DNA of 64,000 nt from Pseudarthrobacter siccitolerans (lineage in GTDB: Bacteria > Actinomycetota > Actinomycetes > Actinomycetales > Micrococcaceae). This document shows, in pieces, positions 1 to 64,000 of this stretch; the stretch's first letter is position 1, and the number at the start of each line of letters is the position of its first letter. The stretch lies in the NCBI RefSeq assembly GCF_030823375.1, contig NZ_JAUSXB010000001.1:2170001-2234000 (forward strand), given 5' to 3'. Position numbers and translations under genes: made by a program. The notes below the pieces were generated by a model, which had not been told where the DNA came from, did no database searches, and was given only the letters and a program-made list of their open reading frames with translations.

Positions 1-1767
1 CCGCCAGTCACCCAGGAGGTCCGCCTGCATCGACGGGTTGCCCTTGGTGCCATTGTTGGTCCTTGCACCGGCGGCGGTCAGGAGCCGGTCGCTGGATTCG
101 GTTTCCCAGTTCCACTTCGAAACGGTGGGAACGCCCACCTGCGTGGCGGCGTCGAAGTCATGGTCAACAATTTCGCGCAGCAGGTCGCCGTCCCACCAGG
201 CCATAAAGTTGGCGGCCGGGATCTTCTCGGAAATCCGTTCCCCCTTCGCGGACATCAGGTATCCAACCGGGGAGTTCCAGGCAGCGTCGCCGCCAACGGC
301 CCATGCTTCGGCCCCTGCGTGGCGGGGATCGATGTCACCGACCGCCCCGCGGCCCGTGTCACGGGTGGCAGGAATGCTCCAAAGGATTTCACCCGTGGCG
401 GCGTCGCGGAAGGTGGCGCCGCGGTTGCCACTCTGGCTCATGCTCTCGTGCACTGCGAAGGTTTCCAGGCCCGGGCGGGACGGATCCCAATCGCTCGTGT
501 GGATCGCGTCGCCATGGCCGAGCCCGGTGTTGTAGAGGGGCTTGCCGTTGTCGTCGATGGTCATCGAACCAAAGACGAACTCGTCTTTGCCATCCTGGTC
601 CACGTCAGCCACCGAGAGGTTGTGGTTGCCCTGGCCCTTGTACTGGGCTCCCTCAACGTCCGAGTCAAAGGTCCAGCGCTTCACCAGCTTGCCGTCCACC
701 AGGTCGTAAGTGACCAGGACCGCGCGGGTGTAGTAGCCGCGGCTGAACATCATGGAGGGGTGTTCGCCGTCGAGGTAGGCGACGCCGGCCAGGAAGCGGT
801 CCACGCGGTTGCCGTAGTTATCGCCCCAGGCCGCCACCGAACCGCGCGGCGGGTCGTAAGGCACGGTGTCCATAATGGTTCCGGTGGCGCCGTTGAACAC
901 GGTAAGGAATTCCGGTCCGGACAGGACGTAGCCGGCGCTGTTCCGGTAGTCTGCGGCAGCATCACCGATGACCGTCCCGGATCCGTCCGTGGTGCCGTCC
1001 GCCGTCTTCAGGGACACCTCGGCCTTGCCGTCGCCGTCAAAGTCGTACGCGAGGATCTGGGTGTAGTGGGCGCCGGCGCGGATGTTGCGGCCCAGGTCGA
1101 TGCGCCACAGCTTGTTACCGTCCATCTTGTAGGCGTCCACGTACACGTTGCCGGTGTAGCCGGACTTCGAGTTGTCCTGCGCATTGGTGGGGTTCCAGAG
1201 CTGGATGATTTCGTAGGTGCCGTCGCCGTCCAGGTCTGCGACGCTCGAGTCGTTGGCCGTGTAGCTGTAGGGCTTTCCATCCTTGCTGACGCCGTCGGCC
1301 GGCTTGTCCAGCTTGATGGCCAGGTAGTTCTGGGCGAGCGGCGTGAACTCGGCGCTGAGCTTGTCCTGCCCGTTGCCGTTGCCCACCGTTTTGATGACGT
1401 ACTTCGGCGCTGCCGTACCCGCCGGGTCAACGTAAGTGGTGGTATCGCGGATGGGCTCATCGGTGAGCTGGACGCCGTCGCGGATCACATGGAAGCCAAC
1501 GCTGTCCTTGTCCAGGCCCAGCATCCGCCAGCCCAGGGTAACGCCCTGGTCCGTCAGCACCGCCACAGGAGCGCGGTCCAGGTTCTCCATCTGACGCTTG
1601 AGTTCTGTGCCCGACTGAGCCGGCGCAGTGCCGGGGTTTGCCTGGGCCAGGGGGAGGCCGGTAAAAGCGAGTGCGGCGGCCGTCAGCGATGCTGCTGCGG
1701 CAAGGGGAGCCGCTTTCCAGGCACGGCCGGCCCGGGATGCGGGGGAACATTTCGGGTGATAAAGCAA
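1..1767 (-). CDS. Secreted rhamnogalacturonan lyase, PL11 (YesW-like), partial
   Basis: The C-terminus runs off the left edge; 589 codons are present. The frame opens at a TTG (1767) eight bases after an AAAGGAG ribosome site. An N-terminal Ala/Leu-rich stretch ending near LAQA looks like a signal peptide. It then reads like polysaccharide lyase family 11: an opening domain with GVTLGWRMLG and FHVIRDG, then YDFDGDGKAE, NLSVADVDQDGKDE, GLGHGDAIH and FMAWWDGDL. The DxDGD repeats suit calcium sites on a beta-propeller. The family cleaves the rhamnogalacturonan-I backbone of pectin by beta-elimination outside the cell. Two LacI-type palindromes lie upstream. The family call is firm; exo versus endo action cannot be told. 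Confidence 0.9.
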   Translation of the reverse strand, partial: MLYHPKCSPASRAGRAWKAAPLAAAASLTAAALAFTGLPLAQANPGTAPAQSGTELKRQMENLDRAPVAVLTDQGVTLGWRMLGLDKDSVGFHVIRDGVQLTDEPIRDTTTYVDPAGTAAPKYVIKTVGNGNGQDKLSAEFTPLAQNYLAIKLDKPADGVSKDGKPYSYTANDSSVADLDGDGTYEIIQLWNPTNAQDNSKSGYTGNVYVDAYKMDGNKLWRIDLGRNIRAGAHYTQILAYDFDGDGKAEVSLKTADGTTDGSGTVIGDAAADYRNSAGYVLSGPEFLTVFNGATGTIMDTVPYDPPRGSVAAWGDNYGNRVDRFLAGVAYLDGEHPSMMFSRGYYTRAVLVTYDLVDGKLVKRWTFDSDVEGAQYKGQGNHNLSVADVDQDGKDEFVFGSMTIDDNGKPLYNTGLGHGDAIHTSDWDPSRPGLETFAVHESMSQSGNRGATFRDAATGEILWSIPATRDTGRGAVGDIDPRHAGAEAWAVGGDAAWNSPVGYLMSAKGERISEKIPAANFMAWWDGDLLREIVDHDFDAATQVGVPTVSKWNWETESSDRLLTAAGARTNNGTKGNPSMQADLLGDWR

Positions 1768-1816
1768 AAGGACATCTCCTTTGATGCGTCGGCAGCTGAG
1801 TCTGCGGCACGACAGT

Positions 1817-1828
1817 TGAAACGTTTCA
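1817..1828. promoter_or_regulatory. LacI-family operator candidate (proximal)
   Basis: Perfect 12-bp palindrome TGAAACGTTTCA, 50 bp upstream of the rhamnogalacturonan lyase start. It has the central CG and the AAACGTTT core typical of LacI/GalR-family operators. Control by an unlinked LacI-type sugar regulator is inferred. Confidence 0.6.
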
Positions 1829-1882
1829 CTCCCCGTCGCAATCGAACCTTTCTGGGTGGTTCGGGCGGTGTGAAGCAGGAGG

Positions 1883-1894
1883 GAAAGCGCTTTC
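1883..1894. promoter_or_regulatory. LacI-family operator candidate (distal)
   Basis: Second perfect palindrome, GAAAGCGCTTTC, centred 66 bp from the first. It again has the A-rich/CG/T-rich layout of LacI-family sites. Two sites about six helical turns apart would allow looped repression of the lyase promoter. Confidence 0.5.
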
Positions 1895-2023
1895 TGCCCT
1901 TTAGGTTTATCAGCGTGCTGAGCTTCGGGTCAAGGCCTTTCCGTTCCTAACTGGGAGTATTTGTTCTATTGCGTTTCGTTATTGGCAGGTCACCGCGACA
2001 ACCGGCTGGCGGAACCACGACGG

Positions 2024-2054
2024 GTCCTGCCGCCACGCGCAGTGGCGGCAGGAC
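2024..2054. repeat. Strong hairpin between divergent genes
   Basis: Perfect 12-bp stem GTCCTGCCGCCA (2024-2035) and its complement (2043-2054) around a 7-nt loop, followed by two ACGTCTTTT-like copies. It lies between the divergent lyase and reductase genes, where no terminator is needed. It may mark the end of a lost gene or form a leader structure of the reductase mRNA. The rest of 1768-2134 holds the two palindromes and no convincing ORF. Confidence 0.5.
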
Positions 2055-2134
2055 GCCGGCGTACGTCTTTTCGACGTCTTTTATTCCCGGAACGCCCCTG
2101 AAATATCTGCGGCGTAGCAGCTGTTGGCGCGCAT

Positions 2135-2776
2135 ATGACAACAATCGGAATCATTGGTGCAGGACACATTGGAAGCGCAGTTGCCCGGAAGGCGGTGGAG
2201 CTGGGCTATGACGTGGTCATCAGCAACTCCCGCGGCCCGGAGACCCTGGCCGGGCTGGTAGCGGAACTCGGGCCGAAGGCGCGTGCGGCCACGGCAACGG
2301 AAGCGGCTGCGGCCGGAGATTTCGCTGTGGTCACCGTGCCGCTCAAGAACTACAAGGACATCCCGGTGGAGCCGCTGGCCGGCAAGATCGTGATCGACAC
2401 CAACAACTACTACTGGGAGCGTGACGGCCGCATCCCGGCGCTGGACAACGGCGAGGCCACCACTTCCGGCCTGCTGCAGGAGCACCTCCCCGACTCAAAG
2501 GTGGCCAAGGGCTTCAACCACATCATGGCCTCCCAGATCACCACTGACGGAACCCCTTCCGGCACCGACAACCGGCGGGCGCTGGCAACAGCAAGCGATT
2601 ACCCGGAAGCGGCCGAACTGGTCATCCGCCTGTACGACGAATTCGGCTTCGACACCGTAAACATCGGCGACCTGGAGGACAGTTGGCGTGTGGAGCGGGA
2701 CCGGCCGGCCTACGTGGTGCGGCAGAACGCCCAGGAGCTGAAGGACAACCTGGCCAAGGCGCAGCGGACCGTTTAG
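2135..2776 (+). CDS. NADPH-dependent F420 reductase family protein
   Basis: 213 aa, one Rossmann domain. The N-terminus TIGIIGAGHIGSAVARKA holds the GxGxxG dinucleotide site, and ISNSRGPETL follows beta-2 as in NADP-binding members. It matches the coenzyme-F420-dependent NADP oxidoreductase family (NpdG/ProC-like): VVTVPLKNYKDIP, VIDTNNYY and KGFNHI. Members move hydride between NADP and F420 or act as uncharacterised NADP-binding reductases; the substrate cannot be read here. It stands alone, divergent from the lyase and tail-to-tail with the next gene. No clear ribosome site precedes the ATG. Confidence 0.8.
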   Translation: MTTIGIIGAGHIGSAVARKAVELGYDVVISNSRGPETLAGLVAELGPKARAATATEAAAAGDFAVVTVPLKNYKDIPVEPLAGKIVIDTNNYYWERDGRIPALDNGEATTSGLLQEHLPDSKVAKGFNHIMASQITTDGTPSGTDNRRALATASDYPEAAELVIRLYDEFGFDTVNIGDLEDSWRVERDRPAYVVRQNAQELKDNLAKAQRTV

Positions 2777-2894
2777 CACCGCAGTCCTGGAATCCAGTTG
2801 CCCCGGAACCCAGGAGCCCGGGAAACTGGCTGGCAGCTGACGAGTGCAAAACCGCGTTTTGACGACGTTAACTGCCAGCCAGTCGGGCGCTAAC

Positions 2895-3836
2895 CTAATC
2901 CCAGGCCGGGACCAGGACTACCTCATAGCGGGCCGCCTGCCTGCCGAACTTCGCGTTGACCGCGGCGAGGGTATCCCCAAACCTGGCCACCGTCGTCGGG
3001 ATGTCGAAGTTCTTGCTCTTGATCACGTCCTCAACCTTGAAAGAGGACAAATTATCGGAAAGCTTGAGCCGGCTGATCCGGTTGTCCATGTTCTGGACGG
3101 CCCATAGGGTGTGGTCTTTCACCAGGATCCCGTCGATGAACTCCAGGTTCGGACCTTTGATCCTGTCGCTCTTTCCCGTCTCAGGATCCACGGCGTAGAG
3201 GGCCTCATCCCTGGTGTGGGCAACAATCAGCGTGTCTCCATCTTCAGCTACTGCGATGCCATTCATGCCGAAGTCGTTGGGGCCCAAGGCAGATGCCGCG
3301 TCGCCCTTCACAGTCAGGGTCCTGACCGCCTTGCGCACCTCACCCGAGTGGCTGACCTTCACCAGGTAGAGCTCGCCATATTTTGAGTTGGTGAACCACG
3401 CGCCATCGTCGGTGAGGGTCACATCATTGATGAACGAACCAGTCTTCGTGGTCAGCGTGACCTCGGCCACCGTCTTGCGGGTTTCGGTGTTGTAGACGTA
3501 GGCCTTGCCCGTGGCACCGCCCGCCACAAACAGCAGGTCGTTGCTGACATCCGCCTTCATTCCGACGGCCATCCGGCCCTCGGGCGCGTCGATAATGCGC
3601 TTGGCCTTGCCTTCACGGATGTCGCCGCGGAAGATGTCTCCTGTATTCAGTTCCCCGGCGAAGAACGTTGTCCCTTCTCCTGCCGCGATGCCCTCGGCGG
3701 ACTTGGCACCCTGGAGGACAATGACGTCGTCGTCACCGGAAGACTCCGATGCCGCTGCCGGCAGGGCTGAAGGTAAGAACAGGGCCAGAAGAGCGATGAA
3801 ACCAACGGCTGTACGGCGTTGCACTGTTCGGCGCAT
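2895..3836 (-). CDS. Secreted SMP-30/NHL-type beta-propeller protein
   Basis: 313 aa. The frame extends further upstream, but the ATG at 3836 is preferred because AGGAAG lies four bases before it and a signal peptide follows (MRRTVQRRTAV, a hydrophobic core, then PAAASES). The mature part has repeated blade-like motifs (DVSNDLLFVAGG, VYNTETRKTV, INDVTLTDDGAWFTNS, MNGIAVAEDGDTLIVAHT, VDPETGKSDRI, FIDGILVKDHTLWAVQN). This suits an SMP-30/gluconolactonase or NHL six-bladed propeller outside the membrane. Ligand and enzymatic activity are unknown. It is single, followed by about 115 bp before the reductase end. Confidence 0.7.
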   Translation of the reverse strand: MRRTVQRRTAVGFIALLALFLPSALPAAASESSGDDDVIVLQGAKSAEGIAAGEGTTFFAGELNTGDIFRGDIREGKAKRIIDAPEGRMAVGMKADVSNDLLFVAGGATGKAYVYNTETRKTVAEVTLTTKTGSFINDVTLTDDGAWFTNSKYGELYLVKVSHSGEVRKAVRTLTVKGDAASALGPNDFGMNGIAVAEDGDTLIVAHTRDEALYAVDPETGKSDRIKGPNLEFIDGILVKDHTLWAVQNMDNRISRLKLSDNLSSFKVEDVIKSKNFDIPTTVARFGDTLAAVNAKFGRQAARYEVVLVPAWD

Positions 3837-4036
3837 AATGCTTCCTAGATATGGATTGATGCGCGGGGCCAAAATTGCGCCAACTCCGCGCGGTGGTGCT
3901 GTCAGCCTAAGCACCTGCAGGAAGCCCCGCCAGAGCCTGATGCCCCCTTCATAGAAGAGGGGGCACCGCACCCGGGACGGCATTCGCCTCCGGGTTCTGC
4001 TTACAATCGAAACCTCAATCAACTACTGAGGGACCC

Positions 4037-4375
4037 ATGAAGAAACTCGCCACAGCCTTGATCGCCGCCGGACTCGTAGTCTCGGCCACGGCCTGCACCG
4101 CCTCGAACCAGCTCACCACCGCCGAAACGTGCGAGCGGATCCAGAGCGTAGTGTCCAACCCGGCCAACAACGCAGGCAAGACGGGCATGAACCGCCTCGC
4201 CAACCAGATCCGTCCCATTCACGAGGTTGCCTCCGACGACCTCAAGCCCGCCCTCGAGTCCATCCTTGAATACACGGATGAGCAGGCCAAGGAAACGCCG
4301 GACGAAGCCAGGCTCGCGGAGTTGCAGGCCGGGTACCAGGAAGCCGGCAGCACCTACAGCAAGTTCTGCAGCTAG
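4037..4375 (+). CDS. Small lipoprotein of unknown function
   Basis: 112 aa. GAGGGACCC precedes the ATG. The leader MKKLATALIAAGLVVSATAC ends in a lipobox (SATAC), so Cys20 is the likely lipidation site. The mature part is short, charged and probably helical, with two further Cys (TAETCERIQ and the terminal KFCS) that could form a disulfide outside the cell. I recognise no named domain. It converges on the dehydratase gene and shares a terminator hairpin with it. Confidence 0.75.
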   Translation: MKKLATALIAAGLVVSATACTASNQLTTAETCERIQSVVSNPANNAGKTGMNRLANQIRPIHEVASDDLKPALESILEYTDEQAKETPDEARLAELQAGYQEAGSTYSKFCS

Positions 4376-4393
4376 CCTTCACTTTCTGCTGGC

Positions 4394-4426
4394 CGGACCC
4401 GGTTGCCTACAAGGTGGCCGGGTCCG
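4394..4426. terminator. Shared terminator between convergent genes
   Basis: Inverted repeat CGGACCCGG (4394-4402) and CCGGGTCCG (4418-4426), with further G-U and C-G pairs inside and a short TGTTT run on the plus strand. It lies 19 bp after the lipoprotein stop and overlaps the last codons of the dehydratase, so it can serve both genes. Confidence 0.7.
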
Positions 4427-5333
4427 TGTTTGCCCCGCAGAGAATGACCGCCACGCGCTCCCCCGCTTTTGGCACGAAGCCGCCAGAGGTCAGGGCAGCG
4501 AACGCTGCGGCGGCACCATGCTCCACCACCAGCCGGTAGTCGTTCCACAGGAGCGAGCGTGCCGCGATGATGTCGTCGTCGGACACCAGGACACTTTCGA
4601 CGCCGGTGCGGACCGCAACGGCGAAACCGATGTCGCCGATGCGGCGGGCACCCAGCGAGTCCGCAGCGACGCCAGATACTGCAACGTCGACGGGTTCGCC
4701 CGCTGCCAGGGCGGCATGAAGCGTCGGGGCGTTCCGGGGTTCCACGCCCACTACCTGGGCACGGCCTTCCACCGCGGCCGCGATTCCAGCCATCAGTCCG
4801 CCGCCGCCCACCGCCACCAGCACTGTGTCCACCCCGGCGATCTGTTCCAGCAGTTCAGTCCCCACCGTTCCGGCGCCGGCGGCGATCTCGGGTTGATCAT
4901 AGGCGTGGCAGTAAACAGCTCCGGCGCGCTGGGCATGTTCCACGGCGGCCTGGTACGCCTCGGCATATTCAGCCCCGCCCTGGACCACGGTGGCACCGAT
5001 CGCCTCGAGCTTCCGAACCTTCACGGCCGGAGCCGCAGCGGGCACGAACACCGTTGCCGGCACTCCCAGCTGGGCTGCAGCATAGGCGTTGGCCAGCCCG
5101 GCGTTGCCGCCCGAAGCAACCACCACACCCGCGGTGGAATCCAGCTCACCGCGCTCTTTGCTGGCCAGGATGCGGTTCAGCGCGCCGCGTGCCTTGAAAG
5201 TGCCGGTGTGCTGCATGAACTCGCACTTAAACCACACCTCAGCGGGGAATGCGTCCGCCTGTAACACCGGTGTCAAGCGGGTAAGCCCGGCAGTCCGCCG
5301 GGCCGCGTCATCAACATCGGTGCGGGTAATCAT
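4407..5333 (-). CDS. Threonine/serine dehydratase (PLP fold type II)
   Basis: 308 aa. ATG at 5333 is chosen because GAAGG lies five bases before it and the next gene's stop is one base away; the longer frame upstream is the shadow of that gene. Motifs of the serine/threonine dehydratase family: FMQHTGTFKARGALN (the Lys after TF binds PLP), the substrate loop ASGGNAGLANAYAA, and the glycine-rich phosphate loop VAVGGGGLMAG. There is no C-terminal ACT regulatory domain, so this is the short catabolic form. It deaminates L-threonine and/or L-serine to 2-oxo acids. It is translationally linked to the small upstream ORF. Confidence 0.85.
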   Translation of the reverse strand: MITRTDVDDAARRTAGLTRLTPVLQADAFPAEVWFKCEFMQHTGTFKARGALNRILASKERGELDSTAGVVVASGGNAGLANAYAAAQLGVPATVFVPAAAPAVKVRKLEAIGATVVQGGAEYAEAYQAAVEHAQRAGAVYCHAYDQPEIAAGAGTVGTELLEQIAGVDTVLVAVGGGGLMAGIAAAVEGRAQVVGVEPRNAPTLHAALAAGEPVDVAVSGVAADSLGARRIGDIGFAVAVRTGVESVLVSDDDIIAARSLLWNDYRLVVEHGAAAAFAALTSGGFVPKAGERVAVILCGANTDPATL

Positions 5334-5334
5334 G

Positions 5335-5595
5335 TCAGCCTTCGTCGTCCCAGTTTCGCGGCTCATCAAGGGCTTCCTCAGGCTTGTGCTCCTGCGGCGG
5401 CGCGCCACTTCCGGAGTACGACGCCGGCACGGTTCCGGCTGCATGGGCTTGCTGCTCCTCGCGGATGTTGCTGGCGCCCGGGAGCTCCGGATGCTGGCCG
5501 CTTTGCGGCGCCTGCACTGCCTGCTTGGCTTCGTCGGGGTCACCCGGGCCGCGAAGGTCGGCGGTGTTCCGGGGCTCTTCATTGGACGTGGTCAT
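5335..5595 (-). CDS. Small hydrophilic protein, dehydratase operon leader gene
   Basis: 86 aa, with no membrane segment and no recognised domain. The composition is Pro-, Glu- and Gln-rich (NEEPRNTADLRGPGDPDEAK; EEQQAHAAG; ending EPRNWDDEG), suggesting disorder. Its TGA is one base from the dehydratase ATG, so the two are probably translated from one mRNA. Codon usage matches neighbouring genes, which supports a real gene. Function unknown. Confidence 0.6.
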   Translation of the reverse strand: MTTSNEEPRNTADLRGPGDPDEAKQAVQAPQSGQHPELPGASNIREEQQAHAAGTVPASYSGSGAPPQEHKPEEALDEPRNWDDEG

Positions 5596-5738
5596 GGTGT
5601 CCTGCCTTTCACCTGGATACCGGCTGCACTATGCCCGGGCAAGTGCCCTGGTCACGTGTCCAGCCTACGTTTACTGCTGTCACAATCGGTTATTTAGCCG
5701 CGGTCCGCTCACCGCTCCTGAACAGCCGGCAAACCAGG

Positions 5739-5780
5739 CAGAAAGGCGGGCGGGACCATCAGGTCCCGCCCGCCTTTCTG
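5739..5780 (-). terminator. Terminator of the 5.8-kb lipoprotein gene
   Basis: Perfect 19-bp stem (5739-5757 with 5762-5780) around the loop ATCA, starting 12 bp past the lipoprotein stop. The stem ends with an AAAG/CTTT block, so a short U run forms on the minus-strand transcript. It is symmetrical enough to work both ways. Confidence 0.85.
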
Positions 5781-5791
5781 TTCCCCCGGAA

Positions 5792-6652
5792 CTAGCGCGA
5801 AGCCGTCGGTGACGCAGACGACGTTTCGGTGTCTTCCGTCTCCGTTGCCGTTGAGGTCGCCGTAGGTGATGCTGAACGGCTCGTGGACGACGTGCCCGCT
5901 GACCCCGACGTGCTGGCGGACGTGGGGCTGGAAGTTCCGCTGCCGGCATCGGCCTTCTTCAGCACTTCATTGATCAGGTCCTCGAGCTCCTTCTGGTCAG
6001 GGTCCCCCAGGTTGGCGCCGCTCTTGGTGGCCACCACCAGCAGCCTGCCTTCGGCCGCGGAGACCTGCATCAGCTTCTGCTGGTTTTCGCCGCTGCGCGT
6101 GCTGAGGGTGCCGAAGGTCTTTTCGGCGTCGGTATCAGCCTGGAGCTCCTCGCTGTTGACCTCATACTTCTGGCCGAGCGCGGTCACCGAGAACTTGGCG
6201 CACTGGTCCATCTTGCCGCTGATCCCATCGAGGACCTCGACGGCGTCCGGACCGTCGCTGCCGGACTGTGCGGACAGGGTGCGCGGCTGGTCGCCCTCGG
6301 AAAGCGCGACGGCGACTTCGCCGCTTTCCACCTTGTCCAGCAGTCCCGCTGTGGCAATGTCCTTGCAATCCGCGGGGTCCACCGTTGCCGTGCTCAGGAG
6401 CAGGTTGGCGATGTTGCCGCCCTGATCCACCTGTTCCTTGGAGTAGAGCTTCAGTTCGTTGCCGTCGTCATCCTTCATTCCGGAGATCAGTTCGCGGAGC
6501 TCATCCTCGGTATAGACCTTGGCTTCAGCCGTCTTGCTCGGAGTGGCCGTCTGGCTCGTAGAGGGAGTCGCCGTGCCCCCGCCGCCGCCCGTGCATCCCG
6601 CCAGGGCAATCATCGCCGCCGCCATCACTCCAAGTGCAGGAACTTTTCGCAT
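5792..6652 (-). CDS. Lipoprotein with PknH-sensor-like body and Ser/Thr-rich tail
   Basis: 286 aa. The ATG at 6652 is nine bases after AGAAGGGG; a TTG three codons earlier abuts the ribosome site and is less likely. The leader ends in a lipobox (ALAGC), followed by a Gly/Thr/Ser linker, a folded region of roughly residues 45-220 with conserved-looking Cys (DPADCKD and MDQCAKF), and a long Ser/Thr/Pro/Ala tail. The body recalls extracytoplasmic sensor-type lipoprotein domains of actinobacteria (PknH-like/DUF5642-like), but I cannot confirm a family. The promoter region carries the ACTAAGCATGCTT element also seen before the secreted protein at 44.2 kb. Confidence 0.7.
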   Translation of the reverse strand: MRKVPALGVMAAAMIALAGCTGGGGGTATPSTSQTATPSKTAEAKVYTEDELRELISGMKDDDGNELKLYSKEQVDQGGNIANLLLSTATVDPADCKDIATAGLLDKVESGEVAVALSEGDQPRTLSAQSGSDGPDAVEVLDGISGKMDQCAKFSVTALGQKYEVNSEELQADTDAEKTFGTLSTRSGENQQKLMQVSAAEGRLLVVATKSGANLGDPDQKELEDLINEVLKKADAGSGTSSPTSASTSGSAGTSSTSRSASPTATSTATETEDTETSSASPTASR

Positions 6653-6678
6653 CAAATACAACCCCTTCTAAAGATAGA

Positions 6679-6691
6679 AAGCATGCTTAGT
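6679..6691 (-). promoter_or_regulatory. ACTAAGCATRCTT element upstream of the lipoprotein gene
   Basis: On the minus strand ACTAAGCATGCTT lies 27 bp before the lipoprotein start, with palindromic core AAGCATGCTT. One base differs from 43934-43946, also upstream of a secreted protein gene. It could be an operator or part of a promoter class. Confidence 0.4.
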
Positions 6692-6775
6692 GTTTCCAGC
6701 CTAAGCCTATGTCCGCGGCTTGGGAAATAACTAAGCCTGACTTTCTACTTTGATTGCTGTTGCAGTTGGCCGCCG

Positions 6776-7645
6776 TCAGGCCGGCAGGGCTCCGGCCTCC
6801 CGGGAGGGATGCCGCCACGCCCCGCTGGCGGTCGGCTGATGGCCCAGGCTGCGGGAGATGGCGCGGGCAGCGGCCCGCACCAGGGGAACCAGTTCATGGG
6901 CCGGCGTCACCGCATCCGGAACCACGATGGACAGGGCGGCAAGGACCTCACCTCCGGCCGAATAAATGGGCGCCGCAACCGAGACGGTCCGGGAGGGCTG
7001 TGTTCTCCGGACCACTGCCGCGCCGGACTGCTTGACGCCGGCAAGCACCGCTCGAAGGTCAGCCGCCGGCAGTTCCCCGGCCCCGCGCTCGGCCTCCGGT
7101 TCCGTCCCTTGTTCGGCCCTTTGTTCGGCCCCGGCAGGCTGCGCCAGCAGCTCCTCCAGCACGCCGGGAGTGGAGTAGGCCAGCAGGACCTGCCCCACGG
7201 CGGTGGTGCGCAGGGGCATTCGGCCTCCCACCCGGTAGGCGACTTCGGTGGCATGCCGCGACGAGAGCCGGTCGATAAGTACCGCGTCCCTGCCTTCGCG
7301 GACGGAGAGCAGTACATGGTGGCGCGTCACCTCGTACAGGTCTTCCAGGTACGGAAGCGCTATCTGCCGGACGCCATGGCCGCGCGGCGAGAGCGAGGCG
7401 ACTTCCCACAAGCGCACCCCCACCACGTACCGGCCATCCTCCAGCCGCTCCAAGGCACCCCATTCGGTCAGGTGCCTCACCAGCCGGAGGGCTGTGGCCG
7501 GGGCGAGTCCCGCGAGCCTTGCCAGCTCGGACAGGCTCAGCGCCCGGCGTCGCTCGGTGAACTGTTCCAGCAGACTCAGCGCGCGCACCACCACGGGCTG
7601 GCCAGGGCCTTCCCGGAGCCCCCTTGCCCCGCCTGCTCCCGCCAC
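6776..7645 (-). CDS. IclR-family transcriptional regulator
   Basis: 289 aa from the GTG at 7645, which has GGAGG four bases upstream; a longer frame to 7705 lacks a ribosome site. The N-terminal winged helix (VVVRALSLLEQF, LSLSELARLAGLAPATALRLVRHL, ALERLEDGRYVVG) is typical IclR, followed by the effector domain (ALPYLEDLYEVTRHHVLLSV; MPLRTTAVGQVLLAY; TVSVAAPIYSAGGEVLAALSI). An Ala/Glu-rich stretch near AEQRAEQGTEPEAERGAG looks like an inserted low-complexity loop. It is divergent from the MFS carrier with a 17-bp palindrome between them, so it probably controls that carrier and itself. Confidence 0.9.
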   Translation of the reverse strand: MAGAGGARGLREGPGQPVVVRALSLLEQFTERRRALSLSELARLAGLAPATALRLVRHLTEWGALERLEDGRYVVGVRLWEVASLSPRGHGVRQIALPYLEDLYEVTRHHVLLSVREGRDAVLIDRLSSRHATEVAYRVGGRMPLRTTAVGQVLLAYSTPGVLEELLAQPAGAEQRAEQGTEPEAERGAGELPAADLRAVLAGVKQSGAAVVRRTQPSRTVSVAAPIYSAGGEVLAALSIVVPDAVTPAHELVPLVRAAARAISRSLGHQPTASGAWRHPSREAGALPA

Positions 7646-7711
7646 GATCCCTCCAGAACTTGCCTTATGGTCTTTCAAGCGTCCGCCGTGTGGTCCGTGC
7701 CACAAAGTGCA

Positions 7712-7728
7712 TTTTCACTCAGTGAAAA
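7712..7728. promoter_or_regulatory. IclR-type operator between regulator and MFS gene
   Basis: TTTTCACT-C-AGTGAAAA, a perfect 8+1+8 palindrome in the divergent intergenic region, 67 bp from the regulator GTG and 93 bp from the carrier ATG. Length and A/T-rich outer arms match IclR-family sites. Confidence 0.65.
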
Positions 7729-7820
7729 GTACAGTCACCGGAGGGGAGCCAGGGAGCCAAGCTGATGGACGTCCCGCCGGCAAGTTTGCCCGCCGCCCTT
7801 TGATCCGATTGGAATCAACG

Positions 7821-9116
7821 ATGAACTCCAATGCCCCTCGAAAATCCCTTGTCGGAATTTTTGTGTTGTGCTGGCTTGGCCTGCTCGCCGACGGTTATGA
7901 CCTCTACGTTTACGGGGCCACCCTTCCCGGCCTGATCGGCCAGCCGCCGTTCAACGTCACACCCGCAGCCGCCGGCGCAGTGGGTTCTCTGGCGTTAGTG
8001 GGCATGCTGCTCGGTTCCCTTGTTGTGGGCACCTTGACCGACCGCCTCGGCCGGCGCAGGATCTTTGTCAGCGCCCTGGCCCTGTTTTCGGTGGCCATGC
8101 TCGCCTGTTCGCTGGCCCCCACGTGGGAGTTGTTCGCGGCGTTCCGCTTCATCGCCTGCTTCGGCGTGGGAGGTTTGCTTCCGACGGCGGTGGCCCTCAC
8201 CAACGAGTTCGCCCCGCCGGGCAGGAAATCCCTGGTCCTGGGGGCAGTCCTTACCGGGCCGGCTACGGGCACTGTAGTTGCCTCGCTGACCTCATTGGCC
8301 CTGCTGGAATCGAGCGGCTTCCGCCCGGTTTACGCGATCGGGGCTGTCGGTCTTTTGCTGGTGCCGTTCGCCTGGTTCCTCATGCCTGAGTCGCCGTCGT
8401 TCCTGCGGACACAGCGCCGGGATGCCGAAGCAGACCGCATTGAAGCCAGCTACGCGCTCCCCCGCACAGCAGAAGCACCGTCCTCCGCCGTCCGTATCTC
8501 GCCCACCCGTGCCCTGTTCGCCAACGGCACCGGCCGCACCACAGTACTGCTGTGGGCCATTACCGTGCTGAGCCTGCTGACCATATTCGGCGTCAGCACC
8601 TGGCTGCCCCAGATCATGCGGACCGCGGGGTTCGGCGTCGGATCATCCGTGTCCTTCCTGCTGGCCTACTCCGTGGGCGCTGTAGTGGGCACGGTCCTCG
8701 CGTCGGTCGGCAGCCAAAAGTTCGGGCCCCGGCCGCTGGTCATCGTGGGCTTCATCAGCGCCGCGGCCGCCCTCCTGCTGATGTCCACCAACCCGCCGGC
8801 CGCACTCATGATGGTGCTCGCCGCCGTCGCGGGCTTCGGTGGCCTGGGCACTCAGAACATGATCAACGACTACATCGCGCAGTTCTACCCGGCAGCCACC
8901 CGCGCCACCGGCCTGGGATGGGCGCTGGCAGTGGGGCGCATCGGAGCGATTGCCGGCCCCACTTACGGCGCCTTGCTGGTCAGCTTCGGCGGCGGCGTCC
9001 CCGTAGCTGCCATGGCATTCGCGGCGCCTGCCCTTGTGGGCGCCGCCCTGATGCTGGCCCTGCGGAGCCGGGTGACCAAACGGTCCGCACCCCAGGAAGC
9101 GGAGCTGGTCGCCTGA
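7821..9116 (+). CDS. MFS transporter, aromatic acid:H+ symporter type
   Basis: 431 aa. The start ATG at 7821 gives the expected cytoplasmic N-terminus; only a weak GGA precedes it. The first helix carries ADGYDLYVYGATLPGLIG, matching the DGxD motif of the aromatic acid:H+ symporter family (PcaK/BenK). Loop 2-3 has GTLTDRLGRRRIFV, the MFS signature, and loop 8-9 has a weaker copy. Twelve membrane segments can be drawn with a central loop near residues 205-240. It should import a benzoate- or hydroxybenzoate-like acid; the substrate is inferred. It is controlled, by position, by the divergent IclR regulator. No catabolic genes are adjacent. Confidence 0.85.
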   Translation: MNSNAPRKSLVGIFVLCWLGLLADGYDLYVYGATLPGLIGQPPFNVTPAAAGAVGSLALVGMLLGSLVVGTLTDRLGRRRIFVSALALFSVAMLACSLAPTWELFAAFRFIACFGVGGLLPTAVALTNEFAPPGRKSLVLGAVLTGPATGTVVASLTSLALLESSGFRPVYAIGAVGLLLVPFAWFLMPESPSFLRTQRRDAEADRIEASYALPRTAEAPSSAVRISPTRALFANGTGRTTVLLWAITVLSLLTIFGVSTWLPQIMRTAGFGVGSSVSFLLAYSVGAVVGTVLASVGSQKFGPRPLVIVGFISAAAALLLMSTNPPAALMMVLAAVAGFGGLGTQNMINDYIAQFYPAATRATGLGWALAVGRIGAIAGPTYGALLVSFGGGVPVAAMAFAAPALVGAALMLALRSRVTKRSAPQEAELVA

Positions 9117-9295
9117 CCCGCCCCCCAGCGCTGCCCTGTGTGGAATAATCCGAAAGAGTGGTCCTCGCCGGACCGCTCCACGGATCGAAGGGCCGACGTG
9201 CCAGCCACAGCACCATCCAGGAGCAGCGCTCCGACGGCGAGCGCGACCATCAACAACACCCAGGTCATGGCGGCGGCTCTCTGGAGGGCGACCTG

Positions 9296-10528
<1,233 letters not shown>

Positions 10529-10543
10529 CAGTCCTCCGATCAG

Positions 10544-10710
10544 AATGTCAGTGCCTCCGGGGACGATGTTGGTATGGGAACGGATCCGGCAGGCGACGCG
10601 GTGAGTGCGGCATCGCTGTTTCCTGCCGCGCCGGCTGCGCCGGTTCGTCCATCAGCAGCATCTCCACAAAATGTCAGTGCCTCGATGGATGATGCTTCTA
10701 TGGGAAACGG
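10544..10710 (+). repeat. Duplicated leader and start region of the DUF222/HNH gene
   Basis: AATGTCAGTGCCTC occurs at 10544-10557 and 10670-10683. In both copies exactly 16 bases separate it from ATGGGAA (10574 and 10700), with GAYGAT six bases before the ATG. The copies are 126 bp apart, 42 codons, so both ATGs are in the same frame. Confidence 0.75.
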
Positions 10711-12460
10711 CGCGGGCACAGTGGCGGTGATGGAGGGCATTCATGCTTCCGTCGCTGGCCTTGATGCGCTGTTTGTTGAGGATGCCCGCTTGAGCGCGGG
10801 CCGCCCGGGCCCTGCTAATACTGACGGCGTTGACGTCGTGACCGATGTGCTGCAGCGCCGGTACGAGATCCGCCTGGAGCGGATGGCGGTAACGAAGCAG
10901 CTGGAAGCACAGATCGCCGCCATCAAGGCCCGGGACGCGGCCGAGGCCATCGAAATCCAGCACACAATGACCCCGCCCGAAGCACCCGCACACGAACGCA
11001 CTTACGCGGAGATGTCCGCGATCGAGGAAATCGCAGGCGTCCTGACCATCAGCTCCCCCGCCGCCGGGGCGCTCGTCACCCAGTCCCGGCAAGTCTGCTC
11101 CCTGCCGCCGGTCATGGACGCCCTCTCCGCCGGGGCCATCTCGTGGCAGCACGCCAAAATCATTGGCGACGAAACCGAAGGCCTCGGCCCCGCCGGCGCG
11201 GCCGCCCTCGCCGCGCACTTCCTGGACCCCGACGCACCCAACCCGGCACGCGGAGCCGCCGGCGAACTCGTACCGTCACGGTTCCGGACCCGAGTCCGTA
11301 ACTGGCGCGAACGCCGCCACCCCGAATCCCTCGAAAAACGCCACACCAAAAGCGCCGCCGACCGGCGGATGGAATACACCCCGGACCGCGACGGCATGGC
11401 CTGGCTCTCCCTGTACCTGCCCGCCGACACCGCATCCGCCATCTGGAACCGCAGCACCGCCCTCGCCCGCGGCCTCCAGGGCCCCGAAGAGCCCCGGTCA
11501 ATGACACAACTCCGGCCCGACATCGCCGCCCGTTTGCTCCTGGCCGCAGGACCAGCCCTCAGCCCCGCCCCGGAAAGCACCGCAGAAGAATTCAACACCG
11601 AAGAGAACACCGATGCCCCCATCGGCGTGGCCTCCCTGTCCGTCAATGACCAACCCGCTGCCGCCGCCGGCGCCGGCGCCACCGACGGCACCTCAACCGG
11701 ATCCAGCGAGCATGAAGCTACTAGCACCGACGCCGCCGACCTCGCCTCCGCCGGGCATGAGGGAACCGGCCGCAGCGGTTACACGGACCTCGCCAGCGTC
11801 CCGGTCCCGAATGCCCAAGTGCTCGTCACGGTCCCGGTGTTCGCACTCCTCGGCCTCACCGACGAACCCGCAACCCTGGACGGCTACGGTCCCATCCCCG
11901 CCTCCATGGCACGCAAACTCGTTACCGACGGTGCCAGTTCCTTCTACCGCGTCCTCGTCGACCCCCGGGACGGCGCACCATTGGAAATCGGCCGCACCAG
12001 CTACCGGCTCACCAAAGCCATGAAAAAAGCACTGCATCTCAGGGACGGCAAATGCACCTTCCCCGGCTGCAACAACCACTCCCTCGACAACGACACCGAC
12101 CACCTCACCGCCTGGCACCAGGGCGGACATACGGGTATCAGCAACCTGGCACAGCTCTGCCGCAAACATCACCGCCTCAAACACAACAGCCCTTGGGAAC
12201 CCACACCAGCCGCCAAAAACGAACCACCCGGCTGGACCTCCCCCACCGGCCGACACTACAAACCCGAACAACCCGACCAGGAACCACCACAATGGCCACC
12301 CGGACTCCTACCCATGGGCGGAACCAAGTTCCTGAACGCTGAAACGCCCAAGTTGCAGTCGACCGAAACGCCGAGGTTCCGGCCCGCTGACTTATCCAAC
12401 TTCCAGCCTGCCGATAAGAGCCTCTTGGAAAACGCCCTCATGGACTTGTTAACCGGCTGA
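10574..12460 (+). CDS. DUF222 / HNH endonuclease family protein (13E12 type)
   Basis: 628 aa from ATG 10574; a second in-frame start with the same leader lies at 10700 and may be the ancestral one. The DUF222 region covers roughly residues 70-330 (VLQRRYEIRLERMAVTKQL, HAKIIGDETEGL, PDRDGMAWLSLYLP), an Ala/Thr/Glu-rich linker follows, and the HNH domain is near residues 485-540 (LRDGKCTFPGC, then NDTDHLTAWHQGGHT and NLAQLCRKHHRLKH) with its Cys and His ligands present. Such genes are multicopy in Micrococcaceae and Mycobacterium (REP13E12) and are thought to be mobile or selfish nucleases; the role is unproven. The C-terminal tail repeats TETP and PADLSNFQPAD-like segments. Confidence 0.88.
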   Translation: MGTDPAGDAVSAASLFPAAPAAPVRPSAASPQNVSASMDDASMGNGAGTVAVMEGIHASVAGLDALFVEDARLSAGRPGPANTDGVDVVTDVLQRRYEIRLERMAVTKQLEAQIAAIKARDAAEAIEIQHTMTPPEAPAHERTYAEMSAIEEIAGVLTISSPAAGALVTQSRQVCSLPPVMDALSAGAISWQHAKIIGDETEGLGPAGAAALAAHFLDPDAPNPARGAAGELVPSRFRTRVRNWRERRHPESLEKRHTKSAADRRMEYTPDRDGMAWLSLYLPADTASAIWNRSTALARGLQGPEEPRSMTQLRPDIAARLLLAAGPALSPAPESTAEEFNTEENTDAPIGVASLSVNDQPAAAAGAGATDGTSTGSSEHEATSTDAADLASAGHEGTGRSGYTDLASVPVPNAQVLVTVPVFALLGLTDEPATLDGYGPIPASMARKLVTDGASSFYRVLVDPRDGAPLEIGRTSYRLTKAMKKALHLRDGKCTFPGCNNHSLDNDTDHLTAWHQGGHTGISNLAQLCRKHHRLKHNSPWEPTPAAKNEPPGWTSPTGRHYKPEQPDQEPPQWPPGLLPMGGTKFLNAETPKLQSTETPRFRPADLSNFQPADKSLLENALMDLLTG

Positions 12461-12489
12461 GGTCTCCGCACCGTCTTAACCGGCTGAGG
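12449..12489 (+). repeat. 14-bp direct repeat at the end of the HNH gene
   Basis: TTAACCGGCTGAGG occurs at 12449-12462, spanning the stop codon, and again at 12476-12489. It is a short duplication of the gene end, perhaps a scar of insertion or slippage. Confidence 0.6.
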
Positions 12490-12507
12490 AAACAGCAACC
12501 GAAACGC

Positions 12508-13410
12508 TCAGTCAGCGCCGGGAAGGTTCACTTCCACGAGCCCGCCGTTGACCCGGGTTTCGAACAGTGGCTGCCTGGACGTGGCCGGCCCGGCCTGCAC
12601 CTCGCCTGACCGCAGTGAGAAGGTGCTGCCATGCCAAGGGCACACGACGCAGGGTTCGCCGCCGCCCCCGGCTGCGCTATCCGTCAGGCTGCCGCCTTTG
12701 AGCTTGCCCTCGTGCAGTGGTCCGGACAGGTGGCTGCAAACGTCGGACAACACGCTCACTGTTTCCGCCTCCCGGAACACCAGCAGTGGAATCCCGGCGA
12801 CTACCCGCTGGTGGAGCTTCCCGTCGGGCAGGTCCTCCAAGGGTGCGAGCGGTTGCCATCCACTCGGGAAGCGGTGCGGAATATCCTCGCTGTGGTTGAC
12901 GCCGGCGGCCTGCCGGTAGCTGAGGTGGCCACCCAGGAAGCCGCCAAAGCTGACTACCCCCAGGCCCAGATAGGCAAGTACCTTGCCCGCACCCTGCTGC
13001 CCCTGTGCACGTGCCACGAGCGAGGCGGTGTAGAGGCTTACGGCCGTGATGTTAGCAGTCGCGTGGACCAGCCCCACTCTCTGCTGCTGGCTGTGCAACT
13101 GCGACCAATCCATAAAACCGGCCACCGCGGCCGGCACAGCGGAGGCGCTTCCCACACCGATGAGGACACTGGCCGCCCTGTCGTTGCCGGGGAGCGCATC
13201 CAGGACTGCCGCCGAAAGCCAGGAACCCAGCGGAACCTGGACAGCCAACGGATGAACCGGATGCCCGATGGGAACGCCGTGCAGGATATCCCGGGCCCAC
13301 TGGGGCCGGACAGTGCGTTTGACGATCTTTCGTACCTTCTTGGCCACAGGATCCAGCCAATCGGCATCTTCCAGGCGGGCAACAAGCTCAAGTGCCGGCA
13401 GCGGTTTCAT
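12508..13410 (-). CDS. DUF2231 membrane protein with C-terminal Rieske [2Fe-2S] domain
   Basis: 300 aa, ATG at 13410 after AGGGAG. Residues about 40-170 match DUF2231 (HGVPIGHPVHPLAVQVPLGSW, GFMDWSQL, HATANITAVSLY, SFGGFLGGHLSY) with about four membrane segments. Residues about 190-295 form a Rieske domain with both cluster motifs, CSHLSGPLHEG and CPWHGSTF, so the 2Fe-2S ligands (2 Cys, 2 His) are intact. The order suggests a membrane-anchored electron carrier whose partner is not nearby. A Gly-rich loop (DSAAGGGGEP) sits between the motifs. Confidence 0.88.
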   Translation of the reverse strand: MKPLPALELVARLEDADWLDPVAKKVRKIVKRTVRPQWARDILHGVPIGHPVHPLAVQVPLGSWLSAAVLDALPGNDRAASVLIGVGSASAVPAAVAGFMDWSQLHSQQQRVGLVHATANITAVSLYTASLVARAQGQQGAGKVLAYLGLGVVSFGGFLGGHLSYRQAAGVNHSEDIPHRFPSGWQPLAPLEDLPDGKLHQRVVAGIPLLVFREAETVSVLSDVCSHLSGPLHEGKLKGGSLTDSAAGGGGEPCVVCPWHGSTFSLRSGEVQAGPATSRQPLFETRVNGGLVEVNLPGAD

Positions 13411-14021
13411 GTGTCTCCCTTACCCCGTTTGTCAGTATGCATTGGGTACAGCGCAGTCGATGGGTTCAGTCGAAACTGTCCACGCGGGTGTACAGCCGAT
13501 ACCGTCCTGTCGATGCCGGTCAGCCTAGCCGCTGGCGGGCGGAAGGCACAGGGGTGGACAAGACACTAACGGAGTGGAAGAAGCGCAGGTCAGCGCAGCG
13601 GGGACCCCAGAACTGAGAACTGGTTGCCGCCCATCTCACCGGAAAGCGGGGGCATTGCCTCGGCGATCGCTGCCCGGACGCTTTCCAGCTGGAGCGACCC
13701 CCGGTGCGCCTCCGGTGACTCCCACGAACGCAGTTTCCGCTGCCACCTGAAGCACTGGTCAGCTGCCCACAGATGGGGACAATTCTCGAACGTTATCCAC
13801 CGCTACGGCGGCCAGGGAGCTACCTGGAAGACTGCCCAATTCAGCCGTGAACAACCCGAATTGACCCCAGGTATGGACAGATGAGGAGTTAGTTTGGTGT
13901 CACGGCTGGATCTACCGTCTTTCCTAACGCTGGTTCGTCTTCAATGAGCGAAAGCCCCTTTAAAGCAGAGTATGGGTCATGCCTCTAGCCCCGGGTGGTG
14001 CCCAGGTTGGATACTTAGGCC
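13411..14021. other. Gene-poor stretch with possible ORF remnant
   Basis: 611 bp without a convincing gene. On the minus strand a frame of about 65 codons from a TAG near 13810 to a TGA at 13615 stays open and ends GEMGGNQFSVLGSPLR, but it has no good start or ribosome site. It may be the decayed tail of a gene. Base composition drops near 13740-13970. GGATAC seven bases before the ATG at 14022 may be a -10 for the next gene. Confidence 0.3.
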
Positions 14022-14855
14022 ATGGATGGCCCGCTGGGGTCGGCCGAGGGCGGGGAAGCTCGCGAGTTGGAGCGCCTGCGGCGACGTGCGTACGGACGGG
14101 ATGGCAACATCGCGGGGGATGTGGCGGCTCAGGCTCGGCTTTCCGAACTGGAGGCCGCCCAACACAGACAGCCGACTCCCGTCATCGATCCCACCCCGAG
14201 CGTCCCCGCCCCGGTCCCGAAACGCGTCCCGGTCGCTGAGCCGGTCGAAGGGGCGCGGTCGACTTCGACGTCGGTCCCGCAGGCTGTCGACGGAGCCCCC
14301 GCGGCACCGTGGTGGCGCCGCCGCCGCTGGTTGATGATCCTCGGCGGCGCCACCGCTGCCCTCGCCCTGATCACGGTCGCATGGCTGTTGCAGCTGCCTG
14401 CTGATGAGCCCACTGCAACCCCGGCCAACACGTTAACGGAAATGGCGCCGCCCGTCCCAGATGGGCAGCACCGTGGGGAAGACGAAGACTTGCCCACGCC
14501 CGGACCGGACTTCGTGCTCGCATTGAAGTCGGTCGGTGCGGACGCCGATGAGCCGCAAGACAGGCTCGGCACTCTTGACGCGCTGGGTCTCAGTGCCAAT
14601 GAGCTGCGGCAATACGAGAACTTCAACGGTCTCCGTGTCTGGAGCGGAGAGTCTCGCTACGGCATGGTCTGTCTGCTCCTGGCCGATCAGGCGATTCGCG
14701 AGTTCAACGGTGCCGAAGGCTGTTCCCCCAGAGGCCTCGAGACCGTCGCGGAGGTGGTGTGGTTCAATGCCGGGGGTCTCACCCGATTCGTGCTCAACGG
14801 CGACCACGTCGAGGTCTACGTGTTCACCAGGGCCGCCGACGCGTCACGAGGCTAG
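14022..14855 (+). CDS. Single-span membrane protein, actinobacterial, unknown function
   Basis: 277 aa. The N-terminus ELERLRRRAYGRDGNIAGD recurs in Micrococcales proteins of this layout: a charged cytoplasmic head, one membrane helix (WLMILGGATAALALITVAWLL, about residues 103-123) after a WWRRRR stop-transfer, and an outer domain with two Cys (GMVCLLL and GAEGCSP). The stretch VAEPVEGARSTSTS is encoded by DNA resembling the dispersed GAGCCTGTCGAA palindrome found elsewhere here, so a repeat seems to be read through in frame. It has no operon partner. Neighbouring non-coding DNA is poorer in GC, suggesting transfer or decay around it. Confidence 0.7.
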   Translation: MDGPLGSAEGGEARELERLRRRAYGRDGNIAGDVAAQARLSELEAAQHRQPTPVIDPTPSVPAPVPKRVPVAEPVEGARSTSTSVPQAVDGAPAAPWWRRRRWLMILGGATAALALITVAWLLQLPADEPTATPANTLTEMAPPVPDGQHRGEDEDLPTPGPDFVLALKSVGADADEPQDRLGTLDALGLSANELRQYENFNGLRVWSGESRYGMVCLLLADQAIREFNGAEGCSPRGLETVAEVVWFNAGGLTRFVLNGDHVEVYVFTRAADASRG

Positions 14856-15311
14856 CTAACGCGCCGCGCCACTATAGTCGCCGCGGTTTACCCGCTTAAC
14901 CGAATGAGTGAACATCGGCTGCTGCTCAGCTAGGCCGACGCACCCTGAGCTGCCCGCACTGGCTGCAACTCGGAGTTTGTTACCTTCGAAATTCGAAGCT
15001 GTTGCGACGTTTGTTGGAAACCGCCGGATGCAGCGGTGGCCGTGATGTTCATACCGGTACCTTTTCGTTGAAGGACGGACGGCACAGGGATGCGGCAAGG
15101 TCATGAGAAACGGTAGGAAGAACATGTTTCCGGAAAGATAAATCCGTAATGCGGAAGCATTAAGTCCAGGAATCAGGAGGCCTGAGGGATGGCAGAGGCG
15201 CCAATTCCGGCAGGAAATAGTCGTTAAGTACGTGAAGCGAACACGCCTTTCGGTACTTCCTGATGCGAAATCTAAAGCGTACAAGGTCACCCAGCCAAAG
15301 CAACAATCAAC

Positions 15312-15336
15312 TGATCGGGACGCCTGGCTGCGGACC
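15312..15336 (+). repeat. Dispersed sequence, copy 1 (partner at 19266)
   Basis: TGATCGGGA directly followed by CGCCTGGCTGCG then GACC. The partner has the same blocks with six extra bases between them; GACGCCTGGCTGCG (14 nt) is identical. Confidence 0.5.
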
Positions 15337-15348
15337 GAGGAGTACCGC

Positions 15349-15380
15349 GAAGGAGGGAACACTGGAAGGAGGGAACACTG
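15349..15380 (+). repeat. 16-bp tandem duplication upstream of glgX
   Basis: GAAGGAGGGAACACTG repeated exactly twice (15349-15364 and 15365-15380). Each copy contains GGAGGG, but no ORF starts close behind. Confidence 0.75.
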
Positions 15381-15515
15381 CTAGTCAAGGTCCGCTAGGC
15401 AAGGTACGACGGCGGCGGCGGTCCTGCATCGCCGTCGCACCCCTGTCATATCCTCCAGTAAGAACGGGCGCCACTGTGGTTCGATGGTGTTCTCTTCTTC
15501 GAAATGGAGGCGGAC

Positions 15516-17732
15516 TTGGAAGTCTGGACGGGGAGCCCCTATCCGCTGGGTGCCACGTACGACGGGAGCGGTACCAACTTTGCCGTGTTCAGTGAAGCCG
15601 CGAGCGCGGTGTACCTGTGCCTGTTCGATGAGGACGGCGTCGAGCAGCGGATCCGCCTTGAGGCGGTGGACGCCTTCGTCTGGCACTGCTACCTGCCTCA
15701 CGTTTTGCCCGGCCAACTGTACGGCTACCGGATGGAGGGCCCCTACGAGCCTGCCCGTGGCCTCCGCTTCAATCCCAACAAACTGCTGCTGGATCCCTAT
15801 GCCAAGGCACTCAGCGGCGACATCAGTTGGGGCCAGCCGATGTTCTCCTACAACTTCGGCGACCCCGCATCCTTCAACAGCGAGGACTCCGCCCCGCACA
15901 CCGTGCGGTCGGTGGTGATCAGCCCGTTCTTCGACTGGCAGCACGACCGGCCGCCGCGGATCCCCTACAGCGACAGCCTGATCTATGAGGCCCACGTGAA
16001 GGGTCTCACCATGACCCACCCGGAGGTACCTTCCCGGGAGCGCGGCACCTACGCCGGCATTGCACACCCCGCCGTCATCGAACACCTGCAGAAGCTTGGC
16101 GTCACGGCGGTAGAGCTGATGCCGGTGCACCAGTTCGTCCAGGACAGCACCCTCAAAGACAAGGGGCTCACCAATTACTGGGGCTACAACACCATCGGAT
16201 TCTTCGCCCCGCATGAGAGCTACAGTTCCAGCACTAAACCGGGCCAGCAGGTGCAGGAATTCAAGGCGATGGTCCGCTCCCTGCACGCCGCGGGCATCGA
16301 GGTGATTCTCGACGTCGTCTATAACCACACCGCCGAGGGGAACCATCTGGGCCCCACCCTCTCGTTCAAGGGCATCGACAACCAGGCGTACTACCGGCTG
16401 GTGGAGCATGAAAAGCAGCATTACCTGGACTACACCGGCACGGGCAACACGATCAACGTCCGCCATCCGCACACCCTGCAGTTGATGATGGATTCCCTCC
16501 GGTACTGGGTGCTGGAGATGCACGTGGACGGGTTCCGCTTTGACCTCGCCTCCGCCCTGGCACGCGAGTTCTACGAAGTGGACCGGCTGTCCAGCTTCTT
16601 CGACCTCGTCCAGCAGGATCCCGTGGTGTCCCAGGTGAAGCTCATTGCTGAACCATGGGATGTAGGTCCCGGCGGGTACCAGGTGGGGAACTTCCCGCCG
16701 CTCTGGACCGAATGGAACGGTAAATACCGCGACGCCGTCCGCGACTTCTGGCGCGGCGCCCCCGCCACCTTGGGTGAATTCGCCTCCCGCTTAGCAGGCT
16801 CGGCCGACCTTTACGAAAGCTCAGGCCGTCGGCCCGTCGCCTCGATCAACTTCGTCACCGCCCACGACGGATTCACCCTGCGCGACGTGGTCTCCTACAA
16901 CGCCAAGCACAACGAGGCCAATGGGGAAAACAACAACGACGGCGAGTCCCACAACCGCTCCTGGAACTGCGGTGCAGAGGGGCCTACTTCAGACCGCGGC
17001 ATCCTTACCCTGCGGGCGCGCCAGCAACGCAATCTTCTCGCCACGCTCCTCCTTTCGCAGGGCGTCCCCATGGTCCTGCACGGTGACGAACTGGGGCGCA
17101 GCCAGCAGGGAAACAACAACGCCTACTGCCAGGACTCGCCGCTCTCGTGGATCGACTGGGAGGCCGCGGACCAGCCCCTCACGGAGTTCCTTGCCGCCGT
17201 CAGCCAGCTGCGCCGGGAACATCCCACGTTTCGGCGCAACAGATTTTTTCAAGGCCGTCCCGTCAGACGAGCGGTCGGCCAGCCCCTGCCCGATATTGTC
17301 TGGCTCGACAGGGATGCCACAGCCATGGTGCCGGAGGACTGGGACAACCCCCTCGCCCGCGCCATCGGGGTGTTCTACAACGGGACAGCGGTGGGCAAAG
17401 ACCACCGGGGCCGGGTCATCAACGACCACAACTTCCTGCTGTACTGCAACTCGGGAGACGAACCCGTGGTGTTCACCCTGCCCAGCGTCGAGTACTCGCC
17501 CAGCTGGGAACAGCTCATCGATACTGCCGGGAAACACGCGGACACCGGCCTCCTGCATGCTGGCGGAACCGTGGAGCTGGCCGGGAAATCCCTCCTGGTT
17601 CTTCGGGCCTACACCGCGCCGCCGGAGAAGCCCGACCACTCGGTATCTGCATCCCTCGCTCTGGTCTGGACTCCTGACGCGCCGCGTCCGCCAGATTCTT
17701 CAGTATCCGCCCCCGCTGAGAAGGCGGATTAA
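15516..17732 (+). CDS. glgX: Glycogen debranching enzyme
   Basis: 738 aa from a TTG at 15516; TGGAGG (15505-15510) is five bases upstream and the resulting N-terminus MEVWTGSPYPLGATYDG fits the family, whereas the ATG at 15504 would overlap the ribosome site. The N-terminal CBM48 is followed by the GH13 barrel: VILDVVYNH, DGFRFDLAS (nucleophile Asp near 343), LIAEPWD (acid Glu near 379) and FVTAHDGFT (Asp near 451). It hydrolyses alpha-1,6 branches of phosphorylase-limited glycogen. The C-terminal end after the beta domain is Pro/Ser-rich and extra. No other glg genes are adjacent. Confidence 0.95.
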   Translation: MEVWTGSPYPLGATYDGSGTNFAVFSEAASAVYLCLFDEDGVEQRIRLEAVDAFVWHCYLPHVLPGQLYGYRMEGPYEPARGLRFNPNKLLLDPYAKALSGDISWGQPMFSYNFGDPASFNSEDSAPHTVRSVVISPFFDWQHDRPPRIPYSDSLIYEAHVKGLTMTHPEVPSRERGTYAGIAHPAVIEHLQKLGVTAVELMPVHQFVQDSTLKDKGLTNYWGYNTIGFFAPHESYSSSTKPGQQVQEFKAMVRSLHAAGIEVILDVVYNHTAEGNHLGPTLSFKGIDNQAYYRLVEHEKQHYLDYTGTGNTINVRHPHTLQLMMDSLRYWVLEMHVDGFRFDLASALAREFYEVDRLSSFFDLVQQDPVVSQVKLIAEPWDVGPGGYQVGNFPPLWTEWNGKYRDAVRDFWRGAPATLGEFASRLAGSADLYESSGRRPVASINFVTAHDGFTLRDVVSYNAKHNEANGENNNDGESHNRSWNCGAEGPTSDRGILTLRARQQRNLLATLLLSQGVPMVLHGDELGRSQQGNNNAYCQDSPLSWIDWEAADQPLTEFLAAVSQLRREHPTFRRNRFFQGRPVRRAVGQPLPDIVWLDRDATAMVPEDWDNPLARAIGVFYNGTAVGKDHRGRVINDHNFLLYCNSGDEPVVFTLPSVEYSPSWEQLIDTAGKHADTGLLHAGGTVELAGKSLLVLRAYTAPPEKPDHSVSASLALVWTPDAPRPPDSSVSAPAEKAD

Positions 17733-17819
17733 TCTATTCGGTGTAGTATCTTGGCTGTCCCCGACAACCCCCACCGGTGCTGCCGTCCTTCGCGCACGCC
17801 CGCGGGCAAAGGAGCCTCC

Positions 17820-18782
17820 ATGAGCCACCCCAGGTCGAACGAGCGCCAGTCGGCATGGGCCGTATCAGCAGCACCCACGGCTGATCAGGGGGAGCGCAAC
17901 GTGAGCCCGTGGACGTCCGCACTCATGGGAGTCCTGGCAGGACTGCTCGGCCTGGCTCCCTGGCTTGTGACCGGCGCACGGCTGCCGCTGCAGAACCTGT
18001 GGGCAACGGAAGTTCTTCCGGCACAGATGCCGGTATCGCTGCTGCCCCTGAGCCAATACGAACTCACCACATTGGTGGCCCTGATGACAGTGGGTGGAGC
18101 CCTTGCCGGTTTCACGGTTCGGCTGTGCCGGCCGGGACGACGTCGGGCGGTAACTTGGAGCGCGGCGGCGGGCGTCCTCGCGGTCCAGGGCGCAGCCACG
18201 ATCCAGGCGTTCAGTGTTGTCCGCGCCGGGCTGGCGCCGGGATCCGCCTCGGGTCTTTACTTCGCGGGCCTGCTGGCGGGGGTGATTGCCGCCGTCGCTG
18301 CCAGCGCGGTGGCGCTGTTCCTCCTGGCGTCCAAGTCACCTGCCCTGGCCGCTTTGGGGCTGGGCCTTATGGCGGTCCCCTTTGCGTCCTGGGCGGTGGA
18401 ATGGGTGGTGAACCTCGCCGGCGTTGGCAACGTACCTGCCGCGGTACCCACGATCGCCCGCTGGCTACCCGCAGTGCTGGTAGGCCTGGCGTTGGCTTGG
18501 TGCGGGTTCCGGCCCACCATCCGCATCCTGGTCTGGGCAGGGGACCTTGTACTGCTGTGGGTAGTGCCGGCGCTGTTCATTTCAGTCAATTACGTCCTTG
18601 GCACCCGCGTTTACCTGGGCGACTTCGAGGAGATGGCCTTCATGGGACGGCAAATCCTGGCAGCCACCCTGGGCCCGGCCGGCGGGGCAGGACCACTTAT
18701 CCTGCTCGCGACCGCCATCGCCCTGGCGGGAACTGGCATCCTGGAAGTACGCCGCAGGCGGCAGGCGCGGCCTGCGGCGTGA
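17820..18782 (+). CDS. Integral membrane protein of unknown function
   Basis: 320 aa from ATG 17820 with AAAGGAG five bases before. A hydrophilic N-terminus of about 35 residues precedes eight or so membrane segments (ALMGVLAGLLGLAPWLV, ELTTLVALMTVGGALAG, LYFAGLLAGVIAAVAASAVALFLL, LGLMAVPFASWAVEW, LPAVLVGLALAWCGF, LVLLWVVPALFISV, ILLATAIALAGTGIL) and a basic tail. No known family motif is seen. It is 87 bp after glgX with its own TAGTAT-like -10 candidate, so linkage to glycogen use is only positional. The end of the gene lies in a 20-bp-period duplication. Confidence 0.7.
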   Translation: MSHPRSNERQSAWAVSAAPTADQGERNVSPWTSALMGVLAGLLGLAPWLVTGARLPLQNLWATEVLPAQMPVSLLPLSQYELTTLVALMTVGGALAGFTVRLCRPGRRRAVTWSAAAGVLAVQGAATIQAFSVVRAGLAPGSASGLYFAGLLAGVIAAVAASAVALFLLASKSPALAALGLGLMAVPFASWAVEWVVNLAGVGNVPAAVPTIARWLPAVLVGLALAWCGFRPTIRILVWAGDLVLLWVVPALFISVNYVLGTRVYLGDFEEMAFMGRQILAATLGPAGGAGPLILLATAIALAGTGILEVRRRRQARPAA

Positions 18783-18813
18783 GGCCGTGCTTTTAGGCGT
18801 GAGGCCGTGCTTT
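18776..18813 (+). repeat. Tandem duplication across the membrane-protein stop codon
   Basis: GGCGTGAGGCCGTGCTTT at 18776-18793 and again at 18796-18813, period 20 bp, with a partial third copy after it. The first copy contains the stop codon TGA. Confidence 0.7.
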
Positions 18814-18851
18814 GCGGTGCTTTTAGCGCCGGAACAGCCAGCAGGAATAAC

Positions 18852-19250
18852 TCAGATCAGCGCGTGCATCCCGAAGCTGCGCGGCCTGCCGAACGAGGCG
18901 GCACCGAGGAACTCGACGCCGACGAACGGCTCCTCCCCGACCACCCATTCATCGTGTCCGGGAGGAAGCGCATAGGTGTCATTGGCGTGGATGGTTGACC
19001 TCCCGCCGTCGGCCGTTTCAATCTCGAGCTGCCCGGAGATGCAGTAGCCGAGGTGGTGGTGCTCGCAGAAGTCGGTCAGTTCGGCGGGCTTGGCGGACAG
19101 GGACCACCGCCAGCCGGGCGCGAGGATCAGCCGCGCCACCGAGTAGTCGTCCACCGTGACAAGATCGAACTCCGCCTTGTCCGGGCAACGCTTTTTATCG
19201 GGATCATCAAATGATTTGACTGCCAACGCTCTGATGAAATTTGCGGTCAT
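18852..19250 (-). CDS. Cupin-domain protein
   Basis: 132 aa from ATG 19250; upstream codons in the same frame have non-coding composition. Cupin core: GWRWSLSAKPAELTDFCEHHHLGYCISGQLEIE with three His as likely metal ligands, then HANDTYALPPGHDEWVVGEEP. The single small beta-barrel suits a small-molecule-binding or dioxygenase-like cupin; the substrate is unknown. No ribosome site is seen, so a leaderless or alternative start is possible. The dispersed sequence at 19266-19296 lies just upstream. Confidence 0.75.
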   Translation of the reverse strand: MTANFIRALAVKSFDDPDKKRCPDKAEFDLVTVDDYSVARLILAPGWRWSLSAKPAELTDFCEHHHLGYCISGQLEIETADGGRSTIHANDTYALPPGHDEWVVGEEPFVGVEFLGAASFGRPRSFGMHALI

Positions 19251-19265
19251 GTGGACACAGCCTGT

Positions 19266-19296
19266 TGATCGGGATGGGGACGCCTGGCTGCGAACC
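19266..19296 (+). repeat. Dispersed sequence, copy 2 (partner at 15312)
   Basis: TGATCGGGA, six extra bases, then CGCCTGGCTGCG and ACC. Shared with 15312-15336 apart from the insertion and one change. Confidence 0.5.
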
Positions 19297-19641
19297 AGAC
19301 GGTGGGTTCGGATACCGACGAGCGGTGAAGTATAAGCGAGACCTTGAGCCGTACACGCCTTTGCCCCCGGCGCACACGCGTCCGCCGGGCAGTGCCAGCG
19401 TATCTCTAACCGTAGCCCTACCCCCTCTGAAGTCAATGGGGAAAACCGACCAGTATTGGGTAGCCCGGGCCCTAGCGCGGGCCCAAGCGCAGGCGCACGA
19501 TTAACTATCGGATCCCAAACCAGACTGAATCCGGCAACGTCAGGCCCCCCGCTCAACCGGGGCGTGCTGATCGTAAAATGGGACTGCAGGCTGCGGCCGC
19601 CACCCTGCTCAACGGCAAGGCTCAGTCGCGCCCTGGCTCGA

Positions 19642-19653
19642 CCCAATATTGGG
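19642..19653. promoter_or_regulatory. Perfect 12-bp palindrome before the secreted protein gene
   Basis: CCCAATATTGGG, 46 bp before the ATG at 19700, with a near copy at 19450-19461. It could be an operator for the downstream gene. Confidence 0.35.
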
Positions 19654-19699
19654 GAATTGCACCCAAAAACTGGTGAAACGCATCCTTTCAGGAGCAAAA

Positions 19700-20194
19700 A
19701 TGTCCATCACTCCAACAATTAAAAGCCGTACAACCCGGGCAAAGATCGCCCTGATTCCGGCTCTCTCGCTGGGCCTGTTCGTGGGTTCCGCGGCATTCGC
19801 TGCCCCGGCCCACGCCCACGACGACGACTCAATTAGAGGCTGTACCGTCAAGCCCCTGAAGCCAACGGACGAACGAGGCAACTGGGTGAACTTTAGGATC
19901 AGTGTGAAATGTGAAGACGGGAAAAGGACCGTCCACATCAGACAGATCCGGTACGAGGCTGACCGCGGCAGCGATACCCGCCTGGGCGACGACTACTTCG
20001 TGCGCCATCTGGACCACAAGGACGACTACAAAATCATAGACAGCCTTGACCACGTCCAACAGAACCTGGACCGCCACGGCAGCGAAGAGGTCTATCACAA
20101 GGTTTCGTTCGCGGTTGAAAACGCCAATGGTCACCTGTCTGACTGGTCCGACTGGGAAAAGAGCGAAGTATTGAGGGACGTGAACGTCCACTAG
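19700..20194 (+). CDS. Secreted charged protein of unknown function
   Basis: 164 aa from ATG 19700 after CAGGAG. A signal peptide (KIALIPALSLGLFVGSAAFAAPAHAH) is followed by a charged Asp/His-rich domain with two Cys (RGCTVKP and SVKCEDG), probably one disulfide. Codon choice is less GC-rich than neighbours, suggesting later acquisition. No domain recognised. It ends with a strong terminator. Confidence 0.7.
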   Translation: MSITPTIKSRTTRAKIALIPALSLGLFVGSAAFAAPAHAHDDDSIRGCTVKPLKPTDERGNWVNFRISVKCEDGKRTVHIRQIRYEADRGSDTRLGDDYFVRHLDHKDDYKIIDSLDHVQQNLDRHGSEEVYHKVSFAVENANGHLSDWSDWEKSEVLRDVNVH

Positions 20195-20220
20195 TCGGTT
20201 CAGCAAAAACCGATGCCGCC

Positions 20221-20251
20221 AGGAGCCAGGGGCTATGAGCCCCTGGCTCCT
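20221..20251 (+). terminator. Terminator after the secreted protein gene
   Basis: Perfect 14-bp stem AGGAGCCAGGGGCT / AGCCCCTGGCTCCT around loop ATG, 26 bp past the stop, with TTCGTCT after it. Confidence 0.8.
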
Positions 20252-20350
20252 TCGTCTGCAGCAATTCCTGCACTGCTGCCGTTTTGCTCCAGCAGGCCGC
20301 TCCCGCCGCCTCAAGCCCCCTTGACTCACCCCGCCCTCCTTCCCTACACT

Positions 20351-20386
20351 TTTCATAAAGCAGAATCTAAATTCCACAAAGCGGAA
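20351..20386 (+). promoter_or_regulatory. Tandem IclR-type operators of the glyoxylate/allantoin operon
   Basis: TTTCATAAAGCAGAA (20351-20365) and TTCCACAAAGCGGAA (20372-20386) agree at 12 of 15 positions and are 21 bp apart, two helical turns. The second is a partial inverted repeat (TTCC...GGAA). Their place, 60-95 bp before hyi, fits an IclR-family (AllR/KdgR-like) repressor encoded elsewhere. Confidence 0.6.
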
Positions 20387-20445
20387 ACGGTAGGAACCGG
20401 AGAAGCAGAGAAGATAGATCAAAGCCCTCCCTGGAAGGACCTACG

Positions 20446-21246
20446 ATGACGTACACAGTGAACTGCTCCATCCTCCTCACGGAGCTGCCCCTGCTCGAGC
20501 GCCCGGCCGCGGCCAAGGCAGCGGGCTTTGATGCTGTCGAGTTCTGGTGGCCCTTCGAAAGCTCAGTCCCCGGCGACGCCGAGGTCGCCGGATTCGAGAA
20601 CGCCGTCACGGACGCCGGCGTGCAGCTCACCGGCCTGAACTTCAACGCCGGCAACATGCCCGGCGGCGACCGCGGCCTGGTCTCCTGGGCCGGCCGCGAG
20701 TCTGAGTTCAAGGACAACATCGACGTCGTTGCCGAAATCGGCGCGCGTCTGGGCTGCAAGGCGTTCAACGCCCTCTACGGCAACCGGCAGGACGACTTCA
20801 CCCCTGAAGAGCAGGACGAACTCGCAGTCAGGAACCTTGCCGCGGCAGCAGAAGGCGTGGCCCGGATCGGCGGCACCGTCCTCCTCGAGCCCGTCAGCGG
20901 CGCACCCAGGTACCCGCTCCTCACGGCTGACGACGCACTCAGGGTCATCACCCGCGTGAAGGCGGAGGCCGGCGTCGACAACATCAAGTTCCTCGCCGAC
21001 TTCTACCACCTGGCGGTCAACGGCGACGACGTCGAATCCGTCATCGAGAACCATGCCAAGGACTTCGGGCACATCCAGATCGCGGACAACCCCGGCCGAG
21101 GCGCCCCGGGCACGGGTACCCTCCCGCTCGGCGAGTGGATCGCACGCAGCCGCGAACTCGGCTACGAGGGCTACATCGGCCTCGAATACAAGGAACCGCA
21201 GGAAACAGCCTTCAGCTGGGCCATCCGCCAGCACGCCTCGCAATAA
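20446..21246 (+). CDS. hyi: Hydroxypyruvate isomerase
   Basis: 266 aa, ATG after GGAAGGACC. TIM-barrel sugar-isomerase fold of the Hyi family: NCSILLTELPLLERPAAAKAAGFDAVEFWWPF at the N-terminus, LNFNAGNMPGGDRG, GCKAFNALYG, LLEPVS (active-site Glu), FLADFYHLAVNGDD, HIQIADNPGRGAPGTG and YIGLEYKE (second Glu). It interconverts hydroxypyruvate and tartronate semialdehyde. First gene of the operon hyi-glxR-gcl-glycerate kinase-allB, 38 bp before glxR. Confidence 0.95.
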   Translation: MTYTVNCSILLTELPLLERPAAAKAAGFDAVEFWWPFESSVPGDAEVAGFENAVTDAGVQLTGLNFNAGNMPGGDRGLVSWAGRESEFKDNIDVVAEIGARLGCKAFNALYGNRQDDFTPEEQDELAVRNLAAAAEGVARIGGTVLLEPVSGAPRYPLLTADDALRVITRVKAEAGVDNIKFLADFYHLAVNGDDVESVIENHAKDFGHIQIADNPGRGAPGTGTLPLGEWIARSRELGYEGYIGLEYKEPQETAFSWAIRQHASQ

Positions 21247-21283
21247 ACGCCCACCACTCAGACTTTCAGTAAAGGAAAAAACA

Positions 21284-22162
21284 ATGAGCAACGTTGCAGT
21301 TATCGGCCTCGGAATCATGGGCCTGCCCATGGCCATCAACCTGGTCAAGGCCGGCCACGCCGTCACCGGCTTCAACCGCAGCCAGGACAAGATCGACAAG
21401 CTCGTCTCCGAAGGCGGCAAGGGCGCCACCAGCATCGCAGACGCCGTCAAGGATGCCGACGTCGTTATCACCATGGTGCCGGACTCCCCCGACGTTGAGG
21501 GTGTGGTCAGCGGCAAGGACGGCGTCTTCGCCAACGCCAGGCAGGGCACCTTGTGGATCGATGCGTCCAGCATCCGCCCGGACGTCGCCAAACGCCTTTC
21601 CGACGAAGCCCGCGAAGCCGGCATCCGCCCCCTCGACGCACCGGTCAGCGGCGGCGAGCAGGGCGCCATCGACGCCGCCCTCTCGATCATGGTGGGCGGC
21701 GACAAGGCAGACTTCGAGGCAGCACAGGATGTCCTCACCGCCGTCGGCAAGACCATCGTCCACGTGGGCCCCTCCGGCTCCGGCCAGACCGTCAAGGCAG
21801 CCAACCAGCTGATCGTGGCCGTCAACATCGAGGTCCTCGGCGAGGCCATAGCCTTCCTTGAGGCCTACGGCGTGGATACCGATGCAGCCCTCAAGGTCCT
21901 CGGCGGCGGCCTGGCCGGCTCCAAGGTCCTGGACCAGAAGGGCCAGAAGATGCTGGACCGCAACTTCGACCCCGGCTTCCGCCTGGCCCTGCACCACAAG
22001 GACCTGGGCATCGTCACCTCCGCCGCCCGCGAAGCCAACGTCGCCGTCCCCCTCGGTGCCGTCGTCGCACAGCTCGTCGCGGCCACCGTCAACCAGGGCG
22101 ACGGCGGCCTCGACCACTCCGGACTCTTCAAGCAGGTCCTCCAGCTCAGCGGCCGCGAGTAG
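21284..22162 (+). CDS. glxR: Tartronate semialdehyde reductase (2-hydroxy-3-oxopropionate reductase)
   Basis: 292 aa, ATG 21284 after AAAGGA. Beta-hydroxyacid dehydrogenase family: N-terminal GLGIMGLPMAINLVKAGHAV (GxGxxG), DAPVSGGEQGAIDAALSIMVGG substrate motif, GQTVKAANQLIVA with the catalytic Lys, and the helical C-terminal domain KDLGIVTSAAREANVAVPLGA. It reduces tartronate semialdehyde from Gcl to D-glycerate with NAD(P)H. A REP-like palindrome starts immediately after its stop. Confidence 0.95.
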   Translation: MSNVAVIGLGIMGLPMAINLVKAGHAVTGFNRSQDKIDKLVSEGGKGATSIADAVKDADVVITMVPDSPDVEGVVSGKDGVFANARQGTLWIDASSIRPDVAKRLSDEAREAGIRPLDAPVSGGEQGAIDAALSIMVGGDKADFEAAQDVLTAVGKTIVHVGPSGSGQTVKAANQLIVAVNIEVLGEAIAFLEAYGVDTDAALKVLGGGLAGSKVLDQKGQKMLDRNFDPGFRLALHHKDLGIVTSAAREANVAVPLGAVVAQLVAATVNQGDGGLDHSGLFKQVLQLSGRE

Positions 22163-22163
22163 G

Positions 22164-22304
22164 TTTCAGCGGGCTCAATCACCGGTGATTGAGCCTGTCG
22201 AAATCCAGGTTTAGACCGGCTCACCCAACGAACTTTTAATGCCCTCACCAGCAGGGCTTCCTACAGCACACCCAAAAACAGGTTTCGACAGGCTCAACCA
22301 CCGG
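22164..22304 (+). repeat. REP-like palindromes between glxR and gcl
   Basis: 22164-22203 is an inverted repeat with no loop; its inner 24 bp (GGCTCAATCACC and complement) are perfect. A second half-copy, GGTTTCGACAGGCTCAACCA, begins at 22281. The same core recurs at 61799-61838 and, degenerated, inside the gene at 14.2 kb. It may form a stem that tunes mRNA stability between glxR and gcl. Confidence 0.75.
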
Positions 22305-22333
22305 GCCCAACCACAGCTTTCAAGGAGCACACC

Positions 22334-24111
<1,778 letters not shown>

Positions 24112-24112
<1 letters not shown>

Positions 24113-24139
24113 ACCTGCACACCTGGAACCTGCACACCT
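24112..24139 (+). repeat. 13-bp direct repeat between gcl and glycerate kinase gene
   Basis: AACCTGCACACCT at 24112-24124 and 24127-24139, two bases apart, just after the gcl stop. It is a recent small duplication in the intergenic linker. Confidence 0.7.
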
Positions 24140-24157
24140 AGAACAAGAAAGACAGCC

Positions 24158-25357
24158 ATGCGGATCGTCATTGCCCCGGACAAGTTCAAAGGGTCCCTGT
24201 CCGCCCCCGAAGTGTGCAGCCACCTGGAAAAGGGGCTGCAGCGCGGAGCGGGCGGGAACCTTGAGGTCCTGCGGATCCCGGTAGCCGACGGCGGTGAGGG
24301 CACCCTGGACGCCGCCGTCGGCTCCGGCTTCACCCGCCGCAGCGCACTGGTGGCCGGGCCAACAGGCGAACCGGTCACGGCCGACTTCGCTGTCCGGGGC
24401 AATGAGGCAGTCATCGAAATGGCGGCTGCCTCGGGCCTGGCCCTGCTCCCCGCCGGAGCATTGGTTGGGGGACGGCCAGGCCCGGCGGCGGCGCGCACCG
24501 CCACCAGCCTGGGCACCGGCCAGCTGATCCGCGCCGCCCTCGACGCAGGCTGCAACCGCATCATCCTGGGCGTGGGCGGCAGCGCCAACACCGACGGCGG
24601 CGCCGGAGTCCTGCAGGGGCTCGGCGCCCGGTTCTTCGATGCAGCGGGCACCGAACTTCCGGCCGGCGGTGCCGCTTTGGCCCACCTGGACCGGATCGAC
24701 TTCGGCGGGTTCGAACCCCGACTGAAGGACACACGCTTTGTGCTAGCGTCCGACGTCGACAATCCCCTAATGGGCGCCCAGGGCGCCGCGGCGATTTTCG
24801 GCCCGCAGAAAGGCGCCAAACAACAGGACGTCGGCTTGCTCGACGCCGCCCTGGCCAGGTTTGTCGAAGTCCTGGCCAGGGAAATCGGACACCGTGCCAT
24901 CAAGGCGTCGGAAGCCCCGGGCGCCGGAGCGGCAGGAGGCGTGGGCTACGCAGCCATCGCCGTACTGGCCGCAACCCGCCGCCCAGGCATCGACGTCGTC
25001 CTCGAATTCACCGGACTGGAGCAGAGATTGGCCGGCGCCGACCTGGTGATTACGGGCGAAGGCAGCCTGGACGAGCAAAGCCTGCTGGGCAAAACGCCCA
25101 TGGGCGTTGCCCGGGCCGCCGCCGGGCAGGGCGTTCCGGTGATCGCGGTATGCGGCCGGACCACCCTTCACCGGAACCAGGCCAGCGCCGCGGGATTCGA
25201 CGACGTTTACGCTTTGACCGAGCTGGAAAGCAATGTAGACAGGTGCATAGCAGAGGCTGCACAGCTTCTGGAGCAGCTGGGCACGCAGATCAGCGGAAGG
25301 CTGGCAGCAAACAGGCTGGCCCGCACCGCCACCACCAAGGAGGACCTCCATGTCTGA
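24158..25357 (+). CDS. Glycerate kinase, GarK/GlxK family
   Basis: 399 aa. Family motifs: [16 protein letters not shown] at the N-terminus, [56 protein letters not shown] and [19 protein letters not shown]. It phosphorylates D-glycerate to 2-phosphoglycerate in this family, sending glyoxylate carbon into lower glycolysis. The last 8 bp overlap the allB start, so the two are translationally coupled. Confidence 0.93.
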
Positions 25358-26693
25358 AGAACGTTTTGACCTGGTCATCCGCGGCCAGCGCATTCTCACC
25401 ACCGCCGGCCTCGCACCCCGGGAGGTTGGTGTCCGCGGCGGAAAAATCGTCGCGCTCGAACCGCTGGGCAACGGCCTGGCCGGCACCGAGGTCATCGAAC
25501 TGGCCGACGACGAAACCCTGATCCCCGGCCTGGTGGACACCCACGTCCACGTCAACGAGCCCGGCCGCACCGAGTGGGAGGGCTTCGCCTCCGCCACACG
25601 GGCCGCGGCAGCCGGCGGCGTCACCACCATCATCGACATGCCCTTGAACTCCGTCCCGCCCACCACCACAGTGGAAAACCTCAAGCTCAAGCGCGAGGTG
25701 GCCGAGGACCAGGCGTTCATCGACGTCGGGTTCTGGGGCGGCGCGATCCCCGGCAACAAGGGCGACCTGCGCGCCCTGCACGATGAAGGGGTGTTCGGCT
25801 TCAAGTGCTTCCTCCTGCACTCCGGTGTGGACGAGTTCCCGCACCTGGAGGCGGACGAAATGGAAGAGGACATGCGCGAGCTGAAGTCCTTCGACTCGCT
25901 CATGATCGTCCACGCCGAGGACTCCCACGCCATCGACCACGCGCCCCATCCCGGCGGCGCGCACTATTCCACCTTTCTCGCCTCCCGCCCGCGCGGCGCC
26001 GAGAACAAAGCCATCGCCGAGGTGATCGAACGGGCCCGCTGGACCGGTGCGCGTGCTCACATCCTGCACCTCTCGTCGTCGGACGCGCTGCCCATGATCG
26101 CCTCCGCAAAGCGCGACGGTGTGAAGCTCACCGTGGAAACGTGCCCGCACTACCTCACGCTGATGGCCGAGGAAATCCCGGACGGCGCCACCGCCTACAA
26201 GTGCTGCCCGCCCATCCGTGAGGCCTCCAACCGGGAACTACTCTGGCAGGGCCTGCTGGACGGCACCATCGACTGCATCGTCTCGGATCACTCCCCCTCC
26301 ACGCTGGACCTGAAGGACCTGGAAAACGGTGACTTCGCCGTGGCGTGGGGCGGCGTTTCGTCGCTGCAGCTGGGCCTGTCCCTGATCTGGACCGAGGCCC
26401 GGCACCGCGGCATCCCGCTGGAGCAGGTGGTGTCCTGGATGGGCGAGAAGCCGGCAGCCCTCGCCCGGCTCTCCACCAAGGGCCAGCTGGCGCTGGGCTA
26501 CGACGCCGACTTCGCCGTCTTCGCCCCGGACGAGGCCTTTGTGGTGGACGTGTCCAAGCTCAAGCACAAGAACCCCATCACTCCCTACGACGGCAAGGCC
26601 CTCTCCGGCGTGGTCCGGAAGACGTTCCTGCGCGGCGCCGTGGTGGACGGCCAGACCCCCACGGGCAAGCTGATCCGCCGCGGCGGAGTCTAA
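25350..26693 (+). CDS. allB: Allantoinase
   Basis: 447 aa; the ATG overlaps the glycerate kinase gene by 8 bp, with AAGGAGG upstream. Cyclic amidohydrolase: [22 protein letters not shown] (HxH metal ligands), [11 protein letters not shown] with the Lys carbamylated in the family, [24 protein letters not shown] and IVSDHSPS (Asp). It opens allantoin to allantoate. Its place after gcl and the kinase links purine ring breakdown to glyoxylate salvage. Allantoate-processing genes are not in the window. Confidence 0.94.
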
Positions 26694-26702
26694 GGACGCC
26701 CC

Positions 26703-27422
26703 GTGGCCGTGGAAGCGCACTACCCAAGGGGGTTGTCCCGGCATCCGGTTCCTGCCAAACGGGCGGCAGCCCGCGGCCTTGCCATGTGGGTGGTTCCCGA
26801 GGAGGGCACCAGCCCCGAACTGCTGGCCCGCGCCGCCCAACTGGTCCTTGCCCGGGCCCTGCAAACTGCTCCGGAGGCGGAAGTCCATTGGCCTGCCGCC
26901 GGAGCCCCCACGTCCGGGGTCTCCGCCCCAGCGGAAGGAGCCGCAGACCACTCCTCCCGCACTCCTTCCGCGGCGGAGAACCCCGGCGCACGTGAAGAAG
27001 CACCTGAAGAGGCCCCTGAGGGGGCACCTGACGTGGCACCCGCCGCGCTATCCAGCGAGGACGACGGCGGCACGCGACTGCCGCCGTCCGCTGGCCCTGT
27101 GAGCCGGGTCGCCGTAGACCTGGCGGCCGACCAGGTCCTGCTGGACGGCACGCCGGTGGCGCTGACCGGCGTCGAGTTCAAGGTGCTCCGGTACCTGGTG
27201 ACCCACCTGTCCCGTCCGGTGGACAGGGAGGAACTCCAGGAGTTCCTCGATTCGTTTGAAACCCCCGGCGCCTCGGCCCGGTCCATCGACGTGTACGTGG
27301 GCCGGATCCGCCGGAAACTCGGCAATGCCCGCCATGCCGTGGCAACCGTACGGGGCGGCGGATACCGGTTTATGCCGGGTGCCTGCGCAACTGTCCGGGG
27401 CCCGGCGGAATACTGCATATGA
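26703..27422 (+). CDS. OmpR/PhoB-type winged-helix protein without receiver
   Basis: 239 aa from GTG 26703 (AAGGA six bases upstream), nine bases after allB. Residues about 1-65 are unassigned (RGLAMWVVPEEGTSPELLARAAQLVLARAL), 65-130 are a Pro/Ala/Glu-rich linker (EEAPEEAPEGAPD), and 130-230 form a Trans_reg_C domain: VDLAADQVLLDGTPVALTGVEFKVLRYL, VDREELQEFLDS, SIDVYVGRIRRKLG and VRGGGYRF. No phospho-receiver is present. It probably binds DNA and may control the operon it ends, but no ligand domain is evident. Confidence 0.8.
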   Translation: MAVEAHYPRGLSRHPVPAKRAAARGLAMWVVPEEGTSPELLARAAQLVLARALQTAPEAEVHWPAAGAPTSGVSAPAEGAADHSSRTPSAAENPGAREEAPEEAPEGAPDVAPAALSSEDDGGTRLPPSAGPVSRVAVDLAADQVLLDGTPVALTGVEFKVLRYLVTHLSRPVDREELQEFLDSFETPGASARSIDVYVGRIRRKLGNARHAVATVRGGGYRFMPGACATVRGPAEYCI

Positions 27423-27503
27423 CGCCGGAGTTGTATGACTAAGCGGGAACCCGCTTCACTTGATGTTTTGCCATTAACTGACAAAGACTTCCAAAGGAAC
27501 GCC

Positions 27504-27983
27504 ATGAGCCAGACCCTGACCACCAAGCTTCAGCCCGGAACCCAGGCCCCTGATTTCACCCTTCAGGACGCCCAGGGCCGCGAGACCGCCTTGGCCGACT
27601 ACCGTGGCAAGAACGTCATCGTGTACTTTTACCCCAAGGCCGCCACTCCCGGCTGCACCACCGAGGCCTGCGACTTCCGCGACAGCCTTGCCTCGCTGCA
27701 GGGCAAGGGTTACGAGGTCATCGGCATCTCCCCCGACGCCCCCGAGGCACTGGCCGGCTTCACCGGCGACTTCTCCCTCACCTTCCCGCTGCTCTCCGAC
27801 GAGGACCACGCAGTTGCCCTGGCCTACGGCGCCTGGGGCGAGAAGCTGGTCGACGGCGAGATCGTTGAAGGCATCGTCCGTTCCACCGTGGTGGTGGACC
27901 CCGCAGGCTACGTCACGCTCGCCCAGTACCAGGTGAAGGCCCAGGGCCACGTGGCAGCGCTGAAGGAAGCCCTGGGAATCTAA
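27504..27983 (+). CDS. bcp: Thioredoxin-dependent thiol peroxidase (BCP/PrxQ)
   Basis: 159 aa, ATG 27504 with AAAGGAA upstream. Peroxiredoxin motifs: APDFTLQDAQGRE, VIVYFYPKAATPGCTTEACDFRDS with peroxidatic Cys51 and resolving Cys56 five residues apart as in BCP, then VIGISPDAPEALAGF and RSTVVVDPAGYV. It reduces hydroperoxides using thioredoxin in the cytoplasm. It is monocistronic, followed by a 32-bp repeat array and a strong terminator. Confidence 0.95.
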   Translation: MSQTLTTKLQPGTQAPDFTLQDAQGRETALADYRGKNVIVYFYPKAATPGCTTEACDFRDSLASLQGKGYEVIGISPDAPEALAGFTGDFSLTFPLLSDEDHAVALAYGAWGEKLVDGEIVEGIVRSTVVVDPAGYVTLAQYQVKAQGHVAALKEALGI

Positions 27984-27984
27984 C

Positions 27985-28112
27985 TTTCCCCGGACGCGCC
28001 ATCACGTCCTGCAGCTTTTCCCCGGACGCGCCATCACGTCCCGCAGCCTTTCCCGGGACGCTCCATCACGTCCCGCAGCTTTTCCCCGGACGCGCCATCA
28101 CGTCCTGCAGCT
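27985..28112 (+). repeat. Four 32-bp tandem repeats after bcp
   Basis: Four near-identical 32-bp units (27985, 28017, 28049, 28081) with core GGACGCGCCATCACGTCC, then the start of a fifth that runs into the terminator stem. Copies 2 and 3 share CCCGCAGC against CCTGCAGC in 1 and 4. It starts two bases past the stop codon, so it lies in the 3' UTR. Confidence 0.88.
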
Positions 28113-28117
28113 TTTCC

Positions 28118-28152
28118 CTGGATGCCCCCGCACTTCCTGCGGGGGCATCCAG
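28118..28152 (+). terminator. Terminator of bcp
   Basis: Perfect 15-bp stem CTGGATGCCCCCGCA and complement around CTTCC, followed by CGTTTTG. It follows directly on the tandem repeats. Confidence 0.85.
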
Positions 28153-28261
28153 CGTTTTGACCCAGGCCTATTGCCTTGCTTCCACCGTCCTTTCGAACCG
28201 GTACGCTGGTGCTGGTTGCCGCATGGAGGCTCTGGCGGTGCAGGTTGAAACGGGGAGTCCT

Positions 28262-31030
28262 ATGGCACGTCCGCTCATCGCGACGAAGCTGTTCGTCCCG
28301 AAGGTGCGATTCCAGGTTGTGACCCGCGCACGGCTTCTGGAGCGCCTTCGCCGAGGAGCCGACGCGCGGCTGACCCTGGTGTCTGCCCCGGCCGGATTCG
28401 GCAAAACCACCCTCCTGGCCCAGTGGTTGGGCACCGGGCCGGACGACAGGGCGCACGAACGGCCGGACGAACGGCGGGTCGCCTGGGTCTCGCTGGACGC
28501 AACCGACAAGGAATCTTCCAGTTTCTGGACCTACGTGGTGTCGGCGCTGCAAGGAGCAGTGCCAGGCGTCGGATCATCAGCCCTGGAGCTCCTCGCTTCC
28601 CCCGCTGCGCCGGTCGAGGGCGCGCTCACCACTCTGGTCAACGACCTGGCCGCGGCCCCGAGCGAGGTGTGGCTGGTTCTCGACGATTACCACCTCGTGG
28701 ACAACCCGGAAGTTGGCAAAGGGCTGGCCTTCCTGCTGGAGCACCTTCCGCCCAACATCCACGTGATCATCAGTACCCGGGCAGACCCGGGGCTCCCGCT
28801 GTCGCGCTGGCGGGCGCGGGGCGAGCTAGTGGAAGTGCGGGCAGCGGAACTCCGTTTTACGTCCCAGGAGGCAGCCGCCTACTTCAACGAGGCAGCCGGG
28901 CTGGGTCTTTCCGAGGCGGACGTAGCGGCCTTGGAGCAGCGCACGGAGGGGTGGGTTGCCGCCCTGCAGCTGGCAGCACTCTCCCTTCAGGGGCGCGCGG
29001 ATATTGCCGGTTTCGTTGCCGGGTTCGCCGGGAACGACCGGTACATCGTGGACTACCTGGTCGAGGAGGTACTTGAGTATCAATCCCAGGAGGTCCGGAA
29101 CTTCCTGCTGAACACGTCGGTTTTGGACCGCCTCAGCGGGCCCCTCTGCGACGCGGTAACGGGCGGCGGGGACGGGAGCGGGATGCTCACCGCCCTTGAG
29201 CGAGCCAACCTTTTTCTCGTTCCGTTGGACGACCGGCGGGAGTGGTTCCGCTACCACCACCTTTTCGCCGACGTCCTGCGGGCGCGCCTGCTCAGCCAGC
29301 AGCCCGGGCTTGTGCCACTGCTGCATGAGCGCGCCAGCCTCTGGTACGAACACAATGCCTTGACGGATGAAGCAGTCAGTCACGCGCTGGCGGGCCAGGA
29401 CTTCGGCCGTGCCGCCCACCTGATGGAACTGGCGGTCCCCATGATCCGGCGCGAGCGGCAGGAGAGCCTGCTGTTCGGCTGGCTCAAGGCACTGCCAGAC
29501 GACGTGGTCAGGCGCAGCCCCGTTCTCAGCGTCTTTTACGGGTTTATGCTGATGGCCACCGGTGACCTCCAGGATGTGGAGGCCCGGTTCGAGGACGCCG
29601 AACGTGCGCTGGCCGAGGTGCCGCCCGGCCAGCCTCTGCCCTGGGCCGACACCGAGGAGCTGCGCGCGCTCCCCGCCACCATCGCCGTCTACCGCGCTTC
29701 GCTGGCCCAGGCACGAGGTGATGTGGCCGGGACGGCGGAGCATGCCCGGCGGGCTCTTGACCTGGCCGGTCCCAACGATCATCTTTCGCGCGGTGCAGCC
29801 GCCGGGTTCCTGGGCCTCGCCGCCTGGGTGGGAGGGGACGTGGAGTCCGCGCTCGAGACTTTCACGCAGGCTGTGGAAAGCCTGCATGCGTCCGGCAACC
29901 TCGTCGATGCCCTGAGCAGCACCGTGATCCTGGCTGACATGTGGCTCGCCGCGGGCCGTCCCGGCCAGGCGCGGCGTCTCTACCTGGATGGGCTGCGGCT
30001 GGCCGAGTCGCTGGGGGACCGCGTGGCCCGGGCAACGGCGGAACTGCATGTAGGGCTCAGCGAAATTGAGTGTGAAGCCGGGGATCCCGCCGGCGCGGAA
30101 GGACGCCTCCGGGAAGCAGCCGTGTTCTTTGACCGGTCCCCCATGACAGAGAGCCGGTACCGGTGGTTTGTCGCCAGGGCACTGACTGCCTGGGCCGGCG
30201 GAAGTCCGGACGACGCCGTCGGCCTCCTTGGCCAGGCGGAGCAGCTCTACCGGCGGGGGTTCTTTCCGGAGGTACGCCCCATCGCTGCCATGCAGGCCAG
30301 GATCCGGATCGCCCAGGGCGAACTCGCTGAGGCCGGCGACTGGGCGAGGGCAAGGCGTTTGTCCGTCACCGACGACGCCAGTTACCTGCGCGAGTTTGAC
30401 CACCTGACGCTGGTGCGGCTTCTCATCGCGCAGTTTAGGGGACAGCCCGACGACGGCGGCGCCAGCGACGAGGCAGCCCGCCTTCTAGAGCGGCTGCTTG
30501 AGTCCGCTGCGGCAAACGGCCGGGCCGGAAGCATCGTGGAGATCCGCATGCTGCAGGCACTGCTCGAAGACGTGCACGGACACCGGGAGCGGGCCCGCGA
30601 CATGCTGGGCCGCGCCTTCACAGAGGTACCGGAACCCGGCGGCTATGCACGGCTCTTCCTCGCGGAAGGGGCGCCGATGCTGGGACTGCTGCGCGACGCC
30701 GTCGAGCACGGAACCGGCGGCGACCACCCCCACCGCCTTCTCAGCATGGTTCCGCCGGCAGATGCTGAAGCCCCTGACCAGGGCCACGAACCGCCCGGCC
30801 CGGACAGGCAGGCCTCGACGGGCGCGGTGTCAAACGCCGAAAAGCTGAGCGGGCGGGAACTGCAGGTACTCAGGCTCCTCGACAGCGAGCTGAGCGGGCC
30901 GGAGATTGCACGGGCACTGTTCATCTCGCACAACACCCTGCGGACCCACACCAAGCACATCTTCGCGAAGCTCGGCGTCAGCAACCGGCAGGGCGCGGTC
31001 CGGCGGGCAAGCGAACGGCGCCTGATGTAA
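28262..31030 (+). CDS. MalT-like LuxR-family ATP-dependent activator
   Basis: 922 aa from ATG 28262 (GGGAG five bases before). Layout: N-terminal KLFVPKVRF...RLLERL, Walker A SAPAGFGKTTLL, Walker B VWLVLDDYHLV, STRADPGLPLSRWRARGEL sensor region, winged-helix RYHHLFADVLRARL, a long TPR-like helical region (about 350-830), and a C-terminal LuxR HTH (LSGRELQVLRLLDSELSGPEIARALFISHNTLRTHTKHIFAKLGVSNR). This is the STAND/MalT architecture in which inducer plus ATP drives oligomerisation on DNA. The inducer is unknown. Repeated GGTGA boxes in the gap to the next gene suggest that gene as target. Confidence 0.92.
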   Translation: MARPLIATKLFVPKVRFQVVTRARLLERLRRGADARLTLVSAPAGFGKTTLLAQWLGTGPDDRAHERPDERRVAWVSLDATDKESSSFWTYVVSALQGAVPGVGSSALELLASPAAPVEGALTTLVNDLAAAPSEVWLVLDDYHLVDNPEVGKGLAFLLEHLPPNIHVIISTRADPGLPLSRWRARGELVEVRAAELRFTSQEAAAYFNEAAGLGLSEADVAALEQRTEGWVAALQLAALSLQGRADIAGFVAGFAGNDRYIVDYLVEEVLEYQSQEVRNFLLNTSVLDRLSGPLCDAVTGGGDGSGMLTALERANLFLVPLDDRREWFRYHHLFADVLRARLLSQQPGLVPLLHERASLWYEHNALTDEAVSHALAGQDFGRAAHLMELAVPMIRRERQESLLFGWLKALPDDVVRRSPVLSVFYGFMLMATGDLQDVEARFEDAERALAEVPPGQPLPWADTEELRALPATIAVYRASLAQARGDVAGTAEHARRALDLAGPNDHLSRGAAAGFLGLAAWVGGDVESALETFTQAVESLHASGNLVDALSSTVILADMWLAAGRPGQARRLYLDGLRLAESLGDRVARATAELHVGLSEIECEAGDPAGAEGRLREAAVFFDRSPMTESRYRWFVARALTAWAGGSPDDAVGLLGQAEQLYRRGFFPEVRPIAAMQARIRIAQGELAEAGDWARARRLSVTDDASYLREFDHLTLVRLLIAQFRGQPDDGGASDEAARLLERLLESAAANGRAGSIVEIRMLQALLEDVHGHRERARDMLGRAFTEVPEPGGYARLFLAEGAPMLGLLRDAVEHGTGGDHPHRLLSMVPPADAEAPDQGHEPPGPDRQASTGAVSNAEKLSGRELQVLRLLDSELSGPEIARALFISHNTLRTHTKHIFAKLGVSNRQGAVRRASERRLM

Positions 31031-31080
31031 ACACAGCAGACTGTAACTGCGGCCCCATTTAATTGCACCACCGCCCTAGC

Positions 31081-31134
31081 GGTGACACCGGAATCACCCT
31101 GTCACTCACATCAATGGGTGACGCCTGCTCACCC
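31081..31134 (+). promoter_or_regulatory. GGTGA/TCACC inverted boxes, candidate activator sites
   Basis: GGTGA (31081-31085) with TCACC (31094-31098), and GGGTGA (31116-31121) with TCACCC (31129-31134). TCACCCTGTC is repeated 35 bp apart. Lying between the MalT-like gene and the membrane-protein gene, these could be binding sites of the regulator. MalT itself uses GGA(T/G)GA boxes. Confidence 0.45.
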
Positions 31135-31201
31135 TGTCCGTCCCTAGGTTTGAATCAGCGCGCAGCGCCCGCCGCGGAAACCCGGAACCAGGGAGCCCAC
31201 A

Positions 31202-31891
31202 ATGTCCATCACAGCCATCCACCTCACCCGGGCGTCAGGCCTGGCCGCCGTCGCCGCCGGCCTGCTGTTCCTTGGCGTTCAGATCAACCACCCGCAGCTC
31301 GACGCGGAGTTCGTCACCACCACGGAATGGTCGGTCCGCCAAAGCCTGAAGATCCTGATGGCCGGCCTGTCACTGGCCGGAATCACGGGGATGTACCTGC
31401 GCCAGGTGAAGCAGAGCGGGGCGCCCGGCCTCATCGGATACCTCATTTTCGCCGCCGGTTACCTCATCATGATGAGCGTCGAGGTGGTGGGGCTGGTGGT
31501 CCTCCCTGCGGTGGCCCACACTTCAACGGGTTACGTGAACGACGTCCTCGCCGCAGCCACCGGCGGGCACCCGAACGGCGACATTGGCCTGATGCAGCCG
31601 CTCACCCTGGTTGCCGGGCTAACGTACATGCTGGGCGGACTGGTCTTCGGGATCGCGCTCTTCCGCGCCAACGTCCTGGCCCGGTGGGCTGCCGCAGTCC
31701 TCGCCGCCGGCACCATCTCAAGCATCCTGATCCCCTTCCTGCCGCAGATCAACGAGCGGCTGTTCGCCGTGCCTACCGGCGTCGCCCTGATTGGCCTTGG
31801 TTATTCGCTGTGGCGCAGCCAGCGCACCGTGGCGGTGGGGATCCTGTCCCAGGCTGCGGGTTCACCGCTCGATCCCGCCGGCACACGGTGA
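31202..31891 (+). CDS. Six-to-seven-span membrane protein, DUF4386-like
   Basis: 229 aa; GGGAG seven bases before ATG. Membrane segments: ASGLAAVAAGLLFLGVQI, LKILMAGLSLAGITGMYL, LIGYLIFAAGYLIMMSVEVVGLVVLPAVA, LTLVAGLTYMLGGLVFGIALF, WAAAVLAAGTISSILIPFL and VPTGVALIGLGYSLW. The pattern suits DUF4386-type proteins, which often lie beside LuxR regulators; the assignment is tentative. It is probably activated by the upstream MalT-like protein. Confidence 0.7.
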   Translation: MSITAIHLTRASGLAAVAAGLLFLGVQINHPQLDAEFVTTTEWSVRQSLKILMAGLSLAGITGMYLRQVKQSGAPGLIGYLIFAAGYLIMMSVEVVGLVVLPAVAHTSTGYVNDVLAAATGGHPNGDIGLMQPLTLVAGLTYMLGGLVFGIALFRANVLARWAAAVLAAGTISSILIPFLPQINERLFAVPTGVALIGLGYSLWRSQRTVAVGILSQAAGSPLDPAGTR

Positions 31892-31981
31892 CCACCCGCC
31901 TGGCCAGTCCCACCTGGGCAAGCACCACCTGGTCGACATGGTCGGCCAGGTGGGTGCTGTTCAACCGCGGGGGCGGACCTC

Positions 31982-32254
31982 ATGACTGAACTCTCCAGAT
32001 CCCTGGTTCCCGACGGCTACCGGCTCCGGGTCCACGGCCACCTCCAGGACCGCTGGGAAGCCTGGTTCGAGGGCCTCACCCTGACCCGTGAAGACGACGG
32101 CACCACAAGCCTCTGCGGTGAGGTTCCGGACCAGGCCGCGCTTCACGGGCTGCTCACCAAAATCCGCGACCTCGGCGTGCTCCTCATTTCCGTCGAAGCC
32201 CTGTACCCGGATGTTCACGGCCCGAAACCGGTTCCTGCTCCGTCCGGAAACTAA
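31982..32254 (+). CDS. Small cytosolic protein, conserved in actinobacteria
   Basis: 90 aa. Sequence YRLRVHGHLQDRWEAWFEGLTLTREDDGTTSLCGEVPDQAALHGLLTKIRDLGVLLISVE is compact alpha/beta without signal or membrane segment. I know this pattern (HGHLxDRWxxWFxGL ... DQAALHGLLxxxRDLGxxLISV) from many actinobacterial proteins of unknown role, often near the preceding type of membrane protein and LuxR regulators. It could be a ligand-binding or accessory partner. It follows the membrane-protein gene by 90 bp holding CCACCTGG/CCAGGTGG inverted pieces. Confidence 0.75.
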   Translation: MTELSRSLVPDGYRLRVHGHLQDRWEAWFEGLTLTREDDGTTSLCGEVPDQAALHGLLTKIRDLGVLLISVEALYPDVHGPKPVPAPSGN

Positions 32255-32302
32255 GCTCAGAGGGGAGGGCATTCAGGTGGAGGAACTGCGGAAGGAACAG
32301 CC

Positions 32303-32806
32303 ATGGCGCACGACCCGGCAGGAGAAGCAATCTCGAAAGTCGGCGCAGAGCACGACGATAAATACAGTGCGAACCGGGAACGCTTCGAGGCTCAATCCTG
32401 GTACGAGATTGACCGCCGCCTGATGCTGCTGCTGGCCCCTCTCTTCCGGGCAGGCGACGACGCAACACACGAGGCAACAATAGAGCTCACCGTAGTGGTT
32501 GACGGCACCATCATTTCCGGCTCTGTGGTTTCTGAGAATGCCTGGATCCAGCGGCAGAATGACCAGATCCGGATCGGCAGCCCGGCAATTGCGGACGCCC
32601 TCGCCGCCGTCGAGTCGAAAAGGAACGAACACAGCCTCGAGCCAGCCGAAGATGCCGAAGCAACCGCCCTCCAGAGGCAGAACCGCTACATTCATTTCCT
32701 TGCTCCGGTGCTGCTTTCCGGCGGAGTCCATGTACGCCTGCCGGCCACCAGGGTTGATCTCCGCAAAGTGGCCGCCTGGAGCATCGGACGCATATCCCTT
32801 GATTAA
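32303..32806 (+). CDS. Conserved hypothetical cytosolic protein
   Basis: 167 aa, AAGGAACAGCC before the ATG. The mixed alpha/beta sequence has IELTVVVDGTIISGSVVSENAWIQ and a C-terminal YIHFLAPVLLSGGVHVRLPATRVDLRKVAAWSIGRISLD. The middle VVDGTIISGSVVS and end LWRVRLxxVxxWxxGR pattern distantly recalls gas-vesicle accessory GvpU-like proteins, but no gvp genes are present. No signal peptide. Function unknown. Confidence 0.6.
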   Translation: MAHDPAGEAISKVGAEHDDKYSANRERFEAQSWYEIDRRLMLLLAPLFRAGDDATHEATIELTVVVDGTIISGSVVSENAWIQRQNDQIRIGSPAIADALAAVESKRNEHSLEPAEDAEATALQRQNRYIHFLAPVLLSGGVHVRLPATRVDLRKVAAWSIGRISLD

Positions 32807-32842
32807 GGGAGCAGCCGCGTGGGTGTGTGACAGGATGGCCGC

Positions 32843-33418
32843 ATGGGGATCGAGGTCCGTCCGGCTGCGGGGTTTGAGGACGTCCGGGCGTTGGTGGGGC
32901 CCAAGCGCCCCGACGCCAACGTCTGCTGGTGCCTGAGCTACCGCATCCCCTCAAAGCAGAACCAGGCGTTGCGCGGCACGGAGCGCGGAGACCTGGTGAA
33001 GCAATTGCTGACCCAGGATCCCCCGCCGGGGGTCTTGGCGTACGACGGCGGCGAGCCAGTGGGGTGGGCAGCGGTTCACCCCCGTGCGGACACCAGTTTC
33101 GCCGGCAACCGGAAGATCCCGCACGTGGACGATCTGGACGTCTGGTCAGTATGGTGCATCCGGGTGCGGCCCGGCCACAGGGGACAGGGCATCTCACACC
33201 AGCTGTTGAATGGCGCCGTGGACATGGCCCGGAGCTACGGGGCGCCTGCCATCGAGGGCTATCCCCTGGACAACCACGGGCAAAAGGTAGACCTCACTAT
33301 GGCCTACGCCGGCACGCGGAAACTTTTCGAGGACGCCGGCTTCACCAAGGCGGCGGACACGGAGTCAATGCTGAATGGCTTCCCGCGGGTGCTGATGCGG
33401 CTGAACCTGCAAACTTAG
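32843..33418 (+). CDS. GNAT-family N-acetyltransferase
   Basis: 191 aa. A CAGGAT -10-like box six bases before the ATG and no ribosome site suggest a leaderless mRNA. GNAT features: GVLAYDGGEPVGWAAVHPR, then motif A VWCIRVRPGHRGQGISHQLLNGAV (acetyl-CoA binding R-x-x-G-x-G), and C-terminal GTRKLFEDAGF. The N-terminal NVCWCLSYRIP is typical of a subfamily with a WC motif. Substrate unknown. Confidence 0.85.
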   Translation: MGIEVRPAAGFEDVRALVGPKRPDANVCWCLSYRIPSKQNQALRGTERGDLVKQLLTQDPPPGVLAYDGGEPVGWAAVHPRADTSFAGNRKIPHVDDLDVWSVWCIRVRPGHRGQGISHQLLNGAVDMARSYGAPAIEGYPLDNHGQKVDLTMAYAGTRKLFEDAGFTKAADTESMLNGFPRVLMRLNLQT

Positions 33419-33440
33419 CCGGCCCGGAAGACAAACAGGG

Positions 33441-33560
33441 TCAGGGTTTCTTCCGCCAACTGCCCGGCCAGCCTTCGTCGATAGCCCACAAAGCCAGGAG
33501 CAGGGCATCCACTGTCATAAGCCCCGCGATGAGGTAAGCCCACCCGGTGTACCACGCCAT
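33441..33560 (-). CDS. 39-aa membrane microprotein
   Basis: Short ORF MAWYTGWAYLIAGLMTVDAL..., ending GWPGSWRKKP. AGGAG lies six bases before the ATG. One hydrophobic span (WAYLIAGLMTVDALLLALWAI) is followed by a positively charged end, as in single-pass small membrane proteins. It lies between the convergent GNAT gene and the gene at 33614. The good ribosome site and membrane-like composition argue for a real gene; role unknown. Confidence 0.6.
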   Translation of the reverse strand: MAWYTGWAYLIAGLMTVDALLLALWAIDEGWPGSWRKKP

Positions 33561-33613
33561 TGCAATCTCCTGACTGTATCCCCCAGCCACTCGATTGCAC
33601 CTAAGTGTGGCAC

Positions 33614-34039
33614 CTAAACCGCCGCAGCGGAACGCCCCAACTCCACACTTCTGAAAAGTGCCTCCAACCTGTTGTGCGCCTCGGTCTCCAGGCTCAGGCG
33701 GCGCGTCAGCTTCTCCACCTGCGCAGACATCTCCTCACCCACCGGAAGCCGGTCACCGGGCCAGCTGGATGACTCCCGCGACTCGGCCAGCGCTTGAGCC
33801 AGCGCATTGGCTGCGGCCCGCACCTTCCGCGAGTGGAAGTAGACACGCAGCAGCGCCCTGCTTTTGGCCAAGGCCGCGCGCATCAGTTCCCGTGGCCGCG
33901 CCGACGTTGCGGCGGCGTGCCCGCCGTCGTCCTGCTTCACGGAGGCCGCCTGATCCGCGGAGCCCTGGTTCACACAGGCTGGTTCCGCGCAGACTGCGGC
34001 AGCCGCCGTCGTCCTGCTTGTTATGTTGATGTGTCTCAT
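33614..34039 (-). CDS. Hypothetical helical cytosolic protein
   Basis: 141 aa from ATG 34039 (GGGAGG eight bases before); a longer frame to 34120 is possible. The N-terminus is Ala/Thr-rich and disordered, and residues about 50-140 are helical, Arg/Ala/Glu-rich with coiled-coil character (RELMRAALAKSRALLRVYFHSRKVRAAANALAQALAESRE; MSAQVEKLTRRLSLETEAHNRLEALFRSVELG). No domain recognised. Divergent from the partner-switch operon by about 280 bp, in which I see no gene. Confidence 0.55.
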   Translation of the reverse strand: MRHINITSRTTAAAAVCAEPACVNQGSADQAASVKQDDGGHAAATSARPRELMRAALAKSRALLRVYFHSRKVRAAANALAQALAESRESSSWPGDRLPVGEEMSAQVEKLTRRLSLETEAHNRLEALFRSVELGRSAAAV

Positions 34040-34322
34040 TGGCTGCGCCTCCCTGCAGGCCGGGCCAGCCTCCGGACGGCGTCCTTGACCCTCGTTCCCA
34101 CGAAGCTGGTCCCTACCCACGAGTGTCCCGGGCCTTCCTCAACGTCCGGGCAAGCAGGTCGAAAGATTTCCGCAAGATCCGCACGGCGGCTCCCCTGCGC
34201 TTTCCGGGCGCCCCCGTGACGCGCGAACCATATGGGAATCAGCCGGCAATCAGCAGGGGGAATTCAGCAGCTGTGAAGCGTGCGACATGCCCTGTTGCGG
34301 TTAATACTGTAGAAGTAGACCT

Positions 34323-35435
34323 ATGGTCTCTCCCCCCGAAATCCGTCGTGCCGTTGTCATCGAAGACGACCCGGACATCCGCGGGCTGCTGGTCCGGGTC
34401 CTGGTCAAGCAAGGCTTCGACGTAACGGAGGCCGGAGCCGGCCTGCCCGGGGTTGAGGAGGTCCGCCGCTGCCAGCCTGATTTGGTCACGCTGGACCTGA
34501 ACCTGCCGGACGTTGACGGCCTCGAAGTCTGCAAGCTGCTCCGCGAATTCTCGGACGCCTTCATCGTGATGCTCACCGCGCGCGCCGATGAACTGGACAA
34601 GCTGACCGGCCTGGACAACGGGGCGGACGAGTACCTCAGCAAGCCGTTCAGCCCCCGCGAGCTGCAATCGCGGATCAATGCCCTCTTCCGCCGCCGGCCC
34701 TCCGCTGCCGCGGATTCAGCAGCCCGAAGTGAGCTGGAACGCGCCACAGAAGTCCAGCAAAGCCTCCTCCCCAAGGAGGACATCCGTGTGGACGGCTACG
34801 ACGTCGCCGGCGTGTTCCGCCCCTCCCGCAGCGTGGGCGGGGACTTCTACGACTGGTACCAGTCACCGGACGGGCTCCACCTCACCTTCGCCGACGCCAT
34901 GGGCAAGGGCATGGGTGCGGCGCTCATCGCGGCCACGGTCCGCGCGGTGATGCGCTCCATGGGGCACCGGCAGGACCTGGACGGCGCTTTCGCCTCCGCC
35001 AGCCAGTCGATCGCCGCAGACCTGGACTCCTCCAACTCCTTCGTCACGTTGTTCCACGCGCGTTTGGACGCAGCCTCCGGAACCGTCAACTATGTCGACG
35101 CCGGGCACGGACTTGCGCTGCACGTCCGCTCCGGCGGGGCTGCTCACCGGTTGCCCTCCGGCGGACCGCCGGTAGGCGCCTGGGCAGGCTCGCAGTGGCC
35201 GCAGTCCAACCTGGAACTCGCCCCGGGAGATTCCCTGGTGGTGGTCAGCGACGGCGTGCTGGACGTCTTCGACTCGGTGGAGGACTTCACCGAAGCCGTT
35301 CGAAGCGCCATCCAAAACCAGGATTCAGCGCACGCAGCCAGCGGCGCCATCCTGGCCCTCGCTCCTGCCGAGACAGCGGAGGACGACGTCACCGTGGTTG
35401 TGGTCCGCCGGCTGCCGGAGCAGGCAGCGGCGTGA
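34323..35435 (+). CDS. Response regulator with PP2C (RsbU/SpoIIE-type) phosphatase output
   Basis: 370 aa. Residues 8-130 form a receiver: acidic pair IEDD, phospho-acceptor Asp58 (VTLDLNLPDVDG), LTARADE and YLSKPFSPREL with the Lys. A short helical linker (SELERATEVQQSLLPKED) leads to a PP2C-type phosphatase (about 150-365): SRSVGGDFYDWY, FADAMGKGMGAALIAATVRAV, YVDAGHGLAL, LVVVSDGVLDVFD and AEDDVTVVVV, with the metal-binding Asp residues intact. Such proteins dephosphorylate STAS anti-sigma antagonists. The stop overlaps the next start by 4 bp (GTGA). The cognate STAS is three genes along; the kinase is probably the convergent GAF histidine kinase. Confidence 0.92.
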   Translation: MVSPPEIRRAVVIEDDPDIRGLLVRVLVKQGFDVTEAGAGLPGVEEVRRCQPDLVTLDLNLPDVDGLEVCKLLREFSDAFIVMLTARADELDKLTGLDNGADEYLSKPFSPRELQSRINALFRRRPSAAADSAARSELERATEVQQSLLPKEDIRVDGYDVAGVFRPSRSVGGDFYDWYQSPDGLHLTFADAMGKGMGAALIAATVRAVMRSMGHRQDLDGAFASASQSIAADLDSSNSFVTLFHARLDAASGTVNYVDAGHGLALHVRSGGAAHRLPSGGPPVGAWAGSQWPQSNLELAPGDSLVVVSDGVLDVFDSVEDFTEAVRSAIQNQDSAHAASGAILALAPAETAEDDVTVVVVRRLPEQAAA

Positions 35436-37411
35436 CCCGCTTCTGGACCCGCCTGGTAGTGGTGCTGACCGTTGTCACCGGGCTCAACTACGTCGCCTGG
35501 CGCTGGGCCGCCTCGTTGAACTGGGACGCCTGGTGGATCGCGTTGCCGCTGGTGGTCGCCGAGACCTACAGCCTGATCGACGTGATGCTGTTCGGTATGA
35601 CTGTCTGGAGGCTGAAGATCCGCAAGGGCGCCCCGCCGCCACCCCACGATGCCACCGTAGACGTCTTCATCACCACGTACAACGAAGACCTGGACATGGT
35701 GATGACCACGGCACTCGCTGCCCAGAAGATCCGGCATCCCCACAGCACCTGGATCCTGGACGACGGCGCCCGGGCCGAACTCAAGGCCCTCGCGGAACAG
35801 CACGGCCTGGGCTACGTCACCCGCAGCGAGGACTGGACCTCCAACCTCCCCCGGCACGCCAAAGCCGGCAACCTGAACAACGCCCTGATGCAGACCCAGG
35901 GCGAGTTCCTCCTGATCCTGGACGCGGACCAGATCCCCGAGCCGGACATCCTCGAAAAGACCCTCGGCTACTTCAACAACCGCCGCGTCGCGCTGGTGCA
36001 GACCCCGCAGTACTTCAGCAACGTTCCGGTGAGCGATCCGCTCGGCAGCCAGGCACCCCTCTTCTACGGCCCCATCCAGCAGGGCAAGGACGGCTGGAAT
36101 GCCGCCTTCTTCTGCGGCTCCAACGCCATCCTGCGCCGCGAGGCCCTGATGCAGCTGGGCCTGGTGGGCTACGTCAAGGAGACCGAGAAGAGCATCCGGC
36201 GCGCGCTGGCAGCTTCACGCTCGGCCATCAGGCAAGCCCGGCGGTCCGCGGACCGGGAGGCTCCACTCGTCGCCCAGGTGCTCGACGAGGTGGAGGCAGC
36301 CACCCGGGAAGCCCAGCAGGACCTCGAAGCAGGCGGAGCGCTGAGCGAGATCACGTACCGGGTGCGCCGCCGCGTGGATACTGCCGTACAGACCCTGGTG
36401 ATGGCCGACGTCGAAGCCCTCCAGGCCGACCTCGAAGAGATCGCCGCCATGGAACTGGCCCATGTGGGCGAGTCCGGTGTTCCCGTAGTGGCGGACGATG
36501 CCGTCCAGCGCATGTCCGCCCGCGACTGGTCGCCGCTGGGCGCCCTGGAATCGGTGCAGGCCGTCCTGGACGCGCTGTCCGTGGAACGCAACGACGAAGC
36601 CCAGCCGGTCATGCCGCTGGCCACCATCTCCGTCACGGAGGACATGGCCACCGCGATGCGCATGCATGCCATGGGCTGGGAGAGCGTCTACCACCACGAG
36701 ATCCTGGCCTATGGCCTCGCGCCCGAGGACATCGCCACCATGCTCACGCAGCGCCTGCGCTGGGCCCAGGGCACCATCCAGGTGCTGCTGCGTGAGAACC
36801 CGCTGGTCCAGAAGGGCCTCAAGCTTGGCCAGCGCCTCATGTACTTCGCCACCATGTGGACCTACCTCAGCGGCTACGCGGCAGTTATCTACTTCGCCGC
36901 CCCCATCATCTACCTGCTGCTGGGCATCCTTCCGGTGACGAGCCTGAGCTGGGACTTCTTCATCCGGTTCATCCCGTTTATGGTGGTCAACCAGCTGCTG
37001 TTCGCCGTTGCCGGCCGGGGCATCCCCACCTGGCGCGGCCAGCAGTACAGCCTGGCCCTGTTCCCCACCTGGATCAAGGCGTGTTCGACGGCGGCCCGCA
37101 ACGTCTGGTTCGGCCGTCCCCTCGGCTTTGCCGTCACGCCTAAGGCCCGCCAGAGCGGCGGACCCAGCTGGAGCCTGATCCAGCCACAGATCGTGGTGTC
37201 GGTGCTGCTGGCGGTGGCCGCCGTCGTCGGAATTATCCGCCTGGCCACCGGCTTTGCCGAACCGCTCGGCACCCTGGTGAACGTCGCCTGGGTCATCTTC
37301 GACCTGGTGGTCATGAGCATTTTGGTGCGCGCAGTGCTTTACAAGGGTTACGAACCGGCAGCGGATCCCGTTGTCCCGGGGAACACAGAGAGGAATCCAG
37401 ATGGAGTTTAG
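35432..37411 (+). CDS. Membrane GT2 polysaccharide synthase with ~150-aa helical insertion
   Basis: 659 aa from GTG 35432. Two N-terminal spans are followed by a BcsA-like GT2 domain: VDVFITTYNED (80s), WILDDG (Asp110/111), LILDADQIP (164/166), FFCGSNAILRR (227-235), SVTEDMATAMRMHAMGW (TED about 402-404) and QRLRWAQG (440-446), so catalysis looks intact. Four or more C-terminal spans follow. Between NAILRR and TED, where relatives run on in a few dozen residues, about 150 extra residues (243-396) are inserted, Ala/Glu/Arg-rich and helical. A PilZ domain is not evident. It probably polymerises and exports a beta-glycan across the membrane; the sugar is unknown. Its overlap with a partner-switch set suggests control by those proteins. 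Confidence 0.9.
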   Translation: MTRFWTRLVVVLTVVTGLNYVAWRWAASLNWDAWWIALPLVVAETYSLIDVMLFGMTVWRLKIRKGAPPPPHDATVDVFITTYNEDLDMVMTTALAAQKIRHPHSTWILDDGARAELKALAEQHGLGYVTRSEDWTSNLPRHAKAGNLNNALMQTQGEFLLILDADQIPEPDILEKTLGYFNNRRVALVQTPQYFSNVPVSDPLGSQAPLFYGPIQQGKDGWNAAFFCGSNAILRREALMQLGLVGYVKETEKSIRRALAASRSAIRQARRSADREAPLVAQVLDEVEAATREAQQDLEAGGALSEITYRVRRRVDTAVQTLVMADVEALQADLEEIAAMELAHVGESGVPVVADDAVQRMSARDWSPLGALESVQAVLDALSVERNDEAQPVMPLATISVTEDMATAMRMHAMGWESVYHHEILAYGLAPEDIATMLTQRLRWAQGTIQVLLRENPLVQKGLKLGQRLMYFATMWTYLSGYAAVIYFAAPIIYLLLGILPVTSLSWDFFIRFIPFMVVNQLLFAVAGRGIPTWRGQQYSLALFPTWIKACSTAARNVWFGRPLGFAVTPKARQSGGPSWSLIQPQIVVSVLLAVAAVVGIIRLATGFAEPLGTLVNVAWVIFDLVVMSILVRAVLYKGYEPAADPVVPGNTERNPDGV

Positions 37412-37727
37412 CTATGAGGTCAAGGACTCGTATGCGGAGGTCAAGGCGGACGGGCGGCTGAACATGGTCTCCGCGCCCAAACTGCGGGAGTTTGTCACCG
37501 ATGTGATCGCCGGCGGATCCAACCGGATCGTGGTGAACCTGGAAAACACGGCGTTTATGGACTCCTCCGGCCTGGGTGCGCTGATCGGCTGCCTCAAGGC
37601 GGCCCGGCAGGCGGGCGGGGACCTCCGGATCGCGGCCGTGCAACCGCAGGTGAAGATGGTCCTGCAGCTCACCAGCATGGACAAGGTCCTGACGGCGTAC
37701 GGTACTGCCGAAGAGGCTCGGCAATGA
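37401..37727 (+). CDS. STAS-domain anti-sigma-factor-antagonist-like protein
   Basis: 108 aa from ATG 37401 after AGAGAGGA, overlapping the synthase end by 11 bp. STAS fold: YAEVKADGRLNMVSAPKLREFV, NRIVVNLENTAFMDSSGLGALIGCLKAAR with the DSSG phospho-Ser site, and GGDLRIAAVQPQVKMVLQLTSMDKVLTAY. In known systems the Ser is phosphorylated by an RsbW-type kinase and dephosphorylated by a PP2C enzyme; both partners are encoded here. The target may be the synthase rather than a sigma factor, since none is nearby. Confidence 0.93.
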   Translation: MEFSYEVKDSYAEVKADGRLNMVSAPKLREFVTDVIAGGSNRIVVNLENTAFMDSSGLGALIGCLKAARQAGGDLRIAAVQPQVKMVLQLTSMDKVLTAYGTAEEARQ

Positions 37728-38146
37728 CTGAGGTCCTGGCGTCACGCAGCTTCCGGGGGCTGGCGGCAGAGGATGCCATCGAGTCGGTGCACAACGACCT
37801 CGACAGCCTGTGGCGCGACGTCCCCTTTGTGCAGGACATGGACCAGATGACGTTTACGACGGCGGTCATCGAGTCGGCGTCGAACATCGTCCAGCATGCG
37901 GAGCCGGCCGGGCAGAATGCGGTGGAGCTCGGCGTGGACATCACCGTCCAGCCCACGCTGCTCCAGGCCCGGGTCAGCGCCTACAACGCCAAGCCGCCGT
38001 TCGGGCTGATGGAGCCGGCAACACCCGGCGAGGACGCCGAGTCCGGCCGGGGCCTGGCGCTGATCCAGGCCCTCGTCACCACCGTCACGTTCGAGCGGCA
38101 GGACGGCACCAACACGTGGGTCCTGTCCCGGACGTCGCAGCGCTAG
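37724..38146 (+). CDS. RsbW-like HATPase (anti-sigma-type kinase), divergent G1 box
   Basis: 140 aa, overlapping the STAS stop by 4 bp (ATGA). GHKL fold with N box TTAVIESASNIVQHA and a C-terminal SGRGLALIQALVTTVTFE corresponding to the G2 region. Where RsbW proteins have an aspartate-glycine G1 motif (VxDxGxG), this one has RVSAYNAKPPFG, lacking the Asp, so ATP binding or kinase activity may be weak or lost. It should pair with the STAS protein. It is the last gene of the operon; it converges on the histidine kinase 20 bp away. Confidence 0.85.
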   Translation: MTEVLASRSFRGLAAEDAIESVHNDLDSLWRDVPFVQDMDQMTFTTAVIESASNIVQHAEPAGQNAVELGVDITVQPTLLQARVSAYNAKPPFGLMEPATPGEDAESGRGLALIQALVTTVTFERQDGTNTWVLSRTSQR

Positions 38147-38165
38147 ACCCGTCTGAGGATCAGGG

Positions 38166-39404
38166 CTAGTCCAGGAATACCACCGACACCGTAGTCCCGC
38201 CGCCCGGGGTATCGCCGATGAAGAGCTCGCCGCCGTGCGCCTGGGCGATCCGGCGGCAGGTTGCCAGGCCCAGCCCTGTCCCCGGACCATCGCCGGGGCG
38301 GTTCAGCCGCATCAGGGGTTCCACGGCCTTCCTGCGCTCTGATGGCAGGATGCCCCTGCCGTTATCGGCCACGTGGATCGTAACCCCGCGGGAGCACCGG
38401 GTGGCCGTTACTGTCACCTTGGGCTCCCGCTTCCGGTCCCGGTAATTCAGGGAGTTCGCGAGCAGGTTCTGCACCAGCGTGCGCAGCTGGGCCCGGTCGG
38501 CGTACAGCTCCGCGTCCTCGCACAGGATTCCGCTGCTCAGCCCGAGGTCCAGTCCAAGGTCCCGGGCCGCCTCTGCCGTGACACCCAGCAGGGAAACACG
38601 CTCACGGTTCAGCTGCCCGTCCGCCCGGGAATAGTCCAGCACGTCCTCCAAAGCGCTCAACATGCGCTGCCCGCCGCTGCCGATATGTTCCAGGTACTCC
38701 TTGGCCGGGTGGTTAGGGGGAATCCCGGGATCGTCTTCGGCCAACTCCACGTAACCAAGGATGGTAGTGAGGGGAGCGCGAAGGTCGTGGCTGACCCGGC
38801 CGGCAAACTCGGACAGCATCGCGTTGCTGCGCTGGAGTTCCGCCAGGGCGTCGTTGAGCTGCAGGGTGCGGTGCTGGAGCTCGAGAAGCTCCACCACCTG
38901 GTGCGCCAGCACCTCCACCAGCTCGATCTGTCCGCGCGTGGGAAGTTCGGCGGTATCGGAGAACACGCACAGTGAGCCCAGCACCAGGCCGCTGGAAGTC
39001 CTGAGCGGCACCGAGGCATAGAAGCGGACCTGTGCGATTTCCCCCGTCACAAACGGGTTGGCAGCAAAGCGCGGGTCCTGGGAGGCATCCCGCACCACGG
39101 TTGTCCCGGGGCTGAGGAACACGCTCGCGCACATCGAGTCTTCCCGGGAACAGACGACCCGGTCGATGCCGGAGGCCGCAATCTGCAACTGCTGGTCCGC
39201 CGTGATGATGTTGACCACGCTGTAGGGCACCCCGCACAACGAGGCAGCCAGCCGCACCAGATTGTCCAGTGCGCCCCTTGCCCGGGCATCCCTTAGCGCA
39301 AGAGTTTCGCCGGCAGCAGGTATCAGCCCGTATTCCCGCAGCTCAAGCTCACGTGCGGCATCCTGATCGGTCAGCGTTTGCATAGCCGTCCCGTCCGTAT
39401 TCAT
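38166..39404 (-). CDS. GAF-domain sensor histidine kinase
   Basis: 412 aa from ATG 39404 (GGGGGACG upstream). No membrane segment. Residues about 30-190 are a GAF domain (ALDNLVRLAASLCGVPYSVVNII; MCASVFLSPGTTVVRDASQDPRF; ASVPLRTSSGLVLGSLCVFSD), then a coiled linker, HisKA (GRVSHDLRAPLTTILGYVEL, phospho-His), and HATPase with N box LVQNLLANSLNYR, G1 VADNGRGI and GTGLGLATC. A cytosolic sensor, perhaps of redox or ligand state. It converges tail-to-tail on the RR-PP2C/synthase operon and is the nearest candidate kinase for Asp58 of that regulator. Confidence 0.9.
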   Translation of the reverse strand: MNTDGTAMQTLTDQDAARELELREYGLIPAAGETLALRDARARGALDNLVRLAASLCGVPYSVVNIITADQQLQIAASGIDRVVCSREDSMCASVFLSPGTTVVRDASQDPRFAANPFVTGEIAQVRFYASVPLRTSSGLVLGSLCVFSDTAELPTRGQIELVEVLAHQVVELLELQHRTLQLNDALAELQRSNAMLSEFAGRVSHDLRAPLTTILGYVELAEDDPGIPPNHPAKEYLEHIGSGGQRMLSALEDVLDYSRADGQLNRERVSLLGVTAEAARDLGLDLGLSSGILCEDAELYADRAQLRTLVQNLLANSLNYRDRKREPKVTVTATRCSRGVTIHVADNGRGILPSERRKAVEPLMRLNRPGDGPGTGLGLATCRRIAQAHGGELFIGDTPGGGTTVSVVFLD

Positions 39405-39665
39405 TTTGCGTCCCCCAGTAATAACTGGTCGAGCCTGCGGCTCTCCCGCGATAGTACCGCCTTGGCCTGGCAGCTGCTGTAGTCTCTTGACACCACCGCC
39501 ATGCTCCACTTCAATATTACGTATGCTGAAATAACAGTTCCATGATGCGGAAGCCTGCGCCGGTAAACCCCCGAGGGGCTTTAGCGGCGATCGGGTGCCG
39601 GAAGTCCGGCCTCCGCATAGCCGTCACCATGGATGCCAGCGTTTGTTACTGAGGAAGCAGCCAGC

Positions 39666-40163
39666 ATGAAGCTTGCCGAATTCAACACCGCGGAGCCTGC
39701 GCGCGCCGCGGAAACCCTCAAGCCCTGTATTGACGTCCGGCGCTGGGTGGACACCGTAACCGCAGCGCGGCCTTTCCCCTCAAAGGATGCGCTCCTGGCT
39801 TTTGCCGCAGAAGCCGCCAATCCGTTCACGTCCGCCGAAGTTGAGTCCGCCATGGCGCACCACCCCCGGATCGGGGAACGCCCGACGGCGGCCACTACCG
39901 AAGCGTCCATGTCCCGTTCGGAGCAGGCGGGCGTAGACCCCGCGGACGCTGACGTTGCGCAGGCTTTGGCGCTGGGCAACAGGGACTACGAGGAGAAGTT
40001 CGGCCGGGTCTTCCTGATCCGGGCCGCCGGACGCACCGCCCCCCAAATCCTGCAAGCCTTGAAGGACCGGATTGCCAACTCCCCCGCCAAAGAAGACACC
40101 ATCGTGGCCCAGCAGCTGCGTGAGATTGCCGTTCTGCGGCTCGAAGGACTGATCACAGAATGA
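39666..40163 (+). CDS. uraD: 2-oxo-4-hydroxy-4-carboxy-5-ureidoimidazoline (OHCU) decarboxylase
   Basis: 165 aa from ATG 39666 (GAGGAAG upstream). OHCU decarboxylase helical fold with AAEAANPFTSAEVESAMAHHPRIGE (catalytic His), SEQAGV, LALGNRDYEEKFGRVFLIRAAGRT. It turns OHCU into S-allantoin in urate breakdown. The stop overlaps the next gene by 4 bp (ATGA). Functionally linked with allB, 13 kb upstream. Confidence 0.93.
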   Translation: MKLAEFNTAEPARAAETLKPCIDVRRWVDTVTAARPFPSKDALLAFAAEAANPFTSAEVESAMAHHPRIGERPTAATTEASMSRSEQAGVDPADADVAQALALGNRDYEEKFGRVFLIRAAGRTAPQILQALKDRIANSPAKEDTIVAQQLREIAVLRLEGLITE

Positions 40164-40498
40164 GCGTCTCCCACGTCACCACCCACATCCTCGACACAGG
40201 GGCCGGACGCCCGGCGGCGGGGGTCGCCGTCGTGCTGTACCAAAACGACGGCGGCACCTGGCAGAAGCTTGCCGGCTCCACCACGGACGCTGACGGGCGG
40301 GCCAAGGACCTGGGTCCGGAGCAGCTCGAGCCGGGGCACTACAAGCTCAATTTCGCCACCGGCAGCTACTACGCGGGCCAGCAGACCGCCACGTTTTTCC
40401 CGGAGGTGGACCTGGTGTTCGAAGTCACCGGCACTGAGCACTACCACGTCCCGCTCCTGCTCAGCCCGTTCGCCTACTCCACGTACCGCGGCAGCTGA
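40160..40498 (+). CDS. uraH: 5-hydroxyisourate hydrolase (transthyretin-like)
   Basis: 112 aa. Transthyretin-like signature: THILDTGAGRPAAGVAVVLYQ with the active-site His at the N-terminus, TDADGRAKDL, and the C-terminal HYHVPLLLSPFAYSTYRGS with the YRGS end typical of HIUase. It hydrolyses 5-hydroxyisourate to OHCU, the substrate of UraD; the two genes overlap. A urate oxidase gene is not in the window. Confidence 0.96.
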   Translation: MSVSHVTTHILDTGAGRPAAGVAVVLYQNDGGTWQKLAGSTTDADGRAKDLGPEQLEPGHYKLNFATGSYYAGQQTATFFPEVDLVFEVTGTEHYHVPLLLSPFAYSTYRGS

Positions 40499-40504
40499 CC
40501 TCCC

Positions 40505-40569
40505 CCGTTGCCCTGTCACTCACGGTCCCCAAACCTGGGTTTTGGCAGCCGTAAATGATAGGGCAACGG
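40505..40569 (+). terminator. Nested hairpin after uraH
   Basis: Outer perfect pair CCGTTGCCCT (40505-40514) / AGGGCAACGG (40560-40569) enclosing ACGG/CCGT and CCAAA/TTTTGG stems. It starts six bases past the uraH stop and ends nine bases before the next gene's -10. No long T run, so terminator strength is uncertain. Confidence 0.5.
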
Positions 40570-40589
40570 CGGAAATGTAGGCTTGATGC

Positions 40590-40904
40590 ATGCCTCCTGA
40601 AGAACCTGCCGCCGAGCGCCGCGAAGTAACCGTCCGGCGCGCACCCAAGTACGTTCCGTTCCTGATCCTGGGCGCACTGGTGGGCGTGGCGGTCGCTGCC
40701 GCAGTCGCTTACGGCCTCCCCGCAACGCCAGACTTCGACCCCGCCTCCGTGTTCGGATTCTTCCTGGTCCTGTTCGCCGGAGCAGGCGCGATCTTGGGCG
40801 CCGCGCTGGCGCTGGTCCTGGACCGCCGGAGCGTAAAACGGCAGCAGCGGGCGGTTGTGGAAGCGGTTCCCGACTCCGAGCCCGATCCGGACACCCAGCA
40901 GTAG
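40590..40904 (+). CDS. Small two-span membrane protein
   Basis: 104 aa. TAGGCT lies six bases before the ATG (leaderless). A charged N-terminus, two spans (VPFLILGALVGVAVAAAVAYGL and FGFFLVLFAGAGAILGAALALVL) and a basic-then-acidic tail. It matches small membrane proteins often found just upstream of purF in Micrococcales; role unknown. Confidence 0.8.
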   Translation: MPPEEPAAERREVTVRRAPKYVPFLILGALVGVAVAAAVAYGLPATPDFDPASVFGFFLVLFAGAGAILGAALALVLDRRSVKRQQRAVVEAVPDSEPDPDTQQ

Positions 40905-40951
40905 CGCCAGTCACAAAGGGCCGGCCGGAAAAGTCCTACCGCATCTCGTGA

Positions 40952-40957
40952 GATAAT
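40952..40957 (+). promoter_or_regulatory. Leaderless -10 of purF
   Basis: GATAAT with six bases to the GTG start of purF; transcription would begin at or near the start codon. No ribosome site is present. Confidence 0.6.
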
Positions 40958-40963
40958 CGACCA

Positions 40964-42634
40964 GTGGCACGCGGCGATGGAAAACTTTCTCATGATCTTC
41001 TCCCTGGCGAAAAAGGCCCCCAGGACGCCTGTGGCGTTTTTGGGGTCTGGGCACCAGGTGAAGAAGTAGCAAAACTCACCTACTACGGGCTGTATGCACT
41101 GCAGCACCGCGGCCAGGAGTCGGCTGGTATAGCCACCAGCGACGGCAAGCGGATCAACGTCTACAAGGACATGGGACTCGTCTCCCAGGTCTTCGACGAG
41201 ACCACCCTGAACACCCTCACCGGCCACCTGGCCGTGGGGCACTGCCGCTACTCCACCACCGGAGCCAGCCACTGGGCCAACGCCCAGCCCACCCTCGGCG
41301 CCACCAGCACCGGCACCGTAGCCCTGGCGCACAACGGCAACCTCACCAACACCGCCGAGCTCAACGCCATGATCCAGGAACGCAATGGCGGCCAGCTCAC
41401 CGGTGAAATGAAGCAGGGCAACACCTCGGACACTGCCCTGGTCACGGCCCTGCTGGAGGGCGAGCCTGGCAAGACCCTCGAAGAGACGGCCATCGAGCTC
41501 CTGCCCAAGATCAAGGGCGGCTTCTGCTTCGTCTTTATGGACGAGGGCACCCTCTACGCCGCACGCGACACCTACGGCATCCGTCCGCTGGTCCTGGGCC
41601 GGCTGGAACGCGGCTGGGTTGTGGCCTCCGAACAGTCCGCCCTCGCCACCGTCGGCGCCAGCTTCATCCGCGAAATCGAACCCGGCGAGTTCATCGCGAT
41701 CGACGAGCAGGGCGTGCGTTCCCAGCGCTTTGCCGAGCCGACGCCGGCGGGCTGCGTTTTCGAGTACGTTTACCTTGCCCGTCCGGACGCCGCCATTGCC
41801 GGCCGCTCCGTCTACGAGTCCCGCGTGGAGATGGGCCGCCAGCTGGCCCGCGAAAACACGCAGGTGGCGGACATCGTCATCCCGGTTCCGGAATCCGGCA
41901 CGCCCGCAGCCGTGGGCTACGCCGAAGAGTCCGGTATCCCGTTTGCCCACGGCTTCGTCAAAAACTCCTATGTGGGCCGCACCTTCATCCAGCCCTCACA
42001 GACGCTGCGCCAGCTGGGTATCCGGCTCAAGCTCAACGCCCTCGAATCCGTGATCCGCGGCAAGCGCGTGGTGGTGGTGGATGACTCGATCGTCCGCGGC
42101 AACACCCAGCGTGCCATCGTGCGGATGCTCCGCGAAGCCGGTGCAGCGTCCGTGCACGTGAAGATTTCCTCCCCGCCGGTTCAGTGGCCCTGCTTCTACG
42201 GCATCGATTTTGCCTCCCGTGCAGAACTCATCGCCAACGGCGCCACCATCGAGGAGATCTCCCAGGCCATCGGCGCCGATTCCCTCGCCTACATTTCCGA
42301 AGACGGCATGATCGACGCCACCCGGCAGCCGCGGGAGCGCCTGTGCACCGCCTGCTTCACGGGCAAATACCCCATCGAACTTCCGGACGCCAACAAACTG
42401 GGCAAGAACCTCCTCGAGCGCACGGACCTGGGCGGCCTGAAGCCTTCGCCGTCGGCCCTTCCGGGTCAGACAGCCGCCCTTGCCGTGGATCCGCAGGAGG
42501 ACCCGTCGGAGAAGGCCGGCGCCACCGGCTGCGACCCCGGACCGGACTCCGAGTTTGAGAACCTGCTGACCGAAGCCGACCTCGTGCCAGACGTACACGC
42601 CGCCACCGGCGCTGACAAGAAAGAGTCCGTATGA
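40964..42634 (+). CDS. purF: Amidophosphoribosyltransferase
   Basis: 556 aa from GTG 40964. A propeptide of about 22 residues ends before Cys23 (GPQDACGVFGVWAP), the nucleophile after autoprocessing. Glutaminase motifs LQHRGQESAG, HCRYSTTG and HNGNLTN; PRTase domain with VVVVDDSIVRGNTQRAIVRMLREAGA (PRPP loop). Cys residues in the CFYGIDF and ERLCTACFTGKYP regions suit an Fe-S cluster as in the B. subtilis-type enzyme. First step of purine synthesis. The C-terminal tail is long and acidic. Overlaps purM by 4 bp. Confidence 0.97.
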   Translation: MARGDGKLSHDLLPGEKGPQDACGVFGVWAPGEEVAKLTYYGLYALQHRGQESAGIATSDGKRINVYKDMGLVSQVFDETTLNTLTGHLAVGHCRYSTTGASHWANAQPTLGATSTGTVALAHNGNLTNTAELNAMIQERNGGQLTGEMKQGNTSDTALVTALLEGEPGKTLEETAIELLPKIKGGFCFVFMDEGTLYAARDTYGIRPLVLGRLERGWVVASEQSALATVGASFIREIEPGEFIAIDEQGVRSQRFAEPTPAGCVFEYVYLARPDAAIAGRSVYESRVEMGRQLARENTQVADIVIPVPESGTPAAVGYAEESGIPFAHGFVKNSYVGRTFIQPSQTLRQLGIRLKLNALESVIRGKRVVVVDDSIVRGNTQRAIVRMLREAGAASVHVKISSPPVQWPCFYGIDFASRAELIANGATIEEISQAIGADSLAYISEDGMIDATRQPRERLCTACFTGKYPIELPDANKLGKNLLERTDLGGLKPSPSALPGQTAALAVDPQEDPSEKAGATGCDPGPDSEFENLLTEADLVPDVHAATGADKKESV

Positions 42635-43794
42635 CTTCCGCTGCCCCCGCCGCCGGCAACACATCCGCTGCAAACGCTGCCGGCATCACCTACGCCTCCG
42701 CAGGCGTCGATGTTGAAGCCGGCGACCGCGCCGTCGAGCTGATGAAGGGTGCCGTCAAGGCAACCCACAACTCCTCGGTGATCGGCGGGGTAGGCGGCTT
42801 CGCCGGCCTCTACGACGTCTCCCGGCTCCTGACCTTCAAGAAGCCGCTGCTGGCGACCTCCACAGATGGCGTAGGCACCAAGGTTGCCATCGCCCAGGCC
42901 ATGGACATCCACGACACCATCGGGTTCGACCTCGTGGGCATGGTGGTGGACGACATCGTGGTGGTTGGTGCAGAGCCGCTGTACATGACCGACTACATCG
43001 CCTGCGGCAAGGTGGTGCCTGAGCGCATCGCCGATATTGTCCGCGGCATCGCCGCCGCCTGCTCCGTGGCCGGCACCGCGCTGGTGGGCGGCGAAACCGC
43101 CGAGCACCCCGGCCTGCTGGGCGAGCACGAGTATGACGTCGCAGGCGCAGCCACGGGCGTGGTTGAAGCTGACCAGCTGCTGGGACCGGACCGGGTCCGC
43201 GCGGGAGATGTGGTCATTGGCATGGCCTCCTCCGGCCTGCACTCCAACGGCTACTCCCTGGTCCGCCGCGTGATCAACCACGCCGGATGGGCCCTGGACC
43301 GCCAGGTATCCGAACTCGGCCGCACCCTGGGCGAGGAACTCCTCGAGCCCACCCGCGTCTACGCTGCAGACTGCCTGGACCTGGCCCGCGCGTTCCCCGT
43401 CACAGGAGCTTCCGCCGTCCACGGCTTCAGCCACGTCACCGGCGGCGGCCTCGCAGCCAACCTGGCCCGCGTACTTCCCCAGGGCCTCGTGGCCACCGTG
43501 GACCGCTCCACCTGGGAACTGCCGGCCATCTTCAAGCTGGTGTCGGAGCTGGGCAACGTGCCGCTGGCAGACCTCGAGCGCACGCTGAACCTGGGCGTGG
43601 GCATGGTGGCAATCGTCTCCGCTGAGGCCGCCGACGCCGCCGTATCCCGTCTTAACGACCGGGGCCTGCCGTCCTGGGTGATGGGAACCGTTACCGAGGA
43701 TTCCGATTCGATCCTCAAGTCCGGACCGGACTACGTGCAGGGCGCCAAGGGTGTGGACGGCGGCGCCGTCCGCTTGGTCAACGCCTACGCCTAA
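42631..43794 (+). CDS. purM: Phosphoribosylformylglycinamidine cyclo-ligase (AIR synthetase)
   Basis: 387 aa. ATP-grasp-like PurM fold: ITYASAGVDVEAGDRAVELMK, LLATSTDGVGTKVAIAQAM, GGETAEHPGLLGEHEYDVAGAATG, GMASSGLHSNGYSLVRR and HVTGGGLAANLARVLP. It closes the imidazole ring of AIR in purine synthesis. The motif DDIVVVGAEPLYMTDYIACGK deviates slightly from the usual ND(I/L)xxxGAEPLFFLDY. The N-terminal 18 residues are an Ala-rich extension. Coupled to purF by ATGA overlap. Confidence 0.97.
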   Translation: MTSAAPAAGNTSAANAAGITYASAGVDVEAGDRAVELMKGAVKATHNSSVIGGVGGFAGLYDVSRLLTFKKPLLATSTDGVGTKVAIAQAMDIHDTIGFDLVGMVVDDIVVVGAEPLYMTDYIACGKVVPERIADIVRGIAAACSVAGTALVGGETAEHPGLLGEHEYDVAGAATGVVEADQLLGPDRVRAGDVVIGMASSGLHSNGYSLVRRVINHAGWALDRQVSELGRTLGEELLEPTRVYAADCLDLARAFPVTGASAVHGFSHVTGGGLAANLARVLPQGLVATVDRSTWELPAIFKLVSELGNVPLADLERTLNLGVGMVAIVSAEAADAAVSRLNDRGLPSWVMGTVTEDSDSILKSGPDYVQGAKGVDGGAVRLVNAYA

Positions 43795-43801
43795 ATACCC
43801 C

Positions 43802-43860
43802 ATCGAGTGCTCCATAACCGGCCTTTCCAAGCTCGAAAGGGCGGTTGCGGAGCACTCGAT
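43802..43860 (+). terminator. Terminator after purM
   Basis: Outer perfect 12-bp stem ATCGAGTGCTCC (43802-43813) / GGAGCACTCGAT (43849-43860), with inner pairs AACCG/CGGTT and CTTTC/GAAAG. Long compound hairpin 7 bp after the stop. Confidence 0.8.
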
Positions 43861-44214
43861 CGCTTTAGCAGTCCACTAGCTCATGGATGGCCAGAACCGG
43901 CAAATTGAGATAAGTCACGTACTTCCCTTGACTACTAAGCATACTTAGCTTTAGGCTTGTTAATGGAAGCGCAGTACAGATGTTCAACCCCGGAGCCTTC
44001 CCAAGGCCTACTGCCCAGCCCGACTAAGCCGGCGTTTGGGCGCCGAGCCGGTTGAACCGCCTTCCCCGCCGAAACCGGCGGATGCCAGAAGAAGCAACCA
44101 CAGAGACGCCCGGTCCCCTGCGCCATGCATCAGCACGGCTTTCAGGCAGCCCAAGAGCTAATCGCGGACTGCCCGATTGGGGGCACCAGGGCCGATATCA
44201 AGGGAGCGAAAACT
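43861..44214 (+). other. Long leader region of the secreted protein gene
   Basis: 354 bp without a supported ORF. TTGACT (43928-43933) runs into ACTAAGCATACTT and CTTAG, then a leader of about 260 nt before the ATG at 44215. GGGAG precedes that ATG. Confidence 0.4.
43934..43948 (+). promoter_or_regulatory. CTAAG-N4-CTTAG element upstream of the secreted protein
   Basis: ACTAAGCATACTTAG; inverted arms CTAAG and CTTAG. One base differs from the minus-strand element at 6679-6691. It overlaps the -35/-10 region of a TTGACT promoter, so a repressor or a promoter class is possible. Confidence 0.45.
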
Positions 44215-44520
44215 ATGTCAGTTCTGAAGAAAGCCACCGCCGCAGCCGCTGGAAGCCTGTTCCTGATGGGCGCCATTGCCGGCCCTTCCCAGGCGGCAAA
44301 CAACAACACTTTCAACGACGGCCTCGTTAATGTCACTGTTGGCGACATCACCGTCGAGGATGCCGTTGACGTCAATGTGGCCGCCAGTGTCGCAGCAACC
44401 CTCTGCGATGTCGCGGACATCGGTTCGATCGCAGTTCTCGGCGAAGCGGTGGATGCCACCGGATCCGAGCAAACCATCTGCGATACCGCGACCGGTCCAG
44501 TTCGCATCATCAATAACTAG
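44215..44520 (+). CDS. Small secreted protein, GLVNVxVGD family
   Basis: 101 aa from ATG 44215. A signal peptide (KKATAAAAGSLFLMGAIAGPSQAA) is followed by NNNTFNDGLVNVTVGDITVEDAVDVNVAASVAATLCDV and a second Cys (TICDT), likely one disulfide. The GLVNVxVxD... VAAxVC layout recurs in short secreted proteins of spore-forming and other actinobacteria, sometimes compared with rodlins/chaplins; the role is unknown, possibly cell-surface. Less GC-rich than neighbours. Single gene with its own promoter and terminator. Confidence 0.7.
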   Translation: MSVLKKATAAAAGSLFLMGAIAGPSQAANNNTFNDGLVNVTVGDITVEDAVDVNVAASVAATLCDVADIGSIAVLGEAVDATGSEQTICDTATGPVRIINN

Positions 44521-44593
44521 TAGAGCAGCGGACTCGATGAGGAACAATCGACAAAGCGCTTAGTCGGCCTCCCCTTCCGGGTTCCACGTGAAG

Positions 44594-44616
44594 AGCCTCA
44601 GCCACCGGCTGGGGCT
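44594..44616 (+). terminator. Terminator of the secreted protein gene
   Basis: Stem AGCCTCAGCC / GGCTGGGGCT (one G-U) around ACC followed by TTTTT. Classic plus-strand intrinsic terminator. Confidence 0.85.
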
Positions 44617-44646
44617 TTTTCGCATAAAAACACCAAACCACCAAAA

Positions 44647-44686
44647 AGCCCGCTGCCTGCACCGGTAACGGTGCGGGCAGCGGGCT
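44647..44686 (-). terminator. Minus-strand terminator after the DUF3073 gene
   Basis: 18-bp stem (one G-U) around GTAA; on the minus strand it is followed by TTTTTGG. It lies 155 bp beyond the DUF3073 stop. The 44687-44841 gap shows no gene or RNA I can support. Confidence 0.75.
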
Positions 44687-44841
44687 TCATAACTGAGGTC
44701 AGCACCCGCGATCCGCCCGGATCCGGGTGCCAAAAAGAAGCGCTGCACCGGTCCAAATCAGGAGACCCGGACCTCAAACTGGATCCGTTGGTGCCACGGC
44801 GTCACAGGGCTGCCAAGTACGGCAACAGCACCTTGCGACAA

Positions 44842-45075
44842 CTAGCCGATGCGACGGGTGTCTACCTCGTCGTCGTCTTCTTCCAAATCATCCGCGTACT
44901 TATCCACATAAGCCGAATAATCCGGTTCAACCGGCTCATTCGCATAATGGCTCGTGGCACGACTGCTCGGGCCCGTCAGCTCACGCTGAAGTGCCGAATA
45001 GTCAGTGTTCGGGGAGTAGTACTTGATATCCCGAGCCTGCTTGGTAGCTTTTGCCTTTTGACGGCCGCGCCCCAT
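44842..45075 (-). CDS. DUF3073 protein
   Basis: 77 aa from ATG 45075 (GGGGG upstream). MGRGRQKAKATKQARDIKYYSPNTDYSALQRELTG is the DUF3073 core, followed by an acidic, Tyr-containing tail (DYSAYVDKYADDLEEDDDEVDTRRIG). Basic N-terminus and acidic C-terminus suggest nucleic-acid or ribosome contact, but the role is unknown. It sits beside purF-purM in many actinobacteria, as here. Confidence 0.9.
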   Translation of the reverse strand: MGRGRQKAKATKQARDIKYYSPNTDYSALQRELTGPSSRATSHYANEPVEPDYSAYVDKYADDLEEDDDEVDTRRIG

Positions 45076-45348
45076 GGCGTGACCCCCTTTTGTACTTGGA
45101 CCGGAGGTGGTCACCTTGGCGTAGGTGAGGCCCCGGAATGTTTGGTCAATTTGTCGTACACCTAGATTACATGCTTTCGACTGGCCCCGCTTGCCAGTTG
45201 CGGCTCGCGACGGTGACATGCAGTACTATTCCCGCCCAATCAAGGCCGGAAACGGGCTTTTTTCTTCGGTAGAGTCACTTAAGCAACTGCTGGTACCGGC
45301 CGGCAACCCGGCTGCCCGAGTGGACAAATACGCAGGAGGATGCACCCC

Positions 45349-46032
45349 GTGAACCACCAGGATGTCCCGCCCAAACCGAGCTCGCCACCCACCGCCGGCC
45401 TCCCGCGGGTCCCCGCCGCTGAGTACGGCGTACCGGCGGCCGAGCCGCCGGCACGGAACCAGGGCCAGGTTCACCACCCCCAGGGGCCGGGCGATGGCCG
45501 GAGGCAGGGAAACCGGCGGATCCTCTGGAAGGCATTCTTCGCCGTCGTCCTGCTCGTGGTCATCGGGTCGCTGGTGTGGCTCGTCCTGTGGCTGAACTCC
45601 AGTGGGGATCCCGAAGCCTCAGAAGGTGCCGGCCGGGGAGTGCTGGAAACAACCGTCACGCCCCCGGCGACGCCACTGCCCCTGCCGCGGGAGGTGGAGC
45701 CTGCCGCCTATGCTCTGGGCGACTGCTTCACGGACTTTGACCCCGAAGCGCTGAAATCCACGGTGGTGCCCTGCGACACCGGCCACTCCGCCCAGCTGGT
45801 TGCGGTGTTCCGCTACCCGGAAGAGGTCGAATATCCCGGCGCGGAAGCGCTCAAAGCCAAAGCCCTGGAAGCGTGCCAGGCGGCAAAACTCGGGCCGGCC
45901 GCGGAGCAATTCACCTTGAACTACGAGCGGAGCTTTCCCAGCTCCACCAGCTGGGGGTCAGGAGATCGACGACTGGACTGCTACGTGACGTCCCCCGGCG
46001 GGAACAACGTTAACGCGAGCGTGCTGCCCTAG
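45349..46032 (+). CDS. Single-span membrane protein with septum-formation-like outer domain
   Basis: 227 aa from GTG 45349, nine bases after AGGAGG; the ATG at 45340 touches the ribosome site. A Pro-rich cytoplasmic head, one span (ILWKAFFAVVLLVVIGSLVWLVLWL), then an outer domain: YALGDCFTDFDPEALKSTVVPCDTGHSAQLVAVF...CQAAKL...LDCYVTSPGG, matching the Cys-rich septum-formation (DUF4190-associated) domain in which CDxxHxAxxVAVF recurs. Probably extracytoplasmic; role inferred only from the domain name. Confidence 0.78.
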   Translation: MNHQDVPPKPSSPPTAGLPRVPAAEYGVPAAEPPARNQGQVHHPQGPGDGRRQGNRRILWKAFFAVVLLVVIGSLVWLVLWLNSSGDPEASEGAGRGVLETTVTPPATPLPLPREVEPAAYALGDCFTDFDPEALKSTVVPCDTGHSAQLVAVFRYPEEVEYPGAEALKAKALEACQAAKLGPAAEQFTLNYERSFPSSTSWGSGDRRLDCYVTSPGGNNVNASVLP

Positions 46033-46082
46033 TACTTTTGCAGCACCCGGGCAGCACGCCCCGCTTTCGAGCCCCGCTTCGG

Positions 46083-46113
46083 CGGACCTGGTCTTTCCCG
46101 CGGACCTGGTCTT
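46083..46113. repeat. 18-bp-period direct repeat in the clpB 3' region
   Basis: CGGACCTGGTCTT at 46083-46095 and 46101-46113 with GACCTGGTC again at 46141. It lies between the convergent membrane-protein gene and clpB. Confidence 0.5.
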
Positions 46114-46125
46114 CTGGCCGAGCCC

Positions 46126-48801
<2,676 letters not shown>

Positions 48802-48835
48802 AGAGAGCTCCTTTCGGGGGTTATTCGATCTTAGG

Positions 48836-48856
48836 GTTGAGTCTACTACGCTCAAC
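48836..48856 (-). promoter_or_regulatory. HAIR box (HspR operator) of clpB
   Basis: Plus strand GTTGAGT-N7-GCTCAAC; the HspR consensus is CTTGAGT-N7-ACTCAAG. Spacing is exact and arms are inverted with few changes. It lies 35 bp before the clpB start, where HspR would block the promoter until heat shock. Confidence 0.85.
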
Positions 48857-49009
48857 TTTAGATGGGGTGCTATTTATTTCCTGTTTGCCCACAGCGAACC
48901 AGGGACAAAACCCGCCCGAAGAAATCCGTTTCCAACCCGACCGGTTCACTCTAGGATCGCCTTGTGACCGGGGCAATGGTGCCGCCGGCATTGGGAGACG
49001 GGACTGGCA

Positions 49010-49345
49010 ATGAAGAAGTTTGTTGTTCTCTATAACGCACCACAATCGGCCCAGGCGCAGATGGCCGAGAGCACGCCCGAAGCCGCCCAGGAGGGAATGA
49101 AGGCCTGGACGGCATGGGCCGAACGGGCCGGCGAAGGAATCGTGGATATGGGCACGCCACTCGGGGAAGGGAAGGAAATTACAGCCAACGGCACGTCGGG
49201 TACCAACACGGGATTGGGCGGCTACACGATCCTCCAGGCCGACGATCTGGCCGGGGCCGAGGCGCTCCTCGACGGGCACCCCCACCTCATGATGCCGGGC
49301 GCCAGCATCCAGGTGTACGAATCACTCGATATCCCGGGCATGTAA
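49010..49345 (+). CDS. YCII-related domain protein
   Basis: 111 aa. Dimeric alpha/beta-barrel YCII fold: MKKFVVLYNAPQSAQAQMAESTPEAAQEGMKAWTAWAERAG, TSGTNTGLGGYTILQADDLAGAEALLDGHPHL. YciI-like proteins bind small ligands or act as enzyme modules; function unknown here. Single gene followed by a terminator. Confidence 0.85.
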   Translation: MKKFVVLYNAPQSAQAQMAESTPEAAQEGMKAWTAWAERAGEGIVDMGTPLGEGKEITANGTSGTNTGLGGYTILQADDLAGAEALLDGHPHLMMPGASIQVYESLDIPGM

Positions 49346-49388
49346 GCCGGCAGCCAGCCACAGCACCGCAGTCAAGGCCCAAAAGAAA

Positions 49389-49423
49389 CCGGCGGGCGGC
49401 TCCCCCCAGAAGCCGTCCGCCGG
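49389..49423 (+). terminator. Terminator after the YCII gene
   Basis: 13-bp stem CCGGCGGGCGGCT / AGCCGTCCGCCGG (one G-U) around a 9-nt loop, 43 bp past the stop, also placed to serve the convergent modC. Confidence 0.75.
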
Positions 49424-49508
49424 GTCCTTATCCGCCCATTCGGGACTTTACCGCTATTCGTGGTGCTTGTCAGCAGATGTGACTACTTTTGTAATGTCCG
49501 TGGGCGGC

Positions 49509-50627
49509 TTAGGCCGGGTACACCGCCACGGAGGTTGCTTTCACCACGAAGTGCACTGTGAGGCCGGGGACCAACCCCAGGTCTGCGGAGGCGGCGGGCG
49601 TGATGTCGGCCGCGAGGCTTCCTGCCCTGACCCGGATGAAGTCGCCGTGCGGTTCAAGATCGGTGATGGTCACCTCGAACGAATTGCGCGGACTGCCGTG
49701 GGCGTCATCGAGGAACACGGACACGGCCGACGGCGGGAACACTGCCACCGCCGCCCCCTCACCTTCGTCTGTCCGCGGGCGGTCCTCCAAGCGCCGGTCC
49801 TCCATAGGCCGGCCCTCAGGTTGCCGGTCTTCCAGGTGCCGGTCCTCCCTAAGGCCGGCAACCGCCCAGCCCTCGGCGGTCCTGATCCCGTCGCCTTCGA
49901 ACGTCCCGGCCATCAGGTTCAACCCCGCCAGCCCTGCCGCGAACGTGCTGCGCGGCCGCTGGAGCACTTCCCGCGTGGGGCCCTCCTCTGAAATCCTGCC
50001 GTTCTCGAGGATGACAACGCGGTCCGCCAGCATCAGGGCGTCCAGGACGTCGTGCGTGATGATGATGGCCTGCCGGCCCGTGAGGACCCGCTTGAGCAGC
50101 CGGCGGAGAAGCGGCGCCGAGTGGATATCCAGCGCCGCCATGGGTTCGTCCAGGAGAAGCAACGCGGGGTCCGCGGCGAGGGCCCGGGCAATGGCAACGC
50201 GCTGGGCCTGGCCGCCGGAGAGCTTACCGGGGCGCCTGGCCTGAAGGTCAAGGGCGTCCACCTCGGCGAGCCAGCCCAAGGCCTCTGCCTTGGCTTGCTT
50301 CCTCGGCACACCCGCACTGCGCGGCCCGAAAGCCACGTTGTCCACTGCGCTAAGATGCGGGAACAGCAGGGGCTCCTGGGCGAGCAGCGCGGTGCCCCGG
50401 TGGTGCGGCGGCGTCCACGCGCCCCGGCCAGCCGAAAGCTCGAAGAGGGTCCGCCCGTTGAGCTCGCCCCGGCCGCTGTCCGGCCGAAGCAGGCCTGAGA
50501 TCACGGACAGCAGTGTGGACTTACCGGCGCCGTTAGGACCCATCACGGCCACCGTCTCGGTGGATCCCAGCGTCAGGGCCACATCGAATCCCCGCCCGGC
50601 CACAGCTGCCTCAAGTGCGAACGTCAC
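49509..50627 (-). CDS. modC: Molybdate ABC transporter ATP-binding protein
   Basis: 372 aa. Walker [11 protein letters not shown]-loop [13 protein letters not shown], signature [16 protein letters not shown], Walker [13 protein letters not shown] and H-loop ITHD are intact. A C-terminal TOBE/Mop region ([23 protein letters not shown]) binds oxyanion. Between them about 30 charged residues form a five-residue repeat ([25 protein letters not shown]) coded by 15-bp tandem repeats. Energises molybdate uptake. Overlaps modB by 4 bp. Confidence 0.95.
49781..49855. repeat. Five 15-bp tandem repeats inside modC
   Basis: Units beginning GGTCCTCC or GGCCCTC at 49781, 49796, 49811, 49826 and 49841, period 15 bp, so the frame is kept and five-residue repeats result. 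It lengthens the linker between the ATPase and TOBE domains. Confidence 0.85.
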
Positions 50628-51469
50628 GGGACGTCCCCGCCCGCTCCGGCAGCCGTCGTCGTCCGCTGGATCCCGAAAGTTATGCCTCCGCCGACGGGCC
50701 GCCGGTAGGCGAGTGCCACCACGCCCACTGCCACGGCCATCAACACCAGGGAAAGGGCGACGGCGGCGTCAGGGTCGGTTTCCCGCTGGAGGTAAATCTC
50801 CAGCGGCAGGGTCCGGGTCACCCCTTGGAGGCTGCCCGCGAAAGTCAGTGTGGCACCGAACTCGCCGAGGCTTCGGGCGAAGGCAAGTACCGCTCCGGAG
50901 GCCAGCCCGGGGAGCACCAGCGGGAGCGTGACGCGGCGGAAAACGCGGCCGGGCGAGGCCCCCAGGGTTGCCGCCACCGCTTCATACCGTTCGCCCCCGC
51001 TCCGCAGCGCCCCCTCCAGGCTGACCACGAGGAAGGGCAACGCCACAAACGTCTGGGCCAGGACCACGGCGGTGGTGGAAAAGGCGATCTGCAGGCCCAG
51101 AACCTCGAGGGTCCGGCCCAGGAGGCCCTGGCGGCCAAAGGTGTACAGGAGTGCGATGCCGCCGACCACCGGCGGCAGCACCAGCGGGAGCAGCACGAGG
51201 GAGCGCAGGAGGCCCTGCAGCCGGAACCTGCCCCGGGCCAGGACCAGGGCCAACGGCACCCCGAGAACGATGCACAGAACTGTGCTGGCCGTGGATGTGC
51301 GCAGGCTCAGGCCCAGGGCAGACAAGGCCGGGTCCGAGGTGACCAGGGGAAGGAAGTCTGCCCACTTCACCCTGGCAACCATCGCGAACAGGGGCAGGAC
51401 CACCAGCAGGGCGGCCAGGACGGCCACCATGTAGGTCCAGCGCGGAATGCTGCGGTAGGCGTGGCTCAT
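50624..51469 (-). CDS. modB: Molybdate ABC transporter permease
   Basis: 281 aa from ATG 51469 (AGGCGG upstream). Five or six spans and the permease EAA loop ([37 protein letters not shown]). [21 protein letters not shown] and [15 protein letters not shown] are typical ModB motifs. Works with ModA and ModC. 11 bp from modA. Confidence 0.95.
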
Positions 51470-51480
51470 GGTGTGCCGCC

Positions 51481-52284
51481 TCAAGGCCTGCTGCTGCCAA
51501 AGCCGGCTGCTGCCAGCACGTGTTGGCCCTGGGGGCCGGTCACGAGGTCAAGGAAGGCTTGCACCTTGGTGCTGTTCCTACTGTTGGCCAGCGCGGCGAT
51601 CGGGTAGCTGTTCACGGCTGCTGCGGCTTCAGGGAAGGGAACGGCTTCCACCTTTCCTGCGGCAGACTTGACGTCGGTGACGTAGACCAGCCCGGCGTCC
51701 GCTTCTCCGGAGATGACCTTTCCGAGCACGTCCGTCACGGAGTTTTCCTCGCTGACCGGGTTCAGATCCGTTCCCGCTTGCTGTTCGACGGCCGCCGCGG
51801 CGGCCCCGCAGGGGACCTGCCGGGCACACTGGACCAGCCGCGTTCCCGGCTTGGCGAGGTCAGAGAAAGAACGGATGCCTGCCGGGTTGCCAGGTGGGAC
51901 CGCTAGGGCGAGGGTGTTCGTGGCGAAAATGCGCGGCTCACCGTCCACCAGTCCAGCCTGCTGCAGCTTGTCCATGTTCCCCGTGTCCGCTGACGCGAAG
52001 ACGTCCGCCGGGGCACCCTGGCTGATCTGGGTTGCCAGATCAGCCGAGCCGGCGAAGCTGAGGGTGACGGTGGTGCCAGGGTGGCCGGCTTCGTACGTCT
52101 TTGCCAGCTCGGTGAAGCTGGCTTTGAGGGAGGCTGCGGCGAACACGGTCAGGGTATCCCCGGCGCCGCTGCTTCCGGCGGCCGAACCACCGGCAGTGGA
52201 GCATCCCGGCAGCCCCGCCAGCAATGCAAGGGCGGCCAACAGCCCGGCGAGTTTTTGGCTCTTCGACAACGCCACCTTGTTCAC
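51481..52284 (-). CDS. modA: Molybdate-binding lipoprotein
   Basis: 267 aa from GTG 52284, overlapping the preceding stop (GTGA); AAGG four bases before. Leader with lipobox LAGLPGC; then ModA fold: [86 protein letters not shown] and YPIAALANS. The AAASL and SGS-type loops bind molybdate or tungstate outside the membrane. Confidence 0.95.
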
Positions 52285-52688
52285 AGCGCCTTGCCCTGCG
52301 GCGTTTCGATGATCACGGTGGTGGCCTTCACCACGGCGGTGGCCACGGAGCCGAGTTCCAGCCCCAGATCCCGCACGGCCTCGCTGCTCATCAGGGATAC
52401 CACCCGGAAGGGCCCGCACTGGAGCTCCACCTGTGCCATGACCTTGTCCATGGTGATACCGGTAACCAGGCCTACGAACCGGTTCCGCGCCGAACTGCCG
52501 TTACGGTGCGGATCGTCCGGCAACTGTGCGAGCTTCTGTGCATGCCGTGCCAGCTCCAGGCCATCCACGGCGAGGCGGCCCCCGTCGTCCTTCACCGGCG
52601 TCAGCGCGCCGTTGTCCATCCAGCGGCGCACGGTATCGTCGCTGACGCCGAGGAACCGGGCGGCCTCAGAAACGCGGATGATAGTCAT
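52281..52688 (-). CDS. HTH-Mop (ModE-like) molybdate-responsive regulator
   Basis: 135 aa from ATG 52688, with TACACT six bases before it (leaderless). The N-terminal excisionase/MerR-like HTH TIIRVSEAARFLGVSDDTVRRWMDNGAL is followed by a single TOBE/Mop domain (SARNRFVGLVTGITMDKVMAQVELQCGPFRVVSLMSSEAVRDLGLELGS). This combination differs from E. coli ModE, which has a LysR-type HTH and paired Mop domains. First gene of the mod operon, so it probably senses molybdate and regulates the operon. Confidence 0.85.
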   Translation of the reverse strand: MTIIRVSEAARFLGVSDDTVRRWMDNGALTPVKDDGGRLAVDGLELARHAQKLAQLPDDPHRNGSSARNRFVGLVTGITMDKVMAQVELQCGPFRVVSLMSSEAVRDLGLELGSVATAVVKATTVIIETPQGKAL

Positions 52689-52918
52689 AGGCCCAGTGTA
52701 GGGCGCAGGTACGGCAGGAAAAGCAAAAGTATGCCGCATCTCCGGGGAGCGTCACATCATGGATCCCCGCTGGAAGGACACCACCAGACTTCCTCCACGG
52801 CCGTCTACGTCGATCCGCCGCAATCCACTGGCCAAGGTGCGGCCCTGCCTTCCTTCGCCGGAATGAACTTCTTAGGATCTCCGTGTCCGTGCGCCGGAAA
52901 GGCGGGTAGATTCACCGC

Positions 52919-53620
52919 ATGGGGATACAGAAAGTCTGGGCCGGGATTGTTGAGTGGCTGAGGGCTAACGCACCAGTAACAGCCCGGACCATACGGGCCC
53001 CCGCACCCGAAGCACATATTCGTTCGTTTGAAGAGGCAGCCCCGAACGGGTGGCCCAAAGACGTGTCCACCCTCTATCGCCTCTTCGATGGCGCAGAACC
53101 ATCAACCGCAGGGTATATCTTCCCCAACTACCGGCCGCTCCCATTGAAAGAAGCCGGGAAAACGCGACAAATGATGCTCGACATCTGGGTGCGGGTCGTA
53201 GATGAAGCAAATGCCGTGGATGAACGCGGGAAGAGGTCGCCTCTTTACTTAAATCTGCGTGCCGCCCACGAAGCTCAAGGCGGTGCTCCTGCGCCCATGC
53301 ACCATGAACCTCACGACCGGGCACATGCTGAAGCTGCAGAGGCGGGCACCCGGGCCTCTATGTTTATCTCATCCTTCCTCCCGGTGGCAGACGATGGTTC
53401 CGGCGACTTTCTGTTCGTCGACCTCAGAAAGGGACGGCAGCATGGCTGCGTCAGCGAATATTTCAAGGAGGAGGCCGATTGGCGCCCGGCCATCTGGCCA
53501 TCTCTTGAAACTCTTTTGGCCGACACTCTGTTGAGCCTGCGGACCGGCCAACCTGCACTGTCCTTCATACCCACAGTTGCAGAGGGCAGGCTCAATTGGG
53601 GAATATTTCCGGGACGTTGA
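52919..53620 (+). CDS. SMI1/KNR4 (SUKH) family protein
   Basis: 233 aa. TAGATT lies six bases before the ATG (leaderless). The SMI1/KNR4 core: FEEAAPNGWPKDVSTLYRLFDGAEPS... IFPNYRPLPL, FLPVADDGSGDFLFVDL, SEYFKEEADWRPAIWPSLETLLADTLLSL. In bacteria this superfamily often gives immunity to polymorphic or contact-dependent toxins, but no toxin gene is adjacent, so it may be a lone copy. GC is lower than neighbours, consistent with transfer. Confidence 0.82.
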   Translation: MGIQKVWAGIVEWLRANAPVTARTIRAPAPEAHIRSFEEAAPNGWPKDVSTLYRLFDGAEPSTAGYIFPNYRPLPLKEAGKTRQMMLDIWVRVVDEANAVDERGKRSPLYLNLRAAHEAQGGAPAPMHHEPHDRAHAEAAEAGTRASMFISSFLPVADDGSGDFLFVDLRKGRQHGCVSEYFKEEADWRPAIWPSLETLLADTLLSLRTGQPALSFIPTVAEGRLNWGIFPGR

Positions 53621-53742
53621 GGTCCTCCCGGCCATGTGTTGCCGTTGGAAGGCCCGGAATGCCGGACTGATCGGACACGCCCGAGCCGCGCTAGGATCTT
53701 TTCAGCAAGCGTCCGCAGGCTCCGGAGCTCGGGAAGGATCAC

Positions 53743-54609
53743 TTGATATACATCGACCCGCCGCTCTGGCCTGCCCACGGAACACACTTTTCGCACCTGG
53801 TCTCGGACTCGTCATTGGAAGAACTGCACGATTTCGCTGCGGGCGCCGGTATCCCGGAGCGGGCATTCGACGGCGACCACTACGACGTGGCGGAGCGGCG
53901 CTACAACGATCTGGTGGCGGCCGGAGCGGTCCCCGTCGAGGCCCGGATCCTGGTTCGGAAACTGATCGCCAGCGGCCTGCGCATCCCGGCCCGCCAGCGG
54001 AACAAGTCGCTCAAGGTGCCGCTGTTCAACCGGTGGGAGGCCATCATGCCCAGGCACGACTCGCTCTTCCTGGACCTCCTGGACCGCTGGAGCGAGCCCC
54101 ACCGCAGGTACCACGGCTGCACCCACCTGCTCTCGGTCCTGGAAGCCCTCGATCTGCTGACCGATCCCGCCGACCCGCCCCGCACCGTGCTGCTGGCGGC
54201 CTGGTTCCACGACGCCGTCTACCGCGGAGTTGCGGGCCAGGATGAGGAGGAGTCGGCCCGGCTCGCGGAGGATCGGCTGGAAGCTGCCGGCCTTCCCGAC
54301 GCGGAGGTTGCCGAGGTGGCACGGCTGGTGCGGCTGACGTCCGACCACCGCCCGGAGCAAGGCGACGACGACGGCGCCCTCCTCTGCGACGCGGACCTTT
54401 CCGTCCTCGGCGGGGAACCTGGCGAATACGCCCGGTACGTGGCGGACGTCCGCCAGGATTATGCGCACATCGGCGACGCTGACTTCGCTGCCGGACGCGC
54501 CGACGTCGTACGCCAACTCCTGGAACTTGACCCCCTGTTCCACACAGGACGAGCCAAAGAGCTGTGGCAGGATGCGGCACACCGGAACCTGCTCGGGGAA
54601 CTGGCGTGA
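53743..54609 (+). CDS. DUF4031 - HD-domain fusion protein
   Basis: 288 aa from TTG 53743 after GGAAGG. Residues 1-90 match DUF4031 (MIYIDPPLWPAHGTHFSHLVSDSSLEELHDFA...ERRYNDLVAAGA). Residues about 100-288 are an HD-type hydrolase: HRRYHGCTHLLSVLEAL, AAWFHDAVYRG, ARLVRLTSDHRPEQGDDDG, LLCDADLSVLGG, with the metal-binding His/Asp residues. Perhaps a nucleotide or phosphate-ester hydrolase. Overlaps comB by 4 bp. Confidence 0.85.
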   Translation: MIYIDPPLWPAHGTHFSHLVSDSSLEELHDFAAGAGIPERAFDGDHYDVAERRYNDLVAAGAVPVEARILVRKLIASGLRIPARQRNKSLKVPLFNRWEAIMPRHDSLFLDLLDRWSEPHRRYHGCTHLLSVLEALDLLTDPADPPRTVLLAAWFHDAVYRGVAGQDEEESARLAEDRLEAAGLPDAEVAEVARLVRLTSDHRPEQGDDDGALLCDADLSVLGGEPGEYARYVADVRQDYAHIGDADFAAGRADVVRQLLELDPLFHTGRAKELWQDAAHRNLLGELA

Positions 54610-55415
54610 ACGCGCCCTACTCCAACCCACGCCACTCGGTCACCCCGAGCGCCGCCCACCGTCAACTGGACTACACCGTCCGGCTGGAATGGGGGCTCGA
54701 CGGCGCCCGGACCGTGGCGTCCGGGGCCGACCTCGCCGTGGTGGTGGACGTCCTGTCCTTCAGCACGTGCGTCAGCGTCGCCCTCGACCGGGGCGCCGAG
54801 GTTTTTCCCTTTCCGTGGAAGGACACCCGGGCGGAGGATTTCGCCGCGCATCACCACGCCCAGCTGGCTGGTCCCCGCAACGGCGGCGGGCTCAGCCTCT
54901 CCCCCGCCAGCTTCCGGGCCGCGGAATCCCTGGGGCGCGTGGTGCTGCCCTCGCCCAACGGCTCCGCGCTCTGCCACGAACTGGCAGGCGAAGTCCCGCT
55001 GGTGGCCGCCGTTTGCCTCCGCAACGCGGGGGCAACAGCGGATTGGGTGGCAGCGAACCTCCCGCCCGATGCCGTGATCGCCGTTATTGCCGCCGGCGAG
55101 CGGTGGCCGGACGGCACCCTCCGCCCGGCTGTGGAGGACCAGATCGGGGCGGGAGCGTTCATCGCCGGCCTCGCGGCTGCGGGCAAGGGCGGTTACGAGG
55201 CCGAAGTGGGCAGGCACGGCTACTCACCGGAGGCCATCGCAGCGGCGGCGGTGTTCGAGGCCGCAGAGCCCCGGCTCCGGGAGATGCTGCACGGATGTTC
55301 CAGTGGCCTTGAGTTGTCCGGTGCGGGCTACGCCGGCGACGTCGATATCGCTGCAGAGCTGGACGACAGCGACGCCGTGGCTATTCTGGCGGACGGGATG
55401 TTCAGTCCGCGCTGA
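54606..55415 (+). CDS. 2-phosphosulfolactate phosphatase family (ComB-like)
   Basis: 269 aa from GTG 54606, overlapping the previous TGA. ComB fold: LAVVVDVLSFSTCVSVALDRGAEVFPFPW, LSLSPASFR, VVLPSPNGSALC, VAAVCLRNAGATADWVA, VIAAGERWPDGTLRPAVEDQIGAGAF. The name reflects archaeal coenzyme M synthesis; in actinobacteria the substrate is unknown. Co-translated with the HD fusion protein, hinting at a shared phosphoester substrate. Confidence 0.85.
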   Translation: MNAPYSNPRHSVTPSAAHRQLDYTVRLEWGLDGARTVASGADLAVVVDVLSFSTCVSVALDRGAEVFPFPWKDTRAEDFAAHHHAQLAGPRNGGGLSLSPASFRAAESLGRVVLPSPNGSALCHELAGEVPLVAAVCLRNAGATADWVAANLPPDAVIAVIAAGERWPDGTLRPAVEDQIGAGAFIAGLAAAGKGGYEAEVGRHGYSPEAIAAAAVFEAAEPRLREMLHGCSSGLELSGAGYAGDVDIAAELDDSDAVAILADGMFSPR

Positions 55416-55525
55416 GCGTCCTTCTGTTTGCGGCTCCCCAGCCGGTGGATTGGCGTGGAGGGCTGCACTGCTGCCCCCGCTGTCAGCCCTTTACGGCTCC
55501 GCTGCGTGGATGCAACACTGCTCGG

Positions 55526-55912
55526 ATGACCCTGCGCATGCAAGCCATCAGCATTGATTCCATCGATCCGAAAGTGCCCGCGGACTTCTGGGAAAAGGCG
55601 CTGGGGTGGCGCCGCACCTACGAGGCAGACGACGAGATTGCGCTCGAGCCGCCGGCGGGCAGCCCCGAAGACGGCGTGTCCCCTGACCTGCTGTTCCTCA
55701 AAGTGCCCGAGCGCAAGGAGGTCAAGAACAGGCTTCACCTGGACCTGCGGCCTGAAGACCAGGACGCGGAAGTGGCGCGGCTGGAAACGCTTGGCGCCCG
55801 GCGCGTTTCAGTCGGCCAGGGGCCGGACGTCACCTGGGTGGTGATGGCGGATCCGGACGGGAACGAATTCTGCATCCTGCGGGCGCTGCGGCCCGATGAA
55901 TTGACGGGCTAA
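55526..55912 (+). CDS. VOC-superfamily (glyoxalase-like) protein
   Basis: 128 aa from ATG 55526; AACACT six bases upstream suggests a leaderless mRNA. Two beta-alpha-beta-beta-beta modules: AISIDSIDPKVPADFWEKALGW, LLFLKVPERKEVKNRLHLDL and a closing VVMADPDGNEFCILRA, typical of actinobacterial VOC proteins. Substrate unknown. Confidence 0.85.
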   Translation: MTLRMQAISIDSIDPKVPADFWEKALGWRRTYEADDEIALEPPAGSPEDGVSPDLLFLKVPERKEVKNRLHLDLRPEDQDAEVARLETLGARRVSVGQGPDVTWVVMADPDGNEFCILRALRPDELTG

Positions 55913-55978
55913 ACCCTTCGGGTGAACCCGGCAGCAGCTCCGCCTATCCCCCGGCAGCAGCTCTGCGTATCCGCGGCG

Positions 55979-56401
55979 TCACGGCCCGCGGCACCATCCC
56001 CACCGGTACGTCGCCACAAACGGCGCGCTCGTAGGCACGATCTGCTTGCCCAGCGGCATCAAGGACACCGGGATGAGCTTCAGGTTGGCGATGGCCAGCG
56101 GGATGCCGATGATGGTGACGGCCATGGCGAACGCGGTGACCACGTGGCCGATCGCGATCCAGATGCCGGCCACCAGCAGCCAGATCACGTTGCCCAGCAG
56201 CGAGAACACGCCGGTGCCGCCGGGCTTGTCCACCACCATGCGCCCGAACGGCCACAGTGTGTAGGCCGCGATCCTGAACGAGGCGATGCCCCACGGGATG
56301 GTGACGATCAGCAGGCAGCAGATCACACCCGCCGCGAAGTAGCCCAGCGCAAGCCAGAAGCCGCCGAAAACCAGCCAGATGATGTTGAGCAGTGTCTTCA
56401 T
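55979..56401 (-). CDS. yccF: YccF-domain inner membrane protein
   Basis: 140 aa from ATG 56401; CACAAT six bases upstream. Two YccF repeats: NIIWLVFGGFWLALGYFAAGVICCLLIVTIPWGIASFRIAAYTLWPFG and NVIWLLVAGIWIAIGHVVTAFAMAVTIIGIPLAIANLKLIPVSLMPLG. Four membrane helices; transport or stress role unknown. Confidence 0.92.
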   Translation of the reverse strand: MKTLLNIIWLVFGGFWLALGYFAAGVICCLLIVTIPWGIASFRIAAYTLWPFGRMVVDKPGGTGVFSLLGNVIWLLVAGIWIAIGHVVTAFAMAVTIIGIPLAIANLKLIPVSLMPLGKQIVPTSAPFVATYRWGWCRGP

Positions 56402-56461
56402 CCACCCATTGTGCACCGGAGGCTCTGACAAAAGGATGGGGGCCTGCCCTGACCGGCCCCT

Positions 56462-56525
56462 GAACTCTGATGGATTTGGACTATGAGCGAATTGAACTGT
56501 GACGAATTTGAACTCTGACGGATTT
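56462..56525. repeat. Four 16-bp tandem repeats beside trpF
   Basis: Units at 56462, 56478, 56494 and 56510 with consensus GAACTCTGACGGATTT, exact period 16. AT-rich relative to surroundings. Ends 11 bp before the trpF stop codon side (the gene ends at 56536). Confidence 0.8.
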
Positions 56526-56535
56526 TAGAATGCGG

Positions 56536-57150
56536 CTAGACCGGCGCGTCAGCACCTTTTGCCGAATGCACAAAGGCGCGGATTTTAGCCAGGTCCTTCA
56601 CGCCGCGCGATGCTTCAACACCCGAGGAAACGTCAACACCCCAGGCATGGGCTGCCCTTGAGGCCCCGCCAACGTTCACCGGGTCCAGTCCCCCGGCCAG
56701 GAGCCAGTGCCGCCCTTGGAGTGCAGGCAGCGCGGCAACGGAGGCGTAGTCCCAGGCTTCACCCGAGCCGGGCACCGCGGCATCGATCAGCAGAAGGTCC
56801 TCGCCCCAGTCCTCAAACTCCTCCGGAGCGGCACCCATGGTGACAGCCCTGATCAGCTTCATGCCGGCGTCGTGCACCATGGCCACGTCCTGGCGGGACC
56901 GCGGGCCGTGCAATTGGATCCATTCCAGCCCTGCCGCCCTGGCGATAGCGACGGCGTCGGCCACCGGTTCGTGCCGGAATACCCCGATCGGCGAAACCCC
57001 CGCGGGGACAGCTGCCAGCAAGGAGGACGCCTGCGACGGCGACACCACGCGGGGACTGGCGGTGAGGACGAAACCGACGGCGTCAGCGCCGGCCTCTACT
57101 GCCTCGCGGACTGATTCAGCCGTACTGAGACCACACACTTTGACGAACAT
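56536..57150 (-). CDS. trpF: Phosphoribosylanthranilate isomerase
   Basis: 204 aa, ATG 57150 after GAAGGAGCC. TIM barrel: MFVKVCGLSTAESVREAVEAGADAVGFVLTASPR with catalytic Cys7 (KVCGL), IGVFRHEP, IQLHGPRSRQDV, LLIDAAVPGSGEAWDY (catalytic Asp), WLLAGGLDPVNV and GVDVSSGVEASRGVKD. Isomerises PRA in tryptophan synthesis. It stands apart from any trp operon. Four 16-bp repeats follow its stop. Confidence 0.95.
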   Translation of the reverse strand: MFVKVCGLSTAESVREAVEAGADAVGFVLTASPRVVSPSQASSLLAAVPAGVSPIGVFRHEPVADAVAIARAAGLEWIQLHGPRSRQDVAMVHDAGMKLIRAVTMGAAPEEFEDWGEDLLLIDAAVPGSGEAWDYASVAALPALQGRHWLLAGGLDPVNVGGASRAAHAWGVDVSSGVEASRGVKDLAKIRAFVHSAKGADAPV

Positions 57151-57256
57151 TCCCGGCTCCTTCAGGCTGTTTTCGTGTTGTCCCCCCGGAGGAGAGTAGC
57201 AGGGAAGGGCCCAACCCGCGACGCTGTGAAGGCCGGCCGGGAACTAGGCTGGGCGC

Positions 57257-57832
57257 ATGGAGATTATCCGCTTTGCAGACATCAAGCCCGAGCCCTGGCG
57301 CAATGGTGGAGGCGTTACGCGCCAACTGGCCAGCCAGTCAGGGGCCGGATCGGCGAAGGACGGGAGCTGGGACTGGCGGGTCAGCATCGCGGACGTCAGC
57401 AAGGCCGGTGACTTCTCCCCTTTCCCCGGGATGGAACGGGTGCTGACCGTGGTGGAGGGCGAGCTCCTGCTGTTGACCGTGGACGGCGCGGAACAACCGC
57501 TGGAAAAGTACCGCCCCTTCCGCTTTCCGGGCGGTGCGGCCACGACGGCATCCCTGCCCACGGGTGATATCCGGGACTTGAACGTCATCACGCGCACCGG
57601 AAGTTTCAAGGGCTTTACGTCCATCATCGAACTCTCCAAGAAGCGCGCCCAGCCCATCTTCGAAGGCTCCTTCGGGATCCTTCTGCAGGGGCAGGCAACG
57701 GTTGGCGACGCCGTGAATGAACCCGAACCACTGGCGCGGTACGACGCCGTGGTGGGTTCCGACGTCGACACCCCTGAGATCCTTGGCCGCGGCTTCCTGG
57801 CGGTGGTCTCGATCGACCCCGTCGAGGTTTAG
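57257..57832 (+). CDS. HutD/Ves family protein
   Basis: 191 aa. TAGGCT six bases before the ATG. HutD bicupin fold: IIRFADIKPEPWRNGGGVTRQL, DWRVSIADVSKAGDFSPFPGMERVLTVVEGELLLLTVDG, RPFRFPGGAATTASL, VITRTGSFKGF. Linked to histidine use in some bacteria, but no hut genes are nearby; role unknown. Confidence 0.92.
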   Translation: MEIIRFADIKPEPWRNGGGVTRQLASQSGAGSAKDGSWDWRVSIADVSKAGDFSPFPGMERVLTVVEGELLLLTVDGAEQPLEKYRPFRFPGGAATTASLPTGDIRDLNVITRTGSFKGFTSIIELSKKRAQPIFEGSFGILLQGQATVGDAVNEPEPLARYDAVVGSDVDTPEILGRGFLAVVSIDPVEV

Positions 57833-57920
57833 CCCCGGCACGGGGTAGGCCAGCCTCGCCTTGCAGTAGCCGAGCCTGTCCACACTGGTCACTGCCTACG
57901 GCCGTCCCTAGACTCGGGCT

Positions 57921-58451
57921 ATGACCACATCATCCTTCAATGCGCTCCTGTCCACCCAGATCGGCAACGAATTCACGGCATCGCAGCAGTACATTGCGGT
58001 GGCCACCTGGTTCGCCAACCAGGATCTCCCCCAGCTGGCCCGCTACTTCTACCGGCAGTCCGTGGAGGAGCGGAACCACGCCATGATGATGGTGCAGTAC
58101 ATGCTGGACCGGGACATCGCGTTCACCATTCCGGGTGTTCCTGCCGTCCGCAACGACTTCGCTTCCGTCACCGAACCTCTGGCCCTTGCCCTGCAGCAGG
58201 AAAAAGAGGTTACCCGGAACATCGAAGACCTGTTCCGGGCCGCACGCGGTGAAAACGACGCCCTGGGCGAGCAGTTCATGCTCTGGTTCCTGAAGGAGCA
58301 GGTGGAGGAGGTCGCCTCCATGACCACACTCCTGAACATCGCCGAGCGCGCCGACAACCTGTTCGACATCGAGAACTTCATCGCCCGGGAAACCGTTGGC
58401 GACGGCGGCCGGGACACTGCCGCCCCCTTAGCGGCCGGCGGCACCCTCTAG
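57921..58451 (+). CDS. Ferritin (non-heme)
   Basis: 176 aa; TAGACT six bases before the ATG. Four-helix ferritin: QIGNEFTASQQYIAVATWFANQDLPQLARYFYRQSVEERNHAMMMVQYM with Glu and His ferroxidase ligands (EERNH), and WFLKEQVEEVASMTTLL. Stores iron as a 24-mer cage in the family. The C-terminal 20 residues are a flexible Gly/Ala tail. Confidence 0.93.
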   Translation: MTTSSFNALLSTQIGNEFTASQQYIAVATWFANQDLPQLARYFYRQSVEERNHAMMMVQYMLDRDIAFTIPGVPAVRNDFASVTEPLALALQQEKEVTRNIEDLFRAARGENDALGEQFMLWFLKEQVEEVASMTTLLNIAERADNLFDIENFIARETVGDGGRDTAAPLAAGGTL

Positions 58452-58556
58452 CCGCCGGCCAGCCCGGTTGAATGCTGTGGTGAGGTCGGGCACCATCGGT
58501 GGCCGCCCGGCGTCGGGCGTTGCTACGCTGGAAGCCAAGGTTCCGTGTGGGAGCCT

Positions 58557-58597
58557 CCGGACGACGGTTCAGTACCCGGCACGCGACAAGACTGGCC
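58557..58597 (+). promoter_or_regulatory. Guanidine-III (ykkC-III) riboswitch
   Basis: Matches the known guanidine-III aptamer: CCGGACGA (58557-58564), TACCCGG (58573-58579) and GACAAGAC (58585-58592). P1 pairs CCGG 58557-58560 with 58576-58579. The pseudoknot pairs GGTTCAGT (58566-58573) with ACTGGCC (58591-58597), one U bulged. The ribosome site AAAGGA (58598-58603) follows directly, then ATG at 58610, fitting translational control by guanidinium of the SMR gene pair. Confidence 0.85.
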
Positions 58598-58609
58598 AAA
58601 GGATCTGTC

Positions 58610-58933
58610 ATGTCGTGGTTAATCCTCCTTCTATCCGGCGCCCTTGAAGCCGTGTGGGCCGCCGCCCTGCACCGCACGTTCCAGGCTTCCGGCCGGCGCC
58701 GCATCGCCCCCGCCGTGCTGTTCCTGGTTTCTGTCGCGGCCAGCACCGGCGGCCTGGCCATCGCCATGCAGTCCATTCCTACTGGCACCGCTTACGCCGT
58801 CTGGGTGGGCGTGGGTGTGGTGCTGACTTCCGCATACGCCATCATCACCAAGGTGGAGCGTCCGACGGCGGCACGCCTCCTCCTGCTGTCCGGCATCGCT
58901 GCATGCGTGGTTGGCTTGAAGGTGGTGGCGTGA
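58610..58933 (+). CDS. SMR-family guanidinium exporter subunit 1 (Gdx/SugE type)
   Basis: 107 aa, ATG 58610 after AAAGGA. Four spans: WLILLLSGALEAVWAAAL with the essential Glu14 (GALEAVW), APAVLFLVSVAASTGGLAIAMQSIP, GTAYAVWVGVGVVLTSAYAII, ARLLLLSGIAACVVGLKVV. The sequence and the guanidine-III riboswitch point to guanidinium export rather than broad drug efflux. Stop overlaps the partner start (TGATG). Confidence 0.9.
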   Translation: MSWLILLLSGALEAVWAAALHRTFQASGRRRIAPAVLFLVSVAASTGGLAIAMQSIPTGTAYAVWVGVGVVLTSAYAIITKVERPTAARLLLLSGIAACVVGLKVVA

Positions 58934-59310
58934 TGCTGCGGCGTGCGATTCCCTGGCTGGTCCTCCTCGCCTCCGCCGTCCTGGAAGCAGTGTGGGCAAC
59001 AGCCCTGGGCCTGTCCGACGGCTTCAGCAAGCCCCTGCCCACCCAGGTTTTCGCCGTCACGGCAACCCTGAGCATGCTGGGCCTGGGCGTCGCCATCCGG
59101 CATATCCCGCTGGGCACCGCTTACGCCGTGTGGGTCGGGATCGGGGCTGCGCTGACCGTCGGCTGGGCCATGGCCACCGGCGTGGAGCCCTTCAGCCTGG
59201 TCAAGGTGGTTTTTATTGCCGGAATCGTGGGCTGCGCGGCCGGGCTGAAGGCACTGCCCTCAGGCACTGCCGCCCCGGAGCCCGAACCGGCTCACTCGTC
59301 CCGCCGCTGA
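58933..59310 (+). CDS. SMR-family guanidinium exporter subunit 2
   Basis: 125 aa; ATG 58933 within TGATG (an in-frame GTG lies three bases earlier). WLVLLASAVLEAVWATALGLSDGF has the membrane Glu, then VFAVTATLSMLGLGVAIRHIPLGTAYAVWVGIGAALTVGWAMATG and VKVVFIAGIVGCAAGLKAL. As paralogue of the upstream gene it probably forms a heterodimer, the antiparallel pair being fixed by two genes. Its stop lies in the left arm of a 100-bp inverted-repeat element. Confidence 0.9.
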   Translation: MLRRAIPWLVLLASAVLEAVWATALGLSDGFSKPLPTQVFAVTATLSMLGLGVAIRHIPLGTAYAVWVGIGAALTVGWAMATGVEPFSLVKVVFIAGIVGCAAGLKALPSGTAAPEPEPAHSSRR

Positions 59311-59403
59311 ATCTCCCCACCTTTAGGGGAGGACGACGGCGTGTCCCCACGAATCGCCGTCGTACCTCACGTTCTTGAAATGAAAGATGGGGAGATTCAG
59401 CGG
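59304..59403. repeat. Nested inverted-repeat element after the SMR pair
   Basis: Outer arms of 21 bp (59304-59324 and 59383-59403, one mismatch) with core CTGAATCTCCCCA; inner perfect arms ACGACGGCG (59333-59341) and CGCCGTCGT (59355-59363). The left arm overlaps the exporter stop codon; the right arm ends seven bases before the next gene's -10. Looks like a miniature mobile or REP/BIME-type element, also usable as a terminator. Confidence 0.8.
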
Positions 59404-59421
59404 GCGGTCTAGGCTTTTGCC

Positions 59422-60048
59422 ATGGACTCCCCCGAGATTATTGAGGCGATGGACGCCCTCCGGGCCAGGATGGTCCCCGGAACGCGGACCATCCTTGGCA
59501 TAGCGGGCGCGCCCGGTTCCGGGAAATCCACCTTCGGCGAATGGATCCGGCAGCAGTTTGGGCCCGGCCTGGCCGTGGTGGTTCCCATGGACGGCTTCCA
59601 TCTGGGCAACGCCATCCTTGACGGCACGCCGTTGCGGCAGCGCAAGGGCGCAATAGACACGTTCGACGCCGGCGGGTACCTTTCGCTGCTGCGCCGCCTG
59701 GTGCGCCGGGACGAGCCAGTGGTCTACGCACCGGCGTTCCGGCGCACCCTGGACGAGCCGGTGGCCGCGTCCATCGCTGTCCCCGCCGAGGTTCCGCTGG
59801 TGATCACCGAGGGCAACTACCTGCTGGCGGAGCTGGACCCGTGGAAAGAGGTCCGGGCCCAGCTGGACGAGGTGTGGTTTGTGGACACTCCCCCGACCCT
59901 GCGGCTCAAGCGCCTCGTGGAACGGCATGTGTCGTTCGGGATGGACCGGGACGCAGCCAGCGCTTGGGCCACCGGGCCGGACGAGGCCAACGCAGTGCTG
60001 ATCCAGGCGACGCGGCCGGCAGCTGACCGGGTCATCCCCTGGGACTGA
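59422..60048 (+). CDS. P-loop nucleoside/sugar kinase-like protein (uridine kinase family)
   Basis: 208 aa; TAGGCT six bases before ATG. Walker A GIAGAPGSGKST, then VVVPMDGFHLGNAILDG, RQRKGAIDTFDAGGYLSLLRRLV, VITEGNYLLAELDPWKEVRAQLDEVWFVDTP, LVERHVSFGMDRDAASAWA. Family matches the YfdR/uridine-kinase-like P-loop kinases, often annotated nucleoside or fructose kinase. Substrate uncertain. Confidence 0.85.
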   Translation: MDSPEIIEAMDALRARMVPGTRTILGIAGAPGSGKSTFGEWIRQQFGPGLAVVVPMDGFHLGNAILDGTPLRQRKGAIDTFDAGGYLSLLRRLVRRDEPVVYAPAFRRTLDEPVAASIAVPAEVPLVITEGNYLLAELDPWKEVRAQLDEVWFVDTPPTLRLKRLVERHVSFGMDRDAASAWATGPDEANAVLIQATRPAADRVIPWD

Positions 60049-60097
60049 CCCAATGCCCCACACTCTGAAACCCGTGAAGGAACGAACAGGAGAACCC

Positions 60098-61090
60098 ATG
60101 GCAGCAACAGTCCGGCTCGGCGGCGGTTTCGACGTCAGTCCGCTTGGCTTCGGTGGAATGGCGCTCACCCCGGTTTATGGGGAGGTGGATCCGGAGGACG
60201 CGCTCCGGACGCTGCATCACGCCGTCGACTCCGGTGTCAGCTTCATTGACACCGCGGACATCTATGGCGGGGGCAGCAACGAGGAGTTGATCGCCCGGCT
60301 GCTGAAGGAACGGCGGGGCGAGGTCCAGTTGGCCACCAAGTTCGGGCTGCTTGGCTCCCCGGCTGAGGGGTATTCGGACATCCGGGGCGATGCCAGCCAT
60401 ATCCGGCAGGCCGTGGACCGCAGCCTGCAACGGCTGGGCACTGACGTGATCGACCTCTACTACATGCACCGCCGCGACCTCCGCGTTCCGATTGTGGAAA
60501 CCGTGGAGGCCATGGCGGAGCTGGTGCAGCAAGGCAAGGTCAAGCACCTGGGGCTGTCGGAGGTGACGGCGCAGGAGCTTGAAGAAGCCTCTGCAGTCCA
60601 TCCCATTGCGGCGGTCCAGAGTGAATGGTCCATCTGGAGCCGCGACGTGGAACGCAACGTTGTTCCTGCCGCGGCTGCCCTGGGGGTGGGCTTTGTGCCG
60701 TACTCGCCGCTGGGCAGGGGATTCCTGACCGGCACCGTTGACGCTGCCAACCTGGGCGAGACGGACTTCCGACGCCGGATCCCCCGCTTCGCCCCGGATG
60801 CGGCCAGTGCCAACCAGGCAGTGGTGGCCACCGTCAGGGCTGTGGCGGACGAGCTGGATGCAACGCCGGCCCAGGTGGCCCTGGCCTGGCTGCTCGCCCA
60901 AGGCAAGCGGCTGGGCCTGCCGGTCGTCCCGATCCCCGGCACGCGCAAAACGCACCGGATCGACGAAAACCTTGGCGCACTGGCTTTGGAGCTGACCCCG
61001 GCGCAACTGGACGCACTGGCGGAAGCTTCGGACGCCGTCGTCGGCTCCCGCTCGGCGGATCCCAACTGGGTGTCCGAAGGGCGCGAGTAA
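60098..61090 (+). CDS. Aldo/keto reductase
   Basis: 330 aa from ATG 60098 (CAGGAG). AKR (alpha/beta)8 barrel: SPLGFGGMALTPVYG, SFIDTADIYGGGSNEELIARLL with catalytic Asp and Tyr, QLATKFG (Lys), DLYYMHRRDLRVPIVETVEAM (His), AVQSEWSIWSRDVE, YSPLGRGFLTG, VVPIPGTRKTHRIDENLGAL for NADPH. Close to AKR13-type voltage-channel-beta/YajO proteins. Substrate unknown. Follows the kinase by 49 bp and may be co-transcribed. Confidence 0.93.
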   Translation: MAATVRLGGGFDVSPLGFGGMALTPVYGEVDPEDALRTLHHAVDSGVSFIDTADIYGGGSNEELIARLLKERRGEVQLATKFGLLGSPAEGYSDIRGDASHIRQAVDRSLQRLGTDVIDLYYMHRRDLRVPIVETVEAMAELVQQGKVKHLGLSEVTAQELEEASAVHPIAAVQSEWSIWSRDVERNVVPAAAALGVGFVPYSPLGRGFLTGTVDAANLGETDFRRRIPRFAPDAASANQAVVATVRAVADELDATPAQVALAWLLAQGKRLGLPVVPIPGTRKTHRIDENLGALALELTPAQLDALAEASDAVVGSRSADPNWVSEGRE

Positions 61091-61126
61091 CCGGGGCCGG
61101 GAACAGTCGTCCCTAGACTGAAGCCT

Positions 61127-61777
61127 ATGGACTCACTTCTTTACGACCTGCCGGCGCTGACCATCCGCCGGATTTCCGTCAGCGAGATGGACAACAACGT
61201 GTACCTGCTGACCGGCAAAGCCAGCGGCGCGCAGGTGCTGATCGACGCCGCGGACGACCTTCCGGCCATCCAACAGCTGCTGGAGGACGGCGGCGCGGAT
61301 ACGTCGGCCGAACCGAACCTGGCGCTGATCGCCACTACCCACCAGCACTCGGACCACGTCCGGGCACTGAAGGGGCTGGTGGACGCTACTGGTGCCAGGA
61401 CCGCAGCGGGGACCGAGGACGCACCGCACCTGCCCGTCAACGTTGACCTGCTGCTGGACCACGCTGCCGTGAGCAACTTCGACGGTTTCGACCTGACAGC
61501 CATCCATTTGCGCGGGCACACGCCGGGCTCGATCGCGTTTGTGTACGAGGACCCCGAGGGCCCGGCGCACATCTTCTCCGGCGACTCGCTGTTCCCCGGC
61601 GGCGTGGGCAACACACAGAAGGATCCGGAACGGTTCAACCAGCTTCTTACCGACGTCACCCAGCGGCTGTTCGGGCCCTACCCGGACTCCGCCATCGTGC
61701 ACCCGGGCCACGGCAAGCCCACCACCCTTGGTGCCGAGCGGCCGCACCTGAAGGAGTGGCGCGCCCGCGGCTGGTAG
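61127..61777 (+). CDS. Metallo-beta-lactamase-fold hydrolase (glyoxalase II-like)
   Basis: 216 aa; TAGACT seven bases before the ATG. MBL motifs: IATTHQHSDHV (HxHxDH), LRGHTPGSIAFVYED, FSGDSLFPGGVGNTQ, VHPGHGKPTTLG; all metal ligands present. Likely thioester or glyoxalase-type hydrolase in the cytoplasm. Faces the helicase gene across a REP-like hairpin. Confidence 0.92.
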   Translation: MDSLLYDLPALTIRRISVSEMDNNVYLLTGKASGAQVLIDAADDLPAIQQLLEDGGADTSAEPNLALIATTHQHSDHVRALKGLVDATGARTAAGTEDAPHLPVNVDLLLDHAAVSNFDGFDLTAIHLRGHTPGSIAFVYEDPEGPAHIFSGDSLFPGGVGNTQKDPERFNQLLTDVTQRLFGPYPDSAIVHPGHGKPTTLGAERPHLKEWRARGW

Positions 61778-61798
61778 ACAGCGGTGGTTGAGGGTTTC

Positions 61799-61838
61799 CG
61801 TGGTTGAGCCCGTCGGGTACCGACAGGCTCAACCACCG
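61799..61838. repeat. REP-like hairpin between convergent genes
   Basis: CGTGGTTGAGCCCGTCGG (61799-61816) pairs with CCGACAGGCTCAACCACCG (61821-61838) around GTAC, few mismatches; GTGGTTGAGG also just before. Same GAGCCTGTCG core as at 22.2 kb. It can terminate both the hydrolase and helicase transcripts. Confidence 0.8.
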
Positions 61839-61847
61839 AAAATACTC

Positions 61848-63755
61848 TTAGCGGCTGCGGCGTTCGTTCGACGCCGGAGCGGAAGCACGGCGCGGGCCGC
61901 TGCGGGCGGCACGGCCGGAGCCGCCGTTTCCGGCACTGTAGGACCCGCCGGACGTTCCACCCGTGTTGGAGGACCAGACGGCCTTGTTGCCGCCGGTTGC
62001 GCCTGCGCCTGCGGAGCGCTGGCCACCGGTACGGGTGCCTGCACCGGCGCCGGCTGCGGCTCGCTGGCCTGTTGCCGGACGTCCGTTGCGCTGTCCGCCT
62101 GAGGAAGCCGGGCGGCCGGAGGAAGCCGGGCGACCGGTGCCGCCGCGGGGAGCGTCGCTGCGGGTTACGCGTGAATCGGTGCGTCCGTCGGAACCGCGGC
62201 CGGCCGCTGCACGGCCACCTGCCGCGGGGACGTCATTGCGGTGGGTGGAAGCAGCGGTGCCGCGGCCACGGGCGTTGCGGCGGGCAGCCGCTGCCGCAAT
62301 GGCGCGGTCCTCGTTCTGCTCGGCAACCCGGTCGAAGGCTGCACGGGCTTCCGTGCGGCCTTCAAAAGCAACTGCCCGGCGCTCGGAACGCGGAACGTCG
62401 GTGCGGACGGCCTCGGCCCCGACCTTGCCGCGTCCACCACGGCCGCCGCGTCCACCCGCGGTGGGGGCAGCCTGGCGGCGGGCGCGCTTGCGCTCGGCGT
62501 TGGCACCCGTTGAGGTGCCGCCGCCCTGCTTGGAAGCCTTGGCAGCCAGCAGCGCGGCGCGGGTCCGGGGATCGACCTTGTCCGCGATGTCGCCGGTCAG
62601 TTCGCCAACAATCGGCGAGTTGGCGGTGACGCGCTCGAAGTTGACGTCCACTCCGGCGGCCTTCATCAGCTTCTTCACGTCGGTCTGCTGCTCGGGCAGG
62701 GTGATGGTCACAACGGTGCCATCGGAACCGGCGCGGGCGGTACGGCCTGAACGGTGCAGGTAGGCCTTGTGCTCGGTGGGCGGATCAACGTGGATGACCA
62801 GTTCGACGTCGTCCACGTGCACACCGCGGGCGGCGACGTCGGTTGCCACCAGGACGCGGACATCGCCGGAGGAGAACTCGGCGAGGTTGCGGTCACGGGC
62901 ATTCTGCGAGAGGTTGCCATGCAGGTCCACGGCGGGGATCCCGGCGTCGGTGAGGGTCTTGGCCAGCTTGCGGGCGTGATGCTTGGTCCGCATGAAGAGG
63001 ACGCGGCGGCCGGCGCCGGAGGCGAGCTCCACGATCAGCTGCTTCTTGACGGTCTGGTCATTGACCACCAGGACGTGGTGTTCCATGGTGGTCACCGCGG
63101 CCTGCGGGTCGTCCACGGAGTGGGTGAGCGGGTTGGACAGGTAGCGCTGGACGATCTTGTCCACGCCGTTGTCCAGGGTTGCGGAGAAGAGCAGGCGCTG
63201 GCCCTGGCTGGGGGTCATGTCCATGAGCTTCTTGACCACGGGCAGGAAGCCGAGGTCGGCCATGTGGTCGGCCTCGTCCAGGACGGTGATTTCCACGGCC
63301 TCAAGGGTAAGGATGCGCTGGCGGATCAGGTCCTCCAGGCGGCCGGGGCAGGCGATCACAATGTCGACGCCGGCGCGCAGGGCCTTTTCCTGGCGGGCCT
63401 GGGAGATGCCTCCGTAGATCACGGTGGTGTTCAGGCCGGCAGCCTTGGCCAGCGGCTCGATGGTGGCGTTGATCTGGGTGGCCAGTTCGCGGGTGGGCGC
63501 CAGCACCAGGCCCATGGGGCGGCCGGGCTTGCGGAAGTGCTTGGCTTCCCGCTCAGCGAGTCGTGCTACAAGCGGGATGGCGAACGCGATGGTCTTGCCG
63601 GAGCCGGTGCGGCCGCGGCCCAGGACGTCGCGTCCTGCCAGCGTGTCAGGGAGGGTCTTCACCTGGATGGGGAACGGCTCGGTGATTCCCTGTGCGGTGA
63701 GGGTGTCGGCAAGGGCTTTGGGCGTGCCGAGGGCAGCAAAAGTAGTCAAAGTCAA
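61848..63755 (-). CDS. DEAD-box RNA helicase with long basic Gly/Arg-rich tail
   Basis: 635 aa from TTG 63755, giving LTTFAALGTPKALADTL as expected for the family; the frame extends to 63809 but lacks a ribosome site. Core: Q motif FPIQVKTLP, I GRTGSGKT, Ia PTRELATQ, II DEAD, III SAT, IV-V RVLVATDVAARGVH, VI HRSGRTARAGS. After about residue 380 comes a linker and a low-complexity tail of roughly 200 residues rich in Arg, Gly, Ala and Ser, probably RNA-binding and disordered. Role in RNA remodelling, ribosome assembly or cold growth is inferred. Confidence 0.95.
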   Translation of the reverse strand: MTLTTFAALGTPKALADTLTAQGITEPFPIQVKTLPDTLAGRDVLGRGRTGSGKTIAFAIPLVARLAEREAKHFRKPGRPMGLVLAPTRELATQINATIEPLAKAAGLNTTVIYGGISQARQEKALRAGVDIVIACPGRLEDLIRQRILTLEAVEITVLDEADHMADLGFLPVVKKLMDMTPSQGQRLLFSATLDNGVDKIVQRYLSNPLTHSVDDPQAAVTTMEHHVLVVNDQTVKKQLIVELASGAGRRVLFMRTKHHARKLAKTLTDAGIPAVDLHGNLSQNARDRNLAEFSSGDVRVLVATDVAARGVHVDDVELVIHVDPPTEHKAYLHRSGRTARAGSDGTVVTITLPEQQTDVKKLMKAAGVDVNFERVTANSPIVGELTGDIADKVDPRTRAALLAAKASKQGGGTSTGANAERKRARRQAAPTAGGRGGRGGRGKVGAEAVRTDVPRSERRAVAFEGRTEARAAFDRVAEQNEDRAIAAAAARRNARGRGTAASTHRNDVPAAGGRAAAGRGSDGRTDSRVTRSDAPRGGTGRPASSGRPASSGGQRNGRPATGQRAAAGAGAGTRTGGQRSAGAGATGGNKAVWSSNTGGTSGGSYSAGNGGSGRAARSGPRRASAPASNERRSR

Positions 63756-63922
63756 AGGTCTTTCAGGCGGTATCCGTACGGATATCGGCCCCCGACGCCG
63801 GTTGGCCAAGGGGGTTCGCCGAAGAAAATTCAGGTGATCAACCAGCCTGCTGCCGCTTATACAAAGCGGCGGCCGGGACCAAATGGAACGCGTTCATCGA
63901 CGCAGGATGTGCCTCTCACATG

Positions 63923-63959
63923 AAAAAAGCCCTGTCCCCAAAGTTCGGGGTACATGGGC
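63923..63959 (-). terminator. Minus-strand intrinsic terminator upstream of the helicase gene
   Basis: Arms 63929-63939 and 63947-63959 (GCCC and GGGG/CCCC blocks with an extra A), then TTTTTT on the minus strand. It ends either a gene beyond the right edge or, as an attenuator, the helicase leader. 63756-63922 shows no other gene. Confidence 0.65.
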
Positions 63960-64000
63960 ATCACTGCACATCAAGTTCCACCAGTCTACCATCCCGCGCG

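Follow-up and report, generated by a model that had tools for sequence, protein, structure and literature searches.

A gene set in the window (the 64,000-nucleotide stretch of Pseudarthrobacter siccitolerans DNA analyzed here) joins the phosphatase, STAS protein, and HATPase of a partner switch with a BcsA-like membrane polysaccharide synthase, and this set is a conserved actinobacterial cassette whose gene order is kept more than chance would allow. We tentatively propose, giving the idea somewhat less than an even chance, that the cassette works as an autonomous switch controlling how active its own synthase is; in this scheme, a signal would act through the PP2C phosphatase to yield free STAS protein, the free STAS would act on the GT2 synthase, and the HATPase would reverse the process. 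The parts of this explanation that are directly established are the genes, their conserved order, their co-occurrence, their domain content, and the predicted fold of the synthase.

The four genes occupy 34323-38146 (+), in the order receiver-PP2C, BcsA-like GT2, STAS with a DSSG motif, and RsbW-like HATPase (Table 1), and each overlaps its successor: PP2C and GT2 by 4 bp (GTGA; GT2 start GTG at 35432, PP2C end at 35435), GT2 and STAS by 11 bp (STAS ATG at 37401, GT2 stop at 37409-37411), and STAS and HATPase by 4 bp (ATGA; HATPase ATG at 37724, STAS stop at 37725-37727). Coordinates and Pfam domains agree with the earlier note on this DNA, which had described four overlapping genes in this order and a GAF kinase converging on them. 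A Pfam scan of all five proteins returned no matches to sigma, PilZ, or GGDEF domains, and searches of the window set for consensus promoters and terminators returned 1 and 2 sites, respectively, about the level of shuffled sequence.

Table 1. Positions in the window of the cassette genes, the synthase insertion, and the converging kinase gene
Feature	Position	Strand	Basis
Receiver-PP2C (SpoIIE-type) phosphatase, 370 aa	34323..35435	+	Pfam Response_reg 90 bits, SpoIIE 119 bits (cut-off 25)
BcsA-like GT2 membrane synthase, 659 aa	35432..37411	+	Pfam Cellulose_synt/GT2; without PilZ match
GT2 helical insertion, residues 246-396, FFCGS-to-TED interval	36167..36619	+	BcsA alignment gap and predicted helices
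Stand-alone STAS protein, 108 aa, DSSG	37401..37727	+	STAS 68 bits, STAS_2 47 bits; NCBIfam ant_ant_sig 85 bits (cut-off 53)
RsbW/SpoIIAB-like HATPase, 140 aa, Ala for G1-box Asp	37724..38146	+	HATPase_c_2 38 bits
GAF histidine kinase, convergent with the cassette	38166..39404	-	Pfam GAF, HisKA, HATPase_c

A genome scan with an alignment of 13 synthases yielded 544 relatives, the best 80 of which (22 genera plus MAGs) form a set weighted towards close relatives. The order GT2, STAS, HATPase is kept in 76 of these best 80 loci, from 20 genera, and a PP2C gene accompanies it in 72 of the 76, ahead of it in 55 and either behind or within it in 17. A STAS gene lies behind the GT2 gene in 77 of the 80 loci and directly so in 75, because PP2C sits between the two in L200 and L230; the GT2 and STAS frames are no more than 30 bp apart in 72 of the 77 (taking STAS as 110 aa). 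The four exceptions to the order are L235 and L257, in which a nearby STAS-HATPase pair points the opposite way; L204, a short contig on which no such pair was seen; and L269, in which STAS lies behind GT2 and the HATPase frame is on the opposite strand. A second set, of 51 loci with the window excluded, has the order in 43; in the remainder, the genes are rearranged nearby (L067 and L068), the trio has a different genomic location (L079 and L080), no trio was seen (L090), or only a divergent STAS is found (L091 to L093). Both sets support what the earlier note proposed to test, conservation of the order receiver-PP2C/GT2/STAS/HATPase apart from sigma factors, with the position of the PP2C gene varying. 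An even draw of 246 genomes from the class holds the synthase in 12, the window's own genome included; 10 of the other 11 loci were fetched widely, and in every one of the 10, GT2 is followed by STAS and HATPase, the eleventh being on a 3.3-kb contig. The synthase occurs in 2 genomes (one of them the window's own) of a similar draw of 246 from the phylum, with the 4 to 6 best candidates scored per genome in both draws. Among 72,556 plasmid records, none covers 80% of the GT2, and 22 give partial matches of less than 60% identity. Two synthase copies look broken, L086 being in two frames and L090 missing the QxxRW stretch.

The synthase and the switch also occur together across genomes. Among 197 genomes of the window's family, GT2 (E value of 1e-60) is found in 36 and STAS (E value of 1e-8) in 40, with STAS present in all 36 GT2 genomes versus 4 of the 161 without GT2 (kinship uncorrected). 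Within the window's genus, the identical 8 of 12 genomes hold both, and in G585 and G599, the trio has moved away from GT2 yet is still in the genome.

The main genomic evidence against the synthase being the exclusive target comes from four genomes. Three of them, from one genus (G503, G571, and G602; L176 to L178), carry a PP2C-STAS-HATPase trio without a detected synthase of the cassette type; the trio adjoins a gene for a class I tRNA synthetase (as scanned in L178), no SigB/F-like sigma match was obtained in the three genomes, and the trio may serve another target or be a remnant. In the fourth, G590 (L179, 7486-9765), STAS and HATPase occur without GT2 or PP2C and adjoin an ECF-like sigma gene, next to which is a gene that, judging from its motif, we take to encode the anti-sigma factor. 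The G590 STAS and HATPase are 90 to 94% identical to those of the L074 cassette, so the synthase has probably been lost, and the same sigma type as in this two-gene ECF-like unit also occurs near the L074 cassette.

Three genomes of one genus (G532, G606, and G621; L091 to L093) contain a paralogous, diverged GT2 gene. Behind it come a gene for a STAS domain in which GASG replaces DSSG and a gene of the GH26 type, and neither PP2C nor HATPase is near. This arrangement (e.g., L091:7297-7725, minus strand) perhaps represents a single event, and the insertion of the L091 paralogue is shortened. In L090, GT2 is accompanied by GH26 with no STAS nearby, which counts against the proposed mechanism, though the GT2 concerned is the copy without the QxxRW stretch.

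In the genome of the window, sigma region 2 is matched at 8 places, none of them in the window region, and the one that is SigB/F-like is about 1.1 Mb away. Eight queries taken from these sigma loci were used to screen the surroundings of the cassettes (flanks of about 6 kb in the 80-locus set and up to about 10 kb in the 51-locus set, less at contig ends), and sigma-like genes, of mixed kinds, were near 3 of the best 80 of 544 and 9 of the 51 loci. The best query was the RpoD-like L106 for L050 and L086, the SigB/F-like L111 only for L244 (54 bits; a gene that is presumably FliA-like), and the ECF-like L107, L110, L112, or L113 for the rest, RpoD-like and ECF-like being our reading of the queries. 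With counts this low and mixed, the idea that the set as such serves sigma control was rejected. The earlier note had reported no sigma factor nearby and had named regular co-encoding of the set with a sigma factor or its anti-sigma partner as a finding that would speak against its proposal; the window set has none, and consistent linkage is not what the relatives show.

The synthase retains the GT2 core motifs (DDG, DAD, TED, and QRLRW), and its predicted model adds to the BcsA fold an insertion of helices close to the active site, the last predicted helix ending at residue 636 of 659. Sequence alignment with BcsA stops at residue 245 and restarts at 397; the helices predicted in and around this interval span residues 236-270, 278-299, 304-343, and 368-380, with low confidence at 341-365 and 387-397. 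The protein therefore resembles BcsA cellulose synthase in its GT2 core, membrane part, motifs, and fold but differs in having a helical insertion of about 150 residues and no C-terminal PilZ match, and its score against the NCBIfam CelA model (353 bits) is below the cut-off of 699. PilZ searches gave 0 matches in the synthase and in the genome, whereas 5 of 14 control genomes do match, and the genome has 4 GGDEF matches. Binding of c-di-GMP without PilZ is described for Sinorhizobium meliloti BgsA (PMC10374906), and c-di-GMP may still have a role in the cassette, in contrast to the c-di-GMP-free output that the earlier note suggested.

The neighbors of the synthase hint at its product. GH26 or GH26-OpgC genes are near the synthase in 27 of the best 80 of 544 loci, and in 18 of these 80, GH26 is fused to an OpgC-type acyltransferase (e.g., L079:5814-8360, minus strand); across the 197 family genomes, GH26 is found in 30 of 36 GT2 genomes versus 9 of 161 others (kinship uncorrected), and the single GH26 match in the window genome is far from the cassette. 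Such neighbors would fit a glycan product that is acylated and that the GH26 enzyme trims, and a search of the open-access literature found no print on such an OpgC/GH26 product. We take the polymer to be a mannan or a glucan with beta linkages. The activities of GH26 enzymes would suit mannan or mixed-linkage glucan as well as beta-1,4-glucan.

Residues expected of a phosphorylation switch are kept in the STAS protein and the PP2C. DSSG is present in 80 of 81 STAS frames; a SpoIIE domain occurs in all 69 PP2C proteins scanned, the window's included; and PP2C residues D174, D310, D354, and D355, which we take to be the metal-site aspartates, are invariant in 69 of 69 aligned. The family profile of the HATPase matches RsbW (6m36; E value of 4.4e-11) and an anti-sigma F factor in the PDB, and its predicted model has a mean pLDDT of 89, which together point to an RsbW/SpoIIAB-like fold. 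The G1 box of the window HATPase reads SAYNAKPP, with Ala in place of the Asp that binds adenine, a feature that the earlier note does not mention, and the full complement of N, G1, and G2 boxes of an RsbUVW-type GHKL kinase is lacking. At this position, 59 of 125 aligned HATPases have Asp, 45 have Ala, 19 have Glu, and 1 has Gln, with 1 unaligned, and five changes are placed on the synthase tree. The loss characterizes a clade of cassettes and not the whole family: 11 window-family loci (L077, L078, and L081 to L089) keep Asp, and the HATPase of L207 (Planctomonas) has Glu. The N and G2 boxes are kept, with E50, N54, G108, and G110 invariant in 65 aligned sequences. The altered nucleotide site of the window clade counts against the proposed mechanism; STAS phosphorylation presumably still occurs, since DSSG and the PP2C aspartates are kept despite the G1 loss. 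Asp at G1 is paired with a non-receiver PP2C in 28 of 30 cases and Ala or Glu with a receiver-PP2C in 31 of 38, a pairing that a single clade might largely account for. The cassette works like a partner switch but is without two features of the sigma-controlling family, a sigma gene and an intact G1 box.

Because a switch of the kind usually devoted to sigma factors is here wired to a cellulose-synthase-like enzyme, it probably acts on the enzyme itself. In the mechanism that we envisage, the signal would reach the PP2C from the GAF kinase through the receiver (or, in other lineages, through a GAF domain on the phosphatase), and the PP2C would strip the phosphate from the STAS serine. Free STAS would bind the cytosolic side of GT2, most likely at the helical insertion beside the active site, and turn polymer synthesis on, and the HATPase would rephosphorylate or hold STAS and turn synthesis off. 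We infer the direction of the signal, the contact between STAS and GT2, and the docking site. As judged from genome sequences, control of the synthase by STAS at the level of protein is the best reading of the 36/36 co-occurrence, the conserved order, the retention of the trio after relocation, the lack of a constant sigma factor, and the lack of PilZ. The suggestion in the earlier note that STAS may act directly on the synthase has fared unevenly: STAS does track the synthase through the family, but the synthase-free trios, the G590 pair beside an ECF-like sigma gene, the enrichment of SigB/F-like sigma factors in GT2 genomes (given below), and the altered kinase site weaken the case for direct action.

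The effector might instead be the HATPase, as an "anti-synthase" that holds GT2 off until unphosphorylated STAS removes it, which is the logic of RsbW with a synthase in place of the sigma factor. We regard this as possible though doubtful. Of the best 80 of 544 loci, 76 include the HATPase in the set; its N and G2 boxes have outlasted the G1 Asp, as expected if it were kept for binding, and its divergence follows that of GT2 as closely as that of STAS does (r of 0.91 and 0.91 over 125 loci), although shared species history alone can yield such correlations. STAS is favored over the HATPase as the effector because the paralogous synthase of L091 to L093 keeps an adjacent STAS gene without PP2C or HATPase and because SiaC and SypA likewise act downstream. 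Under ordinary sigma control, which we consider improbable, the HATPase would be the anti-sigma factor of a distant SigB/F-like sigma factor and the synthase merely cotranscribed. The genome has one such sigma gene with no listed HATPase_c_2 match near it, and the cassette STAS is the sole STAS_2 match in the genome. SigB/F-like sigma factors (E value of 1e-25) are also enriched in GT2 genomes, being found in 20 of 36 versus 35 of 161 others (kinship uncorrected; at most 11 candidates were scored per genome, and divergent sigma factors may escape); by the same token, 16 of the 36 give no match at this threshold and 35 genomes have the sigma factor without GT2, and sigma genes near cassettes are rare and mixed. 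STAS genes about 4 to 7 kb from SigB/F-like genes occur in L182 and L183 as separate copies in genomes that also hold the cassette, and the STAS tree places them next to cassette copies from their own genus, so that a sigma link of this lineage is possible there; the gene near the L244 cassette, with its SigB/F-like best match, points the same way.

Just as improbable, in our estimation, is a switch directed elsewhere, for instance at a modifying enzyme or at any of the four diguanylate cyclases, with the synthase belonging to the pathway so regulated. This would fit the four GGDEF matches, the four genomes with STAS-HATPase and no GT2, the GH26 and GH26-OpgC genes that travel with the set, and the reported precedents of HsbA-HsbD and SiaC-SiaD, but the constant neighbor is the synthase and not a cyclase (the locus neighbors having been screened without a GGDEF query). 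Flanking genes vary between lineages, which would be compatible with the mere neighborhood of a co-inherited block that has no functional link; the order kept in 76 loci of 20 genera (best 80 of 544), the co-occurrence in 36 of 36 genomes, and the retention of both parts after relocation make this very improbable.

To return to STAS as the effector, a bolder version, which we deem unlikely, would have direct docking of the switch protein on the helical insertion replace PilZ and c-di-GMP in a widespread class of actinobacterial synthases, with the window-clade HATPase, lacking the G1 acid, braking in a noncanonical or nucleotide-altered manner under the control of the histidine kinase and the receiver-phosphatase. 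Segment-wise co-divergence was tried as a means of locating the coupling site and was dropped, because an initial preference for the insertion did not stand out against controls: its partial correlations with STAS and HATPase are 0.40 and 0.44, those of residues 491-640 are 0.53 and 0.41, and those of the 150 most variable core columns are 0.65 and 0.66, such that controls of equal length or equal variability matched or beat it on most measures.

Among known systems, RsbU/RsbV/RsbW and SpoIIE/SpoIIAA/SpoIIAB share with the cassette a PP2C, a STAS protein with DSSG, and a GHKL HATPase; the cassette differs in having a synthase inside, no constant sigma factor, and, in the window's clade, no G1 Asp. 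The Pseudomonas HsbR/HsbA/HsbD system is likewise reported to be a partner switch, with ties to biofilm and to a diguanylate cyclase, but there is no synthase in the set. The Hsb system branches through FlgM/RpoS. In logic, the cassette appears closest to SypE/SypA and SiaABCD, although SiaC and SiaB belong to other protein families than its switch proteins. Like the cassette, Pseudomonas SiaABCD encodes phosphatase, kinase, and switch protein with an enzyme, and unphosphorylated SiaC is reported to bind the helical stalk of SiaD and directly activate it (PMC8457831). SiaD is a diguanylate cyclase; in the cassette, the enzyme target would be the synthase. In Vibrio fischeri, the serine-phosphorylated STAS protein SypA controls biofilm polysaccharide and is active when unphosphorylated, according to three reports (PMC8256260, PMC4517449, and PMC10120452); in the cassette, the tie seen is genomic linkage of STAS with the synthase gene. 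As these sources have it, SypE unites kinase and phosphatase in one protein within an 18-gene locus, whereas the cassette has separate proteins and a single synthase. Section 6 of a 2021 review gives the target of free SypA, HmpV, and RbaV as unknown (PMC8256260), as does a 2023 report for SypA (PMC10120452). The open-access titles and abstracts searched describe no partner switch with a synthase inside. Because the likely target here lies between the phosphatase and STAS genes, four proteins suffice to test the question of the STAS target; if the proposal is true, Gram-positive soil bacteria have a further means of turning a BcsA-type synthase on and off, one for which c-di-GMP is not obligatory.

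The input side of the cassette varies. Of 69 PP2C proteins (the window's included), 33 have a receiver and 29 to 30 have a GAF domain; a kinase of the window type (>300 bits) is near 13 of the best 80 of 544 loci, and a second kinase type, with PAS_4 in the one member scanned, is near 4 of the 80 and 10 of the 51 loci. With PP2C input domains and neighboring kinases varying in this way between loci, sensors are exchanged around a constant core. The GAF kinase of the window is the probable partner of its receiver-PP2C. Its GAF domain gave no match to the L224 PP2C, which itself is without a GAF match, and aligns with the GAF domain of the L259 PP2C at 30% identity over 127 columns (E value of 3e-11). 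A gene for a large LuxR/MalT-type regulator (TPR_MalT and GerE) lies upstream at 28157-31030, in the same orientation as the cassette.
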